DNA of 64,000 bases from Thioclava marina (GTDB lineage Bacteria > Pseudomonadota > Alphaproteobacteria > Rhodobacterales > Rhodobacteraceae), in NCBI RefSeq assembly GCF_002020135.1, contig NZ_MPZS01000001.1, positions 992,001 through 1,056,000 on the forward strand. Reading direction: 5' to 3'. Each line of letters starts with the position of its first letter. Positions within the stretch are counted from its first letter, which is position 1. The position numbers and the translations under genes were made by a program. The notes under the pieces were generated by a model that was not told where the DNA came from, searched no databases, and saw only the letters and a list, made by a program, of their open reading frames with translations. Of the stretch, positions 1-64,000 are shown piece by piece.

Positions 1-1771
1 ACCATTCGCCCGCCGTAAGTTTCTCACGTGGGCTATCCGCATAGGTCACGCCGCGATCGCCGCGCAGCACCCAATGCTCGCCATGGGTCTTGCGCGCATC
101 CTCGCCGTTGATCTTGGTGATAACGCCGCGCAGCATCGGCACGCTTTCGACCTTGGAGACCTCCGGCATACCCGCCAGCAGATCCTTGAAGGGCTGGATC
201 TGGTCGGGCTGGATGTCGATGACGAAATAGGCGGGGGCAACCTTCGGCAGGTCGCGGTCGATGGCGCCGCGCAAGCCGCTATCGACCTGGCCGACGGCGG
301 CCAGAACCGAGAGGCCGAGGCCGAGCGAGAGGATCACCGAGCGCGCCTCGGAGCGTGGCCCGCCGATCGCCGCAAGGGCTGCACGCAGGACCGGGCGGCC
401 GCGGGCAAGGCGCTGGCCTGCACGCGCGGCGCGGCGGATCACCGAAGCCGCAAGCGTCAGGATCAGCAGCGCGAAGGCGATGCCGCCAAGGCTCGCGAGC
501 GTCAGAGTCCAGAGGCCGGAGAACCAGGCGGAGACGCCCACGATCACCGCCAGAAGCACGACCGTCAGTGTCAGGGTCGGCCAGCCCGGCAGGCGACGGC
601 CCGCGCCGGTGTCACGATAGAGCGTGGCCGCGCGCATCCTCGACATGCGCGAGAGCGGCCAGAGCGCGAAGAGCGCGGCGACCAGCGCGCCGTAAAGGGC
701 GGCCTCGCCCAGCGGGCCGGGATCGAGGGTGATCGCGACGGGCAAGGGCAGCGCGCGCTCGATCAGGCTCGAGGCGCCGAGCACCAGCCCCGCCCCAAGC
801 ACGAGCCCCGCGAGAATGCCGATCGCGCCGAGGGCCGCAAGCTGGATGAGGAAGGCCGCACGGATCGTGCGGCCGGTTGCGCCAAGCGCGCGCAGCGTGG
901 CGATGGTGGGGGCCTTGCGCTCGATCCAGGCGGCCACCGTGGCAGAGATACCGACGCCGCCCACAGCGAGGCCCGCGAGCCCCACCAGCACGAGGAACGA
1001 ACCCAGCCGCTGCACGAAACGCTCGGCGCCCGGTGCGGCCCGCCTGCGATCCGACCAGCGCATGCCCGCACCTTCGAACCGCGCCTCGGCCTGTGCCTGC
1101 ATCGCGGCGAGATCGGTCTGGGCCGGAAGGGTCACGCGATACTGCGTCTCGAACAGCGAGCCCGGCGCGAGCAGCGGCGTTTGCGCGATGGCCGAGAGCG
1201 CAACGATGGAATGCGGCCCAAGCCCCATCCCTGCCCCGGTCGAATCCGGCTCGCGCAGGATCCGGGCCATCATCACGAAATCCTGCCCGCCCAGCTGGAC
1301 CTTGTCGCCCGGCTTGAGACCAAGGCGGTCGGCCAGGATCGGATCAAGGAAAATCCCCGGAACGCCCCCCTCGCCTTTCAGCGCCTGAGGCGTCACGGGC
1401 GGATCGAGTTGCAGCTTTCCGGTCAGCGGATAGGCCCCGTCCACCGCCTTCACCTGCGTCAACGCTCGGTCGGCGGGATCGATGCCGGTCGAAAGCATCG
1501 AGCGGAAGTCGATCACCTCGGACACGGCCGTCGCGTGATCGGTGATCCATTGCAGCTCGTCGGGTTTGGCGCGACGATAGGTGAATTCGTATTGCGCATC
1601 GCCGCCGAGCAGCACCGCGCCCTGATCGGACAGCGCGCGCTCGATCGCGGAACGCACCAGCCCGACCGAGGCGATCGCGGCAACCCCCAGCATCAGGCAG
1701 AGCAGCATCACCCAGAAGCCGCGAATGCCGCCGCGCAGCTCGCGCCGGGCGATGGTCAGCGACAGGCTCAT
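1..1771 (-). CDS. YbbP-like ABC transporter permease (FtsX family), C-terminus cut off by window edge
   Basis: The minus-strand frame is open from the ATG at 1771 to the window edge, giving at least 590 residues. The N-terminus begins [15 protein letters not shown] and is followed by a hydrophobic helix (FWVMLLCLMLGVAAI). Further membrane segments lie in the middle (LGSFLVLVGLAGLAVGGVGV and nearby), with a large extracytoplasmic region between the first helix and this set, as in FtsX/MacB-type permeases. The start overlaps the stop of the ATPase gene by 3 bases (ATGA), so the two are translationally coupled. With the ATPase and the divergent esterase this is the YbbP-YbbA-TesA arrangement known from many proteobacteria. 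The transported substrate is unknown; lipid-related export is often suggested for the family. The visible part is intact. Confidence 0.85.
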   Translation of the reverse strand, partial: MSLSLTIARRELRGGIRGFWVMLLCLMLGVAAIASVGLVRSAIERALSDQGAVLLGGDAQYEFTYRRAKPDELQWITDHATAVSEVIDFRSMLSTGIDPADRALTQVKAVDGAYPLTGKLQLDPPVTPQALKGEGGVPGIFLDPILADRLGLKPGDKVQLGGQDFVMMARILREPDSTGAGMGLGPHSIVALSAIAQTPLLAPGSLFETQYRVTLPAQTDLAAMQAQAEARFEGAGMRWSDRRRAAPGAERFVQRLGSFLVLVGLAGLAVGGVGISATVAAWIERKAPTIATLRALGATGRTIRAAFLIQLAALGAIGILAGLVLGAGLVLGASSLIERALPLPVAITLDPGPLGEAALYGALVAALFALWPLSRMSRMRAATLYRDTGAGRRLPGWPTLTLTVVLLAVIVGVSAWFSGLWTLTLASLGGIAFALLILTLAASVIRRAARAGQRLARGRPVLRAALAAIGGPRSEARSVILSLGLGLSVLAAVGQVDSGLRGAIDRDLPKVAPAYFVIDIQPDQIQPFKDLLAGMPEVSKVESVPMLRGVITKINGEDARKTHGEHWVLRGDRGVTYADSPREKLTAGEW

Positions 1772-2457
1772 GCGGGCGCGCCCTCGGGGGTGACGACCTT
1801 GCCGTCGCGCAGCTCCACGATCCGGTCGCAGCGCGCTGCGAGATCGGGCGCATGGGTCACGAGAACCAGCGTCGCGCCGTGTTTTTCCTGAAGGCCGAAC
1901 AGCAATTCGATGATCGTTTCGCCCGTCGCGCTATCGAGGTTCCCCGTGGGTTCATCGGCCAGAAGGATCGCGGGGCGCGGCGCGACGGCACGGGCCAAGG
2001 CCACGCGTTGCTGCTCGCCACCCGACATCTGGCTGGGATAGTGATCGAGCCGATGGGCGAGTCCCACCGCCTCCAACTCGGCCGCCGCACGCTCGAACGG
2101 GTTCTCGACACCGGCGATTTCCAGCGGCATCGCGACGTTTTCCAGCGCCGTCATCGTCGGGATGAGGTGGAAGCTTTGGAAAACCACCCCCATATTACCC
2201 CGGCGGAACCGGGCCAGCGCATCTTCGGACATCGTCGAAAGATCGTGCCCCAAAGCCGTGACAGACCCGGAGGTGGCTTGCTCAAGCCCCCCCATCAGCA
2301 TCAGGAGCGACGATTTGCCAGAACCAGACGGCCCCGTGAGCCCGACGCTTTCCCCCTTGGCCACCGTCAGGTCGATCCCCCGCAGGATCTCCACCGGGCC
2401 GGTATTGCCGTCAAGCGCGAGCCGCGCGTCTTTCAGTTCAAGGATGGTCTCGCTCAT
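1768..2457 (-). CDS. ybbA: ABC transporter ATP-binding protein, YbbA/LolD type
   Basis: 229-residue ATPase. I chose the ATG at 2457 ([15 protein letters not shown]) because the longer frame upstream reads through the divergent esterase and has no family-like sequence. Walker A is GPSGSGKSS, the signature is [14 protein letters not shown] and Walker B is ILLADEPTG, followed by the D-loop and a switch histidine (VTHAP). The length fits LolD/MacB-type exporters, which pair with FtsX-fold permeases such as the gene that overlaps its end. Its start codon overlaps the divergent esterase start codon (CATG at 2455-2458), as in the ybbA/tesA pair of enterobacteria. Confidence 0.9.
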
Positions 2458-3163
2458 GCGCCACTGTCTTTCTTTTGCTTCAAAGGGATATGGGCCGGTC
2501 CTCGGGATACGCAAGCGTCTGGCGGCGGGTTTTATCGTCGCGGGGCTGGCCTTTGGCGCGGGTCCGGCGCTGGCGCAGGTGTCGATCCTCGCGCTCGGGG
2601 ACTCGCTGACGCAAGGGTATGGGCTGGACAATCCCGAGGACGGGCTGGTGCCCCAACTGCAGGGCTGGCTGCGCGATCACGGGCAGGATGTGACGGTCAT
2701 CAATGGCGGCGTGTCGGGCGACACCACCGCAGGCGGGCTGTCGCGGATCGACTGGCTGCTGACCCCGCAGCCCGATGCGGTGATCGTGGCGCTTGGCGGC
2801 AATGACCTGCTGCGCGGGCTTCCTCCCTATCAGGCGCGGGAAAATCTCGACGGTATTCTGGCGAAGTTGCAGGCCAAGGGCATCCCCGCGCTGCTGGCCG
2901 GGCTGCCCGCGCCGGGGAATTTCGGCACCGACTACCAGAAGGAATTCGACGCGATCTATCCCGATCTGGCGCAGAAATACGGTGCGGTTCTGGTGCCCAA
3001 CCTGCTCGCCCCGATCATGAAGACCCCGATCGAGGAGCGTGCGAGCACCGACCTGATGCAGCCAGACAATATCCATCCATCCCCCGAGGGCGTGCAGAAG
3101 GTGGTCGCGGCGCTGGGGCCGAAAGTTCTGGAGTTGCTGGCGAAGGTGAAGAGCGGGAGCTGA
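2456..3163 (+). CDS. tesA: Arylesterase / thioesterase I-like SGNH hydrolase
   Basis: SGNH/GDSL hydrolase of 235 residues from the ATG at 2456. The SGNH blocks are all visible: GDSL with the nucleophile Ser (ALGDSLTQGYG), the block II glycine region (NGGVSGDTT), block III GGND and the block V Asp-His pair in DNIHPS. A signal peptide is likely (RKRLAAGFIVAGLAFGAGPALAQ), so the enzyme should be periplasmic like TesA. The start is the weakest point: the ATG shares bases with the divergent ybbA start, and no better ATG lies before the signal peptide. Neighbouring YbbA/YbbP form the usual genomic partners. Confidence 0.88.
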   Translation: MRHCLSFASKGYGPVLGIRKRLAAGFIVAGLAFGAGPALAQVSILALGDSLTQGYGLDNPEDGLVPQLQGWLRDHGQDVTVINGGVSGDTTAGGLSRIDWLLTPQPDAVIVALGGNDLLRGLPPYQARENLDGILAKLQAKGIPALLAGLPAPGNFGTDYQKEFDAIYPDLAQKYGAVLVPNLLAPIMKTPIEERASTDLMQPDNIHPSPEGVQKVVAALGPKVLELLAKVKSGS

Positions 3164-3180
3164 GGCCGCAAACGCCTCGG

Positions 3181-4386
3181 CTACGATCGCGCCGCGCGCC
3201 GGTCCAGAGCCCAGAGAGCACCCGCCCCGGCCACGCCCAGAAGCGCCCCGGCCGCGGCGGCCAGCTCATAGCCCGCCAGTGCCGTTCCGATCGCGAAAAC
3301 GGCGGCCGAGAACCCGTCGCCTGCGAGCTTTTGCAGTGCCATGAGCGAGGCGCCCGCTCCGGGCCGATTCGACAGAAGGTCTTGCAGATAGGCCATCGGT
3401 TGCGTCAGCACGACCGCGCCGCCGATAGCGCCCGGCAAGGTCAGCAGCCAGACGAAGGGCGTCGGGGCCAGAAGCGGGATCAACCCCAGATGGGTCGCAT
3501 AAAGCGCCGCCCCGATCCAGATCAGCGCGGTGCGCTCGATCCGGCCCAGCACCAGCGGCAGGGCCAGCATGAAGGGCACCTCCAACCCCGCCATCAGCCC
3601 CGCGTAAAGCGCGGTATCGGCGGCGCCGCGCCCGGGGGTCGCCTCGAAGACCAGCCCCATCACGACGAGATAGAGCATCACTGCGCCGTTGATCGTGCCA
3701 AGCGCCACGACACGGGCTAGGATCGGCAGGTTCGCCATCTCGTGCAGCGACTGGCGAAAGCTCAGCCCCGATTTCGGATCGGGCCAGCGCGTCGCCCCGT
3801 CGCGCGGCCAGAACAGGAAGGTCAGGGCGACGATCGCGGCACCGAGGCTCAGCGTGACCGGGTAGATCGCGGTGAGCGGTGCGCCCTGATCGAACACCAC
3901 CGACCAGATCGGCAGCACCACGACCCAAGGCAGCGCAAACAGCGCCCGCAGGGTCGACAGGATCGCGGGGCGGTCGGCTTCGGGATGGGTCGAGGCCGCA
4001 AGCCGCGACAACGCGAAGAGCTGGCCGAAGATCGAGGCCGAAAGCGGCAGGATCAGCGCGTTCGCGATCACGAAGACGACCCAGTTCTCGCCCGCCAGAA
4101 CCAGCCCGGACCCCACGATCAGCATCGCCGAGGTACCAAGCGCGATGGCACGTCGGTTCGCGCGCTGGTCGGCAAGGATGCCAAGCCCGACCGAGGCCGA
4201 GACCGACAGCACCGAGGCTACCAGCAGCACCCCCGAATAGGCGCGGTCCGACAGCCCGAACACCTTGATCGCGAGCGCCGAGACATAAGGCCCCATCGTC
4301 GCCGCATGGGCTCCGAACAGCACCAGAAGCACCGCGGCAAGCCGCAATGCAGGGTCGGAGAGGACAAGGCGAACGGGGCGGAACAT
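3181..4386 (-). CDS. MFS transporter
   Basis: 401 residues from the ATG at 4386 (MFRPVRLVLSDPALRL); an upstream extension of 36 residues is polar and unlike a transporter N-terminus. About 12 hydrophobic helices can be traced, with two halves separated by a loop rich in charged residues (FLFWPRDGATRWPDPKSG) near residue 195. A short motif like the MFS loop 2-3 signature is present (GILADQRANRR). Substrate cannot be told; sugar or drug efflux members of the superfamily share this layout. It is convergent with tesA and diverges from the next gene. Confidence 0.8.
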   Translation of the reverse strand: MFRPVRLVLSDPALRLAAVLLVLFGAHAATMGPYVSALAIKVFGLSDRAYSGVLLVASVLSVSASVGLGILADQRANRRAIALGTSAMLIVGSGLVLAGENWVVFVIANALILPLSASIFGQLFALSRLAASTHPEADRPAILSTLRALFALPWVVVLPIWSVVFDQGAPLTAIYPVTLSLGAAIVALTFLFWPRDGATRWPDPKSGLSFRQSLHEMANLPILARVVALGTINGAVMLYLVVMGLVFEATPGRGAADTALYAGLMAGLEVPFMLALPLVLGRIERTALIWIGAALYATHLGLIPLLAPTPFVWLLTLPGAIGGAVVLTQPMAYLQDLLSNRPGAGASLMALQKLAGDGFSAAVFAIGTALAGYELAAAAGALLGVAGAGALWALDRRAARS

Positions 4387-4591
4387 GGGGCCGCTTTGCG
4401 CCTCTTGGCGCGCGAGTTCAAGTGGGGTTTCGAAGCCGGGCGCGAAGAGGTGACCCGGCAAACCCTTAGCGATCGCACAGGCTTGGCGTTCCATCGGCAG
4501 GTTTCCGCTGCGTCAGATGACGCGGCGACCCGGCGCGCTAACTGAATTGAAAGGGCGGAGAGAGGACAGTCACAGGCAGAAAGGTTCCGAC

Positions 4592-5152
4592 ATGCTCTCA
4601 CGCCATATCGCTCTCAAGTTCGACACGGCGATCCGCAATATCCTGACGCGTGCGGAGGGGCCGAGGGCGGATGTGATGACGCCTCGGCTGGGTCGGCTCG
4701 AAGATGCCGAGACCGCGCAGGAGCAGGCTTGCGCGCGCATCATACAGGCCATGGAGCCAGATGAGCGTGCGGTGTTGTGCCTGACCTATGGGCTGACGGG
4801 CCACAAGCCGATCCCGCCCCACTGCGCGGCAGATGTGCTGGGCTGGTCGCTGATACAGGTGATGACGGTCGGAGAAGGCGCGATCTTGCGGCTGCGAAAC
4901 GCGGCCAGCGCGCGGGCTGCGTTAGAGCCCCTTCTGCAAAGCCTCCACCCGCGCCTGCTGGCCGTGGCCGACGAGATTTACGAGATGCGCTTGGCCGATA
5001 TCCCGCGGCGCAAGCGCGATCTGGTGCTCAAGCGGTTCTGGTGCGATCTGACACCGCTGGAACGGCTCGCCCTGCGCGGCTATGGCGAGGGCGAGGTACC
5101 GGAGATGGAGCACGCCTTGCAGCGGCGCGCATCCGGCCAGTTGCTGTGCTAA
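4592..5152 (+). CDS. Uncharacterised protein with a degenerate sigma-70 region 4-like segment
   Basis: 186 residues from the ATG at 4592 (MLSRHIALKF); an upstream in-frame ATG at 4517 would add 25 polar residues. Residues about 50-115 can be laid without gaps on region 4 of sigma-70 factors: the opening helix has the pattern Leu/Met-x-x-x-Glu-x-x-Val-Leu ending in TYGL, then a possible helix-turn-helix (AADVLGWSLIQVM), then AILRLRNA where sigma factors have AL-K/R-KLR. The usual arginine-rich recognition helix is not conserved, so sequence-specific binding at -35 elements is doubtful. The C-terminal 70 residues are rich in Arg and Leu and match nothing I recognise. The gene stands alone between an MFS gene and hemC. 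Function unknown. Confidence 0.7.
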   Translation: MLSRHIALKFDTAIRNILTRAEGPRADVMTPRLGRLEDAETAQEQACARIIQAMEPDERAVLCLTYGLTGHKPIPPHCAADVLGWSLIQVMTVGEGAILRLRNAASARAALEPLLQSLHPRLLAVADEIYEMRLADIPRRKRDLVLKRFWCDLTPLERLALRGYGEGEVPEMEHALQRRASGQLLC

Positions 5153-5159
5153 GCGGCGC

Positions 5160-6113
5160 TCAGCGCCAGTCGAAGAAACCTTCGCCCGCCTGAGACAGCA
5201 GGTCGCGCGCGAGGTGTTCGCCCATCGCGGCCCCATCGTCGATATCGCCCCAACGCTCGCCCGAGATCGCCTCGGAACCATCGGGCCGCAGGATCTCGCC
5301 GCGCAGCCAGAGCCGGTCGCCTTCGATCAGCGCCAGACCCGCGATCGGGGTTTCGCACGACCCGTCGAGCGTCGCGAGGAAGGCCCGCTCCGCCGCCAGA
5401 CGCTGCGCCGTAGGCACATCGTGGATCGGATCGAGCAGCGCCTCGGCGCGCCCATCCGACATCCGGCGTTCGATCCCGATCGCACCCTGTGCCACGGCGG
5501 GCAGCATCTCTTCGGGCTCGATCGCGCAGCGCGCCACATCGGTCATGCCCAGACGGTTCAGCCCCGCCATCGCGAGGAAGGTCGCCGCCGCCACCCCGTC
5601 TTCGAGCTTCTTGAGCCGGGTCTGCACGTTGCCGCGAAACTCCACCAGCTCCAGATCGGGGCGCACATGACCGAGCTGCGCGCGGCGGCGCAGGCTCGAC
5701 GAGCCCACTTTCGCGCCCTCGGGCAGCGCCTTGATCGAGTCGTGAAGCAGCGACACGAAGGCATCGCGCACATCTTCGCGCGGCAGGTAGCAATCGAGCA
5801 CCAGCCCCTCGGGCTGCTCGGTCGGCATGTCCTTCATCGAATGCACGGCGATGTCGATGCGGCCATCGACCATCGCCTCTTCGATTTCCTTGGTGAACAG
5901 CCCCTTGTTTCCGATCTCCTTGAGCGGCGTGTCGGACGCGATCAGTGCCCGGTCGTCGCCCGTGGTCTTGATCACCACGATCTCGAAAGCCTCTTCGGGC
6001 AGACCATGCGCAGCCATCAGCCGCTGCCGGGTCTCGTAGGCCTGCGCAAGCGCCAGCGGCGAGCCGCGGGTGCCGATCTTGAGCGGGGATTTCGCATCGA
6101 GCATCTGTGTCAT
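5160..6113 (-). CDS. hemC: Porphobilinogen deaminase (hydroxymethylbilane synthase)
   Basis: 317 residues from the ATG at 6113. It polymerises four porphobilinogen units to hydroxymethylbilane in heme synthesis. The N-terminus (KIGTRGSPLALAQA), the substrate-binding region around HSMKDMPTE and VGSSSLRRRAQL, and the dipyrromethane cofactor cysteine (Cys253 in LDGSCETPIAG) are all typical. Length matches the family. It diverges from hemE with about 96 bases between the two starts, so the two heme genes may share a control region. Confidence 0.97.
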   Translation of the reverse strand: MTQMLDAKSPLKIGTRGSPLALAQAYETRQRLMAAHGLPEEAFEIVVIKTTGDDRALIASDTPLKEIGNKGLFTKEIEEAMVDGRIDIAVHSMKDMPTEQPEGLVLDCYLPREDVRDAFVSLLHDSIKALPEGAKVGSSSLRRRAQLGHVRPDLELVEFRGNVQTRLKKLEDGVAAATFLAMAGLNRLGMTDVARCAIEPEEMLPAVAQGAIGIERRMSDGRAEALLDPIHDVPTAQRLAAERAFLATLDGSCETPIAGLALIEGDRLWLRGEILRPDGSEAISGERWGDIDDGAAMGEHLARDLLSQAGEGFFDWR

Positions 6114-6209
6114 GGCACCGGAATATCCGCGACAGATGGCCCGTGCAATGGGGCTCGCGCTTGACATGACGCCTCAGGTGGCGATGAAGGGGGCAAAGAG
6201 GAGGCGCGA

Positions 6210-7241
6210 ATGACCGACAAGACGATCCTGCGGGCTTTGAATGGCGAGGTTCTGCCCACCCCGCCGGTCTGGATGATGCGCCAGGCGGGCCGCTATCTGC
6301 CCGAATATCGCGCCACGCGCGCTCAGGCAGGCGATTTCCTGTCGCTTTGCTACACGCCGGATCTCGCCGCCGAGGTGACCTTGCAGCCGATCCGCCGCTA
6401 CGGCTTCGACGCGGCGATCCTGTTTGCCGACATTCTTCTGCTGCCGCAGGCGCTTGGTGCCGATCTGTGGTTCGTCACCGGCGAAGGCCCGCGCCTCTCG
6501 ACCACCACGAGCGCCGCCGATTTCGCCAAGCTCAAGGGCAAGGATGACATCCACGAAACCCTCGCCCCCGTCTACGAGACCGTCGGCATCCTGAGCCGGG
6601 AACTGCCGCGCGAGACGACGCTGATCGGCTTTGCCGGCGCGCCCTGGACGGTCGCGACCTACATGATCGCGGGCCGCGGCACGAAGGATCAGGGCCCGGC
6701 GCATGCGCTCAAGGCCGAGGATCGCGAGACTTTCTCGAAGATCATCGACCTGCTCACCGTCTCGACCATCGAATATCTCTCGAAACAGGTCGAGGCCGGG
6801 GCGGAAGTCGTGAAGATCTTCGACAGCTGGGCCGGGTCGCTCAAGGGCCAGGATTTCGAGGATTTCGCGGTCGAGCCCGCCCGCAAGATCATCTCCGAGA
6901 TGAAGGCGCGCTTCCCCGGCCTGCCGATCATCGCCTTCCCGCGCGAGGCGGGCGAGGGCTATATCGGCTTCCACGAGAAAACCGGCGCCGATTGCGTGGC
7001 GCTCGACAATTCGGTGACGCCGGAATGGGGCGCGGCCAACGTGCAGATCTCGGGCTGCGTGCAGGGCAATCTCGACCCCAAGCACATGGTCACCGGCGGT
7101 CAGGCCCTGATCGACGAAACCCGCCATGTCGTCGAGGCCTTCAAGAACGGCCCGCATATCTTCAACCTCGGCCATGGCATCACCCCCGATGCCGATCCCG
7201 AGAATGTGGCGCTGATGATCGAGACGATCCGCAACGGTTAA
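6210..7241 (+). CDS. hemE: Uroporphyrinogen decarboxylase
   Basis: 343 residues. The enzyme decarboxylates uroporphyrinogen III to coproporphyrinogen III. The signature near the N-terminus ([14 protein letters not shown], residues about 22-35) and the internal [14 protein letters not shown] and FDSWAGSL motifs are intact. A GGAGG-like ribosome site (GAGGAGGCG) lies just before the ATG. Its TAA stop shares three bases with the stop of the convergent exporter (TTAA at 7238-7241). Confidence 0.97.
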
Positions 7242-7867
7242 CGTGCGGTCTTAACCGCGAACCAGACCGCCACCGCCGCCAGAGCCAAGGAGAGCACGCG
7301 CCCGAGAATAAGGGCGCGTCTCGGATCCTCGAAGAACCGATGCGCGGCACCCGCTGCAGTGACGATCGCCAAGTGGATCGCGGTGGCGACGAAGACATAG
7401 ATCGCGGTGAGGACGAATACCTCGCGCAGCGCATCGGACCGTGCGGCGAGGAAGGTCGGCAGCACCGCGATATAGAACACCGCCGCCTTGGGGTTGAGCA
7501 GGTTGGTGATCAGACCGCGCCGGAAATAGCGCCAGTTCGACGATCCGAGCGGCGCGAATTGGGCGGCCTCGTTGCCTGCCCCGCGCCAGCCATCCCAGGC
7601 GAGCCAGAGCAGGTAAAGCACGCCCGCCCAGCGCAGCCCCTCATAGGCGGCGTTCGACGCGCTCACCAGCGCCGCCACCCCCAGCGCCGCCGCGATCCCG
7701 ATCAGCGCCAGCCCCAGAGCCACGCCTGACACCGCCGCATAGCCCGGGCGGCGTCCCTGCGAGGCGGCGACCAGCGCGAGATAGGCCATGTTCGGCCCCG
7801 GCGTCAGCTCGATCAGCACCGAAGCCAGGGTGAAGGCGAAGAGCGTATCGTAACTCAGGGATCCCAT
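7238..7867 (-). CDS. LysE/RhtB family amino-acid exporter
   Basis: 209 residues, start ATG at 7867. The family signature [13 protein letters not shown] is near residue 20, followed by [14 protein letters not shown] and five to six hydrophobic segments; length is standard for LysE/RhtB. The likely role is proton-driven efflux of an amino acid or derivative across the inner membrane. Substrate cannot be assigned. The gene sits between hemE and hemF but shows no functional link to heme. Confidence 0.9.
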
Positions 7868-7979
7868 GTGCCTCTTCGGCCCTGTAAAAATATCCCGGAG
7901 TGAACGGCATCATCCGAGAGCGGCCGCGCGCCTTTCATTCGAAGCTCGCAGGCCGCTGAAGGGGGTGTGGGCCACCCCC

Positions 7980-8879
7980 TCAATACCACTTCGCCACAGG
8001 CGGCAGGCTCATCAGTACCGCATCGGCATTGTGTCCGGTCTCGAGCCCGAATTTCGTGCCCCGGTCATAGACCAGATTATATTCGGCATAGAGCCCGCGA
8101 TGGCGCAGTTGGGTCTCGCGATCCTCCTCGGACCAGTCCTGCACACGGCGCTTCTCGACCAGCGGCTGGAAGGCAGGCAGGAAAGCCGCGCCAACCGATT
8201 GGGTGAAGGCGAAATCCTCGTCCCAGTCATCGGTGTTCAGGTCGTCGTAGAAGATGCCGCCGACGCCGCGCGCGCGACCGCGATGGGGCACGAAGAAATA
8301 CTCGTCCGCCCAGGCCTTGAAGTGGTCGTAATAGCTCTTGTCATGGGTATCGCAGGCCGCTTGCATCTGAGCGTGGAAATGCTCGGTATCCTCGTCATAT
8401 TCGAGGCAGGGATTGAGATCCGCACCGCCGCCGAACCACCAGGCTCCGGGCGTCCAGAACATGCGCGTGTTCATGTGCACGGCGGGGCAATGCGGGTTCT
8501 GCATGTGGGCAACGAGGGAAATCCCGCTTGCCCAGAAGCGCGGGTCTTCCTCCATCCCCGGCACCCCGCGCGCCGCCATCGCCTTTTGCGCGCGCGGAGC
8601 CAGCTCGCCCCAAACGGTCGAGATATTGACGCCGACCTTCTCGAAGACCCGGCCGCCGCGCATCACGCTCATCTTGCCGCCGCCGTGGTCCTCGCCGTTC
8701 GGGCCCTTGCGCTCGGTGGGCGTGACTTCGAACCGGCCCGGTGCCTGATCGGCGAGCGGGCCGTCGGCGTGACTGTCCTCGAGACCTTCGAATGCGGCCA
8801 CGATCCGGTCGCGCAGATCCGAGAACCATTGGCTCGCCCGGGCCTTGCGGGCGTCGAAATCCTCAACCGTGTCAGTCAT
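7980..8879 (-). CDS. hemF: Oxygen-dependent coproporphyrinogen III oxidase
   Basis: 299 residues. This is the aerobic enzyme that converts coproporphyrinogen III to protoporphyrinogen IX using O2. Recognisable stretches are GGGKMSVMRGGRVFEKVG, FWTPGAWWFGGGADLNP, FFVPHRGRARGVGGIFYDD and the C-terminal RRGLYAEYNLVYDRGT-like region. The oxygen-independent counterpart hemN is encoded at 26245, so this genome segment carries both routes. The start ATG at 8879 has a GGAGG-like sequence (GGGAGGCCCC) upstream on the minus strand. Confidence 0.97.
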   Translation of the reverse strand: MTDTVEDFDARKARASQWFSDLRDRIVAAFEGLEDSHADGPLADQAPGRFEVTPTERKGPNGEDHGGGKMSVMRGGRVFEKVGVNISTVWGELAPRAQKAMAARGVPGMEEDPRFWASGISLVAHMQNPHCPAVHMNTRMFWTPGAWWFGGGADLNPCLEYDEDTEHFHAQMQAACDTHDKSYYDHFKAWADEYFFVPHRGRARGVGGIFYDDLNTDDWDEDFAFTQSVGAAFLPAFQPLVEKRRVQDWSEEDRETQLRHRGLYAEYNLVYDRGTKFGLETGHNADAVLMSLPPVAKWY

Positions 8880-8991
8880 GCGGGGCCTCCCATAGCTTTG
8901 GCGCGATCCTTAGCAGGCCGGTGCGCGTGCGGAAAGGGCGCGATTGATCACACGCGCGCACAGGCGTAGGCTGGAAGAAAGGAGATGCCCG

Positions 8992-9399
8992 ATGCGTGCT
9001 GCCCTGTTCCTGATCCCGCTTTTTCTTCTGGCCGCCTGCGGCACACCGCAGGAGCGCTGCATCCGGCAATCGACCGCCGAATTGCGCCGGGTGACCCAAC
9101 TGGTCGCAGAGGTGCGCGGCAATCTCGCGCGTGGCTATGCCTGGCAGGAATACGAGACCGAAACGAGCCGCTGGGAAATCTGCGGCTATGACACGATCAC
9201 CAAGGGGGACAAGGTGATCAGGCGGCCGCGCATGTGTCTGGAGGATTACACGGTGACCCGGGAGCGCCCGGTGCCGATCGACCCTGTCGTGGAGAAACGC
9301 AAGCTCGAAAACCTGCTCAAGCGGCAGGCCGAGCTTAGCAAAGCCGCCGAGGCGCAGATCGCGGCCTGCAAGGCGGCCTATCCGGAAGATGCGCAGTAA
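8992..9399 (+). CDS. Putative lipoprotein of unknown function
   Basis: 135 residues from the ATG at 8992, which has an AAAGGAG ribosome site at 8978-8984. The N-terminus is a lipoprotein signal (LFLIPLFLLAAC) with the lipobox cysteine at residue 16, so the protein should be anchored to a membrane facing the periplasm. The mature part carries conserved-looking cysteines (RCI, EICGY, RMCLED, AACKAAY) and a C-terminal amphipathic segment (KLENLLKRQAELSKAAEAQIAACKA) that may form a coiled coil. I do not recognise a domain. Confidence 0.75.
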   Translation: MRAALFLIPLFLLAACGTPQERCIRQSTAELRRVTQLVAEVRGNLARGYAWQEYETETSRWEICGYDTITKGDKVIRRPRMCLEDYTVTRERPVPIDPVVEKRKLENLLKRQAELSKAAEAQIAACKAAYPEDAQ

Positions 9400-9431
9400 G
9401 CCGCGCAGGCCCTAGCCTTTAAAAGGGCCCC

Positions 9432-10241
9432 TTAGAATGCCGGGACCTGCACCCGGTCCAGAAGACCGCGCCCGCCATCGACATTGATGATCTGACCGGT
9501 CACGAAGCTTGCGCCCGAGGAGGCCAGGTATTGGACCGTCTCGGCCAGTTCCGAGGGAGGAGCGATGCGTCCCAGAGGGGTGCCTTCGCAGATCGCCTCG
9601 CGCCAGTCGTGGTTTTCCTTCAGCGCATCTTGCAGCGAGCGGCTCATCACCGAGGCGAAGCTCACCCCGTTCACGCGGATACGATGCGGCGCCAGCGCGA
9701 CAGCGAGCGAGCGGATCGCCTGATCCTGTGCGGCGCAGGCGATGGAATAGGCCATCAACTCGGGCTGGGTGCGCGCCGAGGCAAGCGTCGAGACATTGAT
9801 GATCGTGCCGATCTCGCCCTCGGTGCGGCCCTCGTCCTCGGCCTGTTTGATCATCCGTTTTGCGGTCAGCTGCGACACCCGCAGGGCCGATTTCATGTTC
9901 TGCGCGAGCATCGCGTCGAGCACCTCGGTCGAAGGCTCCAGCGGATCGCAGGGCGCGAAGGTGCGCGCGCAATTCACGAGGATGTCGATCCGATCGAACG
10001 CGTCCACCGTGGCCGACAGCAGGTTCTTCACCGTCAGCTTCTCGCAAAGGTCGCCCGAGAAGTAACGGGCGGATCCTTCGGACTTCGCCTCGTCACCGAG
10101 TTCGGAGAGCAGTTTCTCTTCGTCGATATCGGCAAACATGACCTGGGCGCCACGGTCGATGAAATGGCGCGCGATGGCGAGGCCGATACCGTGGGCCGCG
10201 CCCGTGACGATGGCGGTCTTGCCGGAAATGGAAAGGGACAT
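9432..10241 (-). CDS. Short-chain dehydrogenase/reductase-fold protein with altered active site
   Basis: 269 residues, start ATG at 10241. The Rossmann glycine motif TGAAHGIG (residues 13-20) and the family C-terminal motif INVDGG are present, as is a serine at 151. Two defining positions differ: NNAG is NCAR (residues 90-93), and the catalytic Tyr-x-x-x-Lys is Tyr165-Ser-Ile-Ala-Cys169, without lysine. The fold is clearly SDR, but ordinary SDR catalysis is unlikely, so a binding or structural role or altered chemistry is possible. It is transcribed in the same direction as the methyltransferase upstream. Confidence 0.85.
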   Translation of the reverse strand: MSLSISGKTAIVTGAAHGIGLAIARHFIDRGAQVMFADIDEEKLLSELGDEAKSEGSARYFSGDLCEKLTVKNLLSATVDAFDRIDILVNCARTFAPCDPLEPSTEVLDAMLAQNMKSALRVSQLTAKRMIKQAEDEGRTEGEIGTIINVSTLASARTQPELMAYSIACAAQDQAIRSLAVALAPHRIRVNGVSFASVMSRSLQDALKENHDWREAICEGTPLGRIAPPSELAETVQYLASSGASFVTGQIINVDGGRGLLDRVQVPAF

Positions 10242-10281
10242 GGGAGGTCTCCCTGGGTGGTTTGGCGCAGGTTAGGCGAGC

Positions 10282-11349
10282 TCAACGCCGCTTGCGAGGG
10301 GCGAGGCTGCGTTTGGGCGCGTCTGTGGCGCGTTTGCTCGCCACCTGTTTTGCCGAAAGCGGCTTGGCCGCGCGGATAATGCGAAACCGGGTCGAGGGGC
10401 CGGTCGGCGGAGTGATCTCCTCGACCTCCTGGAACGCCTCGGAGAGCGCATCGGCATAGGGAAGGTGACGGTTCGCGACCATCCAGAGCGTGCCCGAAAG
10501 AGAGAGCATCCGTTGCGCGGCATGGATGAAGGCCAGCCCCAAACCAGGCTCGGCGCCGCGCGCGGCGCCATGGAAAGGCGGGTTCATCACGACGGCATTG
10601 TAGCGGTCTTCGGGCATATGGCGGGTCGCATCGGCCCAGAGGAAATGGGCGCGCGGATCGGAGATGTTGCGCTTGGCGCACTCGAGCGCGACCGCGTCCG
10701 ACTCCACGAGATCGAGCTGTTCCACGCCCTTGCGCGCGAGGATCTGCGCCGAGAGCCAGCCCCAGCCAGCGCCAAGATCGGCGACCCGCGCGGGCAAAGT
10801 CTCGGGAAGGCATTCGGCCAGCAGCGCCGATCCCTCATCCACCGCATCGGCGGAAAACACGCCGGGACGGGTCACGAAACCCTCAGTCGGATGCAGGTCC
10901 GTTGCAGCCCAATCCGCAAGCGGTGCCGGGTCGGCAGCGAACCACGCAATCTTGCCATGCGCCTTGGCGATCGGGGCGGAGAGATCCACCCGGCCGCGCA
11001 ATTCCTTGATCAGCGAGTCGATCCCCTCGGTCTTTACCCCGTCGACGAAAACCGGGCCGCCATCGGTGACGCGCGCGGCAGCCTCGGCAAGAAGCGCCTT
11101 GGCCTCGGCCTTGGCGCGCGGCGCGAAGACGATCGCTGCGGCATAGTTGCCTTCGGGCGCAACGCTCACCCGAACCCCGCGCGCGGACAGCGCATCGTAG
11201 TCGGGCTTCTCGCCCTGGATGGCGACGAGCCGCTCCAGCGGCAGCCCGCCCAGATCGAGCGTGCCCGAGGGTGCGAACAGCGCGATGTCGCCCGTCTCCG
11301 GCAGAGAGCCGGGCAGTTCGAGCGCAAGCGTCAGGCGGGGATGGCTCAT
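10282..11349 (-). CDS. RsmC-type methyltransferase (16S rRNA m2G1207-like)
   Basis: 355 residues. The C-terminal half is a class I SAM-dependent methyltransferase with motif I DLGAGWGW (191-198) and the NPPFH motif (256-260) typical of enzymes that methylate exocyclic amino groups of guanine or adenine. The N-terminal half has a related but non-catalytic domain (APEGNYAAAIVFAPRAKAE), which is the RsmC/RlmG duplicated architecture. The best guess is modification of 16S rRNA at G1207. A short Lys/Arg-rich tail (KRSLAPRKRR) may help RNA binding. It lies between clpS and the SDR gene on the same strand. Confidence 0.85.
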   Translation of the reverse strand: MSHPRLTLALELPGSLPETGDIALFAPSGTLDLGGLPLERLVAIQGEKPDYDALSARGVRVSVAPEGNYAAAIVFAPRAKAEAKALLAEAAARVTDGGPVFVDGVKTEGIDSLIKELRGRVDLSAPIAKAHGKIAWFAADPAPLADWAATDLHPTEGFVTRPGVFSADAVDEGSALLAECLPETLPARVADLGAGWGWLSAQILARKGVEQLDLVESDAVALECAKRNISDPRAHFLWADATRHMPEDRYNAVVMNPPFHGAARGAEPGLGLAFIHAAQRMLSLSGTLWMVANRHLPYADALSEAFQEVEEITPPTGPSTRFRIIRAAKPLSAKQVASKRATDAPKRSLAPRKRR

Positions 11350-11422
11350 CGGCGGACCTCCGGAAAGAAACGAGCCCGCCAGATAGGCGGGCGGCGCAGA
11401 TTCTGCAAGAAAGCGCGGAACG

Positions 11423-11746
11423 TCAGTCCTTCTCCATCGTGCATTGCAGAGGGTGCTGGTGGCGGCGGGCGAAATCCATCACCTGCGCGACCTTGGTTTC
11501 GGCGACCTCGAAGGAGAACACGCCGACGACGGCCAGTCCCTTCTTGTGCACGGTCAGCATGATCTCGAAGGCCTGCGCGTGGTTCATGCCGAAGAAACGC
11601 TCGAGGATATGCACGACGAATTCCATCGGCGTGTAATCATCGTTGAGCAGCATCACCTTGTACATCGGCGGGCGCTGCGTCTTGGGCCGGGTCTTGGTCG
11701 CGACTCCGGTTTCGTCTTCGCTGTCGTCCTTGTTGTCGTCGGACAT
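11423..11746 (-). CDS. clpS: ATP-dependent Clp protease adaptor ClpS
   Basis: 107 residues if translation starts at the ATG at 11746 (MSDDNKDD); two earlier in-frame starts exist at 11773 and 11749. ClpS delivers N-degron substrates to ClpAP. The core [17 protein letters not shown] and the [15 protein letters not shown] segment contain the residues that form the N-degron pocket, including the Asn-Asp-Asp (NDD) group and the His of VHKKG. The acidic, low-complexity N-terminal arm is typical. No clpA is seen next to it in this window. Confidence 0.95.
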
Positions 11747-11871
11747 CATTTGAAGCGGCTCGATCACGGGCACTCCGGCAATCAGGAATCGTTGAGGGGC
11801 TCTGGCGGAATATAGGCTCTTCGTGACATATGAAAAGCCTTTGAGGCTTGAGAGTGACGAAAGGCGAAACG

Positions 11872-12570
11872 ATGCGGCTCACGGTGATCGGGTTCGATGC
11901 GGATGATACGCTGTGGCACAACGAGCGCTTCTTCCAGCTAACGCAGGCGCGCTTTGCCGAACTGATGGCCGATCACGCGGGCGCCGACCATCTGGGCGAG
12001 CGTCTGATCGAGGCTGAGAAACGCAACATCACCCATTACGGATTCGGGGTGAAGGGCTTTACCCTCTCGATGATCGAGACCGCAATCGAGGTGAGCGAGG
12101 GGCGCGTGCCGGCCTCGGTTCTGGCCGAGATCCTCGCTGCGGGCCGCGAAATGCTCTCCCACCCGATCGAGCTCTTGCCGCATGTGCGCAAGGTGATCGA
12201 GTCGCTTTCGGATCACTACCGGATCATGCTTGTGACCAAGGGCGACCTGATCGATCAGGAGCGCAAACTGGCGCAATCGGGCCTGGGGGATCTCTTCGAC
12301 GCCGTCGAGATCGTTTCGGACAAGAAGCCAGCGGTTTATGCCGAGGTTTTCGCACGCCACGGCGCGGGGGCCGAGCACGGATTGATGGCCGGCAACTCGT
12401 TGAAATCCGATGTCATCCCGATGATCGAAGCCGGTGGCTGGGGGGTGCATGTTCCCCATGAGCTGACATGGGCGCTCGAACATGCCGAAGCCCCGGTGGC
12501 GCACCCGCGTTTCGCCGAACTTCCCGACCTCAGCGGCCTGCCCGCGTTGATCGAACGGATCGAGAGCTGA
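11872..12570 (+). CDS. HAD-superfamily hydrolase
   Basis: 232 residues from the ATG at 11872 ([15 protein letters not shown]). HAD motif I is DADDT with the nucleophile Asp near residue 9, motif II is LVTKGD, the motif III lysine lies in SDKKP and motif IV is AGNSLKSDV. The helical cap between motifs I and II is of the C1 type. The substrate is likely a small phosphate ester but cannot be told from sequence. It diverges from clpS. Confidence 0.88.
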
Positions 12571-12604
12571 GCGCGACTTTTCCGCCCTCACGAAATCGCG
12601 ATCA

Positions 12605-12696
12605 ACCCCTAGAGGGGTGCCTGCGGGTCAGCCCACCACATCTTGCGGTATTGCATGAATGTCGCACTGAAACCGCTTGAAAATAGATGGTTTTCA
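12605..12696. promoter_or_regulatory. Intergenic region before the carboxypeptidase with two small inverted repeats
   Basis: The 220 bases between the HAD gene and the carboxypeptidase hold ACCCC-TAGA-GGGGT at 12605-12618 and TGAAAA-N7-TTTTCA at 12678-12696. The second is a plausible regulator site or part of the promoter of the downstream gene; nothing shows which protein would bind it. Confidence 0.3.
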
Positions 12697-12790
12697 GCTC
12701 GCAGGGCACGTGTTACGCTGATCGCAGCAAGTCCCGAAAGCCGTCAACGATGCGGCACATAAGACAAGGGGCGCGAGAGGCAGTAAAAAG

Positions 12791-14698
12791 GTGAGAGCCG
12801 TGACCACGCTGATGCGCTGGGTCCGTTCAGGGCTGTTCGTATTTCTTCTGACAATTTTCGCCCCGCTTGCGGCGATGGCTGCGCCTTACGCGGCGATGGT
12901 GATGGATATGCGCACCGGCGAGGTGCTCTACTCCAAGAATGCCGATACCCCGCTGCACCCCGCCTCACTGACCAAGATGATGACGCTCTACATCACCTTC
13001 CAGGCGATCGAGCATGGGGAGATCAGCCTCGACGAGATGGTCACCGTCACCAAGCATGCCGCCTCTCAGCCACCGTCGCGACTCGGTCTGCGGCCGGGCC
13101 AGAAGATCGCCGTGCGCTACCTGATCCGCGCCGCCGCGATCAAATCGGCCAATGATGCGGCCGCAGCGCTTGGCGATTTCATCGGCGGCTCCGAGGAGGG
13201 CTTTGCCGACCGCATGAACCGCACCGCCCGTCAGCTCGGAATGACCAACACCCATTTCGTCAATGCCAACGGCCTGACCCGCAAGGGGCACCTGTCCTCG
13301 GCCCATGACATGACGATCCTCGGGCGCCACCTGTTCTTCGACTTCCCGCAATATTACAACATCTTCTCGCGCCGTTCGGCCGATGCGAAGATCGCGACCG
13401 TCTATTCGACGAACCGCCGTTTCCTGAACGCCTATCAGGGCGCGGACGGGATCAAGACCGGTTACACCTCGGCGTCGGGCTTCAACCTGACCGCCTCGGC
13501 CAAGCGCGGCAACGAACGCGTCATCGCCACCGTTTTCGGCGGCACTTCGACCGCGCAGCGCAACGCCAAGATGGCGGAGCTTTTGGACCTGGGCTTCAAG
13601 CGCGCGCCCTCCAAGGCGCCGACCCAGCGCCCGACCCCGCCGCGCTACATGGAACCGCAGGACGGCGGCCAGCCGATGCTTCTGGCAAGCGCCAAGCCGC
13701 TTGCTCCGAAGGAAAGCCCCCGCCCCGATGCCCGCCCCGCGCCGCCCAGGGCCGACAGCGATGCGATCGCGCTGGCCCTCGCGGAAGCCGTGCAGGCCGA
13801 TCAGGCTGACGACAATGCGACGGATGTCCCCGAAGACGTGGCCGAGGAAAGCGATGCGCCCGCAGCTGACACCCAGCTCGCGGCCCTCGAGACCGATGCG
13901 CCCGGCGAGGCGGCCGCAGACGCGCCGGATGCGGAAGATATCGTCGTGGCCGAGGCCGGAACGGTCGGGATCGGTACCGACATCATCGCGAGCCCGCGCC
14001 CGATGCCCGCGCCGCGCCCGGTCATGATCGCCGAAGCCACACAATCGCTGCCCGCCGCCGTGACCAAGGCCACTCCGCTCGCACAGGCGCAGGCCAGCGA
14101 CGCGGCCGCGCGCGCCGAGGCCGATGCCGCAGCCGAGCCCAGCGATATCCAGCTCGCCTCCTACGAGCCTCAGGCAGATGCGCCGAGCGGACCGAAATTC
14201 ATCCAGAGCACCGAGCCGCAGCCCGAGACGCAGGAGCTTGCGCAGGCGCGCACGCTTGATCTGGGCGACGAAAGCCTTGCCGAAGGCGACGCAGTGCCCC
14301 CCACCCCTGGCTTCCTCCAAGTGACCGCACCTCAGCCCGAAACCGTCGCCATGGCCGATGCACCCGAAGCGCGGCCCTCGACGATGATTCTCGCGGCACT
14401 CACGCCGCCTGCCCCCGCGCCGCAGGCCAAACCGCGCATCGTGGCGCGCGTCTCCAGCTCTGGCGGGCGCAACTGGGGCGTCAGCCTCGGTCAATTCGGC
14501 TCACGTTTCGCGGCCGAGCGTCATATGCTGACGACGGCGCTGATGGAATCGGATACCTTGGGCGAGGCACTTCGCAAGGTCGCACAACGCAAGACCGGCT
14601 ATGAGGCGAATTTCGTCGGGATGACCGAGGATATGGCTTCGCTCGCCTGCGCGCGCCTGCAGGCCCGCGCGATGGATTGCAAGGTGATCGGCCCCTGA
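12791..14698 (+). CDS. D-alanyl-D-alanine carboxypeptidase (PBP5/S11 family) with C-terminal SPOR domain
   Basis: 635 residues from the GTG at 12791; a GTG at 12800 and an ATG at 12812 are alternatives that keep the signal peptide. After the signal sequence (ending AAMA) comes the S11 peptidase domain with Ser59-x-x-Lys62 (SLTK), Ser119-Ala-Asn121 and Lys222-Thr-Gly224 in canonical order. It should trim pentapeptide side chains of peptidoglycan in the periplasm. Residues about 275-555 are an unusually long Ala/Pro/Asp/Glu-rich linker, probably disordered. The last 75 residues (GVSLGQFGSRFAAERHM onward) look like a SPOR domain, which binds denuded glycan strands at the septum. A terminator follows. 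Confidence 0.93.
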   Translation: MRAVTTLMRWVRSGLFVFLLTIFAPLAAMAAPYAAMVMDMRTGEVLYSKNADTPLHPASLTKMMTLYITFQAIEHGEISLDEMVTVTKHAASQPPSRLGLRPGQKIAVRYLIRAAAIKSANDAAAALGDFIGGSEEGFADRMNRTARQLGMTNTHFVNANGLTRKGHLSSAHDMTILGRHLFFDFPQYYNIFSRRSADAKIATVYSTNRRFLNAYQGADGIKTGYTSASGFNLTASAKRGNERVIATVFGGTSTAQRNAKMAELLDLGFKRAPSKAPTQRPTPPRYMEPQDGGQPMLLASAKPLAPKESPRPDARPAPPRADSDAIALALAEAVQADQADDNATDVPEDVAEESDAPAADTQLAALETDAPGEAAADAPDAEDIVVAEAGTVGIGTDIIASPRPMPAPRPVMIAEATQSLPAAVTKATPLAQAQASDAAARAEADAAAEPSDIQLASYEPQADAPSGPKFIQSTEPQPETQELAQARTLDLGDESLAEGDAVPPTPGFLQVTAPQPETVAMADAPEARPSTMILAALTPPAPAPQAKPRIVARVSSSGGRNWGVSLGQFGSRFAAERHMLTTALMESDTLGEALRKVAQRKTGYEANFVGMTEDMASLACARLQARAMDCKVIGP

Positions 14699-14730
14699 CC
14701 CCTCTTCCTCCGGTCGGGCCAGATCAGAGA

Positions 14731-14761
14731 AAGCCGCGCTTCGCAGGGCGCGGCTTTTCTC
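14731..14761 (+). terminator. Rho-independent terminator after the S11 carboxypeptidase
   Basis: A nine-base-pair GC-rich stem (AAGCCGCGC / GCGCGGCTT) with an eight-base loop is followed by TTTCTC. It ends the plus-strand unit and lies just before the convergent end of ccoS. Confidence 0.75.
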
Positions 14762-14793
14762 TTGCGTTGTTGGAGATCCGAGCCCCGGCCCGC

Positions 14794-14955
14794 TCAGTCC
14801 TGCTTGGGCCGGTCGTCAAACTCGTCCGAGAGGATGCGCTCGGCGTCGCCCTTCGGATCGTCATACTGGCGGTTCTTGATCGACCACCAGAAGGCGGCAA
14901 GGCCAATGCCGCCCAGCAGCAGCGAGATCGGGATCGAGTAGAGAAGTGCGTCCAT
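14794..14955 (-). CDS. ccoS: Cbb3-type oxidase assembly protein CcoS
   Basis: A 53-residue protein starting MDALLYSIPI. It has one N-terminal membrane helix (SLLLGGIGLAAFWW) followed by the short positively charged and then acidic tail (SIKNRQYDDPKGDAERIL) characteristic of CcoS/FixS. CcoS is needed to insert the heme and copper cofactors of the cbb3 oxidase. It lies 12 bases downstream of ccoI, in the usual ccoGHIS order, which makes the call firm despite the small size. Confidence 0.93.
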   Translation of the reverse strand: MDALLYSIPISLLLGGIGLAAFWWSIKNRQYDDPKGDAERILSDEFDDRPKQD

Positions 14956-14967
14956 CGTCAGTCTTTC

Positions 14968-17193
14968 TCAGCGCAGGCGCAGCGAGTTCAGCGAGACGGT
15001 GATCGACGAGGCCGACATCGCGAGCGCCGCCATCAGCGGGGTTGCGAGCCCGACCAGCGCCAGCGGCACCGCGATAATGTTATAGACGATCGAGATGCCG
15101 AAGTTTTCCTTGATCCGGCGGCGCGCGCGCACCGCGATCGACGCCGCATCCGCGACCGGGGCAAGCTCCTTGCCCAGCAGCACGATATCCGAGGCGGTGC
15201 GCGCGGCATCGAGCGCCGAGGCCGGAGAGACCGAGACATGCGCGGCGGCCAGCGCGGCCGTGTCGTTGAGCCCGTCGCCCACCATCAGCACGCGATGGCC
15301 CTCATGGGTGAGATCGTTCACCAGCTGCGCCTTTTCGAGCGGCAACGCACCGGAGCGGTAATTCTCGATACCCAGGCGAGCGGCGAGCTCGGAGACCGCG
15401 CCCTCGACATCGCCCGAAACCAGCCAGACCTGTTTGCCCTGCGCCTTGAGACCCGCCACCGCCTCTTCGGCGCCCGGGCGCAGGCTGTCGGCAAAGGTGA
15501 TCGCGATCGGTGCGCCATTGCCGATCCGCAGATGGGTCGCGGTGGTCGCGCCATCCTCGGCCCCGATCCAGTTCGCGCGGCCCAGACGCACGGTCTGGCC
15601 CTGCCAACGGCCCTCGACGCCGTAACCCGGAACTTCGCGCAGATCCTCGAGAATGGCGGGCGCCGCCCCCTGCCCCAACGCAACGTCATGGAGCGCGCGC
15701 GCAAGCGGGTGAGCCGAGCCCTCGGCCAGAGCCATCGCGACCGATAGAGCCTCGGCGGAAAGCGCGGACAGGTTCTGCGGGCGCGGCGCCCCCATCGTCA
15801 GCGTGCCGGTCTTGTCGAAGACGACCGTGTCGACCTCGGCCAGACGTTCGAGCGCCGTGCCATCCTTGATCAGCAGCCCCTTGCGGAACAGCTTGCCCGA
15901 CGCAGCCGTCACGACCGCAGGCACCGCGAGACCCAGAGCACAGGGGCAGGTGATGATCAGAACCGCGGCCGAGATGTTCACTGCCAGACGGAAATCCCCG
16001 CCCGTGATCCAGGCCCAGGAACAGAAGGCCGCGAAGGACAGCAGGTGAACGATCGGCGCGTAGAGGCGCGCGGCGCGTTCGGCCAGCGAGGTATATTTGG
16101 TCTTGGCGCTTTCCGCCATCGCCACGAGATCGGCCATGCGATGTAGCGAGCTGTCCTTGCCCGCCGCCGTGACGCGGATCGTCAGCGGGCCGGTCAGGTT
16201 CACTTCGCCCGCCGAAAGCACCATGCCCGGCGCGACCTGCACCGGCAGGCTCTCGCCCGTGAGCACCGAGCGGTCGCTCTCGGAATGGCCCTCGATCACC
16301 TCGCCGTCGGCGGGGATGCGGCCGCCCGGACGCACCCGGATCAGATCGCCCGGCACGAGTTCCCCGACCGGCACCACGACCTCGGCCCCCTCGCGCAGCA
16401 CGGTCGCGCGCGGCACTTCGAGCGCGGCCAGCTCTTCGGCCGCCGAGCGTGCCACGGCGCGGGTGCGATAGTCGAGATAGCGCCCCACCAGCAGGAAGAA
16501 GGTGAGCATCGTCGCCGCCTCGAAATAGGCATGCGAGCCGGAATGCATCGTCTCGAACAAAGAGATCCCGAGGGCCAGCAGGATCGCGAGCGAGATCGGA
16601 ACATCCATCCCCAGACGCCCGCCGCGCAGCGCAGCCCAGGCGTTGGCGAAGAAGGGTTGCGCCGCAAAGATCGTCGTCGGGATCGCGATCGCCGCCGAGA
16701 TCCAGTGGAACAGGTCGCGCGTCGTGTCCTCGGCCCCGGACCAGACCGCGACCGAGAGCATCATGATGTTCATCATCGCGAAGCCCGCGACGCCGATACG
16801 CATCAGAAGATCGCGACCGCGCTTGTCGGCCTCAGTGGCCGAGAGCATGCCCGGATCGAGCTCATGCGCCTCATAGCCGATCCGGTCGAGTGCCGAGATC
16901 AGGTTCGCCGCCTCGACATCGCTTTCGGCATCGACCGAGGCGCGTTTCAGCGTCAGGTTCACCCGGGCCGATTTCACGCCCGGCTGCTTCATCAACTCGC
17001 GCTCGACATCGGTGATGCAGACCGCACAATGCGCTGTGGGCAGCGAGAGCATGATCCGCGCGCCCCTGATATCGCCCGATTTCGCCATCTGCTCGGCCGA
17101 AGGGGCCGCGATGCAGGCAGGGCAGGCCGAGGCCGAGACATGCTCGTCCTCGAACTCGTCCACGCTGCGAGATGGCGCCGGCGAAACCGTCAT
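14968..17193 (-). CDS. ccoI: Copper-translocating P1B-type ATPase CcoI (FixI)
   Basis: 741 residues. It pumps copper across the inner membrane for assembly of cbb3 oxidase. The N-terminus has a Cys pair (C24-x-x-C27) and a heavy-metal-binding domain with C56-x-x-C59 (HCAVC). The membrane metal motif CPC is at 415-417, the phosphorylation motif DKTGT at 459-463, the HP dipeptide in SAHPLA and the hinge GDGLNDTAAL near the C-terminus. Only 5 bases separate it from the ccoH stop codon. The order ccoG-H-I-S is complete. Confidence 0.96.
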   Translation of the reverse strand: MTVSPAPSRSVDEFEDEHVSASACPACIAAPSAEQMAKSGDIRGARIMLSLPTAHCAVCITDVERELMKQPGVKSARVNLTLKRASVDAESDVEAANLISALDRIGYEAHELDPGMLSATEADKRGRDLLMRIGVAGFAMMNIMMLSVAVWSGAEDTTRDLFHWISAAIAIPTTIFAAQPFFANAWAALRGGRLGMDVPISLAILLALGISLFETMHSGSHAYFEAATMLTFFLLVGRYLDYRTRAVARSAAEELAALEVPRATVLREGAEVVVPVGELVPGDLIRVRPGGRIPADGEVIEGHSESDRSVLTGESLPVQVAPGMVLSAGEVNLTGPLTIRVTAAGKDSSLHRMADLVAMAESAKTKYTSLAERAARLYAPIVHLLSFAAFCSWAWITGGDFRLAVNISAAVLIITCPCALGLAVPAVVTAASGKLFRKGLLIKDGTALERLAEVDTVVFDKTGTLTMGAPRPQNLSALSAEALSVAMALAEGSAHPLARALHDVALGQGAAPAILEDLREVPGYGVEGRWQGQTVRLGRANWIGAEDGATTATHLRIGNGAPIAITFADSLRPGAEEAVAGLKAQGKQVWLVSGDVEGAVSELAARLGIENYRSGALPLEKAQLVNDLTHEGHRVLMVGDGLNDTAALAAAHVSVSPASALDAARTASDIVLLGKELAPVADAASIAVRARRRIKENFGISIVYNIIAVPLALVGLATPLMAALAMSASSITVSLNSLRLR

Positions 17194-17198
17194 CGCAC

Positions 17199-17663
17199 TC
17201 AGCCTTTCACGAAGAGGTCGATCCGCTGGCGAAAATGCGTGCCATCGGCGGCCTCGGCATCAAGATGGATCAGCCAGGCACCCGGCCCGAGCTGCAACGG
17301 GGTGACGAAGATGCCGCCCACGTAGTTGAATTTCGGCTCCACGTCCTCGCGGACATGGGTGGTGCGCCCGATCAGCGCCTTCAGCGTCTTGACCTTCGCC
17401 GGCAGCCCCGAGTTGTCACGGACGACAAGGCTCAGCTTGCCGTCCGAATAGTCGGGAGAAACCGTCCAGCCGAGCGCCTCCTGCGCCGCGCGGTTCTTGT
17501 CGAACTGCTGCGACGCCACATAGGAGTTCTTCACCTCCAGACCGGGAAAGGTGCTGACTGCCTGCCAGGCCATCACGAGGTTCACCGCGATGATGATGCC
17601 GAAGGCACCCACGGCAATCATCAACACTTTCCGGCCGGTCAGAGGTTTCGACATCACGCTCAT
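17199..17663 (-). CDS. ccoH: Cbb3 oxidase assembly protein CcoH (FixH)
   Basis: 154 residues. A single N-terminal membrane helix (VLMIAVGAFGIIIAVNLVMAW) is followed by a periplasmic domain of about 115 residues with the FixH pattern of segments (KNSYVASQQF, GWTVSPDYSDG, GAWLIHLDAEAADG). It is needed to form a stable cbb3 complex. An in-frame second Met (residue 4) is an alternative start. It overlaps the ccoG stop by 4 bases, which indicates translational coupling. Confidence 0.94.
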   Translation of the reverse strand: MSVMSKPLTGRKVLMIAVGAFGIIIAVNLVMAWQAVSTFPGLEVKNSYVASQQFDKNRAAQEALGWTVSPDYSDGKLSLVVRDNSGLPAKVKTLKALIGRTTHVREDVEPKFNYVGGIFVTPLQLGPGAWLIHLDAEAADGTHFRQRIDLFVKG

Positions 17664-19108
17664 TTCGCCTTTCCGTTGAAGACCGTCTCGGTCGAGACGC
17701 GGTCCGTGTTATGGGTATCCTCGACCCAGACCGTCAGTTCGGTCCGGTCCGAAGTCGCCAGCGAAGAGCCCGGCGCAGCCATGATATAGAGACGCTGCGT
17801 GTAGGTTTCATCCGCCGGTACCGTCACGGTATCGCCGTCCGTCCCTTCGAGCGCAAGGGAGAGCGTCGATTGCTCTTCCTGCGTCGGCGCGATGACCGAG
17901 ACCTTGAAGGCGGTATCCTCGCCCGACTTGTTGCGCAGCCGCAGTGTATAGATGTTGCGGATCGTGCCGTCGGGCTCCATCACGTAGAGCGGATCGCGGT
18001 TCGGGGTAATGTTGAAATCGATCGGCGAGCGCATGAAGAGCGCCACGACGAGCCCGATGCCGATCCCCGCCCACAGCGTGAAATAGAGGAGCGTGCGCGG
18101 GCGCAGAATGTGCTTCCAGACGTTGATGACCGGGTTGCCGGAACGCTCGTTGGCTTCGTCCTTGAGCGCCATGTAACCGATCAGGCCACGCGGCTTGCCG
18201 ATCTTGTCCATCATCTCGTTGCAGGCATCGATGCAAAGACCGCAGGTGATGCATTCGAGTTGCTGGCCGTCGCGAATGTCGATCCCCATCGGGCAGACGT
18301 TGAAGCAGGCCATGCAGTCGATGCAATCGCCCTGGGTCGGATCGTGCTCGCCCTTCTTGAGCTTGCCGCGCGGTTCGCCGCGCCATTCGCGATAGGCGAT
18401 GGTGATCGTGTCCTCGTCCATCATCGCAGCCTGAATCCGCGGCCAGGGGCAGGCGTAGATACAGATCTGCTCGCGTGCGAAGCCGCCGAAGGCGAAGGTC
18501 GTCGCGGTGGCGACGGCGATGGTGATATACGCCACCGGCGAGGCGGTGCCGGCGAAGAGGTCGCGCAGCAGCGTCGGCGCATCGGTGAAGTAGAACACCC
18601 AGGCCCCGCCCGTCGCGAGACCGATCAGCAACCAGAGCACCCATTTCGTGACGCGCTTGCGGATCTTCTCGGCATTCCAGTTCTGACGCAGCAGGCGGAT
18701 CCGGGCGTTGCGGTCGCCTTCGACCCAACGCTCGACCAGGATGAAAAGGTCGGTCCAGACGGTCTGCGGACAGGCATAGCCGCACCACACCCGCCCCAGC
18801 GCCGAGGTGAACAGGAAGAGACCGAGACCAGCCATGATCAGGAGGCCCGCGACGAAATAGAATTCGTGCGGCCAGATCTCGATCATGAAGAAGAAGAAGC
18901 GTCGGTTGGCGAGATCGAGCAGGACCGCCTGATTGGGCAGTTCCGGCCCGCGATCCCAACGGATCCACGGCAGGATGTAGTAAAGCCCCAGCATCATGGC
19001 CATCAGAACCCATTTCAGGTTGCGGAACTGGCCCTTGACGCGACGCGGGAAAACCGGCTCGCGCGCGGAGTAAAGCGGCGGGGGTTCAACTGGTTCGGTG
19101 GAGCTCAC
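17660..19108 (-). CDS. ccoG: Cbb3 oxidase accessory protein CcoG (FixG/RdxA), 4Fe-4S
   Basis: 482 residues. It is a membrane protein with several helices in the first 210 residues and two cysteine clusters for 4Fe-4S centres at C262/265/268/272 and C286/289/292/296. Members of this family have a role in copper handling (Cu(II) reduction) during cbb3 assembly, and in Rhodobacter the paralogue RdxB affects redox signalling. A further CxxxCP-like element (CGYACP, residues 109-113) lies near a helix. A FNR-type box lies about 63-76 bases upstream of the ATG, so ccoGHIS has its own anaerobic promoter. Confidence 0.96.
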   Translation of the reverse strand: MSSTEPVEPPPLYSAREPVFPRRVKGQFRNLKWVLMAMMLGLYYILPWIRWDRGPELPNQAVLLDLANRRFFFFMIEIWPHEFYFVAGLLIMAGLGLFLFTSALGRVWCGYACPQTVWTDLFILVERWVEGDRNARIRLLRQNWNAEKIRKRVTKWVLWLLIGLATGGAWVFYFTDAPTLLRDLFAGTASPVAYITIAVATATTFAFGGFAREQICIYACPWPRIQAAMMDEDTITIAYREWRGEPRGKLKKGEHDPTQGDCIDCMACFNVCPMGIDIRDGQQLECITCGLCIDACNEMMDKIGKPRGLIGYMALKDEANERSGNPVINVWKHILRPRTLLYFTLWAGIGIGLVVALFMRSPIDFNITPNRDPLYVMEPDGTIRNIYTLRLRNKSGEDTAFKVSVIAPTQEEQSTLSLALEGTDGDTVTVPADETYTQRLYIMAAPGSSLATSDRTELTVWVEDTHNTDRVSTETVFNGKAK

Positions 19109-19170
19109 GACTCTCTCCGTTATTTGACTGCGTCCGAAGCCACTTCTGGGCTGACACCGGGCCCAAGACT

Positions 19171-19184
19171 TTGACCTGCGTCAA
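19171..19184. promoter_or_regulatory. FNR/FnrL-type box upstream of ccoG
   Basis: TTGAC-CTGC-GTCAA is a perfect five-base inverted repeat that matches the FNR consensus TTGAT-N4-ATCAA except for the central-most base of each arm. It lies 63 bases upstream of the ccoG start, a fitting distance for an activator. FnrL is encoded in this window at 25436-26182. Confidence 0.75.
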
Positions 19185-19366
19185 AAAGGCAGATTTGCCA
19201 TGCAGGAAAAACTGGGCGTTTGGTCGCAGGGCCAGGTCTCCGGCGCGCCGGTTTCCAAGCCCTCGAAGCGGGTTCACTCATCACATGGGCGTGCTCTGGT
19301 GCCTCAGACCTTGCTTTTGCGAAAGATACATCCAAGAGTAAGGAAAGGTAACCCTCAACACGAAAA

Positions 19367-19390
19367 AAGAGGGCCCCAGAGGGCCCTCTT
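19367..19390 (-). terminator. Terminator at the end of ccoNOQP
   Basis: A ten-base-pair stem AAGAGGGCCC / GGGCCCTCTT with loop CAGA. Read on the minus strand it is followed by a run of T (CTCTTTTTTCG), so it terminates the oxidase operon 90-113 bases past the ccoP stop. The whole gap 19109-19479 otherwise holds the ccoG promoter with its FNR box and no reading frame that I can support. Confidence 0.8.
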
Positions 19391-19479
19391 GAAAAGGGCA
19401 CCGGCACCCCCAGGAAACGCGCGAACAGGACGGGGCGCCGGTGCTACCCGAGGGGACCGAAGCCCCCACGGATGCCGTG

Positions 19480-20364
19480 TTACTGACCACCGCCGAGGCT
19501 GTGGACATAGGACGCGACCGCACGGATATCCGCTTCGGTCAGACGCTCGTTCCAGTTCGGCATCACGCCGAAACGGGCGTTGGTCACGGTGTAGGTCAGC
19601 GTGTCCACATCCCCACCATAGAGCCAGATCGCGTCGGTCAGGTTCGGTGCGCCCTGCATCTGGTCGCCAGTGCCGTCTTCGGCGTGGCAAGCAGAGCAGT
19701 TGTCCATGAAGACCGTCTCGCCAGCCGATGCGAGTTCCGCATCGCTCTCCTGGCCCGAGATCTGACGGACATATTGCACGACCTGGTCGATTTCCTCACC
19801 CGAGAGGATACCGTCCTTGCCGAAAGCGGGCATCTGCGAGAAACGCGCCTCTTCTTCGGGATCGGTCTCGTTACGGATGCCGTGGGTGATGGTGAAATGG
19901 ATTTCCTCCATCGTGCCACCCCAGAGCCAGTCGCTGTCGAGCAGGTTCGGGTAACCCAGACCCGGGTTACCGCCCGCACCCGCACCGTGGCACTGAGCGC
20001 ACCAGGTCCGGAACACGGCCGCACCGGCGTTCTGCGTGTAGTTGCGCAGCTCCGGGTCTTCCGCGATCTGGTCGAGATCCACCGCAACCAGTTTCTCCTG
20101 GATCGGCTTGTTCATCGCCGCGAACTTGTCGAGATCGGCCTGAACGTTCGCACGCGTCGAGGAGCCCAGAATCCCCGGGGTCGCCCCCGATTTGAAGATC
20201 GGCCAGGCGGGCATGGCGATCGAGTAGCCGACGCCCCAGATGATGCAGGCGTAGAACGTCCACAGCCACCATCTGGGGAGAGGGTTGTTATATTCCTCGA
20301 TGCCGTCCCACGAGTGCCCCGTGGTTTCGACTTCGTGCTTCTTCTTCAACGGTTTTTTGCTCAT
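19480..20364 (-). CDS. ccoP: Cbb3-type cytochrome c oxidase subunit III (diheme CcoP)
   Basis: 294 residues from the ATG at 20364. A GTG nine bases earlier is nearly touching the AGGAGG ribosome site, so I prefer the ATG. One membrane helix ([19 protein letters not shown]) near residues 34-52 anchors a periplasmic domain with two c-type heme sites, CAQCH (122-126) and CSACH (223-227). It passes electrons from soluble or membrane cytochrome c to CcoO/CcoN. Last gene of the ccoNOQP operon. Confidence 0.96.
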
Positions 20365-20395
20365 TTTCTCCACGCCTCCTTAGAACGTGGCGCCG

Positions 20396-20596
20396 TCATT
20401 CCTTGGAGTCCCGGCTTGCGCCGGGCTCCTCGGAACTGGCGGGTTTGTCTTCATTCCGGAAAGGGATCGCGGACGTATCCTCGTAGGTCCGGCGCGCACC
20501 GGGGCGAAACACCCAGACGACGATGCCGAGGAAGAACGTGAACAGGAAGATCAGAAACCAGCTGTCCGCGAATTCCCTGAGGATGTGATAGTCCAT
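20396..20596 (-). CDS. ccoQ: Cbb3 oxidase subunit IV CcoQ
   Basis: 66-residue protein with a single membrane helix (WFLIFLFTFFLGIVVWVF, about residues 12-30) and a polar tail (RPGARRTYEDTSAIPF). This matches CcoQ/FixQ, which stabilises the cbb3 complex. Its place between ccoO and ccoP, with 12 bases to ccoO, supports the call. Sequence is poorly conserved in this family, so the context carries weight. Confidence 0.92.
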   Translation of the reverse strand: MDYHILREFADSWFLIFLFTFFLGIVVWVFRPGARRTYEDTSAIPFRNEDKPASSEEPGASRDSKE

Positions 20597-20608
20597 CGCT
20601 AAGCCCCC

Positions 20609-21337
20609 TTACCGGCTGGCCACGGGTTGGAAGGTCGAGAAATCGACCATGGTTCCGAGCACCTGGAGATAGGCGACAAGAGCGTCCATCTCGGAGATGC
20701 CGGGGCGACCGTCGAAGTTACGGACGTTGGTGGCGTTGGGATAACGCTCCAGCAGCCCGTCAGTGTCGGCATCGGGATCCGCCTGGGCGGCAAAGTCCGC
20801 CTTCGCGTTCTCGATCATGTCCGACGTGTAGGGCACACCCACCATCGCATCGGTCGACAGACGCTGATCGATATGCGCCGGCTCGATCATCCGGTTCAGC
20901 AGGAAGCCGTATTTCGGCATCACCGATTCCGGAACGACCGATTGCGGGTTGGTCAGGTGATCCACATGCCAGGCATCCGAGTAACGGCCGCCGACGCGGG
21001 CGAGGTCGGGCCCCGTCCGCTTCGAGCCCCACTGGAACGGGTGGTCGTATTGCGACTCCGCTGCCAGCGAGTAGTGACCGTACCGTTCCACCTCGTCGCG
21101 CATCGGACGGATCATCTGCGAGTGGCAGACATAGCAGCCCTCACGGATGTAGATGTCGCGACCGGTCAGTTCGAGCGGCGTGTAGGGGCGCATGCCGTCC
21201 ACATCCTCGATCGTGTTCTCGAGGTAGAAGAGCGGTGCGATTTCCACGATGCCGCCCACGGTGACCACGAGGAAGGCGAAGATCAGAAGCAGCGTGGCGT
21301 TCTTTTCAATTACGCCGTGCTTGTCGAGAAGTCCCAT
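20609..21337 (-). CDS. ccoO: Cbb3-type cytochrome c oxidase subunit II (monoheme CcoO)
   Basis: 242 residues. One N-terminal membrane helix ([18 protein letters not shown]) is followed by a single c-type heme site CYVCH (68-72) and the axial Met region ([10 protein letters not shown]). It transfers electrons from CcoP to the catalytic subunit. The ATG follows the ccoN stop by 12 bases and has a GGAGGAGA ribosome site. Confidence 0.96.
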
Positions 21338-21349
21338 CTGTTCTCCTCC

Positions 21350-22951
21350 TTACTCGGCGGGCACAGCGGCAACCGAACGCGATTCCACGCGCGGCTGACG
21401 AGCGACCGTCATATACAGGTTGTAGGCCATGATGATGCCACCGGTGAGGTAGAGCACCCCGCCCAGAGCGCGCACCACGAACATCGGGTGCATTGCGGCC
21501 ACGGTGTCGGCGAAGGCGTTCACGAGGAAGCCCTGGCTGTCCACTTCGCGCCACATCAGACCCTGCATGATACCCGCAACCCACATCGAGGCGGCGTAGA
21601 GCACGATGCCGATCGTCGAGAGCCAGAAGTGCCAGCTCACCAGTTTCAGCGAGTAGAGCCCTTCACGCGCCCACAGACGCGGCACGAGGAAGTAGAGCGT
21701 GCCGAAGGTGATCATGCCGTTCCAGCCGAGCGCGCCCGAGTGCACGTGACCGATCGTCCAGTCGGTGTAGTGCGACAGCGAGTTCACCGCCTTGATCGAC
21801 ATCATCGGGCCTTCGAAGGTCGACATGCCGTAGAAGCCGACCGACACCACCATCATCCGGATGACCGGATCGGTGCGCAGCTTGTCCCAGGCGCCCGAGA
21901 GCGTCATCAGGCCGTTGATCATGCCACCCCAGGAGGGCATCCACAGGATCACCGACATCACCATGCCCAGCGTCGAGGCCCAGTCGGGCAGCGCCGTGTA
22001 GTGCAGGTGGTGCGGACCAGCCCAGATGTACAGGAAGATCAGTGCCCAGAAGTGCACGATCGACAGCTTGTAGGAATAGACCGGACGTTCGGCCTGCTTC
22101 GGCACGAAGTAGTACATCATGCCCAGGAAGCCTGCGGTCAGGAAGAAGCCCACTGCGTTGTGGCCGTACCACCACTGGGTCATCGCGTCCTGCACGCCCG
22201 AGAAGACCTGGACCGACTTGGACCCGAAGAAGGAGACCGGGATGGCGAGGTTGTTGACCACGTGCAGCATGGCGATGGTCACGATGAAGGACAGGTAGAA
22301 CCAGTTCGCCACGTAGATGTGGGGCTCTTTACGCTTGAAGATGGTGCCGAGGAAGGCGAGCAGATAGGCGACCCAAACGATGGTCAGCCACCAGTCGACA
22401 TACCATTCCGGCTCCGCGTATTCCTTGGATTGCGTCGCGCCCAGAATGTAACCCGTCGCGGCGAGCACGATGAACAGGTTGTAGCCCCAGAACACGAACC
22501 AGCCGAGGCCACCGCCCCACAGCCGCGCCGCGGAGGTGCGCTGCACGACGTAGAAGCTCGACGCGATCAGCGCGTTGCCGCCAAAGGCGAAGATGACCGC
22601 CGAAGTGTGCAGCGGGCGCAGCTTGCCGAAGTTCAGGTAACCTTGCGCCCACTCGAAATTGAGAACCGGATAGGCGAGCTGGAAAGCGATGATTACGGCG
22701 ACCAGGAAGCCCACGACGCCCCAGAAGGTCGTCGCGATCACCCCGGCTCGAACCACGCCGTCGAAATACTCGTTTTGCGGTGCCGGCTGGCGGCTCCCCA
22801 TGGTGCGAAGCACCCAGATGAACGCGATCGCCGCGGCCAGCATGACCTCGACGGCATTCACCTGATAGGCAAGATCGCGCGCGTTCCCGGCCGCGATGGC
22901 GGCCAACACCGCCACGAGACCAAGCGCGATCAGCTTGATGTAATCCCACAT
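21350..22951 (-). CDS. ccoN: Cbb3-type cytochrome c oxidase catalytic subunit I (CcoN)
   Basis: 533 residues with about 12-14 membrane helices. It is the heme-copper subunit that reduces O2 with high affinity and pumps protons. Histidine-bearing segments expected for the low-spin heme and the CuB/high-spin heme centre are visible ([47 protein letters not shown]). It is the first gene of ccoNOQP, with a consensus FNR box about 108-121 bases upstream. Confidence 0.97.
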
Positions 22952-23058
22952 TTTGTGCGTCCCTTCGTCTTGTCTGCCTTCCGGGCTTCGACTCGTGAAA
23001 CGAGAATCCCCCCGGAACGTGACTGTAGTCCTTGTGGGGTCAGGGTATGCACGATGCC

Positions 23059-23072
23059 TTGATCTGCATCAA
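23059..23072. promoter_or_regulatory. Consensus FNR/FnrL box upstream of ccoN
   Basis: TTGAT-CTGC-ATCAA is an exact match to the FNR consensus. Its centre lies about 114 bases before the ccoN ATG, so activation from a class II position would put the transcription start near 23024 and leave a leader of roughly 70 bases. Confidence 0.85.
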
Positions 23073-23131
23073 ATGCTCGCGATCCAACTGCGCCATTCGG
23101 TCGCAGGGACGTGATCTTTGGGCCACCACTC

Positions 23132-23145
23132 TTGATCCGTGTCAA
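23132..23145. promoter_or_regulatory. FNR/FnrL-type box upstream of the universal stress gene
   Basis: TTGAT-CCGT-GTCAA is one base from consensus in the second half-site. It lies 70-83 bases before the usp ATG and about 60 bases from the ccoN box, so the divergent pair probably has one FNR site per promoter. Confidence 0.75.
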
Positions 23146-23214
23146 AGTCATACGGATTTCGTCGAGTTAGCTTGGGATCCGAAACGTTAATCGGACAGCG
23201 CAAGGACAGGACCG

Positions 23215-24054
23215 ATGTCTTACAAAACTCTTCTGACGATCGTCACAGACCCGAAAGCCGCGGCATCGCAGCTTGAAACGGCGATTGCCATCGCGCGCCG
23301 CCGCGAAGCCCATCTCGATGTGCTTTGTCTCGGCGTCGATCGCACACAGACCGGCTATTATTATGCCGGGGCAACCGCTTTCGTGCAGCAAGAAACGATG
23401 GATCGCGCGCAGGAGGATGCCCGCGCCGCCGAGGTCGCCGTACGCGAACGCCTCGATAGCGAGGATATCCGCTGGGGCGTCGACGCTGTCGTCAGCCAGA
23501 TCGGCGCGATGGCGACAGTTGTTGGCCTGCGGGCGCGCTTTGCCGATCTTGTGGTCATGGGTCGACCCTATGGCGAAGGTCGCGGACCGGAGATCGAAGC
23601 TGCGGTCGAAGCCGCTCTCTTCGAAGGTCAGGTGCCCGTGGTGATCGTCCCCGACGGCTATACGAGCGACATGCCCGCCAAGCGCGTCGTGGTCGCCTGG
23701 AACCAATCGCATGAATCGATGCGCGCGATCCGCGCGGCCCTGCCGGTGCTCAAGGCGGCCGATCTGGTCGACATCACCATCATCGACCCGCCCGCGCATG
23801 GGCCCGAACGCTCGGATCCGGGCGGCCAGCTCAGCCAGATGCTCTCGCGCCACGGCGTTCACGCCGAGGTCTCGGTGCTCGCCAAGACGATGCCGCGCGT
23901 CTCCGACGTGCTCAACCGTCACGTCAGCGACACCAATGCCGATGCGATCGTGATGGGCGCCTATGGCCATTCGCGCTTCCGCGAGGCGATCCTGGGCGGT
24001 GCGACGCGTCACATGCTGGAAATGGCGGAAGTGCCGGTGCTGATGGCGCATTGA
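23215..24054 (+). CDS. Universal stress protein, two tandem Usp domains
   Basis: 279 residues from the ATG at 23215 with AAGGA upstream. The first domain spans about residues 1-135 and the second about 150-279; the second carries the ATP-binding type motif with MGAYGHSRFREAILGGATRHML near the C-terminus. Usp proteins of this tandem type occur next to cbb3 loci in related bacteria. The FNR-type box upstream points to induction at low oxygen. Specific function unknown. Confidence 0.9.
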   Translation: MSYKTLLTIVTDPKAAASQLETAIAIARRREAHLDVLCLGVDRTQTGYYYAGATAFVQQETMDRAQEDARAAEVAVRERLDSEDIRWGVDAVVSQIGAMATVVGLRARFADLVVMGRPYGEGRGPEIEAAVEAALFEGQVPVVIVPDGYTSDMPAKRVVVAWNQSHESMRAIRAALPVLKAADLVDITIIDPPAHGPERSDPGGQLSQMLSRHGVHAEVSVLAKTMPRVSDVLNRHVSDTNADAIVMGAYGHSRFREAILGGATRHMLEMAEVPVLMAH

Positions 24055-24081
24055 GCGCCCGCCACCCTCGCCGAGACAAAG

Positions 24082-24106
24082 CGGCGCCCTTCGGGGCGCC
24101 GTTTTT
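24082..24106 (+). terminator. Terminator after the universal stress gene
   Basis: Eight-base-pair stem CGGCGCCC / GGGCGCCG with a stable TTCG loop and a run of five T. It lies 27 bases after the usp stop and also near the convergent end of the next gene. Confidence 0.85.
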
Positions 24107-24120
24107 CCTTGCCCTCCCGC

Positions 24121-24486
24121 TCAGTCGGGCATGATCGTCAGCCCTTTCGATTTGGCCAGCGAGTTGCAGTATTTCGCCCAGTCGCGAAAATCCTCGCTGA
24201 AGGCCGAGAGCTTGCCGCGCCCGCGCCAATCCTCGTAGCTTTCGCGCTGGTATCGGGCAACATAGCCCGCAGGATCGACCTGCCCCTCGCCTTGCGCCTG
24301 CGATACGGCCGCCGCACGCCACGCGATCCCCGCTTTGTCGAGCTTCTCCGCACGTGCGGGGTCACTCATGAAGGTGCTCATCGCGTGAAAAAGGCCCGAA
24401 CATTGAGCCATCCTCTGCGACAGGGGGTGAGCCTGCGCAGCACAAGGCAGCAAGACGAGGGCAACGGCAAGGATCGATCGGCGCAT
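24121..24486 (-). CDS. Small secreted protein of unknown function
   Basis: 121 residues from the ATG at 24486 (an in-frame ATG lies four codons earlier). The signal peptide MRRSILAVALVLLPCAAQA ends in a typical signal peptidase I site. The mature part starts HPLSQRMAQCSGLFHAM and has a second Cys near the end (WAKYCNSLAKSKG), so a single disulfide is possible. I do not recognise a domain. It is separated from the PhzF gene by 59 bases. Confidence 0.7.
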   Translation of the reverse strand: MRRSILAVALVLLPCAAQAHPLSQRMAQCSGLFHAMSTFMSDPARAEKLDKAGIAWRAAAVSQAQGEGQVDPAGYVARYQRESYEDWRGRGKLSAFSEDFRDWAKYCNSLAKSKGLTIMPD

Positions 24487-24545
24487 CGCGGTCTCCAACG
24501 GGATGTTTGCGAGGCTAGCGGCAAATTCCGGCGAAGATCGGGCGT

Positions 24546-25439
24546 TCAGAGGCCGGGCAGGTCAATCTCGCCGCGCATCACCGGCACCGCGCAGCCCGCG
24601 ACATGCGCCGCACGCAACTGGCCGCCTTCGACTTCGATGCGCAAAACCAGGTCGGAGGGCCGCCCCATCTCGACGCCCTGCCGTAGCCGGAAGACCGTCT
24701 CCCCCTCACCGACGCGACCCTGTCCAACCAGCGGACCAGCAAGGATCGCCGTCGCCGAGCCGGTCGCGGGGTCTTCGGGCATGTTCTCGGCCGGCGCGAA
24801 CATCCGTGCCTGAAAATCGCAGTCCTCGCCCGCGGTGAAGACGTAAGCGCCCAGTTCGCCGACCCGACTCATCAGCGCGTCGAAAGTCGGTTGGATCGGC
24901 CGCGCCCTCGCAAGCGCGTCCAGAGATGCCAGCTCGATAAAGAGAAACCCCGGCCCGCCACGCCAAAGCTGCGGCACGAGCCTCCCGAGGTCGTCCTCTT
25001 CCAACCCCAACGCTGCGGCGCAATCGGAGCGGGTCGGCACAACCGTACCTTGCTCGGGCAGGACAGGCGCGGTCAATTCCGCCCGCATCCGCCCGCTCTC
25101 CGACCAGACCCGCACAGGCACCGGCCCCGCCTTTTCGCCCAAAACCAGACGCCCCTCGAAACCGGGCCCGTGGCGCGTTGTCGCTAGATGGATCGCCGTG
25201 CCGATCGTCGGATGTCCGGCGAAGGGTATCTCTCCGGCGGGCGTGAATATACGCAGCTGCGCCTCATGGTCCGGACGCCGCGGGGGAAACAGGAACACTG
25301 TTTCGGAAAGGTTGAACTCGCGCGCAATCGCCTGCATCTGCGCGGTGTCGAGACCTTCGGCCTCTTCCACGATTGCCAGAGGATTGCCGGCCAGCGCCGC
25401 GTCGGTGAAAACGTCCAGAGTGACGAAGCGCCGCTTCAA
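24546..25439 (-). CDS. PhzF-family isomerase
   Basis: 297 residues. The N-terminus (VTLDVFTDAALAGNPLAIV), the IAREFNLSETVF segment with the catalytic Glu, and the AGHPTIGTA and DPATGSATAILAG motifs are those of the PhzF/DapF-fold isomerases. PhzF itself acts in phenazine synthesis, but most family members, like this lone gene, have no known substrate. Its start overlaps the fnrL stop by 4 bases, so it is probably co-transcribed with fnrL. Confidence 0.9.
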   Translation of the reverse strand: MKRRFVTLDVFTDAALAGNPLAIVEEAEGLDTAQMQAIAREFNLSETVFLFPPRRPDHEAQLRIFTPAGEIPFAGHPTIGTAIHLATTRHGPGFEGRLVLGEKAGPVPVRVWSESGRMRAELTAPVLPEQGTVVPTRSDCAAALGLEEDDLGRLVPQLWRGGPGFLFIELASLDALARARPIQPTFDALMSRVGELGAYVFTAGEDCDFQARMFAPAENMPEDPATGSATAILAGPLVGQGRVGEGETVFRLRQGVEMGRPSDLVLRIEVEGGQLRAAHVAGCAVPVMRGEIDLPGL

Positions 25440-26182
25440 ACGAGGAAGCCGCCGTCGCTATCGTCGCCCGCTTCAAGCAAAAGCCGGTCCATGTCGGGTA
25501 CGGTCACGTGGCGCTTGCCCTGCAACTCGATGACCCCGTCGCGCTTGAGCGCGGACATCTGGCGGCTCACCGTCTCGAGCGTCAGCCCGAGATAGTCCGC
25601 CATCGCCTCACGGGTCAGCGGCAGATCGAAGGTCATCCGTGCCGCTGCGGTCGACATATTAACGGAGGCATCGCGCCGCGCCACGATCGACAGGAGCGAC
25701 GCGATCTTCTCGCGTGCGGTCTTGCGACCAAGCAGCAGCATCCATTCGCGCGCGGCATCCAGCTCGTCGAGGGTCATCTGCAACAGACGCTGCGCGATAT
25801 GCGGCGTGCGATCCATCATTTCCTCGAAGGGCTTCTTGCGGAAGCAGCACATCAGGATGTCGGTTGTGGCGGTCACGTTATAGGCCGCGCGGGCGCGCCC
25901 CGGACGGCCCACGAAATCAGACGGCAGCAAAAGCCCCACCATCTGCGTGCGTCCGTCCTCGAGCGTTTGCGTCAGCGTCGCGATCCCGGAGACCACAGAG
26001 GCCACGAAATCCATCTGATCGCCTGCCCAGATCACCGTCTGACCCGCTTCGAAGCTGCGGTAATACTTGATCTTCTCAAGCTCCACGAGCTCTTCCGAAT
26101 CGCAACGTGCGCAAACGGCCCGGTGCTGGATCGGGCAGTCTCCGCAAGCAAGCGAGACAGGGTATACGTCGTCTTGAGCCAT
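25436..26182 (-). CDS. fnrL: Crp/Fnr-family oxygen-responsive regulator (FnrL)
   Basis: 248 residues from the ATG at 26182 (MAQDDVYPV). A TTG 27 bases earlier would lie inside the FNR box and is not credible. The N-terminus has Cys13, Cys16, Cys24 and Cys27, and a Cys pair occurs in ILMCCFRKK, which gives the four ligands for an oxygen-labile 4Fe-4S cluster. A cyclic-nucleotide-like domain is followed by a C-terminal winged helix with recognition helix LTLETVSRQMSAL, whose Glu/Ser/Arg pattern fits TTGAT binding. It lies divergent from hemN with a FNR box between, as in Rhodobacter, and probably regulates itself. Confidence 0.95.
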   Translation of the reverse strand: MAQDDVYPVSLACGDCPIQHRAVCARCDSEELVELEKIKYYRSFEAGQTVIWAGDQMDFVASVVSGIATLTQTLEDGRTQMVGLLLPSDFVGRPGRARAAYNVTATTDILMCCFRKKPFEEMMDRTPHIAQRLLQMTLDELDAAREWMLLLGRKTAREKIASLLSIVARRDASVNMSTAAARMTFDLPLTREAMADYLGLTLETVSRQMSALKRDGVIELQGKRHVTVPDMDRLLLEAGDDSDGGFLV

Positions 26183-26195
26183 AGGGTGAAAGGGC

Positions 26196-26209
26196 TTGAT
26201 CTGAGTCAA
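26196..26209. promoter_or_regulatory. FNR/FnrL-type box between fnrL and hemN
   Basis: TTGAT-CTGA-GTCAA, one base from consensus. It lies 14-27 bases from the fnrL start and 36-49 bases from the hemN start. The closeness to fnrL suggests repression of fnrL and activation of hemN from the same site. Confidence 0.8.
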
Positions 26210-26244
26210 ATTCTGTTGCGCGTCTTACCGCTAAAGATACCCAC

Positions 26245-27600
26245 ATGGAACAGGAATCGCAACTGACCCGGCTCGGGCTATTCGACGCACGGGTTCCCCG
26301 CTATACCAGCTACCCCACTGCGCCGCATTTTTCGGCCGAGGTCGGGCCTGCTAAATTTGAAGAATGGATCGAGGCGATTCCCGCAGGGGCGTCTATCTCG
26401 CTCTACATGCATGTGCCTTTCTGCCGGCGGTTATGCTGGTTTTGCGCCTGCCGCACGCAAGGGACACAAAGCGAAGAGCCGGTACGCGCCTATTCGGAAA
26501 CCTTGCTGGCCGAATTGAAGATGCTCAAGGATCGGCTCGCGCCGGGGGTCAAGCTCTCGCGGCTGCATTGGGGCGGCGGCACACCGACGCTGATGCCCGC
26601 CGACATGATGCGCCGCGTGGCCAATGCCGTCTTCGAGGCCGTGCCGATGGGCGAAGGCGCCGAATTCTCTGTCGAGATCGACCCCAACGAGATCGACGCC
26701 GCGCGCATGGACGCTCTGGCCGAGTCGGGGATGAACCGCGCCTCGATCGGGGTGCAGGATTTTGACCCGCAGATCCAGAGCGTGATCGGACGCGACCAGA
26801 GCTACGAGATTACCCGCGCCGCGGTCGAGATGATCCGCGAGCGTGACGTGGCCAGCCTCAATGCCGACATCCTCTACGGCCTGCCCCACCAGACCCCGAC
26901 CAAGATCGCGGATTCGGTGCAGAAGCTCCTGTCGCTCAACCCCGACCGGGTGGCGCTCTATGGTTACGCCCACGTGCCGTGGATGGCGCGGCGGCAGACG
27001 ATGATCCCCTCGGATCACCTGCCCACCCCGCAGGAACGTCTGAAGCTCTTCGAGGTCGCGCGCGAGCTTTTCGTGGCCGATGGCTATGACGAGATCGGTA
27101 TCGACCATTTCGCGCTGCCGACCGACGGGCTGTCGATCGCGCAGAAGGCGGGCAAGCTGCGTCGCAACTTCCAGGGCTATACCGACGATCTGGCCGAAGC
27201 GCTGGTCGGCATGGGCGCCTCGTCGATCTCGCGCTTCCCGCAAGGCTATGCGCAAAACGCCTCCGCGACTTCGGCCCACACGGCCGCGATCCGCGAAGGC
27301 CGCTTCTCGACCGCGCGCGGCCATGAATTCACCGCCGAGGACAAGCTGCGCGCGCGGCTGATCGAGGCGCTGATGTGCGATTTCGAAGTCAGCACCGAAG
27401 AGCTGGTGCGCGATTTTGCTGCCGATCGCGAGGAACTCGCCGCGATGTTCAAGGCTTGCGCGGATCATTTCGGAGACATGGTTCAACTCAGCGACGAGGG
27501 GCTGCGCATCCCGATGAAGGGCCGCCCGCTGACACGGATGATCGCTCGCCATTTCGACGCCTACGACCTGTCAAAGGCCGGCCACAGCTCGGCCATCTGA
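26245..27600 (+). CDS. hemN: Oxygen-independent coproporphyrinogen III oxidase
   Basis: 451 residues. A radical SAM enzyme that converts coproporphyrinogen III to protoporphyrinogen IX without O2. The 4Fe-4S motif C60-x3-C64-x2-C67 ([11 protein letters not shown]) is the HemN type, not the HemW/chaperone type, because the extra residues after the third Cys (CACRT) match true HemN. The SAM-binding GGGTPT motif and the C-terminal HemN domain are present. With hemF at 7980 the organism can make heme under both conditions. A strong terminator follows. Confidence 0.96.
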
Positions 27601-27623
27601 ACGAGACGAGACAAGAGACGGAA

Positions 27624-27656
27624 AAAAGGGGCGACTGCGGTCGCCTCTTTTTTTTC
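27624..27656 (+). terminator. Terminator after hemN
   Basis: Twelve-base-pair stem AAAAGGGGCGAC / GTCGCCTCTTTT (one G-U pair) with loop TGCG and a run of eight T. Very strong. Confidence 0.9.
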
Positions 27657-27745
27657 GGGAAGTGAGCGCGACCATCTCCACGCCGCGCCCCCGCTATCAA
27701 ACGACCGCGACGCATCCACCACGGCCCTTCCCGCGTAGCCAATCC

Positions 27746-27913
27746 ATGAAGATGCGCCGCAAATCCGATCTGCCCTCGAAACTCTGCGCCCATTGCGCGC
27801 GGCCCTTCACCTGGCGCAAGAAATGGGCGCGGGATTGGGAACAGGTGCGGTTTTGCTCGGAGCGCTGTCGGCGCGAGGCACGTTCGGTCAGGACGGATGA
27901 CAGGCCGCGTTGA
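27746..27913 (+). CDS. DUF2256 small Cys-rich protein
   Basis: 55 residues from the ATG at 27746 ([12 protein letters not shown]). It has the DUF2256 pattern [15 protein letters not shown] and [10 protein letters not shown], with four cysteines placed as C-x2-C and C-x3-C, so it should bind zinc. The family is small, widespread and of unknown function; a role with nucleic acid is plausible because of the many Arg/Lys residues. Its 3' end overlaps the convergent hydrolase by 26 bases. Confidence 0.8.
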
Positions 27914-28796
27914 GAAAACCCACGATTTCGGGCTCATGGGCGTGCAGGCTCTCGCGCAGGTCGTGATCGCCATGAACCGGCAGGAGCTGCGCATCGGGGG
28001 CGGCGGCCTGCAAGCGCTCGGCATCGGAAAACGGCGCCGTCGTGTCTTCAAGCCCGTGCACCAGAAGCACCGGACAGCTCACTTGTGTAACCGTATGGAT
28101 CGGCGCGATTTCGTCGAAACGTGCACCGATCACGCGCTGGACGTGGTGCAGGATATATTGCCCAATTCCGCGAAACGGGATGTGGTGCTCAGCCATCCAG
28201 CGCTCCATCACCTCGCGCGGATTGGCAAAAGCCGAGAGGCTGACCACGGCGCAGACATCACCCGCCCGCGCGGCGTGCAGGAGTACCGCTCCCGCCCCGA
28301 CCGAATGCCCGATCAGCGCGATCCGCGCCGGGTCGATCCCCTCTTGCGCGCGCAGATGCGCAAGCCCCGCCGCGATGTCCTCGGCAAAGCGCGGCATCGA
28401 CGTAAAGCGCGCCCCGTCGCTGCGCCCGTGACATCGCGCATCGAGAAACATCACCGTGTAGCCTGCGGCAATCAGGGGTGGTGCGAGCCCCAACATCATC
28501 GCTGCATTCGCGCCCCAGCCATGCATCACCAGCACTGCCGGGCGCGGTGTCTCGGGCTGTCCCCCCGGCGTGATCACCCAGCCGAAAAGCCGCGCGCCCT
28601 CGGGCCCCACGATCTCGACCTGCGCCACCTCGGCCCGTCCCAGATCGAGATCGGCGGGCGTCACCTCATGCGCGATCCGGGGCGCAGCCAACCCGCGCAA
28701 GAGCGCGCGATGCACCAGCACCCGCAGCGCCAGCAGCACCGCTCCGAAGATCGCCACATAAAGGAAAAGATCCGCCATTTCGGCCTCTACGCTCAT
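27888..28796 (-). CDS. Alpha/beta hydrolase, membrane-anchored
   Basis: 302 residues. One N-terminal membrane helix ([19 protein letters not shown]) precedes an alpha/beta hydrolase domain with the oxyanion region VMHGWGAN, the nucleophile elbow GHSVG, an acid in [10 protein letters not shown] and the catalytic His in HGDHDL. It resembles S9/BAAT-like or YqkD-type serine esterases. Substrate unknown. An alternative start at the second Met (residue 7) would keep the helix. Confidence 0.85.
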
Positions 28797-28949
28797 CTGC
28801 CGCTCAGCTAGGCCCGCGCGGGCGGACAGACAAGGCGAGCGCGCCCGCGCGCGACAACAGGCCGCGATCCGCCCGGCCCCGGCCTTCCCCCTTTTCCCCG
28901 GCCAACGGGGCGGCTATTGCTGGCAGCCCGATTGCATCAGGAGAGAGCC

Positions 28950-31310
28950 TTGGCCCAAACCGATTCCGCCCCCGTCCAAGCCCGTATCGCCCAGACCATC
29001 GCCAGTGACATCGCGGCGAGCCCCGCGCAGGTCACCGCGGCGATCGGCCTTCTCGATGGCGGCGCGACCGTGCCTTTCGTGGCGCGCTATCGCAAAGAGG
29101 TCACCGGCGGGCTCGACGACACGCAGCTGCGCCTGCTCTCGGACCGGCTGGGTTATCTTCGCGAGATGGAGGCGCGGCGCGAGACGATCCTCAATTCGAT
29201 CCGCGAACAGGGCAAGCTGACCGACGATCTGGCGCGGTCCATTGCGCGGGCCGAAAGCAAGGCCGCGCTCGAGGATATCTACCTGCCCTTCAAACCCAAG
29301 CGCCGCACCAAGGCGATGATCGCGCGCGAGAACGGGCTGGAGCCGCTGTTGCGCGCCATTCAGGAGGACCGGAGCGCCGCGCCCGAAACGCTGGCCGAGG
29401 GTTACATCACCGAGGCCGTGCCCACGGTGAAGGACGCGCTGAATGGCGCGCGCGACATCCTGACTGAAGAACTGTCCGAAAACGCCGATCTGCTCGGGAA
29501 GCTGCGCGAGTTCATGCGCGCCGAAGCGATGATCGCCGCCCGCGTCGTGCCCGGCAAGGAAGAGACGGGCGCGAAGTTCTCCGACTATTTCGATCACCGC
29601 GAGAAATGGGCCGACATTCCGGGCCACCGCGCGCTGGCCATCCTGCGCGCGGCGAAGGAAGAGGTCGTGACGATGGAGATCGCGCCCGACGCGGAAGCCG
29701 GCGAGCCCCGCGCCATCGCCACCATCGCGGCCACGCTCGACACGCAGGCGGGCCGCCCGGGCGATCTGTGGCTGCGCGACGTGGCGCGGTGGGCCTGGCG
29801 GGTGAAATTCTCGGTCTCGCTCTATGTCGACCTGCTGGGAGAGCTGCGCCAGCGCGCCCATGACGAGGCGATCAAGGTCTTCGCGCGCAACCTGCATGAC
29901 CTGCTGCTGGCAGCGCCCGCCGGTCCGCGCGCGACGCTGGGCCTCGATCCGGGCATCCGAACGGGCGTGAAAGCGGCCGTGGTGGACGCGACCGGGAAGC
30001 TGCTGGAGACCGCGACGCTCTACCCGTTCCAGCCGAAGATGGACCTGCGCGGGGCCGAGGCGAAGATCATCGACATGGTCAAACGCCACGGTGTGGAGCT
30101 GATCGCCATCGGCAACGGCACCGCCAGCCGCGAGACCGAACGGATGGTCACTGACACGCTGAAACTGCTGCCGCCGGGCGTGCGGGCGCCGACGAAAGTG
30201 GTCGTCTCCGAGGCCGGTGCGTCGGTCTATTCGGCCTCGGAACTGGCCGCGCGCGAGTTCCCCGATCTGGACGTTTCCCTGCGCGGCGCGGTCTCGATCG
30301 CGCGACGCTTGCAGGACCCGTTGGCGGAACTCGTGAAGATCGAACCGCAAAGCATCGGCGTCGGTCAATATCAGCACGACGTGGATCAGCGCCGCCTGTC
30401 GCAGGCGCTCGAAGCGGTGGTCGAGGATGCGGTGAACGCGGTGGGCGTCGATCTCAACATGGCCTCCGCGCCGCTTCTGGCGCAGGTCGCGGGGCTTGGG
30501 CCCGCACTGGCGCAGGCTATCGTCGCGCATCGCGACGCGCATGGCGCCTTCCCCTCGCGCCGCGCGCTGATGGAGGTGGCGGGGCTTGGCCCGAAAGCCT
30601 TCGAGCAATGCGCGGGCTTCCTGCGCATCCGCGACGGCGAAGAGCCGCTCGACGCCTCCTCGGTTCACCCCGAAGCCTATGCGGTCGCGCGCAAGATCGT
30701 GGAAAGCTGTGGCCGCGACATCCGCGAGATCATGGGCCAGCCCGCGGCGCTGAAAGGCCTGCGTGCAGAGCAGTTCGTCACCGGCGAATTCGGCCTGCCC
30801 ACGATCCGTGACATCTTCGCGGAACTGGAAAAACCCGGCCGCGACCCGCGCCCCACCTTCAAAACCGCGCAATTCACCGACGGGGTCGAGGACATCAAGG
30901 ACCTCAAGCCGGGGATGAGCCTTGAGGGGACCGTGACCAACGTGGCCGCCTTCGGCGCTTTCGTCGATATCGGCGTGCATCAGGACGGGCTGGTCCATGT
31001 CAGCCAATTGGCCGATCGTTTCGTGAAAGACCCGCATGAGGTGGTGAAGGCGGGCGATGTGGTGCGCGTGCGCGTCACCGAGGTCGACATTCCGCGCAAG
31101 CGGATCGGGCTGTCGATGCGCAAGCAGTCCGAGGGCGGCGCGCGACCGCAGGGCCAGGGCCAGGCGCGGCAAGGACAGGGACCGGGCAAGCCCGGACCGC
31201 AAGGCTCGCGCGGCAAGGGCCCCGGAAAAGGTCCCGGCAAAGCGCCTTCGCAAGATAGCGGCAATGGCGCGCTTGGTGCTGCTTTGCGCGATGCGATGAA
31301 CCGACGCTGA
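28950..31310 (+). CDS. tex: RNA-binding transcription accessory protein Tex
   Basis: 786 residues if it begins at the TTG at 28950 ([10 protein letters not shown]), which has the AGGAG ribosome site at 28939-28943 at good spacing; an earlier TTG has none. The Tex layout is seen: an N-terminal helical region ([17 protein letters not shown]), a YqgF-like RNase H fold ([17 protein letters not shown]), tandem helix-hairpin-helix motifs ([30 protein letters not shown]) and a C-terminal S1 domain ([18 protein letters not shown]). The tail beyond the S1 domain is a Gly/Gln/Pro/Lys-rich low-complexity segment of about 60 residues. Confidence 0.94.
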
Positions 31311-31413
31311 AACCGACCAAGCGGTTTCAACGTTTGGGGTTTTGACTGTCTCGCGGGGCTGTGTTCTGATCGCTCCCGGCCTCTGCGGCCCGAAACGATC
31401 ACGGAGCCCTCGC

Positions 31414-32118
<705 letters not shown>

Positions 32119-32122
32119 ACCG

Positions 32123-34486
32123 ATGGCGCTGACGATCCTGCATCGCAAGCTCGGTCGCGATCTCTGGCGCATCCGCGCGCAGGCTTTCGCGATCGCGGCG
32201 GTGGTCGCGATGGGCGTCATGGTGCAGGTGATGATGGCGGGGTTGACCGATACGCTCACCATCACCCGCGATGCCTATTTCGAACGACACAGGTTCGCGC
32301 AGATTTTCGAGCCGCTGACCCGCGCGCCCAATTCGCTGATGGAAAAGGTCAACGCGATCCCCGGTGTGCTGACGACCGAGGGACGTCTGAGCGGTTACGG
32401 CCGGATCGACGCCGACGGGGGTGAGCCGGTACAGGCGCGCATCCTTTCGCTTCCCGGTCCGGCAGGGCTCAACGGCATCCTGATGACTGCGGGCCGGATG
32501 CCCGTCCCGGGGCGCAGCGACGAGGTCATACTGCTGGACACATTCGCCGCCGCGCGCGGGATCGCGCTCGGCGACACGTTCGGCGTGACCGTCGAGGGCC
32601 GCCACCAGCACCTGCGCGTGGTCGGCTTCGCGCGTTCCCCCGAGTTTTTGTTCATGCCCGCGCCGGGTGAGTTCTTTCCCACCGATGGTCGCTTCTCGGT
32701 GATCTGGATGGAGCGCAAGGCCGCCGCCGCCGTGCTCGACCTCGACGGGGCGTTCAACGAGGTGCTGGTGCTGACCACGCGCGAACGCCCACGCAAGGCG
32801 GTGCTGGCCGATCTCGACAGGTTGATGGCGCCCTATGGTGGCGGCGCGGGTTACGTGCAGGACCAGCAGACCTCGGCGCGCTTCATCGAGGAGGAACTGA
32901 AAGGGTTGCGCCAGTCGCGCCTGTTCCTGCCACCGATCTTCCTCGCCGTGGCGGCCTTTCTCCTGAATGTCACGATCACCCGGATCGTGCAGGCCGAACG
33001 GCGCGAAATCGGTCTGATGAAAGCCTTCGGCCATAGCGGAGCCGAGATCGCGGGGCATTACCTCGAACTGGCGCTGCTGATCGCGCTCGCGGGCGCTGTG
33101 CTCGGGTCGGGCTTGGGGGTGATGGCCGGACGGGCGATCACCGGGCTCTACATGGAATTCTACAAATTCCCCTATCTCGTCTTCTCGATGCGCCCCGGCC
33201 CCTTTGCGGGCGGCCTGGCCTTCTCGCTGCTCGCCGCCGCGCTCGGCGCGGCCATTGCGCTGCGCACCGTGTTCCGCCTGACGCCCGCCGAGGCGATGCG
33301 CCCACCAGCGCCCCCCGATTTCACCCATGGCCGTATCGGATTTCTTGCGCTCCTGACCCGCCCGCTCGACCAGCCGGGGCGGATGATCCTACGTCAGATC
33401 ACGCGCCAGCCGTTTCGCAGCCTTGGCACCATTGCGGGGGTCGCCGCTGGGCTCGCGCTCAACATGGCGATGCTGATGATCTATGCGGGGTTCGATCACA
33501 CGATGGCGGTGACCTTCGGCTTCGCGGATCGCTCGGACGCGACGGTGAGCTTCATCCACCCGGTCTCTCGCGATGTGACCCACGAGATCGCCCACCTGCC
33601 CGGCGTGCTCGAGGCCGAGCCGCAGCGCATGGTCCCAGTGCTGTTTCGCAATGGCCCCATCACCCATCGCGGCGAGCTGACCGGCCTGCCCGACCCGGCC
33701 ACGCTGAACCGTGCGCTCGATACCAGCCTGAACCCGATCCCGCTGCCCGCAAATGGCGTGGTGCTTTCGCGCGGGCTTGCGAACCTATTGGCCCTTCACC
33801 CGGGCGATCTGATCACCGCCGAAGTCACCGAGGGGCGCAAGCGCCACCTGACCCTGCCTGTCGTCGCGGTGTCCGACACGCTGCTCGGCGCGCCCGCCTA
33901 TATGCGTCTCGATGCGCTCACGCGCGCGATTGGCGAGGCCGACCGGATCACCTCGGTTGCGCTTCGGACCGCGGGCCAGCCTTCGGCGGAGCTGCTACAC
34001 GCGCTGCGCGAGCGGCCCAAGGTGGCGGGCGTCTCGGTGAAGGCCGACAGCTACGCGGCCTTTCGCAAGATCGCCGACGAGGGCGCGGGGCAAATGCGGT
34101 TCGTGTTCGGCGCCATCGCCTTCGTGCTGAGCTTCGGCATCGTCTACAACGCCGCGCGCAACGCTTTTGCCGAGCGCGTGCACGAACTCGCCAGCCTGCG
34201 CGTGCTGGGCTTCACCCGCGCCGAGGTGACGCTGGTTCTGGCCGGCGAGATCGCGGTGCTGGTGGCGATTGCGCTGCCCTTGGGGATCTGGCTGGGCTGG
34301 TGGCTCGCCAATCTCATCGCGGTCGCCTTTTCGAACGAGCTTTACAGGGTCAGTGTCAGCTTCGACCTGCCGAGCATCGCCAAGGCGGTGCTGGTGGTGG
34401 TCGCAGCGATGCTGGCCTCGATCCTGATGTTGCGCCGCGCTCAGGATCGGTTGAACATGGTGGCGGCGCTCAAGGCAAGGGACTGA
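32123..34486 (+). CDS. FtsX-family ABC exporter permease
   Basis: 787 residues from the ATG at 32123 (MALTILHRKLGRDL). An N-terminal helix (FAIAAVVAMGVMVQVMMAG) is followed by an extracytoplasmic domain. A first cluster of three helices lies near residues 270-385, then a second such unit begins at about residue 430 and ends with a helix cluster at the C-terminus. This tandem FtsX layout is larger than MacB or DevC and closer to LolE/YbbP-like double-domain permeases. It is bounded by its ATPase and adaptor. Confidence 0.9.
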   Translation: MALTILHRKLGRDLWRIRAQAFAIAAVVAMGVMVQVMMAGLTDTLTITRDAYFERHRFAQIFEPLTRAPNSLMEKVNAIPGVLTTEGRLSGYGRIDADGGEPVQARILSLPGPAGLNGILMTAGRMPVPGRSDEVILLDTFAAARGIALGDTFGVTVEGRHQHLRVVGFARSPEFLFMPAPGEFFPTDGRFSVIWMERKAAAAVLDLDGAFNEVLVLTTRERPRKAVLADLDRLMAPYGGGAGYVQDQQTSARFIEEELKGLRQSRLFLPPIFLAVAAFLLNVTITRIVQAERREIGLMKAFGHSGAEIAGHYLELALLIALAGAVLGSGLGVMAGRAITGLYMEFYKFPYLVFSMRPGPFAGGLAFSLLAAALGAAIALRTVFRLTPAEAMRPPAPPDFTHGRIGFLALLTRPLDQPGRMILRQITRQPFRSLGTIAGVAAGLALNMAMLMIYAGFDHTMAVTFGFADRSDATVSFIHPVSRDVTHEIAHLPGVLEAEPQRMVPVLFRNGPITHRGELTGLPDPATLNRALDTSLNPIPLPANGVVLSRGLANLLALHPGDLITAEVTEGRKRHLTLPVVAVSDTLLGAPAYMRLDALTRAIGEADRITSVALRTAGQPSAELLHALRERPKVAGVSVKADSYAAFRKIADEGAGQMRFVFGAIAFVLSFGIVYNAARNAFAERVHELASLRVLGFTRAEVTLVLAGEIAVLVAIALPLGIWLGWWLANLIAVAFSNELYRVSVSFDLPSIAKAVLVVVAAMLASILMLRRAQDRLNMVAALKARD

Positions 34487-34490
34487 CCTC

Positions 34491-35708
34491 GTGACCCCAA
34501 GACCCCGCACCCGCTGGCTGATCCTGATCCTCGTCGCGCTGATCGCGGCAGGCGCGTTCGCCGCGCTTCTCTGGCCGCAAGCGCAGACTGTCGATCTGGG
34601 CACCGTCACGCGCGGGCCGATGCGGCTCGCGATCGAGGATGACGGGCGCACGCGGGTCAGCGAGAGCTACACGGTCTCGACCCCGGTGAGCGGACGGCTC
34701 CAGCGCCTCGACATCCACGTGGGCGATCCGGTGGTAAAGCGCGAGACGGTCGTGGCGCAGATGCGCCCCGCCCTGCCCGCCGTGCTCGATGCCCGAAGCC
34801 GCGCGCAGGCCGAGGCCGCGCTGGCCGAGGCGCAGGCGGCCCTGAGTGCCGCCGAAGGCGATTACCGCGCGGCGGTGGCGATGCGCGAACAGGCGGATGC
34901 CGATCTGTCGCGTTCCCAGCGTCTGGCGCTCTCGGGCACGATCAGCCAATCCGCGCTCGACCGCGACCAGATCACAGCCGATTACGCGGCAGCCCAGGAG
35001 GCCGCCGCGAAAGCCGCGATCGCGATGCGCGAGGCAGCCGTGGCCTCGGCGCAATCGGTGCTGCAAAACGACGCCGGCGCGAGCAATGGAAAGGGCGCCG
35101 AGACGATCCCGCTTTTCGCCCCCGCCACCGGGACCGTGCTGCAGATCCTTCAGGAGAACGAGACGGTTCTCTCCGCCGGCAGCCCGATCATGGAGATCGG
35201 CAATATCTCGGACGGGCTGGAAGTGGTGGCCGACCTGCTCTCGCGCGACGCGGTGCGCGTGCGCGTGGGCGATCCGGTCGAGATCACCGATTGGGGCGGG
35301 CCGGATGTGCTGGAAGGCAAGGTCCTGCGCGTCGATCCGGCAGGCACCACGAAGGTCTCGGCGCTGGGGGTCGAGGAACAGCGCGTCGGGGTGGTGATCG
35401 GCTTCACCGGCGATCCGGGCAAGCGCGCAGGCCTCGGCCACGGGTTCCAGGTGACGGTGCAGATCGTCGTCTGGCAGGCCGAGGACGCGCTGCGCGTGCC
35501 CTCCAGCGCCCTGTTCCGGCGCGGTTCGGGCTGGTCGGCGTTCAAGGTCGAGGATGGCCGCGCACGCGAAGTGGCGGTCGAGATCGGCACGGATAACGGT
35601 ACGGTGGCCGCGGTCACATCGGGCCTGAGCGACGGAGATCAGGTCGTGCTTTACCCGGTCGAGGGGCTGGCGGATGGCTCCACCGTCGCGCCGCGTTCGG
35701 GGGGCTGA
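34491..35708 (+). CDS. Periplasmic adaptor (HlyD/membrane fusion protein) of the ABC exporter
   Basis: 405 residues from the GTG at 34491, 4 bases past the permease stop. One N-terminal membrane helix (WLILILVALIAAGAFAALLW) leads to the lipoyl/barrel-sandwich halves (VSGRLQRLDIHVGDPV and APATGTVLQILQENETVL) around an Ala/Glu-rich coiled-coil hairpin (residues about 90-190), and a beta-barrel domain follows. It should bridge the permease to an outer-membrane channel; none is encoded nearby. Fifty-seven bases separate it from acuR. Confidence 0.9.
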   Translation: MTPRPRTRWLILILVALIAAGAFAALLWPQAQTVDLGTVTRGPMRLAIEDDGRTRVSESYTVSTPVSGRLQRLDIHVGDPVVKRETVVAQMRPALPAVLDARSRAQAEAALAEAQAALSAAEGDYRAAVAMREQADADLSRSQRLALSGTISQSALDRDQITADYAAAQEAAAKAAIAMREAAVASAQSVLQNDAGASNGKGAETIPLFAPATGTVLQILQENETVLSAGSPIMEIGNISDGLEVVADLLSRDAVRVRVGDPVEITDWGGPDVLEGKVLRVDPAGTTKVSALGVEEQRVGVVIGFTGDPGKRAGLGHGFQVTVQIVVWQAEDALRVPSSALFRRGSGWSAFKVEDGRAREVAVEIGTDNGTVAAVTSGLSDGDQVVLYPVEGLADGSTVAPRSGG

Positions 35709-35740
35709 CCGGCCTCCGCAACCAGGGCGCTTTATTTATC

Positions 35741-35754
35741 ATACCATCCGGTAT
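35741..35754. promoter_or_regulatory. Probable AcuR operator
   Basis: ATACC-ATCC-GGTAT is a perfect five-base-arm inverted repeat in an AT-rich spot that is unusual in this GC-rich region. It ends 12 bases before the acuR start codon. Adding flanking bases extends partial symmetry to nine-base arms. TetR-family AcuR represses its own operon in Rhodobacter through a site of this sort, so autoregulation is the simplest reading. Confidence 0.65.
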
Positions 35755-35765
35755 ATTAAATCCGC

Positions 35766-36407
35766 ATGAGCGCCCCCGCCCCCGATTCCAACACCCCCCG
35801 CCGCCGTGGCCGACCGCCGCGCAAGCCGGATGATCAGGCCGCCCGCAAGGCATTGATCCGGGCGGGGCTCGTGCAGCTGACCGAGCGCGGCTACACCAAT
35901 GTCGGGCTCGACGAAATCACCGCCGCCGCCGGTGTGACCAAGGGCAGCTTCTACCATTACTTCCCGACCAAGGCCGCCTTCGGCGCCGAGCTGATCGAGG
36001 CCTATGGCGCCTTTTTCCGCGACAAGCTTTCGCGCTCGCTCGACCGCGCCGACCTCACGCCGCTCGCACGACTGCAGGCCTTCACCCGCGACGCCGAGGC
36101 GGGCATGGCGCGATACGATTTCCGCCGGGGCTGCCTGATCGGCAATCTCGGGCAGGAGATGGGAACGCTCCCCGAGGACTATCGCGCCCGCCTCATCGCC
36201 GTTCTGGAAAGCTGGCAGGCGCTGGTGGCCGACTGCCTGCGCGCGGGCCAAGCCGCAGGCGAAGTACCCGCAACCCAAGACCCCGACACGCTCGCCGAGA
36301 TCTTCTGGACGGGCTGGGAAGGCGCCGTTCTGCGCGCGAAACTTCAACATTCCCCCGAGCCGCTGCGTCGCTTCGCCGACGGGTTCATGCGGCTCGCCCA
36401 AAGCTGA
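35766..36407 (+). CDS. acuR: TetR-family regulator AcuR
   Basis: 213 residues. The N-terminal basic segment ([12 protein letters not shown]) and TetR helix-turn-helix ([24 protein letters not shown]) are clear. The ligand domain carries [15 protein letters not shown] and [14 protein letters not shown], stretches I recognise from AcuR of Rhodobacter, the acrylate/DMSP-responsive repressor of acuRI. Twelve bases downstream lies acuI, which strongly supports the assignment. The palindrome just upstream of the ATG is its likely site. Confidence 0.88.
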
Positions 36408-36418
36408 AAGGACATGAC

Positions 36419-37411
36419 ATGGTGCAGGCCATCGTGGTCGAGAAACCCGAGGAAACGCAGACCGTCGCACTGAAGGAGATCGAGCTGCCGCCGCTGGGTG
36501 AAGGCGAGGTCGCCGTGGACGTGGCCTATTCGACGCTCAACTACAAGGACGCGCTGGCGATCACCGGCGCGGGGCCTGTGGTGCGAAGCTTCCCGATGGT
36601 GCCGGGCATCGACTGCTCGGGGATCGTGGCCGAGAGCAACCATCCCGGTTTCGCCAAGGGCGACCGCGTCGTGCTGAACGGCTGGGGCGTGGGCGAGAAA
36701 CATTGGGGCGGGCTGGCAGGGCGCGCGCATCTCAAGGGCGACTGGCTGGTGAAACTGCCCGAGGGGATCTCCTTGCGTCAGGCGATGGCGATCGGCACGG
36801 CGGGCTACACGGCGATGCTCTGCGTGATGGCTCTCGAGGCGCATGGTGTAACCCCCGACAAGGGCGAGGTCGTGGTGACGGGGGCCACGGGCGGTGTCGG
36901 TAGCGTGGCGACCGCGCTTCTGGGCAAGCTCGACTATACTGTCGCCGCCGTCACCGGCCGTCCCGAGGAAGAGGCTTACCTGAAATCGCTCGGCGCATCC
37001 TCGATCGTCGCGCGCGATGAGGTCTCGGGCAAGGCGCGACCGCTGAACAAGGAACGCTGGGCGGGGGCCGTCGATGTGGTGGGCGGCGAGGTGCTCGCCA
37101 ACGTCCTTTCGATGATGGCCTATCGCGGCACCGTCGCGGCCTGCGGGCTGGCGGGGTCTATGTCGCTGCCGACCTCGGTCGCACCCTTCATCTTGCGCAA
37201 CGTGACGCTCGCGGGCGTCGACAGCGTGATGTGTCCGCTTGAAGACCGCGTCGAGGCCTGGCGCCGTCTGGCTGCCGATCTCGACATGGACAAGCTCGCC
37301 GCGATGGAGATGGAGGTCGCGCTGGAAGACGTGATCGCCACGGCTCCGAAATTCCTCGAAGGGAAGGTGCGTGGGAGGATCGTCGTGCCAGTTGCGCCCG
37401 AGCTTGGCTAA
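36419..37411 (+). CDS. acuI: Acryloyl-CoA reductase AcuI (YhdH family MDR)
   Basis: 330 residues. It belongs to the zinc-free medium-chain reductases of the YhdH/AcuI group, which reduce acryloyl-CoA to propionyl-CoA with NADPH. Visible motifs are [13 protein letters not shown] near residue 40, PGIDCSGIV and the nucleotide-binding [12 protein letters not shown]. AcuI detoxifies acrylate made from DMSP or, via acryloyl-CoA, from 3-hydroxypropionate. No DMSP lyase gene lies in this window. The stop shares three bases with the convergent LuxR-type gene. Confidence 0.9.
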
Positions 37412-38412
37412 CAAAGCCAGAGTGCGGAGCCAAGCATCCGCCGCAACAGCCCCGTCTGGCCGCTAACCCCTGCCCGCGCGTAGATCTGCTTCGAGGTCGA
37501 GCGCGCGGTTTCAAGCGTCCAGCCGAGGCGCTCTGCCGCCTCGCGCAGGCTCGCCCCGTCACACAGCAGCACCGCCAGCCGCGCCTCGGAGCGGCTCAGA
37601 TCGAGATCGCCGGCAATCCGCCCTAGCGGCAGGTCTTGTGCCTTCGGAAGGGCGCGCAGATGGCCGATCACGGCCGGTGCGCCCTGCCACTTGCCTTGCG
37701 TAAGCCGAAGGTGCACCGGGGGCTCCCCCGCCATCTCGACGGGGCGCGGCGCGCTCTCGCCTGCCGCCAGCGCTGCCAGTGCCTGCCGAAAGGCGAGCGC
37801 CGCCTCGGGATCGGCAAATTCGAGCCGTGCGCCATGACGCAGGCGCAGCCGCTCGGTCGCGTCCAACCCGGCCGCGACCTGCGGATCGTGGGCGATCACC
37901 GCGCCCGTTGCACTCAGCGCCACCCACCCCGCCCCAAGCGCCGCGGCGCTTCGTTCGGCCATTGCGGCACGCGACCGTTCGATCCCCAGTGCTGCCCGGA
38001 TCGACAACGCCTGCCCCAGATGCGGCGCGAGATTGGAAAGCGGCAACGCTTCGGCTGCACGAAACTCCCGCCCTGAACGGGCGATCATCAGCACCACCTG
38101 CCCTGCCGTTCCCGCCGCGACCTTCAGCACCCGCAGGGGTGTCGGCCAATCCGGCTCCCCCGGCAAGTCGATCTGCGAATAGACCCGATCGAGACGCATC
38201 GCGCGCAGTCGCTCGGTCTCGGGCAAGGCGATCTTGCCGAGCTGCCAGCTCGCGCCTTCACCTTCCGAAGCAAGGAGCCGAACCGCCGCCGCCTCTGCAT
38301 GCGACGCCGCGCAAAGCCGTTCGAGAAAGCGCACCCAGCCTGCCGCGCCCCCCTCGCTTGCCGCCGCGAAGAGCGCGTTGATCAACAATGTGTTTTCGGA
38401 CTGGCCCAACAT
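37408..38412 (-). CDS. LuxR-type (HTH) transcriptional regulator
   Basis: 334 residues. The C-terminal 65 residues form a LuxR/GerE helix-turn-helix ([47 protein letters not shown]). The N-terminal 260 residues have no receiver, autoinducer or ATPase motif I recognise, though the middle is rich in Ala/Leu as in PAS/GAF-like regulators. It diverges from cysD, 89 bases away, so it may control sulfate assimilation or acuI; this is inference. Confidence 0.8.
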
Positions 38413-38424
38413 TGGCCCAACTTA

Positions 38425-38440
38425 CCCCCCATTTGGGGGG
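38425..38440. promoter_or_regulatory. C6/G6 hairpin in the luxR-cysD gap
   Basis: CCCCCC-ATTT-GGGGGG, a perfect six-base-pair stem, lies 62-77 bases before the cysD ATG and 13 bases from the start of the divergent regulator. It could be an operator or a leader hairpin. No T run follows, so it is not an ordinary terminator. Confidence 0.45.
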
Positions 38441-38501
38441 TTATCCAGAAAGAACGCTTCCCTATACCGGGGAAAATTCGCGTTCGGACAAAGGCCCTCC
38501 C

Positions 38502-39407
38502 ATGGACCCCAAAACCCTGACCCACCTGCAACGCCTCGAAGCCGAGAGCATCCACATCATGCGCGAAGTGGTTGCCGAGGCCGAGAACCCGGTGATGCTC
38601 TATTCCGTCGGCAAGGACAGCGCGGTGATGCTGCATCTGGCGAAGAAGGCGTTTTACCCCTCGCCGCCGCCCTTCCCGCTCATGCATGTCGACACGACCT
38701 GGAAGTTCCAGGACATGTACAAGCTGCGCGACAAGGCGGCGAAAGCGGCCGGAATGGAGCTGATCGTCTATCAGAACCCCGAGGCCAAGGCGAAAGGGAT
38801 CAACCCGTTCGATCACGGCTCGCTGCACACGGACATGTGGAAGACCGAAGGGCTGAAACAGGCGCTCGACAAGCACAACTTCGACGTGGCCTTCGGCGGC
38901 GCGCGCCGCGACGAGGAGAAATCCCGCGCGAAGGAACGCGTCTTCTCGTTCCGCTCGGCCAATCACCGCTGGGACCCGAAGAACCAGCGCCCCGAGCTCT
39001 GGCGCCTCTACAACGCCAAGAAGGCCAAGGGCGAGAGCGTCCGCGTCTTCCCGATCTCGAACTGGACCGAGCTGGATATCTGGCAATACATCCACCTCGA
39101 AGGCATCGAGATCGTGCCGCTCTATTTCTCGGCCCCGCGGCCGACGGTGGAGCGTGACGGGCTGATCCTGATGGTGGATGACGACCGCTTCCCGCTGCGC
39201 GACGGCGAAGAACCGGTGATGCGCTCGGTCCGCTTCCGCACGCTGGGTTGCTACCCGCTGACGGGCGCCGTCGAGAGCGAGGCGCAGACCCTGCCCGAAG
39301 TCATTCAGGAAATGCTGCTGACCACCACCTCCGAGCGTCAGGGGCGCGCGATCGACCACGATCAGGCCGCCTCGATGGAGAAGAAAAAGCAGGAAGGCTA
39401 TTTCTGA
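38502..39407 (+). CDS. cysD: Sulfate adenylyltransferase subunit 2
   Basis: 301 residues from the ATG at 38502 ([16 protein letters not shown]). It is the catalytic PP-loop subunit that makes APS from ATP and sulfate. The PP-loop-like motif [14 protein letters not shown] and the [16 protein letters not shown] segment are typical. It pairs with the downstream cysNC gene 47 bases away; CysN hydrolyses GTP to drive the reaction. The role here is assimilatory sulfate activation. Confidence 0.95.
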
Positions 39408-39454
39408 GCCCTTCCCTCTCGCGCCCCCATTTCCACCCTATCAGGTGAGCCGAC

Positions 39455-41362
39455 ATGACGACCAACGATCCGATCTACAAGACCGACGCGCTGATCGCGC
39501 AGGACATCGACGCCTATCTCGAGGCGCATCAGCACAAGACCATGCTGCGTTTCATCACCTGCGGTTCGGTCGATGACGGGAAATCGACGCTGATCGGGCG
39601 GCTGCTCTATGACAGCAAGATGATCTTCGAGGATCAGCTTGCCGCACTGGAAGCCGATTCCAAGCGCGTCGGCACCCAAGGGCAAGAGATCGACTTCGCG
39701 TTGCTGGTCGACGGTCTGGCCGCCGAGCGCGAACAGGGCATCACCATCGACGTGGCCTACCGCTTCTTCACGACCGAAAAGCGCAAGTTCATCGTCGCAG
39801 ACACGCCCGGCCACGAGCAATACACCCGCAACATGGTCACCGGCGCCTCCACCGCCGATCTGGCCGTGATCCTGATCGACGCGCGCAAGGGCGTGCTGAC
39901 CCAGACGCGTCGCCATTCCTACCTCGTGAACCAGCTCGGCATCCGCCATATCGTGCTGGCGGTGAACAAGATGGATCTGGTGGATTACGATCAGGCGACC
40001 TTCGACGCCATCGTGGCGGATTACAAAACCTTCGCCGACAGTATCGGCATCGAAGACTTCACCGCGATCCCGATCTCGGGCTTCAAGGGCGACAACATCA
40101 CCGGCCCGAGCGAACACACGCCCTGGTACAAGGGCCCCTCGCTGCTGCCCTATCTGGAGGCCGTCGAGGTGGACGTGACCTCGGATCAGGAGCGTCCGTT
40201 CCGGATGCCGGTGCAATGGGTGAACCGCCCGAACCTCGACTTCCGCGGCTTCTCGGGCCTGATCGCCTCGGGCACCGTGCGCCCGGGCGACGAGGTACGC
40301 GTGCTGCCCTCGGGCAAGACCTCGAAAGTGGCACGCATCGTCAGCCTCGAAGGTGATCGCGATCTGGCGGTTGCGGGTGAATCCACGACGATCACCCTTG
40401 AGGACGAAATCGACTGCTCGCGCGGGCAGGTCATCGTCGCCGCCAAGGAGCCGCTGGAGGTGGCCGACCAGTTCGAGGCTACCATCGTCTGGATGGACGA
40501 GACCGAACTGGTTCCGGGCCGCGCCTATTGGCTCAAGATCGGCACCCAGACCGTTTCGGCCACCGTGCACGAGCCCAAATACGAGGTGAACGTCAACACG
40601 CAGGAGCATCTGGCGACGAAGACGCTGGATCTGAACGCGATCGGTGTGGCCAACATCACCACCGACCGCGAGATCCCCTTTGCGCCCTATGCCGAGAACC
40701 GCGATCTGGGCGGGTTCATCCTGATCGACAAGATGACCAACCAGACCTCGGCGGCCGGGATGATCAACTTCGCGCTGCGCCGGGCCCAGAACATCCACTG
40801 GCAGGCCACCGATATCGGGCGCGAGCATCATGCGAACATGAAGCATCAGAAGCCCGCCGTGCTGTGGCTGACCGGCCTCTCGGGCTCAGGCAAATCGACC
40901 ATCGCCAATATCGTCGAGAAGAAGCTCGCGCGGATGAACCGCCACACCTTCCTGCTCGACGGCGACAACGTGCGCCACGGGCTCAACAAGGATCTGGGCT
41001 TCACCGAGGCCGATCGCGTGGAGAACATCCGCCGCGTCGGCGAGGTCGCCAAGCTGATGACCGATGCCGGTCTGATCGTGATCACCGCCTTCATCTCGCC
41101 CTTCCGCTCCGAGCGCGACATGGTGCGTTCGATGATGCAGCCGGGAGAGTTCATCGAGATCTTCGTCGACACACCTCTGGAAGTGGCCGAGGCGCGCGAC
41201 GTGAAGGGGCTTTATGCAAAGGCGCGTTCGGGCCAGCTGAAGAACTTTACCGGCATCGACTCGCCCTATGAGGCGCCCGAGAATGCCGAGATGCGCATCG
41301 ACACGACCGCGATGACGCCCGAGGAAGCGGCCGATCTGATCATCGCGCGGCTGATCCCGTAA
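39455..41362 (+). CDS. cysNC: Sulfate adenylyltransferase GTPase subunit fused to APS kinase (CysNC)
   Basis: 635 residues. The N-terminal 450 residues are the CysN GTPase (P-loop [16 protein letters not shown], switch [18 protein letters not shown]) with EF-Tu-like beta-barrel domains. The last 175 residues are APS kinase with its P-loop [14 protein letters not shown] and GDNVRHGLN. Fusion of the two activities is common in alphaproteobacteria (NodQ/CysNC). Together with CysD it gives APS and then PAPS. The join is seamless; no frameshift is seen. Confidence 0.96.
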
Positions 41363-41407
41363 AGACCTTGGCGGGGCGCGGCGATCCGCGCCCCCGAAGA
41401 CGCGCCC

Positions 41408-42553
41408 CTAGCCCAGCAGATCGCGGGCGATGCGCTCAAACAGATGCGCGCCGGTGCCGATCAGGTCATCGGGGAAATCGTAATCGGGATTGTGCAGCGC
41501 GGGGGCGTCCAAGCCGACGCCAAGGCACATCATCGCCGATTTCGCCCCATGCCCGAACAGTCCGAAATCCTCCGAGGCGCGCATCGGCACGCCCTCTTCG
41601 CCATGCGCGATGCCAAGGCTGTCCATCGCCTGCCGTGCGATCCCGACCGCCTCCGCCGCGTTGACCGAGGCCGCGAAGCGGTCATGCTCTTCGATCTCCA
41701 GACCCAGCCCCGCAGTCTTAGCCTCCTCAGCCACCCGCGCGCGGATCTCGGCCTCGAGCGCGGCAAGGCTGTCATCGCCGCCCGTGCGCAAGGTCGCGTA
41801 AAGCACGCCCTCCCCCGGTGCGATTCCGAAGGTAGGTTCCCCCACCGACAGATGGGTCAGCGTCACGAGGCGGAACGCATCGTCCAGATCGCCGCCCGGA
41901 CCCAGCGCCTCCAGCACCGGCGCAAGGCGTGCGAAGACAGGGAGCGGTGAGCGCCCTGCTCCGGGATCGGCGGCATGGGCGGTCTTGCCCGAAAGCGTGA
42001 TCTTCAGCCCGACCGAGGCGCAATTCATCAGCCCCCGCTTCGTGCCAACATAGCCACGCGGACGCCCCGGCAGCCCGTGGATCGCGAAGGCGAAATCGGG
42101 GGCGATGCGGGCAAAGTTCGGATCCTCGATCACCGCGCGCGCGCCTGCGCCCGTTTCCTCGGCGGGCTGGAACAGCACGATCACCCGCCCCTTTGCGACG
42201 GGTTTGCGCGCGATCAGACGCGCCAGCCCCATCAGCATCACCATATGCCCGTCATGGCCGCAGACATGCGACACACCGGGGCGCTCGGAGACCCACTCGA
42301 CATGGGGATCTTCCGCGATCGGCAGCGCATCAAGCTCGGCGCGAAAGAGCACCGCAGGGCCCGGCTCACCGCTGTCGAAAACCGCCGCAACCCCATGCCC
42401 GCCGATCCCGGTGATCAGTTCGGACGGGTTCAGCGCGCTCAGCTCCGTCGCGATCCGGCGGGCGGTCTCCACCTCCTGCCCCGAGACCTCGGGCGCGCGG
42501 TGGAGCGCGTGGCGCAGCGCGGTCAGCTCGACCAGATCGGCATTCCCCAGCAT
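41408..42553 (-). CDS. M20D-family amidohydrolase (hippurate hydrolase-like)
   Basis: 381 residues from the ATG at 42553; a GTG one codon earlier is an alternative. Metal and catalytic motifs of the M20D group are seen: VCGHDGHMVMLMG, the general-base region QPAEETGAGA and MRASEDFGLFG. These enzymes cleave N-acyl amino acids, hippurate or IAA conjugates. The start overlaps the stop of the luciferase-like gene by 1 base (TGATG), so they form an operon. The substrate cannot be told. Confidence 0.88.
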   Translation of the reverse strand: MLGNADLVELTALRHALHRAPEVSGQEVETARRIATELSALNPSELITGIGGHGVAAVFDSGEPGPAVLFRAELDALPIAEDPHVEWVSERPGVSHVCGHDGHMVMLMGLARLIARKPVAKGRVIVLFQPAEETGAGARAVIEDPNFARIAPDFAFAIHGLPGRPRGYVGTKRGLMNCASVGLKITLSGKTAHAADPGAGRSPLPVFARLAPVLEALGPGGDLDDAFRLVTLTHLSVGEPTFGIAPGEGVLYATLRTGGDDSLAALEAEIRARVAEEAKTAGLGLEIEEHDRFAASVNAAEAVGIARQAMDSLGIAHGEEGVPMRASEDFGLFGHGAKSAMMCLGVGLDAPALHNPDYDFPDDLIGTGAHLFERIARDLLG

Positions 42554-43548
42554 CACCCCTCCTGCAGCTCGCGCAGCACCTCGGCCCCGATCCCGAAGGA
42601 CCGGATCCGCGCGGCCGGATCGTGGATCATCCCCGTCACCATCAGCTCGTCGGGCTGGTAACGCTCGATCAGCACGGCAAGCTGCGTGCGGATCGTCGCG
42701 GGCGAGCCCGTGGCCGAAACCGAGAGCGCCTGCTCGGCCTGCGCCAGAACCTGCGTGGGAATGCCTGCACCCGGATCATGGCTCGGGCGCGGCAGTTTGC
42801 CGGGCTTACCCATGCGCAGCCGCGCGAACCCCATCAGATGCGAGGAGCGCAGATAGGCGGCCTCCGCATCCGTCTCGGCCGCGAACAGCCCCGCCGCCAT
42901 CATCGCATAGGGTTGCGAGAGATGCTCGGACGGGCGGAAGGTCGCGCGATAGGTGGTGAGCGCCTCTTCCAGCATCGCCGGGGCGAAATGCGAAGCGAAG
43001 GCATAAGGCAGCCCGAGATAGGCGGCGAGCTGCGCCCCGAAGAGGCTGGAGCCGAGAATCCAGACTGGCACCTTGCTGCCCTGCCCCGGGATCGCGCGCA
43101 CGCGGGCATCCTCGGGGCCTTCGGCAAGGAAATCCATCAGCTCGACCACGTCATCGGGAAAGCCATCCGCCGGCGCCATATGCCGCCGCAGCGCCCGCGC
43201 CGTCGCCATGTCGGTTCCGGGCGCGCGGCCCAGCCCGAGGTCGATCCGGCCAGGATGGAGCGCCTCGAGCGTGCCGAACTGCTCGGCCACGACAAGCGGC
43301 GCGTGATTGGGAAGCATGATGCCGCCTGCGCCCACGCGCATCCGCCGCGTCGCGCCCGCGATATGGCCGACGACCACCGCAGTCGCCGCACTCGCGATGC
43401 CGGGAAAGTTATGATGCTCGGCCAGCCAGTAGCGGTGATAACCGGCCGCCTCCGCCGCACGCGCGAGATCGGTGCTGTTGGCCAGCGCCTCGGCCGGGCC
43501 GCCGCCTTCGGGAATGGGCGAGAGATCGAGAAGGGAGTAACGTTTCAT
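42553..43548 (-). CDS. Luciferase-like monooxygenase (LLM) family oxidoreductase
   Basis: 331 residues from the ATG at 43548 ([15 protein letters not shown]); the frame is open far upstream but that part lies antisense to the M24 gene. Motifs of the group 1 LLM family are clear: [23 protein letters not shown] near residue 35 and [21 protein letters not shown], then [12 protein letters not shown]. It should use FMNH2 or F420-like flavin; in this YwqI/YhbW-like subgroup substrates are unknown. It diverges from the M24 gene. Confidence 0.88.
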
Positions 43549-43731
43549 CAGGCCTCCGGGGGTCTCCGGGAATTCGCTCTCAGGGGTTTCAGAGACGCGC
43601 GCCGCTGTCAATCGGCGCGGCTGCGCGGCATCGCACAGCCCGCCCGCCCCCGCGCCATGCTCGATCCGGCTTTGCCCTTGACCTCCCCCGCAGGCCCGTC
43701 CCACCCTGCGCGCAAGCGACAGGAGAAGCCG

Positions 43732-44916
43732 ATGCCCATCACCAACGCCCCTTTCAGCCAGACCGAATATGACCGCCGGATCGCATTGGTGCGCGCCGCG
43801 ATGGCCGAACGCGGGATCGAGATCCTGTTCGTCACCAACCCCTCGAACCAGTTCTGGCTGACGGGTTATGACGGCTGGTCCTTCTACACCCATCAGGGTG
43901 TGATCCTGCCGATGGAGGGCGCGCCCTATTGGTGGGGCCGCTTCATGGATGCCAATGGCGCACGCCGCACCGTCTGGATGGAGGAGGAGAACATCCTCCA
44001 TTACAACGACGCGATGGTGCAGTCGGATGTGATGCATCCGATGGAAGACCTCGCCTCGCATCTGCGCATCATGGGCTATGGCAAGGCGCGGATCGGGGTC
44101 GAGATGGAGACCTATTTCTACACCGCCAAAGCCCATGCCGTTCTGACCGACGGGTTGCCTGAGGCCGAGTTGAACGACGCGAGCGTGCTGGTGAACTGGC
44201 AGCGCCTGATCAAGTCGGGCGAGGAGCTGGCCTTCATGCGCCGCGCCGCGCGGATCTCCGAACTGGTGATCTCGCGCGCGATGGAGCTGGCCGAGCCGGG
44301 GCTGCGCAAGCACGATCTGGTGGGAGAGCTCTACAAGACCGCCGTGCAGGGCGAGGAAGACAGCTGGGGCGATTACCCCGCGATCGTGCCGATGCTGCCC
44401 TCGGGCCCCGATGCCTCCGCCCCGCACCTGACCTGGAACGGTGAAGCGTTGAAGGCGGGTGAAGCCACTTTCGTCGAGCAATCGGGCTGCTATCGCCGCT
44501 ATCACGCGCCGCTCTGCCGGACCGTGTTCCTCGGCAAGCCCCCGCAACACATGATTGATGCAAGCCAGGCCCTGACCGAGGGGCTCAATGCCGGGATCGA
44601 GGTTGCGCGCGCTGGCAACCGCGCCTGCGATATCGCGCGGGCGCTGAATGTCGAACTCGCGAAAGTCGGAATCGAACGGCCCAACCGCGCGGGCTATGCG
44701 GTGGGCTGCTCCTACCCGCCCGATTGGGGCGAGCACACGGTGTCGATCCGCGACACCGACGAGACGATCCTGCAACCCGGCATGACCTTCCACTTCATGC
44801 CCGGCCTCTGGATGGACGACTGGGGGATGGAGACGACCGAGACCATCCTGATTACCGAGAACGGTCCGGCCGAGCCGCTGTGCAAGGTCGAGCGCAAGCT
44901 CTTCATCAAGGACTGA
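43732..44916 (+). CDS. M24-family hydrolase of the ectoine hydrolase (DoeA/EutD) type
   Basis: 394 residues from the ATG at 43732 with AGGAG upstream. N-terminal [14 protein letters not shown] and C-terminal [15 protein letters not shown] and [14 protein letters not shown] are stretches I recognise from ectoine hydrolases DoeA/EutD. In ordinary M24 peptidases two Asp bind metal within V-D-x-G...D-x-T-R-T; here these positions are Glu249 and Pro260, so the metal site is lost, as in creatinase and DoeA. Ectoine hydrolase opens ectoine to N-acetyl-diaminobutyrate. The ArgE-like gene follows by 2 bases. No other classical ectoine genes are in the window, so a related substrate is possible. Confidence 0.8.
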
Positions 44917-44918
44917 CG

Positions 44919-46073
44919 ATGCGGCTCGACACCACCCGCGCGATCCTCTCGGATCTGATCGGCTTTCCGTCGGTCTCTTCGGACACCAACCTGCCGATCA
45001 TCCACTACATCGCCGACCGGCTGGAGGCGGCGGGCGCGGCTGTCGAGGTGATGATGGACCCAAGCGGTCACAAGGCGAACCTCTTCGCCACGCTGGGCGA
45101 GGCGCGCGATGGCGGGCTGGTGCTCTCGGGCCATTCCGACGTGGTGCCGGTCACCGATCAGGACTGGACGAGCGATCCCTTCACCATGACCGAGCGCGAC
45201 GGCAAGCTCTACGGGCGCGGCGCCTGCGACATGAAAGGGTTCATCGCGGCCTGTCTCGGCTCGCTCGATCTGCTGGCCGAGGCCGCACGGACCCGCCCGA
45301 TCCATTTCGCCTTCACCCATGACGAGGAGGTCGGCTGTCTGGGCGCGCAGGAGCTGGTGAAGATCCTCGCCAAGCGCCCCGTCAAACCCGCGCTGTGCAT
45401 CATTGGCGAACCGACCTCGATGCAGGTTTTCGACGGCAACAAGGGCTGCTGCGAATATACCGTGCGTTTCGAGGGACGCCCGGGCCACAGCTCCGCCCCC
45501 GACAAGGGCGTCAACGCGGTCGAATACGCCGTGCGCTACATCAACCGCCTCTTCGAGCTGCGCGCCGAACTGGTGAAGCGCTGCCCCGAGGGCTCGCGCT
45601 TCGACCCGCCACCGACGACACTGAACGTGGGCGCCTTGCGCGGCGGGATCTCGCATAACGTTATCGCGCCGCGTGCCGAGCTGAACTGGGAAATACGCCC
45701 GATCAACGAGGCCGATATGCGCTTCGTGAAAGAGGAAATCGCGAGTTTCGTCGAGGACACGCTCCTGCCCGAGATGCGCGCCATCGCGCCCGAGGCCGGA
45801 ATCTCCACCGAGACGATCGGCGAGGTGGTGGGGCTCGAGCCGATGGACGAGAACGCCGCGCGCGATCTGGTCTTCGCACTCACGGGGCAGAACCATGCGG
45901 GCTGCGTCGCCTTCAACACCGAAGCCGGACTGTTCCAGTCGATCGGGATGGATGCGGTGATCTGCGGGCCGGGCTCGATCGAGCAGGCGCACAAAGCCGA
46001 CGAGTTCGTCTCGCTCGACCAGATGTCCCAGGCGCTGGCGATGATCGGGAGGCTCGCCAGCGCCCGGAGCTAG
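44919..46073 (+). CDS. ArgE-like M20 deacetylase (acetylornithine deacetylase family)
   Basis: 384 residues from the ATG at 44919. M20A/ArgE motifs are present: [32 protein letters not shown] and the dimerisation-domain region [12 protein letters not shown]. The family removes acetyl from N-acetylornithine, but being 2 bases behind the DoeA-like gene suggests that it deacetylates that enzyme's product (such as N-acetyl-diaminobutyrate), replacing the AstE-type DoeB. True arginine synthesis is an alternative; in alphaproteobacteria that step is usually done by ArgJ, which argues against it. Confidence 0.85.
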
Positions 46074-46079
46074 CCGTTC

Positions 46080-47270
46080 TTACGCGGCGGCTTTCTGTGC
46101 AGGCGCGGCCGTCTCGCGGTAATGCGCCTGCGCGGCGGCAACGCCGCTGCCCAGCTCTACCGGCAGCCCCAGATCGGCCATCGCCATCTCGGCGGTCGCC
46201 AGACCCGAGAGCGCCATGACATCGGTCATCAACCCAAGGTGCCCGATCCGGAACACCTTGCCCGCGACATCGCCCAGACCGCCCCCGAAGGCCACACCAT
46301 AGGTATTGAGCGCCTGCGCCACGATCCGGCCCGCGTCGAAGCCTTCGGGCGCGCGCACGGCACTGACGCTGTTGGAATAGAGATCGGGCGAGACCGCGCA
46401 GAGCTCCATTCCCCAGGCCGAGACCGCGCGGCGCACGCCCTCGGCGATGCGGGCATGGCGGGCGAAGACGTTTTCCAGCCCCTCGCCCAAGAGCATGTCG
46501 CACGATGCTTTCAGCCCGTTCAGCAGCCCCACGGGCGGCGTATAGGGGAAGCCGTTGGCCGCGTAGCCCGCCTGCATGTCGCGAATATCGAAGAAGCAAC
46601 GCGGCAGTTTCGCGCGCTGAACGGCGGCGAGCGCCTTTTGCGAGAACCCGGTGATCGCGAGGCCCGGCGGCAGCATGAAGCCCTTCTGACTGCCGGTAAC
46701 GGCCACGTCCACGCCCCAGTTATCCATCCGGAAATTCATGGACCCGATCGAGCTGACCCCATCCACGAAGAACAACGCCGGGTGGCCCGCCGCATCCATC
46801 GCGCGCCGGATGCCCGCGACATCCGAAGTCACGCCGGTCGCGGTCTCGTTATGGGTCGCCAGCACCGCCTTGATCTCGTGGCCCTTGTCGGCGGCGAGGA
46901 TCTCGGCGAAGCGGTCCACCGGGATGCCCTCGCCCCAGTTCACCGTGACCTGCTCGACCACCAGCCCGTAGCGCTGGCACATGTCGATCCATTTATGGCT
47001 GAACATCCCGTTGCGACAGGCAAGAACCTTGTCGCCGGGCGAGAGCGTGTTGGTGATCGCGGTCTCCCAGCCACCCGTGCCGGTCGCGGGGAAGACGAAA
47101 GCCTCGCCGGTCCTGGTCTTGAGCACCTTCTTCACGCCGTCCAGCGCGGGGTGGATGATATCGGCGAAGCCGGGGCTGCGATGGTCCATCGTCGGGATAT
47201 CGACGGCCTTGCGCAGGCTTTCGGGAATATTGGTCGGGCCCGGAATGAACACGGGGTTCAGATGGATCAT
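46080..47270 (-). CDS. bhcA: Class V aminotransferase, BhcA-like (aspartate-glyoxylate aminotransferase)
   Basis: 396 residues from the ATG at 47270 (MIHLNPVFIPGPTN); 12 codons upstream lack a site. PLP lysine is Lys196 in VTGSQKGFMLPPG, and FVDGVSSIGSM contains the Asp that binds the cofactor ring. The stretches TGTGGWETAITNTLSPGDKVLA and FRIGHLGLMTDVMALSG fit the glyoxylate-accepting class V group, and I judge it closest to BhcA of the beta-hydroxyaspartate cycle, which makes glycine and oxaloacetate from aspartate and glyoxylate. The divergent IclR gene fits bhcR. However bhcB, bhcC and bhcD are not next to it, so alanine/serine/ureidoglycine-glyoxylate transaminase remains possible. Confidence 0.78.
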   Translation of the reverse strand: MIHLNPVFIPGPTNIPESLRKAVDIPTMDHRSPGFADIIHPALDGVKKVLKTRTGEAFVFPATGTGGWETAITNTLSPGDKVLACRNGMFSHKWIDMCQRYGLVVEQVTVNWGEGIPVDRFAEILAADKGHEIKAVLATHNETATGVTSDVAGIRRAMDAAGHPALFFVDGVSSIGSMNFRMDNWGVDVAVTGSQKGFMLPPGLAITGFSQKALAAVQRAKLPRCFFDIRDMQAGYAANGFPYTPPVGLLNGLKASCDMLLGEGLENVFARHARIAEGVRRAVSAWGMELCAVSPDLYSNSVSAVRAPEGFDAGRIVAQALNTYGVAFGGGLGDVAGKVFRIGHLGLMTDVMALSGLATAEMAMADLGLPVELGSGVAAAQAHYRETAAPAQKAAA

Positions 47271-47394
47271 GACGCCTCCTCCTCTGGCTGGGACAAGACG
47301 TATCACGTGCGGGCGGGACCGGGTATTTTTACGAAAAGCCGCAGCCGCAGTGCAGAAAATCCAAAGTTTCGATGCTGCTCCAAGGCGTTACGTT

Positions 47395-47409
47395 TTTCAT
47401 ACAGTGAAA
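47395..47409. promoter_or_regulatory. Candidate IclR operator in the bhcA-like / iclR gap
   Basis: TTTCA-TACAG-TGAAA is a perfect five-base-arm inverted repeat in an AT-rich stretch of the 195-base divergent gap, 57 bases from the regulator start and 125 bases from the aminotransferase start. IclR proteins bind palindromes of about this size. Confidence 0.5.
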
Positions 47410-47465
47410 TACATTTTTGTTTTATACGTGTTAAAAAGGATTTTCTCTGTCCGGGAGGCGAAACG

Positions 47466-48272
47466 ATGAGCACAGCACGCCGCAAGGGCCGCCCGCGCGG
47501 GTTCAATACCGAACCGGGCCAGGGCACGATCCAGGCACTCAACCGGGCGCTCGATGTGCTCGACCTGCTCTCACGCCACGAGGGGCTGAGCCTGAGCGAG
47601 ATCGCGCGCGGCCTCGGCCAGTCACCCGCCACGATGCACCGGGTTCTGGCAACGCTCCACGCCCGCGATTTCGTCGAGACCAGCCCCGAGGGGCAGGACT
47701 GGCATATCGGCCCCGCCGCCTTTCGGATCGGCTCGGCCTTCCTGCGCCACACAAATGTTTTCGAGCGCGCCCGCCCCTTCATGCAGGAGCTGATGCAGGT
47801 CACGGGCGAGACCTCGAACCTCGGGGTGGAGCGCGCGGGTCAGGTGCTGTTCACCGGGCAGGTCGAGACGCATGAGGCGATCCGCGCCTTCTTCCCGCCG
47901 GGAACGGTCGCGCCGCTGCATGCGTCCGGAATCGGCAAGGCGCTGTTGAGCGGTTACGCGCCCGAGCGGCTGGCGCGGTTCCTCGAGGGTTATGACTTCG
48001 CGCGGTTCACGGAAAAGACGATCGGTGATGCTGCGACGCTGCGCGCCCAGCTCGCGGAGGTGCAAGCGCGCGGTTATGCGATCGACGATGAGGAGCGCAC
48101 CGTGGGGATGCGCTGCGTCGCCGCCCCGATCTTCAACTTCCACGGTGAGGCGGTGGCCGGGATTTCCGTCTCCGGCCCGGTGCAGCGGATGGGTGAGACG
48201 CGCCTGCCCGAGATCGGCGCGGCGGTCACAAAGGCCGCGCGCGCCGTCACGCGCCAGCTCGGCGCGGGCTGA
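47466..48272 (+). CDS. IclR-family transcriptional regulator (BhcR-like)
   Basis: 268 residues from the ATG at 47466 with GGGAGG upstream. After a basic arm (RRKGRPRGF) comes the winged helix (IQALNRALDVLDLLSRHEGLSLSEIARGLGQSPATMHRVL), then the IclR ligand domain with LHASGIGKALLSGY and GMRCVAAPIFNFHGEAVAGISVSGP. Its place divergent from the BhcA-like gene is the arrangement of bhcR-bhcA in Paracoccus, where the regulator responds to glyoxylate. Ligand unproven. Confidence 0.88.
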   Translation: MSTARRKGRPRGFNTEPGQGTIQALNRALDVLDLLSRHEGLSLSEIARGLGQSPATMHRVLATLHARDFVETSPEGQDWHIGPAAFRIGSAFLRHTNVFERARPFMQELMQVTGETSNLGVERAGQVLFTGQVETHEAIRAFFPPGTVAPLHASGIGKALLSGYAPERLARFLEGYDFARFTEKTIGDAATLRAQLAEVQARGYAIDDEERTVGMRCVAAPIFNFHGEAVAGISVSGPVQRMGETRLPEIGAAVTKAARAVTRQLGAG

Positions 48273-49325
48273 TCAGTTCAGCCGCTGGCCGGTCTTCGCG
48301 TCGAACAGGTGCAGGTCCTCGGGCTTCACCGAAAGCCGCATCTGGCCGACCTCGTTCTGCGCCATGTGAACGCCGGGCAGCGCTGCGGTCATCGCCTCTC
48401 CGGTCGCGCTCAGCGTGCCGTGCAGCAGCGTGTTCGCGCCCAGAGGCTCGGCCAGCGTCACCTCGAGCGTGAGCGCGCCCGCATCGTCGGGATGCAGATG
48501 CTCGGGCCGGATGCCGAGGCTGACCGGGCCGTCGGGCAGATCGCTCGCGCCCAGCGCAGCGCCACCCAGAATTACCTGACCGCCCTTCACCTCGGCGGGC
48601 AGGATGTTCATCGACGGGCTGCCGATGAACTGCGCGGCGAAGACCGTCACGGGGCGCTCGTAGACTTCCAGAGGCGTGCCGATCTGCTCGGCCACGCCGC
48701 CATTCATCACGATCATCCGGTCGGCCATCGTCATCGCCTCGACCTGATCGTGGGTCACGTAAAGCGCGGTGATCCCGAGCTTGCGCTGCAATTCGCGGAT
48801 CTCGACGCGCATCTGCACACGCAGCTTCGCATCGAGGTTCGAGAGCGGCTCGTCGAACAGGAACACGGCCGGCTCACGCACGATGGCCCGGCCCATCGCG
48901 ACGCGCTGACGCTGCCCGCCCGAGAGTTCACGCGGCTTGCGGTCGAGATAGGGCGTGAGCTGCAAGAGTTCGCCCGCCGCCTCGACGCGGGCCGCGATCT
49001 CAGCTTTGGCCATGCCTGCGATCTTCAGGCCGTAGCCCATGTTCTGGCGCACCGACATATGCGGGTAGAGCGCGTAGTTCTGGAACACCATCGCGATATC
49101 TCGGTCCATCGGTTCGCGCTCGTTCACGCGATTGCCGCCGATGCAGATCTCGCCTTCCGACACGCTCTCCAGCCCCGCGACCATGCGCAGGAGGGTCGAT
49201 TTCCCGCAGCCCGAGGGGCCGACGATGACGATGAATTCGCCGTCGCGAATGTCGATCGAGACCCCGTGCAGAACCTCGGTCTTGCCGAAACGTTTCTTGA
49301 TGTTTTCGAGTTCAACGGTCGCCAT
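48273..49325 (-). CDS. ugpC: Glycerol-3-phosphate-type ABC transporter ATP-binding protein UgpC
   Basis: 350 residues. ATPase of the CUT1 family: Walker [11 protein letters not shown], signature [14 protein letters not shown], Walker [14 protein letters not shown], and a C-terminal TOBE-like regulatory domain (about residues 240-350). It is the last gene of ugpBAEC and ends directly against the IclR stop (convergent). Because CUT1 ATPases can serve several transporters, it could also power other sugar systems. Confidence 0.92.
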
Positions 49326-49334
49326 TGTCTGCCC

Positions 49335-50204
49335 TTATTTCTCGCTGTCCACGAGGCCGCGAATGAAGAGTTTCTGCATCGAGATCACCACGATCACCGG
49401 CGGCACCATCGCGAGGATCGAGGTCGCCATGATGACCGGCCAGTCCGCGATATCATCGCCCGAGGGGAACATCTGTTTGAGCCCCATAACGATCGTGTTC
49501 ATCTCGGGATTGGTGGTGATGAGAAGCGGCCAGAGATACTGGTTCCAGCCATAGATGAAGAGGATCACGAAAAGCGCCGCGATATTCGTGCGACTCATCG
49601 GCAGCAGGATATCGAGGAAGAAGCGCATCGGGCGCGCGCCGTCGACGCGGGCGGCCTCGGCCAGCTCATCGGGCACGGTCAGGAAGAATTGCCGGAACAG
49701 GAAGGTTGCCGTGGCAGACGCGATCAGTGGCAGGATCAGGCCGGAATAGGAGTTCAGCAGGCCGAAGCCCGCGACCACCTGATAGGTCGGCACGATGCGC
49801 ACCTCGACCGGCAGCATCAGCGTCAGGAAGATCATCCAGAAGAAGAAGCGCCGCCCCGGAAAGCGGAAATAGACGATCGCGAAGGCCGACAGCAGCGAGA
49901 TCGCGATCTTCCCGAGCGCGATCCCAAGCGCCATCACCATCGAATTGAACAGCATCGTCGCGACCGGCACGTTGACGCCCGAAAACAGCGCGCGCGTGTA
50001 GTTCTCGATCAGATGCGAGCCGGGCAGGACCGGCATCGGCGCCTGTGCGATCTCTGACTGGGTATGGGTCGAGGCCACGAAGGCCAGCCAGATCGGAAAG
50101 AAGATCACCAGCACGCCCACGATCATCAGAAGATGCGTCAGCCACAGCGCCGAGCCGCGCTTTTCGACCATTCCGGGGGGCGGCTCAAAGCGATTGTCAG
50201 CCAT
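49335..50204 (-). CDS. ugpE: Glycerol-3-phosphate-type ABC transporter permease UgpE
   Basis: 289 residues, about six membrane helices. The EAA loop (ELAEAARVDGARPMRFFLDILLPMS), which contacts the ATPase, is typical for MalG-type permeases. Its start overlaps the ugpA stop by 1 base, and 9 bases separate it from ugpC. Confidence 0.92.
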   Translation of the reverse strand: MADNRFEPPPGMVEKRGSALWLTHLLMIVGVLVIFFPIWLAFVASTHTQSEIAQAPMPVLPGSHLIENYTRALFSGVNVPVATMLFNSMVMALGIALGKIAISLLSAFAIVYFRFPGRRFFFWMIFLTLMLPVEVRIVPTYQVVAGFGLLNSYSGLILPLIASATATFLFRQFFLTVPDELAEAARVDGARPMRFFLDILLPMSRTNIAALFVILFIYGWNQYLWPLLITTNPEMNTIVMGLKQMFPSGDDIADWPVIMATSILAMVPPVIVVISMQKLFIRGLVDSEK

Positions 50205-51085
50205 CAGTAGTGCACCCGCTTCTCGACGAACTTGAATTGCAGCACCGTCAGGATCCCGACCACCACGAGCAGCACCACCGATTGCGCCGCCGAGCTGCCC
50301 AGATCCTGACCCACGAAGCCGTCGGCATAGACCTTGTAGACGAGGATCGTCGTGGCCTGTTGCGGACCGCCGGAGGTAATCGTGTGGATCACCCCGAAGG
50401 TCTCGAAGAAGGCGTAGACGATGTTCACGACCAGCAGGAAGAAGGTCGTCGGCGACAGGAGCGGCAGGACGATGGTGAAGAAGCGCCGCCAGAAATGCGC
50501 CCCATCAATCGCCGCCGCCTCGATCACCGATTTCGGCACCGCTTGCAGGGCGGCGAAATAGAACAGGAAGTTGTAGCTGATCCGCCCCCAGGACGAAGCC
50601 ACGACGACAAGCCCCATCGCCTCTCGCTGGTTCAGGACGTGGTTCCAGTCGTAGCCCAGCTGGTTGAGGTAGAAGGCCACCACGCCGATGCGGGTGTTGA
50701 ACATGAAGAGCCACAGAACCCCCGCCACCGCAGGCGCGACCGCATAGGGCCAGATCAGCAGCGTGCGATAGGTCCCCGCGCCTTTCACCAGCCGGTCGGC
50801 CAACACCGCGAGGAACAACGCCGGCACCATAGAAACCAAAGTGACCAGCGTCGAGAACACCGCCGTCGTCAGGAACGAGGCCCGGTAATAGGGATCGGAG
50901 AAGAGATATTCGAAATTCCCCAGCCCCACATACTGCATCGACAGGCCGAACGGGTCGGGAATGAACAGCGACTGCCAGACCGCCTCGCCCGCCGGGTAGA
51001 AGAAGAACACCGCCGAGATGATCAGCTGCGGGGCAATGAGCAGCATCGGCAAGAGCCAGCCCTTGAAGGTGACGCGTTTTTCCAT
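50204..51085 (-). CDS. ugpA: Glycerol-3-phosphate-type ABC transporter permease UgpA
   Basis: 293 residues, MalF-type permease with about six helices and an EAA loop (SVIEAAAIDGAHFWRRFFTIVLPLL). It starts KRVTFKGWLLPMLLIAPQ, like UgpA. It follows ugpB after a 67-base gap that holds a strong hairpin, which suggests that the binding protein is expressed above the permeases. Confidence 0.92.
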   Translation of the reverse strand: MEKRVTFKGWLLPMLLIAPQLIISAVFFFYPAGEAVWQSLFIPDPFGLSMQYVGLGNFEYLFSDPYYRASFLTTAVFSTLVTLVSMVPALFLAVLADRLVKGAGTYRTLLIWPYAVAPAVAGVLWLFMFNTRIGVVAFYLNQLGYDWNHVLNQREAMGLVVVASSWGRISYNFLFYFAALQAVPKSVIEAAAIDGAHFWRRFFTIVLPLLSPTTFFLLVVNIVYAFFETFGVIHTITSGGPQQATTILVYKVYADGFVGQDLGSSAAQSVVLLVVVGILTVLQFKFVEKRVHY

Positions 51086-51113
51086 GGGGGGTCCGGGGTC
51101 TTCGAATAGGAAA

Positions 51114-51142
51114 ACCGCGGGCAGGTCTTACCCGCCCGCGGT
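51114..51142 (-). terminator. Intercistronic hairpin between ugpB and ugpA
   Basis: Nine-base-pair stem ACCGCGGGC / GCCCGCGGT with an 11-base loop. On the minus strand the stem is followed by TTTTCC, so it could act as a partial terminator or as an RNA-stabilising 3' end for the ugpB message, a common way to favour the binding protein. Confidence 0.7.
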
Positions 51143-51152
51143 CTGGATTGGG

Positions 51153-52466
51153 TTAGCGATTGGCCTGCTCGAAGCGGCGCAGCAGCTGGTTGCCACGCTC
51201 CACCGCGTTGTCGAGTGCCTCCTGGGCGGTTTTGTCACCCGACCAGACGGCCTCCAGTTCCTCGTCGATGATGCCGCGGATCTGGTCGAAATTGCCCAGA
51301 CGGATGCCCTTCGAATTCGCCGTCGGCGCGTTCGCGGTCATCTGTTTCACGGCGATATCGGTGCCGGGGTTCGCGTCATAGAAACCCTGCTCGCGGGTCA
51401 GATCGGCCGCGGCCTTGGTGATCGGCAGATAACCCGTGTCCTGGTGCCATTTCGCCTGCACTTCAGGCGAGGAGAGGTAGTTCAGGAATTCGGCCACACC
51501 CTTGTAATGGCTGTCATCCTTGCCCGACATCACCCAAAGGGAGGCGCCCCCGATGATGGTGTTCTGCGGCGCGCCCGCGACATCACCCCAATAGGGCAGC
51601 GGGTGAACCTCGAAGTTGAACTTGGCTTCGGACTTGATGCCCGCGTAGCCGGCCGAGCTCTCGGTGAAGAGCGCGCAGGTGCCGGCGCGGAAATCGGCGC
51701 CACCTTCGTTGCGGCGGCCCTTGTAGATGAACTCGCCCTTCTTGGCCCAGTCACCCAGCGTCTGGATGTGCTTGACCTGCACGGGACCGTTGAACTCGAG
51801 CTGCGTGTCGAGCCCGGCGAAACCGTTCTCCTGGCTCGCGAAGGGGACGTTGTGATAGGCGGAGAGGTTCTCGAGCTGGATCCAGCTCTGCCAGGCGGTG
51901 GTCATCGGGCAGTCGACGCCCGAGGCCTTCAGCTGGTCAAGCACCTTGCCCACGTCGTCCCAGGTGGTCAGCGGGGCATCCTTGGCCACGCCCGCCGCGT
52001 CGAGCATGTCGCGGTTGACCCAGAGAACCGGGGTCGAGGAGTTGAAGGGCAGCGACAGCATCTGACCGTCGGTGGTGGTGTAATACCCCTTCACCGCGCC
52101 GATATAATCGTCGGGATTGAACGGCACGCCGGCATCGGCCATCACCTGATAGACCGGCTTGATCGCGCCCTTGGCGGCCATCATCGTCGCGGTGCCGACC
52201 TCGAACACCATCAGGACGTCGGGCTGCTCGCCTGCACGGAAGGCCGCGATCCCGGCATTGAGCGTTTCCGAGTAGTTGCCCTTGTGGGTCGCAACGACCT
52301 CGTAATCGCTCTGGCTGGCGTTGAAGTCCTTGACCTGCTGATCGACCAGTTCACCAAGGCGGCCCGTGAAGGCGTGCCAGAACTGGATCTCGGTTGCGGC
52401 CTGCGCGGTGAAAGGCGCGGCCAGAGTCGCGGACGCAAGCGCCGCACCCAATGCGAAATTCTTCAT
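51153..52466 (-). CDS. ugpB: Glycerol-3-phosphate-type substrate-binding protein UgpB
   Basis: 437 residues from the ATG at 52466 (MKNFALGAALAS), with a signal peptide ending TAQA. The mature protein begins ATEIQFWHAFTGRLGELVDQQV and continues FNASQSDYEVVATHKGNYSETLNAGIAAFRAGEQPDVL, which matches E. coli UgpB in spirit and position. It should bind sn-glycerol-3-phosphate or glycerophosphodiesters in the periplasm. No ugpQ and no clear Pho box were seen. A longer upstream frame is not credible because it lacks a signal peptide. Confidence 0.92.
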   Translation of the reverse strand: MKNFALGAALASATLAAPFTAQAATEIQFWHAFTGRLGELVDQQVKDFNASQSDYEVVATHKGNYSETLNAGIAAFRAGEQPDVLMVFEVGTATMMAAKGAIKPVYQVMADAGVPFNPDDYIGAVKGYYTTTDGQMLSLPFNSSTPVLWVNRDMLDAAGVAKDAPLTTWDDVGKVLDQLKASGVDCPMTTAWQSWIQLENLSAYHNVPFASQENGFAGLDTQLEFNGPVQVKHIQTLGDWAKKGEFIYKGRRNEGGADFRAGTCALFTESSAGYAGIKSEAKFNFEVHPLPYWGDVAGAPQNTIIGGASLWVMSGKDDSHYKGVAEFLNYLSSPEVQAKWHQDTGYLPITKAAADLTREQGFYDANPGTDIAVKQMTANAPTANSKGIRLGNFDQIRGIIDEELEAVWSGDKTAQEALDNAVERGNQLLRRFEQANR

Positions 52467-52740
52467 GTCTTCCTCCCAGTTTGTAGCGGGATTCACGGAT
52501 TTTTCTCGATCTGGAGCCCTCTCGCGGAGCGTCCACGCTACGGGGCTTAGTCTGCGCGTGTAACAACCATAAAACAAGACTGTGAGGGATCGCGCCGCAG
52601 CACGCGTTACCACGTGAAAGCCCCGTGAACATTGGTAAATTTCGTTGATTTTTCCTCGAAATCGGGGGTCTTTCGGGAGGCTTTCGGCCACCAACATCAC
52701 GCGTTTGTGATCTTCGATTATGATCGGTAATGCGCGAATC

Positions 52741-52774
52741 GAAAAAAACCGCCCGTTTGCGCGCGGGCGGTTTT
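52741..52774 (-). terminator. Terminator after the PPOX-fold gene
   Basis: Eleven-base-pair stem AAAACCGCCCG / CGGGCGGTTTT with a run of seven A on the plus strand (T on the minus), 40-73 bases past the gene's stop. The remaining gap 52467-52740 should hold the ugpB promoter; I see no gene in it. Confidence 0.85.
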
Positions 52775-52813
52775 CCGGGAATCAGCCGCTGCGAGGCGCA
52801 GCTTTCGCGCAGA

Positions 52814-53467
52814 TCAGAGATAGCGGAAGTCGCGCACGTGATCGGGCATCTCGACGCCCTCGAGATTGCGCGGATCGGGGATCGGCTCCCCCACCACCAT
52901 GCGCACCGGGATCTCGCCCGCCCAGATCGGGAGCGCGTAATCCTCGTCCTCGTCCTTGGGTCCGCCGGCGCGGAGCTTCGCCGCCCCTTCGGAAATCTCC
53001 ATTCCCATCACCGTTGTCGCCTTCAGATCCTGCGCGTGATCGGGGCGCAGCGTCTCGTAGCGGCCCGGGTAGAGTTGGTTCACGAAATTTCCGAGCTTGG
53101 TGAGTTTCTCCTCGGGGTCTTCCACCTTGAAGGCGGTCCCGAAGAGCATCACCGAGCGGGTGTTGAGCGAATGGTGCATCCCCGAGCGCGCGAGAACGAA
53201 CCCGTCAAGGATCGAGACCGTCAGGCATACTTCGGCCTCCTTCTGCGCGCGCAGCGCGCGGCTCGCCGAGGAGCCGTGCCAATAGACATGGTTGCCCTCG
53301 CGCCATTGCAGGGTCGGGGTCACGTAGGGCCTGCCCTCCATGACATACCCGACATGGCACATCGGCTGGGCGTCGAGGATCGCGTTGATCGTGTCGCGGT
53401 CGAAATGGCCGCGCTCGTGCAGGCGACGCAGGCGGCTTCTTTCAGTGACGGGGAGGGTGTCGGTCAT
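52814..53467 (-). CDS. Pyridoxamine 5'-phosphate oxidase-fold (PPOX) flavoprotein
   Basis: 217 residues from the ATG at 53467 (MTDTLPVTERSRLRR). After an N-terminal RRLHERGHFD, which is typical for the NimA-like flavin-reductase group, comes the split-barrel core (PMCHVGYVMEGRPYVTPTLQWREGNHVYWHGSSASR). It probably binds FMN. Members have been linked to nitroimidazole reduction or PLP/F420 chemistry; function cannot be told. It is divergent from a MocR/PdxR-type regulator with 61 bases between the starts. Confidence 0.85.
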   Translation of the reverse strand: MTDTLPVTERSRLRRLHERGHFDRDTINAILDAQPMCHVGYVMEGRPYVTPTLQWREGNHVYWHGSSASRALRAQKEAEVCLTVSILDGFVLARSGMHHSLNTRSVMLFGTAFKVEDPEEKLTKLGNFVNQLYPGRYETLRPDHAQDLKATTVMGMEISEGAAKLRAGGPKDEDEDYALPIWAGEIPVRMVVGEPIPDPRNLEGVEMPDHVRDFRYL

Positions 53468-53511
53468 GGTCTGGCTCCGCGGAGAAATCTTGTCAGCCTG
53501 CGGGTAGCGCG

Positions 53512-53539
53512 ATATTGGATTGATAAACATGTCCAATAT
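53512..53539. promoter_or_regulatory. Perfect inverted repeat over the MocR-type start codon
   Basis: ATATTGGA at 53512-53519 and TCCAATAT at 53532-53539 form a perfect eight-base-arm inverted repeat with a 12-base spacer, spanning the regulator ATG at 53529. The arm spacing of 20 bases puts both arms on one helix face. It is a likely operator for the regulator and may also control the PPOX gene. Confidence 0.65.
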
Positions 53540-54977
53540 TAACAAAAAAGTTCATGCCAATTTTAACGCAGCCCTGTTCGCGCTCTGCCTCGAACGCAGG
53601 GGCGCGCGGCCCCTCCATGCACAGCTGACCGACGGCCTGCGCGAGTTGTTGCGCGCAGCCCCCGAGGCCGCGGGCCTACGTTTGCCCGCGAGCCGCGTTC
53701 TGGCCGAGGAACTGTCGGTCTCGCGGATGACAGTGACCACCGCCTATGACCAGCTTGTCGCGGAAGGCTACCTCGTCACGAGGCAGGGCGGCGGCACCTA
53801 TGTCGCAGGCGAATTGCCCCATCTCGCGCCCCCAACCCCCGGCCCGCGCAAGACGCCCGAGCCGCCGCGCCCATGGCGTCCTTTCCAGCCCGGCCTGCCC
53901 GACCAGTCTCTTTTTCCGCACCGGATCTGGGCGCGCCACCTCGACCGGGCCTGGCGCCAACCCGACCCGGCACTCCTCGACCGACCCGACAGTTTCGGCT
54001 GGCCCGCCCTGCGCGCGGCGATCGCAAGCCATCTGTCGGCGTGGCGCGGGCTCGATTGCACGCCCGATCAGGTGCTGATCACCAGCGGCGCAGGAGACGG
54101 GTTCGACCTGATCGGGCGCGCGTTACTGCCTCACGGCGCATCCATGGCGATCGAGGACCCCGGCTGGGCGACGCTTGAACACACCTTGCGCGGAATCGGG
54201 ATCACCCCCGTGGCGTTGCGGGTCGATGGCGAGGGGCTCGATCCCGCGCGCCTGCCGCAGGACTGCGCGGCCGTGAACGTCACGCCCTCGCGCCATTATC
54301 CGACCGGGGTTGCGATGCCGCTTGCGCGGCGGCTCGCGCTGCTCGACTGGGCGCACAGGGTTTCGGCGCTGATCGTCGAGGATGATTACGACAGCGAGTT
54401 CCGTTATCAGGGCCAGCCGCTGCCCGCGCTGGCCGGGCTCGATGGGTTGCAGCGCGTGATCTACATGGGCAGCTTCTCGAAATTGCTCAGCCCGGCGCTG
54501 CGGATCGGCTATCTTGTCGTTCCCGAGGCGCTGATCTCAAAGCTGCGCGCGACCCTCGCAGTTACCGGCTCGCGCGCCTCGCTGGTTCCCCAGCCCGCGC
54601 TCGCCGCCTTCATGGCCAGCGGCGAATTCGCGACCCATCTGCGCCGGATGCGGCGGACCTATGCGCGCAGACAGGCGCATCTTCTGGACGCGCTGGCCCC
54701 TCTGTCGGATTGCCTCGACCTCGCGCCCGACCCTTCGGGGATGCATTTGTGCATTGGGCTGCGCCCCACATTGGCCGCGCGCATTACCGACAGCGAAATC
54801 TCTCGCAGGGCGGCCGAAGCGGGGCTGACGCTGCGCGCGCTCTCGAGCCATTCGGTGCTGCCCGATCCACCGCAGGGGCTTCTCTTCGGTTATGCCGGTT
54901 TCGACGAATCGCAAATCAGCGCAGCCGCCGGGGATCTTTGCACCCTGCTTGCGCCCCTTTGCGCGGGCCGTTCGTGA
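53529..54977 (+). CDS. MocR/PdxR-type regulator (GntR HTH plus aminotransferase domain)
   Basis: 482 residues from the ATG at 53529; a TTG three codons earlier is weaker. The N-terminal GntR winged helix (ASRVLAEELSVSRMTVTTAYDQLVAEGYL) is joined to a class I aminotransferase domain with PLP lysine in MGSFSKLLSPALRIGYLVVP. MocR proteins sense PLP-linked amines or amino acids and often regulate a neighbouring gene, here the PPOX flavoprotein. Length is normal. No further partner is visible. Confidence 0.92.
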   Translation: MSNINKKVHANFNAALFALCLERRGARPLHAQLTDGLRELLRAAPEAAGLRLPASRVLAEELSVSRMTVTTAYDQLVAEGYLVTRQGGGTYVAGELPHLAPPTPGPRKTPEPPRPWRPFQPGLPDQSLFPHRIWARHLDRAWRQPDPALLDRPDSFGWPALRAAIASHLSAWRGLDCTPDQVLITSGAGDGFDLIGRALLPHGASMAIEDPGWATLEHTLRGIGITPVALRVDGEGLDPARLPQDCAAVNVTPSRHYPTGVAMPLARRLALLDWAHRVSALIVEDDYDSEFRYQGQPLPALAGLDGLQRVIYMGSFSKLLSPALRIGYLVVPEALISKLRATLAVTGSRASLVPQPALAAFMASGEFATHLRRMRRTYARRQAHLLDALAPLSDCLDLAPDPSGMHLCIGLRPTLAARITDSEISRRAAEAGLTLRALSSHSVLPDPPQGLLFGYAGFDESQISAAAGDLCTLLAPLCAGRS

Positions 54978-55098
54978 TCCGCGCCACGCGCCCAAGTCCC
55001 TTGCGCCAAGACCAGAGCGAATTTTGGCCTCGGGGATGAAATTTCCTCTTGCAGCCCCCGGCGCGATCCCCTAAATCCGCCTCCACCGAACCGGCAGC

Positions 55099-55173
55099 GC
55101 GGGCGTAGCTCAGGGGTAGAGCATTACCTTGCCAAGGTAAGGGTCGTGAGTTCGAATCTCATCGCCCGCTCCA
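55099..55173 (+). tRNA. tRNA-Gly (GCC)
   Basis: Cloverleaf of 75 bases with CCA encoded. Acceptor stem GCGGGCG / CGCCCGC, anticodon arm TTACC-TTGCCAA-GGTAA giving anticodon GCC, and T arm with GTTCGAATC. Identical to the copy 32 bases downstream. Confidence 0.97.
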
Positions 55174-55205
55174 GTTCGGACCCTCGGTCGCAAGACCACT
55201 CGGAT

Positions 55206-55280
55206 GCGGGCGTAGCTCAGGGGTAGAGCATTACCTTGCCAAGGTAAGGGTCGTGAGTTCGAATCTCATCGCCCGCTCCA
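55206..55280 (+). tRNA. tRNA-Gly (GCC), second identical copy
   Basis: Same 75-base sequence as the preceding tRNA, separated by 32 bases; both copies include CCA and share one transcription unit ended by the hairpin at 55286. A tandem duplication of the main glycine tRNA fits a GC-rich genome that uses GGC codons heavily. Confidence 0.97.
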
Positions 55281-55285
55281 ATACA

Positions 55286-55316
55286 AAAGGCCTTCCCTCG
55301 GGAAGGCCTTTGTCTT
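55286..55316 (+). terminator. Terminator after the tRNA-Gly pair
   Basis: Eleven-base-pair stem AAAGGCCTTCC / GGAAGGCCTTT with loop CTCG, followed by GTCTTTT. Ends the tRNA unit. Confidence 0.88.
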
Positions 55317-55355
55317 TTCCGGGCTCGCACAAACCATTTCATCGGCCAGACGCGA

Positions 55356-55507
55356 GGGCGGCGCCCGACCTCGGGTGGGCGCAGCACCACGCGCTCTCAT
55401 AAAGCGGTTTATCCATCCACCCCACCGAACGCACGAGCCACGCTCGACAGCGCAAAAGCGCCCTCCCGGCGGGAGGTCGGGCGCCGCCCGGTGTTGGTCA
55501 CACCGGG
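55356..55507. repeat. Palindromic GC-rich segment with a perfect 17-base inverted repeat
   Basis: GGGCGGCGCCCGACCTC at 55356-55372 is repeated exactly in reverse orientation at 55473-55489, 100 bases apart. Between and beside the arms lie further palindromes: ATAAA-GCGG-TTTAT-like (55399-55412), CCTCCCG-G-CGGGAGG (55462-55476) and CCCGGTGT-TGGTC-ACACCGGG (55487-55507). No reading frame here is credible. It lies between a tRNA terminator and hisB; it could be a repeat unit, a mobile-element remnant or a structured RNA. The gap 55281-55644 holds only this, the terminator and the hisB ribosome site. Confidence 0.65.
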
Positions 55508-55644
55508 CCACCCTCAAAATCCGCAGCGATTTTATCCGGAGCCCCATCGACTTTTCCGCCGCATTGCCCCGCCTTTCGCACCACGCCGCTTGAGCGCGCC
55601 CCCTGCCCCGGCCTATAAGGCGGTGAGTTTCAAGGAGGCGCCCG

Positions 55645-56232
55645 ATGCGCAAGGCCACGATCAGCCGCAAGACCGCCGAGACCGATATCACCGTCGAGAT
55701 CAATCTCGACGGCACCGGTCAGTATGACAACAAGACGGGCGTGGGTTTCTTCGACCATATGCTCGACCAGCTCGCGCGGCATTCGCTGATCGACATGACC
55801 ATCCGCGCCGAGGGGGATCTGCATATCGACGACCACCACACGGTCGAGGATACCGGGATCGCACTTGGTCAGGCATTGGTGAAGGCGCTTGGCGACAAGC
55901 GCGGCATCCGCCGCTACGGCCATTTCGCGCTGGCGATGGATGATACGCAGGTGCAATGCGCGCTCGATCTCTCGGCGCGCCCCTTCTTCGTGTGGAATTG
56001 CGACATGCCCACCCCGAAGATCGGCACCTTCGACACTGAACTGGTGCGCGAGTTCTTCCAGGCGCTCGCCACCAATGGCGGGATCACGCTCCACATCGAC
56101 CGCGTCCATGGCTTCAACAGCCACCACATCGCCGAGGCCGCGTTCAAATCGGTGGCCCGCGCGCTGCGCATGGCGGTCGAGACCGACCCGCGCATGGGCG
56201 ATGTGCTGCCCTCGACCAAAGGGGCGCTTTGA
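55645..56232 (+). CDS. hisB: Imidazoleglycerol-phosphate dehydratase
   Basis: 195 residues, with AAGGAGG at 55632-55638. It catalyses the sixth step of histidine synthesis. The duplicated metal-binding motifs are seen: [13 protein letters not shown] / [11 protein letters not shown] and [11 protein letters not shown]. It is the short, monofunctional form without the HAD phosphatase. The stop overlaps the hisH start by 1 base (TGATG). Confidence 0.96.
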
Positions 56233-56870
56233 TGCTCACGGCATTGGTTGATTACGACTCGGGCAACCTCCACTCGGCCGAGAAAGCGCTTCAGCGCATG
56301 GCGAACGAGACCGGGCACGGCACGATCGTCGTGACGTCCGAGCCGGACGTTGTGGCGCGCGCCGATAGGATCGTGTTGCCGGGCGACGGGGCTTACCCGT
56401 CCTGCAACGCCGCGCTGCACCGGTTCGAGGGCATGGCGCAAGCGATCGAGGAAGCGGTAACCATCAAGGGCCGCCCCTTCCTCGGGATCTGCATCGGGAT
56501 GCAGATGCTGGCCACGCGCGGGCTCGAGTTCGAGGAAACCGAAGGCTTCGGCTGGATCCCCGGCGAAGTGGTTAGGATCGAGCCCTCGGACCCTGCGATG
56601 AAGGTGCCGCATATGGGCTGGAACGATCTGGTGATCGACCATGAGCACCCGGTGCTCGACGGCATTTCGACGGGCGATCACGCCTATTTCGTGCATAGCT
56701 ACCATTTCAAGGTGGCCGAGCCCGAGCATCGTCTCGCGCATGTCGATTACGGCGGCGATATCACAGCGATCGTCGGGCGCGACAACATCGTCGGCACGCA
56801 GTTCCACCCCGAGAAATCCCAAGCAACCGGCCTGCGGCTGATCGCGAATTTCCTCGGCTGGAAACCCTGA
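56232..56870 (+). CDS. hisH: Imidazole glycerol phosphate synthase, glutaminase subunit
   Basis: 212 residues from the ATG at 56232. It releases ammonia from glutamine for HisF. The class I glutaminase nucleophile is Cys in LGICIGMQML and the C-terminal triad residues lie in GTQFHPEKSQ. DYDSGNLHSAEKAL is the usual N-terminus. Overlaps hisB and the next gene by 1 base each. The partner hisF is not in this window. Confidence 0.96.
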   Translation: MLTALVDYDSGNLHSAEKALQRMANETGHGTIVVTSEPDVVARADRIVLPGDGAYPSCNAALHRFEGMAQAIEEAVTIKGRPFLGICIGMQMLATRGLEFEETEGFGWIPGEVVRIEPSDPAMKVPHMGWNDLVIDHEHPVLDGISTGDHAYFVHSYHFKVAEPEHRLAHVDYGGDITAIVGRDNIVGTQFHPEKSQATGLRLIANFLGWKP

Positions 56871-57535
56871 TGACGCCGAGGGCGGTCCTGTCATGGTCGT
56901 CGGGCAAGGATTGCGCGATGGCGCTACATGCCTGCCGGAGCGAGGGCCACGCGGATGTGGTGGCTCTGCTGTCCACGACCAACGAGGCTTTCGACCGGGT
57001 CGCGATGCACGGCACGCGCAATGCGCTGCTGCGCGCTCAGGCCGAGGCGGCGGGTTTGCCGCTGATCGAGGTGCCGCTGCCCTGGCCCTGCTCGAACGAC
57101 GTTTACGAGGCGCGGATGGCGGCGGCGATGGACCGGGTGAAAGCGCTTGGCGTCGAGACGATGGTCTTTGGCGACCTGTTCCTTGAGGACGTGCGCAATT
57201 TCCGAATTGAAAAACTGAAACCGCTGGGCGTCGAAGCCATCTTCCCGCTTTGGCAGCGCCCCACGGATCAGCTTGCGCGCGAGATGATCGCGGCAGGCTT
57301 CGTCACGCATCTGGTGACGGTGGACCCGGGCAAGCTCGATCCGAGCTTCGCGGGGCGGCGTTTCGATGAAAGCCTGCTCACCGATCTGCCCGAAGGCGTC
57401 GATCCCTGTGGCGAGAATGGCGAGTTTCACACGGCGGTCAGCGCCGGGCCGATCTTCAAAGCCCCGATCCCGGTGCGGGTCGGCGAAACCGTCTTGCGCG
57501 ACGGCTTCGCCTATGCCGATCTCATTCCCGAGTGA
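56870..57535 (+). CDS. Dph6-like PP-loop ATPase (MJ0570-type)
   Basis: 221 residues. The N-terminus has the PP-loop SSGKDC in SWSSGKDCAMALHA and the further motif GENGEFHTAV near the C-terminus, both of the diphthine-ammonia-ligase/MJ0570 family. In eukaryotes Dph6 amidates diphthine on EF2; bacteria have no diphthamide, so the role here must differ. TGATG coupling with hisH makes co-expression with histidine genes certain, but a part in histidine synthesis is not known. Confidence 0.85.
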   Translation: MTPRAVLSWSSGKDCAMALHACRSEGHADVVALLSTTNEAFDRVAMHGTRNALLRAQAEAAGLPLIEVPLPWPCSNDVYEARMAAAMDRVKALGVETMVFGDLFLEDVRNFRIEKLKPLGVEAIFPLWQRPTDQLAREMIAAGFVTHLVTVDPGKLDPSFAGRRFDESLLTDLPEGVDPCGENGEFHTAVSAGPIFKAPIPVRVGETVLRDGFAYADLIPE

Positions 57536-57922
57536 TCACTTCACCCGCTGCCAGTCCTGCGACTTGCAGAACAGGCCACCGGCCACGCAACCGGCCAGCG
57601 CCATTGCATTGCCGTTCACAGTGACCTTGCCGAGATAGATCTTGTTGTTCGACGGGCGCCAGACCTTGCCTTCGTATTTGCCGCCGCCCTTGGGCGCCAT
57701 GCCGATCACCAGTTGCTTGCCGATATTGGGCGATTTGTATTCGCCACCGGACTTGAAGGTTTTCACGATCGTGCCGCAGAAAGCCGCACCGCAAGGAGCG
57801 ATCTGCACATATGCATAGGAACCGTCGTCAGGTTGGGTCTTCCACATCCCCTCGATCGGGTCGGCGAACGCCGCGCCGACGCTGAGTGCGATACCCGCTG
57901 CGGCGATCATCAAAGTCTTCAT
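57536..57922 (-). CDS. DUF2147 secreted protein
   Basis: 128 residues with a signal peptide (MKTLMIAAAGIALSVGAAFA). The mature part begins DPIEGMWKTQPDDGSYAYVQIAPCG, the DUF2147 pattern, and ends in a Cys-containing segment (GCVAGGLFCKSQDWQRV). DUF2147 proteins fold as a small beta-barrel, similar to lipocalins; function unknown. It starts on the opposite strand and its stop abuts that of the Dph6-like gene. Confidence 0.88.
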   Translation of the reverse strand: MKTLMIAAAGIALSVGAAFADPIEGMWKTQPDDGSYAYVQIAPCGAAFCGTIVKTFKSGGEYKSPNIGKQLVIGMAPKGGGKYEGKVWRPSNNKIYLGKVTVNGNAMALAGCVAGGLFCKSQDWQRVK

Positions 57923-58065
57923 GGCAAATCTCCTCCCTTTTGCCTGCTGTCAGCATCAGGCCACGCAAGAGCGATTCCCGGCAAGACTGACGTGACGTCC
58001 GCGTAAGGCTTGGAAATTTCCGAAGGCCATGGCAAGAGGCATCGCGACAGCTCAGGAGTGCCCCG

Positions 58066-58785
58066 ATGATCCTCTACCCCGCAATCGACCTCAAGGATGG
58101 CCAATGCGTGCGTCTGCTGCATGGCGAGATGGACAAGGCCACGGTCTTCGGTGACGACCCGGCTGCGCAGGCGGCCAAGTTCGAGGCGGCGGGCTGCGAA
58201 TGGGTGCATCTGGTCGATCTGAACGGCGCCTTCGCGGGCGAGCCGGTGAACGCGGCGGCGGTCGAGGCGATCCTTGCGCGGATCAAGGTGCCCGCGCAGC
58301 TCGGCGGCGGCATCCGTGACATGGCGACGATCGAACGCTGGCTCGACAAGGGGTTGGCGCGGGTGATCCTCGGGACCGTCGCGGTCGAGAACCCCGATCT
58401 GGTGCGCGAGGCGGCGAAAGCGTTTCCGGGCAAGGTAGCGGTGGGGATCGACGCGCGGGGCGGCCGCGTCGCCACGAAGGGCTGGGCGGAAGAGACCGAC
58501 GTAATGGTCACCGACCTGGCGAAGTCCTTCGAGGACGCGGGCGTTGCCGCGATCATCTACACCGACATCATGCGCGACGGCGCGATGACCGGCCCGAATA
58601 TCGAGGCGACCGAGGCGCTGGCGCGCGCAGTCGAGATCCCGGTGATCGCCTCGGGGGGCGTGTCCTCGCTGCCCGATCTCATCGCGCTGCGCGACACCGG
58701 CGTGATCGCAGGTGCGATCTCGGGCCGTGCAATCTACGACGGGGCGCTCGATCTGACCGAGGCGTTGGCTGCATTGCGCAACTGA
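58066..58785 (+). CDS. hisA: ProFAR isomerase
   Basis: 239 residues with CAGGAG upstream of the ATG. A (beta/alpha)8 enzyme of histidine synthesis; the motifs [23 protein letters not shown] and [11 protein letters not shown] carry the two phosphate-binding loops and the catalytic Asp. Normally hisA sits next to hisH or hisF; here the DUF2147 gene on the other strand separates it, and hisF does not follow. Confidence 0.95.
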
Positions 58786-58890
58786 AATTTCGCCTGCGGA
58801 AAACCGCAGGCGATGACATGGATCATTGTGAAATGATGTGTGACGCGGCACTCTCCTAGCGAATATTCGCAACGTGTGGAGGGAGTAGAA

Positions 58891-59361
58891 ATGCGTAAAC
58901 TCATCTTGGTGGCCGCGATCGTCTGCGCGGCCGGGGCGGCGACCGCTCAGGATGTGACGGTGAAATCCAAGACCGACACGAAGGGGTTTGTCGGCCTGAA
59001 CTGGACCTTCGGCCCGCATGCCAGCGGTCTTGAGGGTGTCGTGGGCGCGATGAACTACCGGATCGACCCCGATGGCGATGTGAAGGGCGCGAAGCTGTCG
59101 CTGCATCTCGGCTTCGGCCCCGGCCCGGTTCAGGGCAAGATCAAGCTGACCGGCGTCGCGGGTCAGGATGACGGGATGGCCGAACTCGGTCTTGGCTATG
59201 GCAGCCACGGCTTCTTCGGAACGGGTGGATTGCTTGGAGACCACTGGAACGTCGGCGGCGACCTGTACTTCCAGAACGGCTGGGAAGGCTATGCCGGCTT
59301 GCACAGCCTGACTTTCGACAAACCGAAAGCACCAGCGATGGTGATCACGCCTGAACAGTGA
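58891..59361 (+). CDS. Small secreted glycine-rich protein of unknown function
   Basis: 156 residues from the ATG at 58891 with GGAGGGAG upstream. The signal peptide (MRKLILVAAIVCAAGAATA) should direct export. The mature part is rich in Gly and in alternating polar/apolar residues (LSLHLGFGPGPVQGKIKLTGVAG), which suggests a small beta-barrel. No Cys in the mature part. I do not recognise a family. A terminator follows at 59406. Confidence 0.72.
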   Translation: MRKLILVAAIVCAAGAATAQDVTVKSKTDTKGFVGLNWTFGPHASGLEGVVGAMNYRIDPDGDVKGAKLSLHLGFGPGPVQGKIKLTGVAGQDDGMAELGLGYGSHGFFGTGGLLGDHWNVGGDLYFQNGWEGYAGLHSLTFDKPKAPAMVITPEQ

Positions 59362-59405
59362 GGCTCGTTCAACACAGATGACCTTGCCCAACGGCTGGGA
59401 CCATC

Positions 59406-59434
59406 AAAGGGCGGCGTCAGTCGCCCTTTCCTTT
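59406..59434 (+). terminator. Terminator after the glycine-rich protein gene
   Basis: AAAGGGCG / CGCCCTTT stem (eight base pairs, eight-base loop) followed by CCTTTT. It also faces the convergent TetR gene end. Confidence 0.8.
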
Positions 59435-59439
59435 TGCGC

Positions 59440-60030
59440 TCAGGCCCCCACCGCCTTGCGCACCATGTCCCAGTAGATGTCGGCCACCATCGCGCGGCTC
59501 AGGCGCCCACCCTCGCGGAACCAGGTATTCACGCCGGTCAGCATCGCGATGATCGCCATCGTGGCTAGCTTGGTGTCGGGGATCAGGAATACCGCTTCCG
59601 CCTGCCCCGCCTTGAGGATTTCTTCCAGCTCGGTCTCATAGGTCTTCCGAAGCCCTTCAATCTTCGCGAAATTCTCCTCCGAGAGATTGCGCAGCTCCAT
59701 GTAGCTCAGGAACACCACCTCGGCGCGTTCGAGGTTGAAGCGAATATGAAAGCGCACGAACCGTTCCAGCCGCGCCAGCGCGTCCGCCCCTTCGGGCGCC
59801 TCCGCGCGCCAGGCGGCAATCAGGTCGTCCATGTGGCTCTTGAGGAGATCGAAAAGCAGCGCTTCCTTGTCGGACGTATAGAGGTAGAGCGCGCCCGCCT
59901 GCACCCCCACCGCCGCAGCAATCTGGCGCATCGAGACCGCGGCAAAACCGTGGCGCGCGAAGAGCCGTTGCGCCTCGGCGCGGATCTTCGGGCCAGTGAT
60001 CTCGGAATGTGAACCGGTCTTGCGTGCCAT
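59440..60030 (-). CDS. TetR-family regulator
   Basis: 196 residues. The helix-turn-helix (VSMRQIAAAVGVQAGALYLYTSDKEALL) is at residues 34-61. The C-terminal domain has the pattern of the TetR_C_33/fatty-acid-type regulators but no ligand can be named. A TGAAC-N4-GTTCA palindrome lies 15-28 bases upstream of the ATG, so it probably represses itself. A lipoprotein gene diverges on the other side. Confidence 0.88.
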   Translation of the reverse strand: MARKTGSHSEITGPKIRAEAQRLFARHGFAAVSMRQIAAAVGVQAGALYLYTSDKEALLFDLLKSHMDDLIAAWRAEAPEGADALARLERFVRFHIRFNLERAEVVFLSYMELRNLSEENFAKIEGLRKTYETELEEILKAGQAEAVFLIPDTKLATMAIIAMLTGVNTWFREGGRLSRAMVADIYWDMVRKAVGA

Positions 60031-60044
60031 GGCTCGACGCTAAC

Positions 60045-60058
60045 TGAACAACCGTTCA
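60045..60058. promoter_or_regulatory. Candidate operator of the TetR gene
   Basis: TGAAC-AACC-GTTCA, perfect five-base arms. It lies between the TetR gene and the divergent lipoprotein gene. Confidence 0.55.
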
Positions 60059-60141
60059 ATATCAAACCCCAAACACGCGCATTCGGCTCTGGCAAAGCGG
60101 GGCGGCGCGCAATAGTTTGGGCGCGTCGATAAGGAGACCCG

Positions 60142-60357
60142 ATGCGCGCGCTTGCCCTGATTGCCTCGCTGGCCATGCTCACCGCCTGCTCGAAGCATTC
60201 GAGCGAGGATTATCCCGCGCTGCTGCCGCTCGATCAGATCCTCGACGACCAGCCCCTGAGCCCCGATCCCGCGCCCGATCTCGAGGCCCGCGCGGCGGCG
60301 CTCAAGGCCCGCGCGGACATGCTGCGCGCCGATCAAAGCGCCACAACGTCCCCGTGA
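60142..60357 (+). CDS. Small lipoprotein
   Basis: 71 residues with AAGGAG upstream. A lipoprotein signal (MRALALIASLAMLTAC) puts the lipobox Cys at residue 16. The mature 55 residues are acidic and Pro-rich near the middle (LDDQPLSPDPAPDLEARAAALKARADML) and end in a short helix. No recognised family. It lies upstream of hom but with its own spacing. Confidence 0.7.
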   Translation: MRALALIASLAMLTACSKHSSEDYPALLPLDQILDDQPLSPDPAPDLEARAAALKARADMLRADQSATTSP

Positions 60358-60430
60358 CGCGTTGCGCCGCGTTGCGCCAAGACCGCTTTCCCGCTAACAG
60401 GGCGAAAATCATCCGATCATGAGGTCACCC

Positions 60431-61735
60431 ATGTCCCGCGCCACCGATACTGCTCAGCCCCTGCGCCTTGGCATCGCGGGTCTTGGCACCGTGGGCATCG
60501 GCGTGGTGAAAATCGTCCAGCGCCATGCCGCGATGCTGGCCGCGCGCTCGGGCCGCCCGGTTACGATCACCGCCGTCTCGGCGCGCGATCGCACGAAGAA
60601 CCGCGATGCGGATCTCTCCGAATACGCCTGGGAAACCGATCCGGTGACGCTGGCCACGCGCGAGGATGTGGATGTTTTCGTCGAGCTGATGGGCGGCCAT
60701 GAGGGCGCCGCGAAAGAGGCGACCGAAGCCGCGCTCAAGGCGGGCAAGGATGTGGTGACGGCGAACAAGGCGCTGCTGGCCCATCACGGGCAGGCGCTGG
60801 CGGAACTCGCCGAAAGCCTTGGCCGCACGATCCGCTACGAGGCGGCGGTCGCAGGCGGCATACCCGTCATCAAATCGCTGACCGAAGGCCTTGCGGGCAA
60901 CGGGATCCGCCGCGTGATGGGCGTGATGAACGGCACCTGCAACTACATCCTGACGCGGATGGAGGATGCGGGCCTGCCCTATGACACGGTCTTTGAGGAG
61001 GCCCGTCAGCTGGGCTATCTCGAGGCCGATCCCAACCTCGACGTGGGCGGCATCGACGCGGGCCACAAGCTCGCGATCCTCGCCGCCATCGCTTTCGGCA
61101 CGCAGGTCAGCTTCGACGACGTGGTGCTTGAAGGGATCGGGCGGATCTCGATCGACGATATCCGCCGCGCGGGCGACATGGGCTACAAGATCAAGCTGCT
61201 GGGCGTGGCGCAAATGACTGGCCGCGGGCTGGAGCAGCGCATGACGCCCTGCCTCGTGCCGTCGAGCTCGCCCCTAGGTCAGCTCTCGGGCGGGACGAAC
61301 ATGGTCGTGCTCGAAGGCGACTCGGTGGGCCAGATCGTGCTGCGCGGCGCGGGCGCGGGCGAAGGCCCGACCGCCTCGGCCGTGATGGGCGACGTGATGG
61401 ATCTCGCGCGCGGAATGCGCCTGCCGGTTTTCGGGCAGCCCGCCACCAGCCTTGCGACGCCCACGCCTGCCGTGACCGCGATTGCCGCACCCTACTACCT
61501 GCGCCTTCAGCTGGCGGACAAACCCGGCGCGCTGGCCAAGGTCGCGACCGTGCTGGGCGAGGCAGGCGTCTCGATCAGCCGGATGCGCCAATACGGCCAT
61601 GCCGACACCTCGGCCCCGGTGCTGATCGTCACGCACAAGACCACCCGCGACGCGATCGACGCCGCGATCGAGGCCCTGCCCGCGACCCGCGTGGTCGAGG
61701 GCGAGCCGGTCGCGATCCGCATCGAGGAAGTCTGA
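60431..61735 (+). CDS. hom: Homoserine dehydrogenase
   Basis: 434 residues from the ATG at 60431, which follows GAGGT at 60421-60425. It reduces aspartate semialdehyde to homoserine for threonine and methionine. The N-terminal Rossmann motif GIAGLGTVGIGVV, the catalytic region GIPVIKSLTEGLAGNGIRRVMGVMNGTCNYILT and the ACT domain (LADKPGALAKVATVLGEAGVSI) for feedback by threonine are complete. Confidence 0.96.
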   Translation: MSRATDTAQPLRLGIAGLGTVGIGVVKIVQRHAAMLAARSGRPVTITAVSARDRTKNRDADLSEYAWETDPVTLATREDVDVFVELMGGHEGAAKEATEAALKAGKDVVTANKALLAHHGQALAELAESLGRTIRYEAAVAGGIPVIKSLTEGLAGNGIRRVMGVMNGTCNYILTRMEDAGLPYDTVFEEARQLGYLEADPNLDVGGIDAGHKLAILAAIAFGTQVSFDDVVLEGIGRISIDDIRRAGDMGYKIKLLGVAQMTGRGLEQRMTPCLVPSSSPLGQLSGGTNMVVLEGDSVGQIVLRGAGAGEGPTASAVMGDVMDLARGMRLPVFGQPATSLATPTPAVTAIAAPYYLRLQLADKPGALAKVATVLGEAGVSISRMRQYGHADTSAPVLIVTHKTTRDAIDAAIEALPATRVVEGEPVAIRIEEV

Positions 61736-61739
61736 TCCG

Positions 61740-62159
61740 GTGGCGATGCTCAGCCATATCTCGCTGGGCATCGCGGATTACGAGCGCGCGCTCGCCTTCT
61801 ATGCCCCCGTGATGGAGCGGCTCGGGCTGCGGCTGCGCTTTGCCGAACCCGACAAGCATTGGGCGGGCTGGACCGCCTCGGACGGCAGCCGGCCGATCTT
61901 CTTCATCACGCGCCCCTTCGACGGCGATGCACCCGCGCCCGGCAACGGGCCCATGGTGGCCTTCGACGCCCCAGACCGCGCCACTGTCGATGCAATCCAT
62001 GCGATGGTCCTGGAGATGGGCGGGTCGGATGAGGGCGCGCCGGGACTGCGACCGCACTATCACCCCGATTATTACGGCGCATATTTCCGCGATCCCGACG
62101 GCAACAAGCTCTGTGTGGTCTGTCATAGCCCCACCGAGCCCCAAGCTGCGCGGCGTTAG
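61740..62159 (+). CDS. VOC-superfamily (glyoxalase-like) protein
   Basis: 139 residues from the GTG at 61740; an ATG two codons later is an alternative. The glyoxalase/dioxygenase fold is indicated by LSHISLGIADYERALAFYAPVM at the N-terminus and AYFRDPDGNKLCVVCH at the C-terminus. Likely metal ligands are His in LSHISLG and Glu/His equivalents in the second half. Substrate unknown. It follows hom by 4 bases. Confidence 0.85.
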   Translation: MAMLSHISLGIADYERALAFYAPVMERLGLRLRFAEPDKHWAGWTASDGSRPIFFITRPFDGDAPAPGNGPMVAFDAPDRATVDAIHAMVLEMGGSDEGAPGLRPHYHPDYYGAYFRDPDGNKLCVVCHSPTEPQAARR

Positions 62160-62242
62160 CGTTCACAGGGTTGCCCTTCCCTGTCCTAAAGGATTTACCT
62201 GAGCCCGGCCCGTAACGCCCCATGGCAGACAGGAAGAAACAG

Positions 62243-63208
62243 ATGACCCCTCCGAGTGATTTCAACGACCGCATGCTTTCGCTGGGCCTTGCCCGTGTTT
62301 CGGAAGCCGCGGCCCATGCCTCCGCCGACCTGATCGGACGCGGTGACGAGAAGGCCGCCGACCAGGCGGCGGTGAACGCGATGCGCGATCAGCTCAACAA
62401 ACTCGAGATCCGGGGCACGGTGGTCATTGGCGAGGGCGAGCGCGACGAAGCCCCCATGCTCTATATCGGCGAAGAGGTCGGCCAGGGCGTGGGCCCCGAG
62501 GTCGATATCGCACTCGATCCGCTCGAAGGCACCACGCTGACTGCAAAGGACATGCCCAACGCGCTGACCGTCATCGCGATGGCGCCGCGCGGCACGATGC
62601 TGCACGCCCCTGACGTCTACATGGAAAAGCTCGCCATCGGCCCGGGCTACGAAACGGATATCGTGTCCCTCGACATGACCCCGACCGAGCGCGTCGTGGC
62701 GCTGGCCAAGGCGCAGGGCGTCAACACAAAGGATATCGCTGTGTGCATCCTCGACCGTCCGCGTCACGAAGCGATGATCGCCGAGGTGCGTGAGACCGGC
62801 GCGAAGATCCGCCTGATCACCGATGGCGACGTGGCGGGCGTGATCCATTGCGCCGAGCCCGATTTCACCGGCATCGACATGTATATGGGTTCGGGCGGCG
62901 CGCCCGAGGGCGTGCTGGCAGCCTCGGCGCTCAAATGCATGGGCGGTCAGATGTGGGGTAAGCTCTTGTTCCGCAACGACGACGAGCGAGGCCGCGCGAA
63001 GAAGGCCGGAATCACCGATTTCGACAAGGTCTATACCCGCGACGAGATGGTCCGCTCGGACGTGATCTTCGCCGCGACCGGCGTGACGAACGGCTCGATC
63101 GTGAAAGGCGTGAAGCGCGAGCCGACCTATATCGAATCCGAGACGATGCTGATGCGCTCGAAGACCGGCTCGGTGCGGCGCGTGATCTACCGCAACCCCG
63201 TCAAGTGA
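62243..63208 (+). CDS. glpX: Fructose-1,6-bisphosphatase class II
   Basis: 321 residues from the ATG at 62243 (MTPPSDFNDRML), which has AGGAAG at 62230-62235; an ATG at 62222 has none. The GlpX motifs are clear: VIGEGERDEAPMLYIGE with metal ligands, DPLEGTTLTAKDMPNALTVIAM and YMGSGGAPEGVLAASALKCMGG. It serves gluconeogenesis and, if present, the Calvin cycle. A terminator follows at 63231. Confidence 0.95.
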   Translation: MTPPSDFNDRMLSLGLARVSEAAAHASADLIGRGDEKAADQAAVNAMRDQLNKLEIRGTVVIGEGERDEAPMLYIGEEVGQGVGPEVDIALDPLEGTTLTAKDMPNALTVIAMAPRGTMLHAPDVYMEKLAIGPGYETDIVSLDMTPTERVVALAKAQGVNTKDIAVCILDRPRHEAMIAEVRETGAKIRLITDGDVAGVIHCAEPDFTGIDMYMGSGGAPEGVLAASALKCMGGQMWGKLLFRNDDERGRAKKAGITDFDKVYTRDEMVRSDVIFAATGVTNGSIVKGVKREPTYIESETMLMRSKTGSVRRVIYRNPVK

Positions 63209-63230
63209 TCGGGGCTGAGATATCATTGAG

Positions 63231-63256
63231 AGGGCGGCCCTTGGGTCGCCCTTTTT
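63231..63256 (+). terminator. Terminator after glpX
   Basis: AGGGCG / CGCCCT stem followed by a run of five T. A second, longer hairpin lies at 63298. Confidence 0.7.
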
Positions 63257-63297
63257 CATTTGCGGAAACTGGCGCGCCCTAGCCCACCCTCAAAACC

Positions 63298-63329
63298 AAA
63301 AGGCCGGAGCAACACCCCGGCCTTTTTTT
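63298..63329. terminator. Bidirectional terminator between glpX and gcvP
   Basis: Ten-base-pair stem AAAAGGCCGG / CCGGCCTTTT with a nine-base loop, T run on the plus strand and TTTT on the minus, so it can end both the glpX and gcvP messages. Confidence 0.85.
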
Positions 63330-63345
63330 CATCTTTTGAACCGCC

Positions 63346-64000
63346 TCACTCGGCCGCGTCGGCGTAAGCCTCGAGCGGCGGACAGGTACAGACGAGATTG
63401 CGGTCGCCCCAGACGTTGTCGACCCGGCCCACGGGCGGCCAGTACTTGTCGACCCGGAACGCGCCGGGCGGGAAGCAACCGGCTTCGCGCGTATAGGCGC
63501 GGTCCCAATCGGCCACCAGATCCTCGACCGTGTGCGGCGCATGGCGCAGCGGGCTGTCCTCGGGGGTGATCTCCTCGCGCTCGACCGCCGCGATCTCGTC
63601 GCGGATCGCGAGCATTGCGGTGATGAAGCGGTCGATCTCGGCCTTGGTCTCGGATTCGGTGGGCTCGACCATCAGCGTCCCCGAAACCGGCCAGCTCATC
63701 GTCGGCGCGTGGAAGCCGTTGTCGATCAGGCGCTTGGCGATATCGTCCACGGTCACGCCGACATCGGCGAACTTGCGGGTATCGAGGATGCATTCATGCG
63801 CCACGCGACCCCGGTTGCCCATGAACAGGATCGGATAGGCCGATTTCAGGCGCGCCGCGATGTAATTGGCGTTGAGGATCGCCACGCGGGTCGCCTGGGT
63901 CAGCCCCTCACCGCCCATCATCAGGATATAGGCCCAGGAGATCAGCAGGATCGAAGCCGAGCCATAGGGCGCGGCCGAGACCGGGCCTTCCTCGCCACCG
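63346..64000 (-). CDS. gcvP: Glycine dehydrogenase (decarboxylating) C-terminal part, cut by window edge
   Basis: At least 218 residues, open to the right edge of the window. The visible sequence [33 protein letters not shown] followed by [25 protein letters not shown] is the well-conserved P-protein C-terminal domain, and [38 protein letters not shown] is the typical end. It decarboxylates glycine in the glycine cleavage system, which fits with glycine being produced by the BhcA-like enzyme. The PLP lysine region lies beyond the window. Confidence 0.95.

Follow-up and report, generated by a model that had tools for sequence, protein, structure and literature searches.

The window, a 64,000-nt stretch of Thioclava marina DNA, comes from a 3.65-Mb Thioclava-like genome. 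Positions 41408-48272 hold six genes, which the preliminary description had treated as a single catabolic block. Two of them follow each other on the forward strand: the first encodes a predicted M24-fold ectoine hydrolase of the DoeA/EutD type (43732-44916, 394 aa), and the second, which starts 2 bases past the M24 stop codon, an ArgE-type M20 deacetylase (44919-46073, 384 aa) that we propose acts on N-acetyl-L-2,4-diaminobutyrate. On the reverse strand to their left lie genes for an M20D amidohydrolase (41408-42556; TIGR01891, 189.7 bits against a cut-off of 153.75) and an MsnO8-type LLM oxidoreductase (42553-43548; TIGR03558, 419 bits against 167). To their right are bhcA, for L-aspartate:glyoxylate aminotransferase (46080-47270, reverse strand; NF045640, 744 against a curated cut-off of 650 bits), and the divergent bhcR, for an IclR-type regulator (47466-48272, forward strand; NF045644, 398.8 against 350 bits with the start at 47466). 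Neighbour conservation among 80 relatives showed that the six genes do not form one unit, since the LLM oxidoreductase gene adjoins the M24-ArgE pair in only one of the 80, the M20D gene is near the M24 gene in none, and bhcA adjoins the pair only in Thioclava sediminum. The core pair is real, and the functional block is smaller than had been claimed.

Profile searches returned ectoine_eutD (TIGR02993) as the best family for the M24 protein (540.5 bits, E = 2e-162), a score that nevertheless misses the curated equivalog cut-off of 613 bits. Other members with an ArgE-type partner also scored below it (537.5, 565.6 and 586.8 bits), whereas three sampled members with a DoeB-type partner (625.6, 675.7 and 802.7 bits) and DoeA of Halomonas elongata (657.5 bits) passed. 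With the alternative model DoeA2 (NF038259), the protein reached 210 against a cut-off of 575. Its best match by sequence in the PDB was H. elongata DoeA (6twk/6twj), with 209 of 394 residues identical (53%). The AlphaFold model (pLDDT 90) superimposed on substrate-bound DoeA (6twk) with a TM score of 0.95-0.96 and an rmsd of 1.5, as compared with a query-normalised TM of at most 0.84 for creatinases and prolidases; identity in the structure alignments was 52-53% to DoeA and 16-22% to these other enzymes. In a tree rooted with one distant M24 paralogue, the protein was placed inside the DoeA/EutD set and not with another family, the outcome that the preliminary description had named as a refutation; its nearest relative is from T. 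sediminum (92-93% identical).

The residues at the former metal site agree with this placement. The protein has Glu249 (codon 44476-44478, forward strand) and Pro260 (codon 44509-44511, forward strand; second ligand position) where metal-dependent M24 enzymes have Asp. The loss of both ligands, already pointed out from the sequence, is thus confirmed, although it is not the peculiarity it was taken for, because DoeA has the same residues. Glu249, Pro260, Tyr322 and Met356 are all identical in H. elongata DoeA, and counting along the alignment puts Glu249 on DoeA Glu255, which reportedly, from the work of Mais and colleagues in 2020, becomes covalently linked to the reaction intermediate. Glu and Pro also occupy these two sites in all six sampled DoeB-partnered proteins, and in 87 of 88 and 88 of 88 ArgE-partnered proteins, respectively. 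The sole exception to Glu (L039) is encoded by a gene copy interrupted by an internal stop, and its genome has a second EutD. Altogether, 101 residues are invariant across both partner types, Glu249 and Pro260 included. As judged from sequence and structural models, the M24 protein is a predicted ectoine hydrolase of the DoeA/EutD type.

In the textbook ectoine pathway, the deacetylase that follows is DoeB. The protein encoded downstream of the window's M24 gene belongs instead to family M20, exceeding the cut-offs of NF005710 (452 bits) and of the acetylornithine deacetylase model TIGR01892 (369.4 against 297.7 bits). It retains the conserved M20 metal and catalytic motifs, and the closest structural match to its model is ArgE of E. 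coli (8uw6, TM 0.86). DoeB2 was not among its best 25 families in the profile search, and no match to DoeB/EutE (TIGR02994) was obtained across the whole genome at E values up to 0.001. The usual substrate of ArgE is N-alpha-acetylornithine, from which N-alpha-acetyl-DABA differs in being one CH2 shorter, and members of the ArgE family are active on many acylated amines.

To place the pair among related bacteria, we compared M24 loci and phylogeny. The M24 genes of this kind in Thioclava's bacterial family fall into two sets, with either DoeB/EutE (for example, L062-L066 and L073) or an ArgE-type gene next to them, and the window belongs to the latter. In the 80 loci taken from named genomes, the gene next to M24 was ArgE in 63 cases and DoeB in none; the ArgE adjacency is kept in at least six families. 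The ArgE-partnered M24 proteins formed one clade with an SH-aLRT support of 99, although values from the quick tree search used are less certain than those from a careful one, and the partner labels require a single change on the tree. No single origin is claimed on the ArgE side, where the tree is dominated by very long branches to other M20 proteins. Taking 58% identity as a line of convenience rather than a measured boundary, none of the 109 genomes with an M24 match of at least that identity had DoeB within 1.5 kb, and 107 lacked any DoeB over the cut-off, whereas below it DoeB was adjacent in 19 of 41 among the matches listed. Two genomes (G270 and G013) carry both types. In a wider set, 26 of 120 sampled loci, including several from Roseovarius, had neither ArgE nor DoeB adjacent, indicating that the pairing is not universal. 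Nonetheless, the ArgE-type gene is a conserved partner of the M24 gene.

Gene content around these loci links the pair to ectoine. In T. dalianensis (L076) and strain GH2-2 (L087), the pair is located immediately past ectABC-ask and a divergently oriented MarR-like gene. Among the clues to substrate, this adjacency is the most telling. Similarly, ectABC-ask and ectBC-ask are found within approximately 8 kb of the pair in G162 (L035) and Falsiruegeria (L090), respectively. EutB and EutC, which are hydroxyectoine genes, are present in 21 of the 63 ArgE-type loci, EhuB in 10, and an aminotransferase at least 70% identical to the reference in 35; clusters of relatives also hold EhuBCD and DoeC/DoeD-like genes. 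Representatives of EutB, EhuB and EhuC from ArgE-type clusters exceeded their curated cut-offs, and that of EutC passed NF006141, while falling slightly under TIGR02992 (448.7 against 471.65).

In the window no ectoine gene adjoins the pair. The same genome nevertheless contains, at C1:1425382-1429878, ectABC-ask with the same MarR-like gene, and the binding-protein gene that comes next is also the one seen in T. dalianensis. The M24-ArgE pair is absent from this interval and sits approximately 390 kb away, at its window position. DoeX/DoeC/DoeD-like genes are likewise encoded away from the pair, as an AsnC-ALDH-aminotransferase set (G000:C1:299409-302888) whose products are 61, 72 and 79% identical to their ectoine-cluster counterparts and whose aminotransferase passes PRK07482 (847 against 687). 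DoeC and DoeD had been reported missing, and the route regarded as trimmed; neither statement survives at the level of the genome. EhuB was below the cut-off in a profile search of the whole genome and, as read indirectly from the searches for BhcB and BhcD, no EutB or EutC exceeded theirs. This gene content would fit a route that degrades self-made ectoine as far as DABA and aspartate, with neither the EutB/EutC module for hydroxyectoine nor Ehu uptake.

From the observed gene presence, linkage, phylogeny and residues, we infer substrate, products and physiological role as follows. The M24-fold enzyme, metal-free like DoeA, would open the ectoine ring via Glu249 to give N-acetyl-L-2,4-diaminobutyrate, a role suggested by its similarity to DoeA in sequence (53% identity), in fold and in the aligned residues. 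The ArgE-type M20 metalloenzyme would then deacetylate this product to L-2,4-diaminobutyrate (DABA), in the place of DoeB/EutE. DABA could either be recycled into ectoine by the products of ectABC in the same genome or be converted to aspartate by the DoeD-like aminotransferase and the DoeC-like dehydrogenase encoded at C1:299 kb. Because the genome makes ectoine and has no EhuB over the cut-off, the pair is likely to turn over the cell's own ectoine when osmotic conditions change, as has been suggested for H. elongata and for the methanotroph Methylotuvimicrobium alcaliphilum. We thus consider, with high confidence, positions 43732-46073 as a predicted two-gene unit that hydrolyses self-made ectoine and deacetylates the product, the second step by an M20 enzyme instead of DoeB; in short, two neighbouring Thioclava genes very probably break down this salt protectant. 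The replacement itself had been surmised from the sequence, and is now well supported by the tree, synteny, the lack of DoeB and the linkage to ectoine genes. The reading is weakened by the position of the M24 protein below the DoeA equivalog cut-off, by the incomplete pairing among sampled loci, by the two genomes with both types, by the broad range of acylated amines accepted within the ArgE family and by the distance of the window's pair from any ectoine gene.

The score below the equivalog cut-off and the genomes with both types would also suit an ArgE-partnered clade that has come to act on a related cyclic amidine, or chiefly on 5-hydroxyectoine, with ArgE deacetylating another acyl-diamine, such as an ornithine homologue. 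Coexistence of both types in G270 and G013 could mean different substrates, the usual substrate of the partner family is N-acetylornithine, and a third of the ArgE-type loci (21/63) include both hydroxyectoine genes. However, the genome of the window keeps the pair yet has no EutB or EutC over the cut-off, the former metal-site residues match DoeA, and the pair stands beside ectABC-ask in close relatives, which makes the other cyclic amidine once suggested as substrate an unlikely choice; we regard such a shift as improbable. That the ArgE-like gene encodes a true acetylornithine deacetylase for arginine, merely located downstream of an ectoine hydrolase gene, would agree with its TIGR01892 score and the match of its model to E. 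coli ArgE. It was recognised from the outset that a need for this protein in arginine synthesis would overturn the interpretation, but the genome encodes an ArgJ over the cut-off (398 against 298) and, by genome content only, ArgE is therefore dispensable for this purpose. We rejected the arginine role on this account and, considering also that adjacency to M24 is conserved across families and that, without the ArgE-type gene, the genome would have no candidate DoeB, we judge it very unlikely.

The remaining alternatives involve the neighbours of the pair. The preliminary description had joined M24, ArgE and BhcA in one pathway, with BhcA moving the aspartate amino group to glyoxylate, and bhcA does follow the pair in the window as well as in T. 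sediminum. Nevertheless, the latter is the only one of 80 relatives with such adjacency, bhcA is convergent with the pair, and it has its own regulator gene, bhcR, divergent from bhcA as in Paracoccus denitrificans, whose BhcR responds to glyoxylate (PMC11323563). The best scores in the genome for BhcB (157 bits) and BhcD (123 bits) were below their cut-offs (550 and 500 bits, respectively), and aspartate could be reached without BhcA, because the DoeC/DoeD-like set is encoded elsewhere in the genome. BhcA is genuine by model score, but it is a neighbour and not a pathway step; we discarded it as a member, and a joint pathway of the three proteins appears extremely doubtful. There is next to no chance, in our estimation, that the M20D amidohydrolase is the real, DoeB2-like N-acetyl-DABA deacetylase. 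It matched the DoeB2 model (NF038260) with 180 bits, and a second pair of NCBIfam models, DoeA/DoeB2, exists; this score, however, is far under the cut-off of 550, the general amidohydrolase model scores higher, and the gene, never found near M24 in the 80 relatives, is co-linear with the LLM oxidoreductase gene and on the opposite strand to the pair. It was rejected as DoeB2 on score and synteny.

Compared with DoeA/DoeB (EutD/EutE) of H. elongata and Ruegeria pomeroyi, the window pair shares a metal-free M24-fold hydrolase in which identical residues have taken the place of the metal ligands and a deacetylase gene directly downstream, and clusters of its relatives share the accessory genes EutB, EutC, EhuBCD, AsnC, Ssd/DoeC and Atf/DoeD. 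It differs in the ArgE-type M20 deacetylase, in a hydrolase that belongs to a clade of its own and misses the curated DoeA cut-off, and in that complete ArgE-type clusters often have a GntR-type regulator gene after the pair. The DoeA2/DoeB2 models (NF038259/NF038260) also name an M24 hydrolase together with an M20-family deacetylase, so that NCBIfam already offers a precedent for replacing DoeB with an M20 enzyme, although DoeB2 belongs with the TIGR01891 amidohydrolases, a different M20 subfamily from the window's ArgE-type protein. E. coli ArgE (7rsf, 8uw6) shares the fold and the M20 motifs; it is, however, only 36% identical over the aligned part, and the window gene is linked to an ectoine hydrolase gene in a genome with ArgJ. 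As may also hold for the window's genome, ectoine is degraded in a producer without uptake or EnuR genes in Methylotuvimicrobium (Methylomicrobium) alcaliphilum 20Z, but this gammaproteobacterium has a single four-gene operon, doeBDAC. Its deacetylase shares only 22% identity with DoeB of H. elongata, and degradation there regulates the ectoine level (PMC7192451); an ectoine cycle in a producer has also been described (PMC3187862).

The data set of Mais et al., according to PMC8739950, consists of genomes selected by a neighbouring eutE, and a second survey of ectoine catabolism required EutD, EutE and EutB (PMC13188858). ArgE-type clusters fail both filters because of the demand for EutE. The pairing is widespread in related bacteria but seems to have escaped published surveys. 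Among 298 genomes of Thioclava's family, 192 have an ectoine-hydrolase-like gene and only 39 a EutE over the cut-off. On balance, we favour a scenario in which ectoine hydrolase has a second deacetylase partner, an ArgE/M20-type enzyme not homologous to DoeB, which took over from DoeB in a single event at the origin of a large EutD clade and is the commoner form in the sampled Rhodobacteraceae/Paracoccaceae, so that surveys requiring eutE have undercounted marine alphaproteobacterial ectoine degraders. Should the ArgE-type partner prove functional, ectoine degradation is probably also present in many marine Alphaproteobacteria whose current annotation lacks it. Additionally, EutE is thought to aid product release from EutD (PMC8739950), and an unrelated ArgE partner would directly test whether this help is specific. 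The kind of pathway is already known, and the ArgE-type M20 partner appears to be the new element; we found no literature pairing ArgE with ectoine hydrolysis in a search made mostly without subscription papers, and an earlier description is therefore possible.

We also compared the sequences upstream of the M24 gene and of ectA in search of a common EctR operator, and found no convincing shared motif. The M24 upstream regions of the window and T. sediminum have in common a single 10-mer, CCTTGACCTC, containing the hexamer TTGACC (43678-43683, forward strand), a weak, putative -35 element.

Within Thioclava, the pair formed by the DoeA/EutD-type M24 gene (43732-44916, plus strand) and the ArgE-type deacetylase gene (44919-46073, plus strand) is patchy in occurrence, since one Thioclava genome, G255, contained no M24 match at E up to 1e-80. 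We compared the position of the pair between two regions, L076:4396-11347 and L184:2383-8161. In T. dalianensis (L076), the M24-ArgE pair is flanked by a MarR-like gene beside the ectoine biosynthesis genes ectABC and by a binding-protein gene, and the interval between the MarR-like and binding-protein genes in the genome of the window holds no such pair, suggesting that the pair has relocated inside the genus.

An ArgE-type M24 copy in genome G227 (L039:7990-9171) carries Ala in place of Glu249 and an internal TGA and is probably decaying; the same genome contains a second EutD-like gene. In Roseovarius, eight loci whose M24 belongs to this clade (L114, L117, L119, L120, L121, L128, L132 and L148) have neither ArgE nor DoeB adjoining it.

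Downstream of the pair lie bhcA (minus strand) and bhcR (plus strand), spanning 46080-48272. A genome-wide search found neither BhcB nor BhcD over the cut-off, so the beta-hydroxyaspartate cycle looks incomplete in this genome and bhcA may have a different role, for example making glycine by aspartate:glyoxylate transamination. On the other side, the LLM oxidoreductase and M20D amidohydrolase genes (41408-43548, minus strand) overlap by 4 bases and look like an operon of their own.

Many ArgE-type pairs are followed by a GntR-type regulator gene (28 of the 80 loci with M24 relatives; L040:5766-6479 and equivalents). Its product, to which NCBIfam assigns no family at E up to 1e-30, is possibly a stand-in for EnuR.
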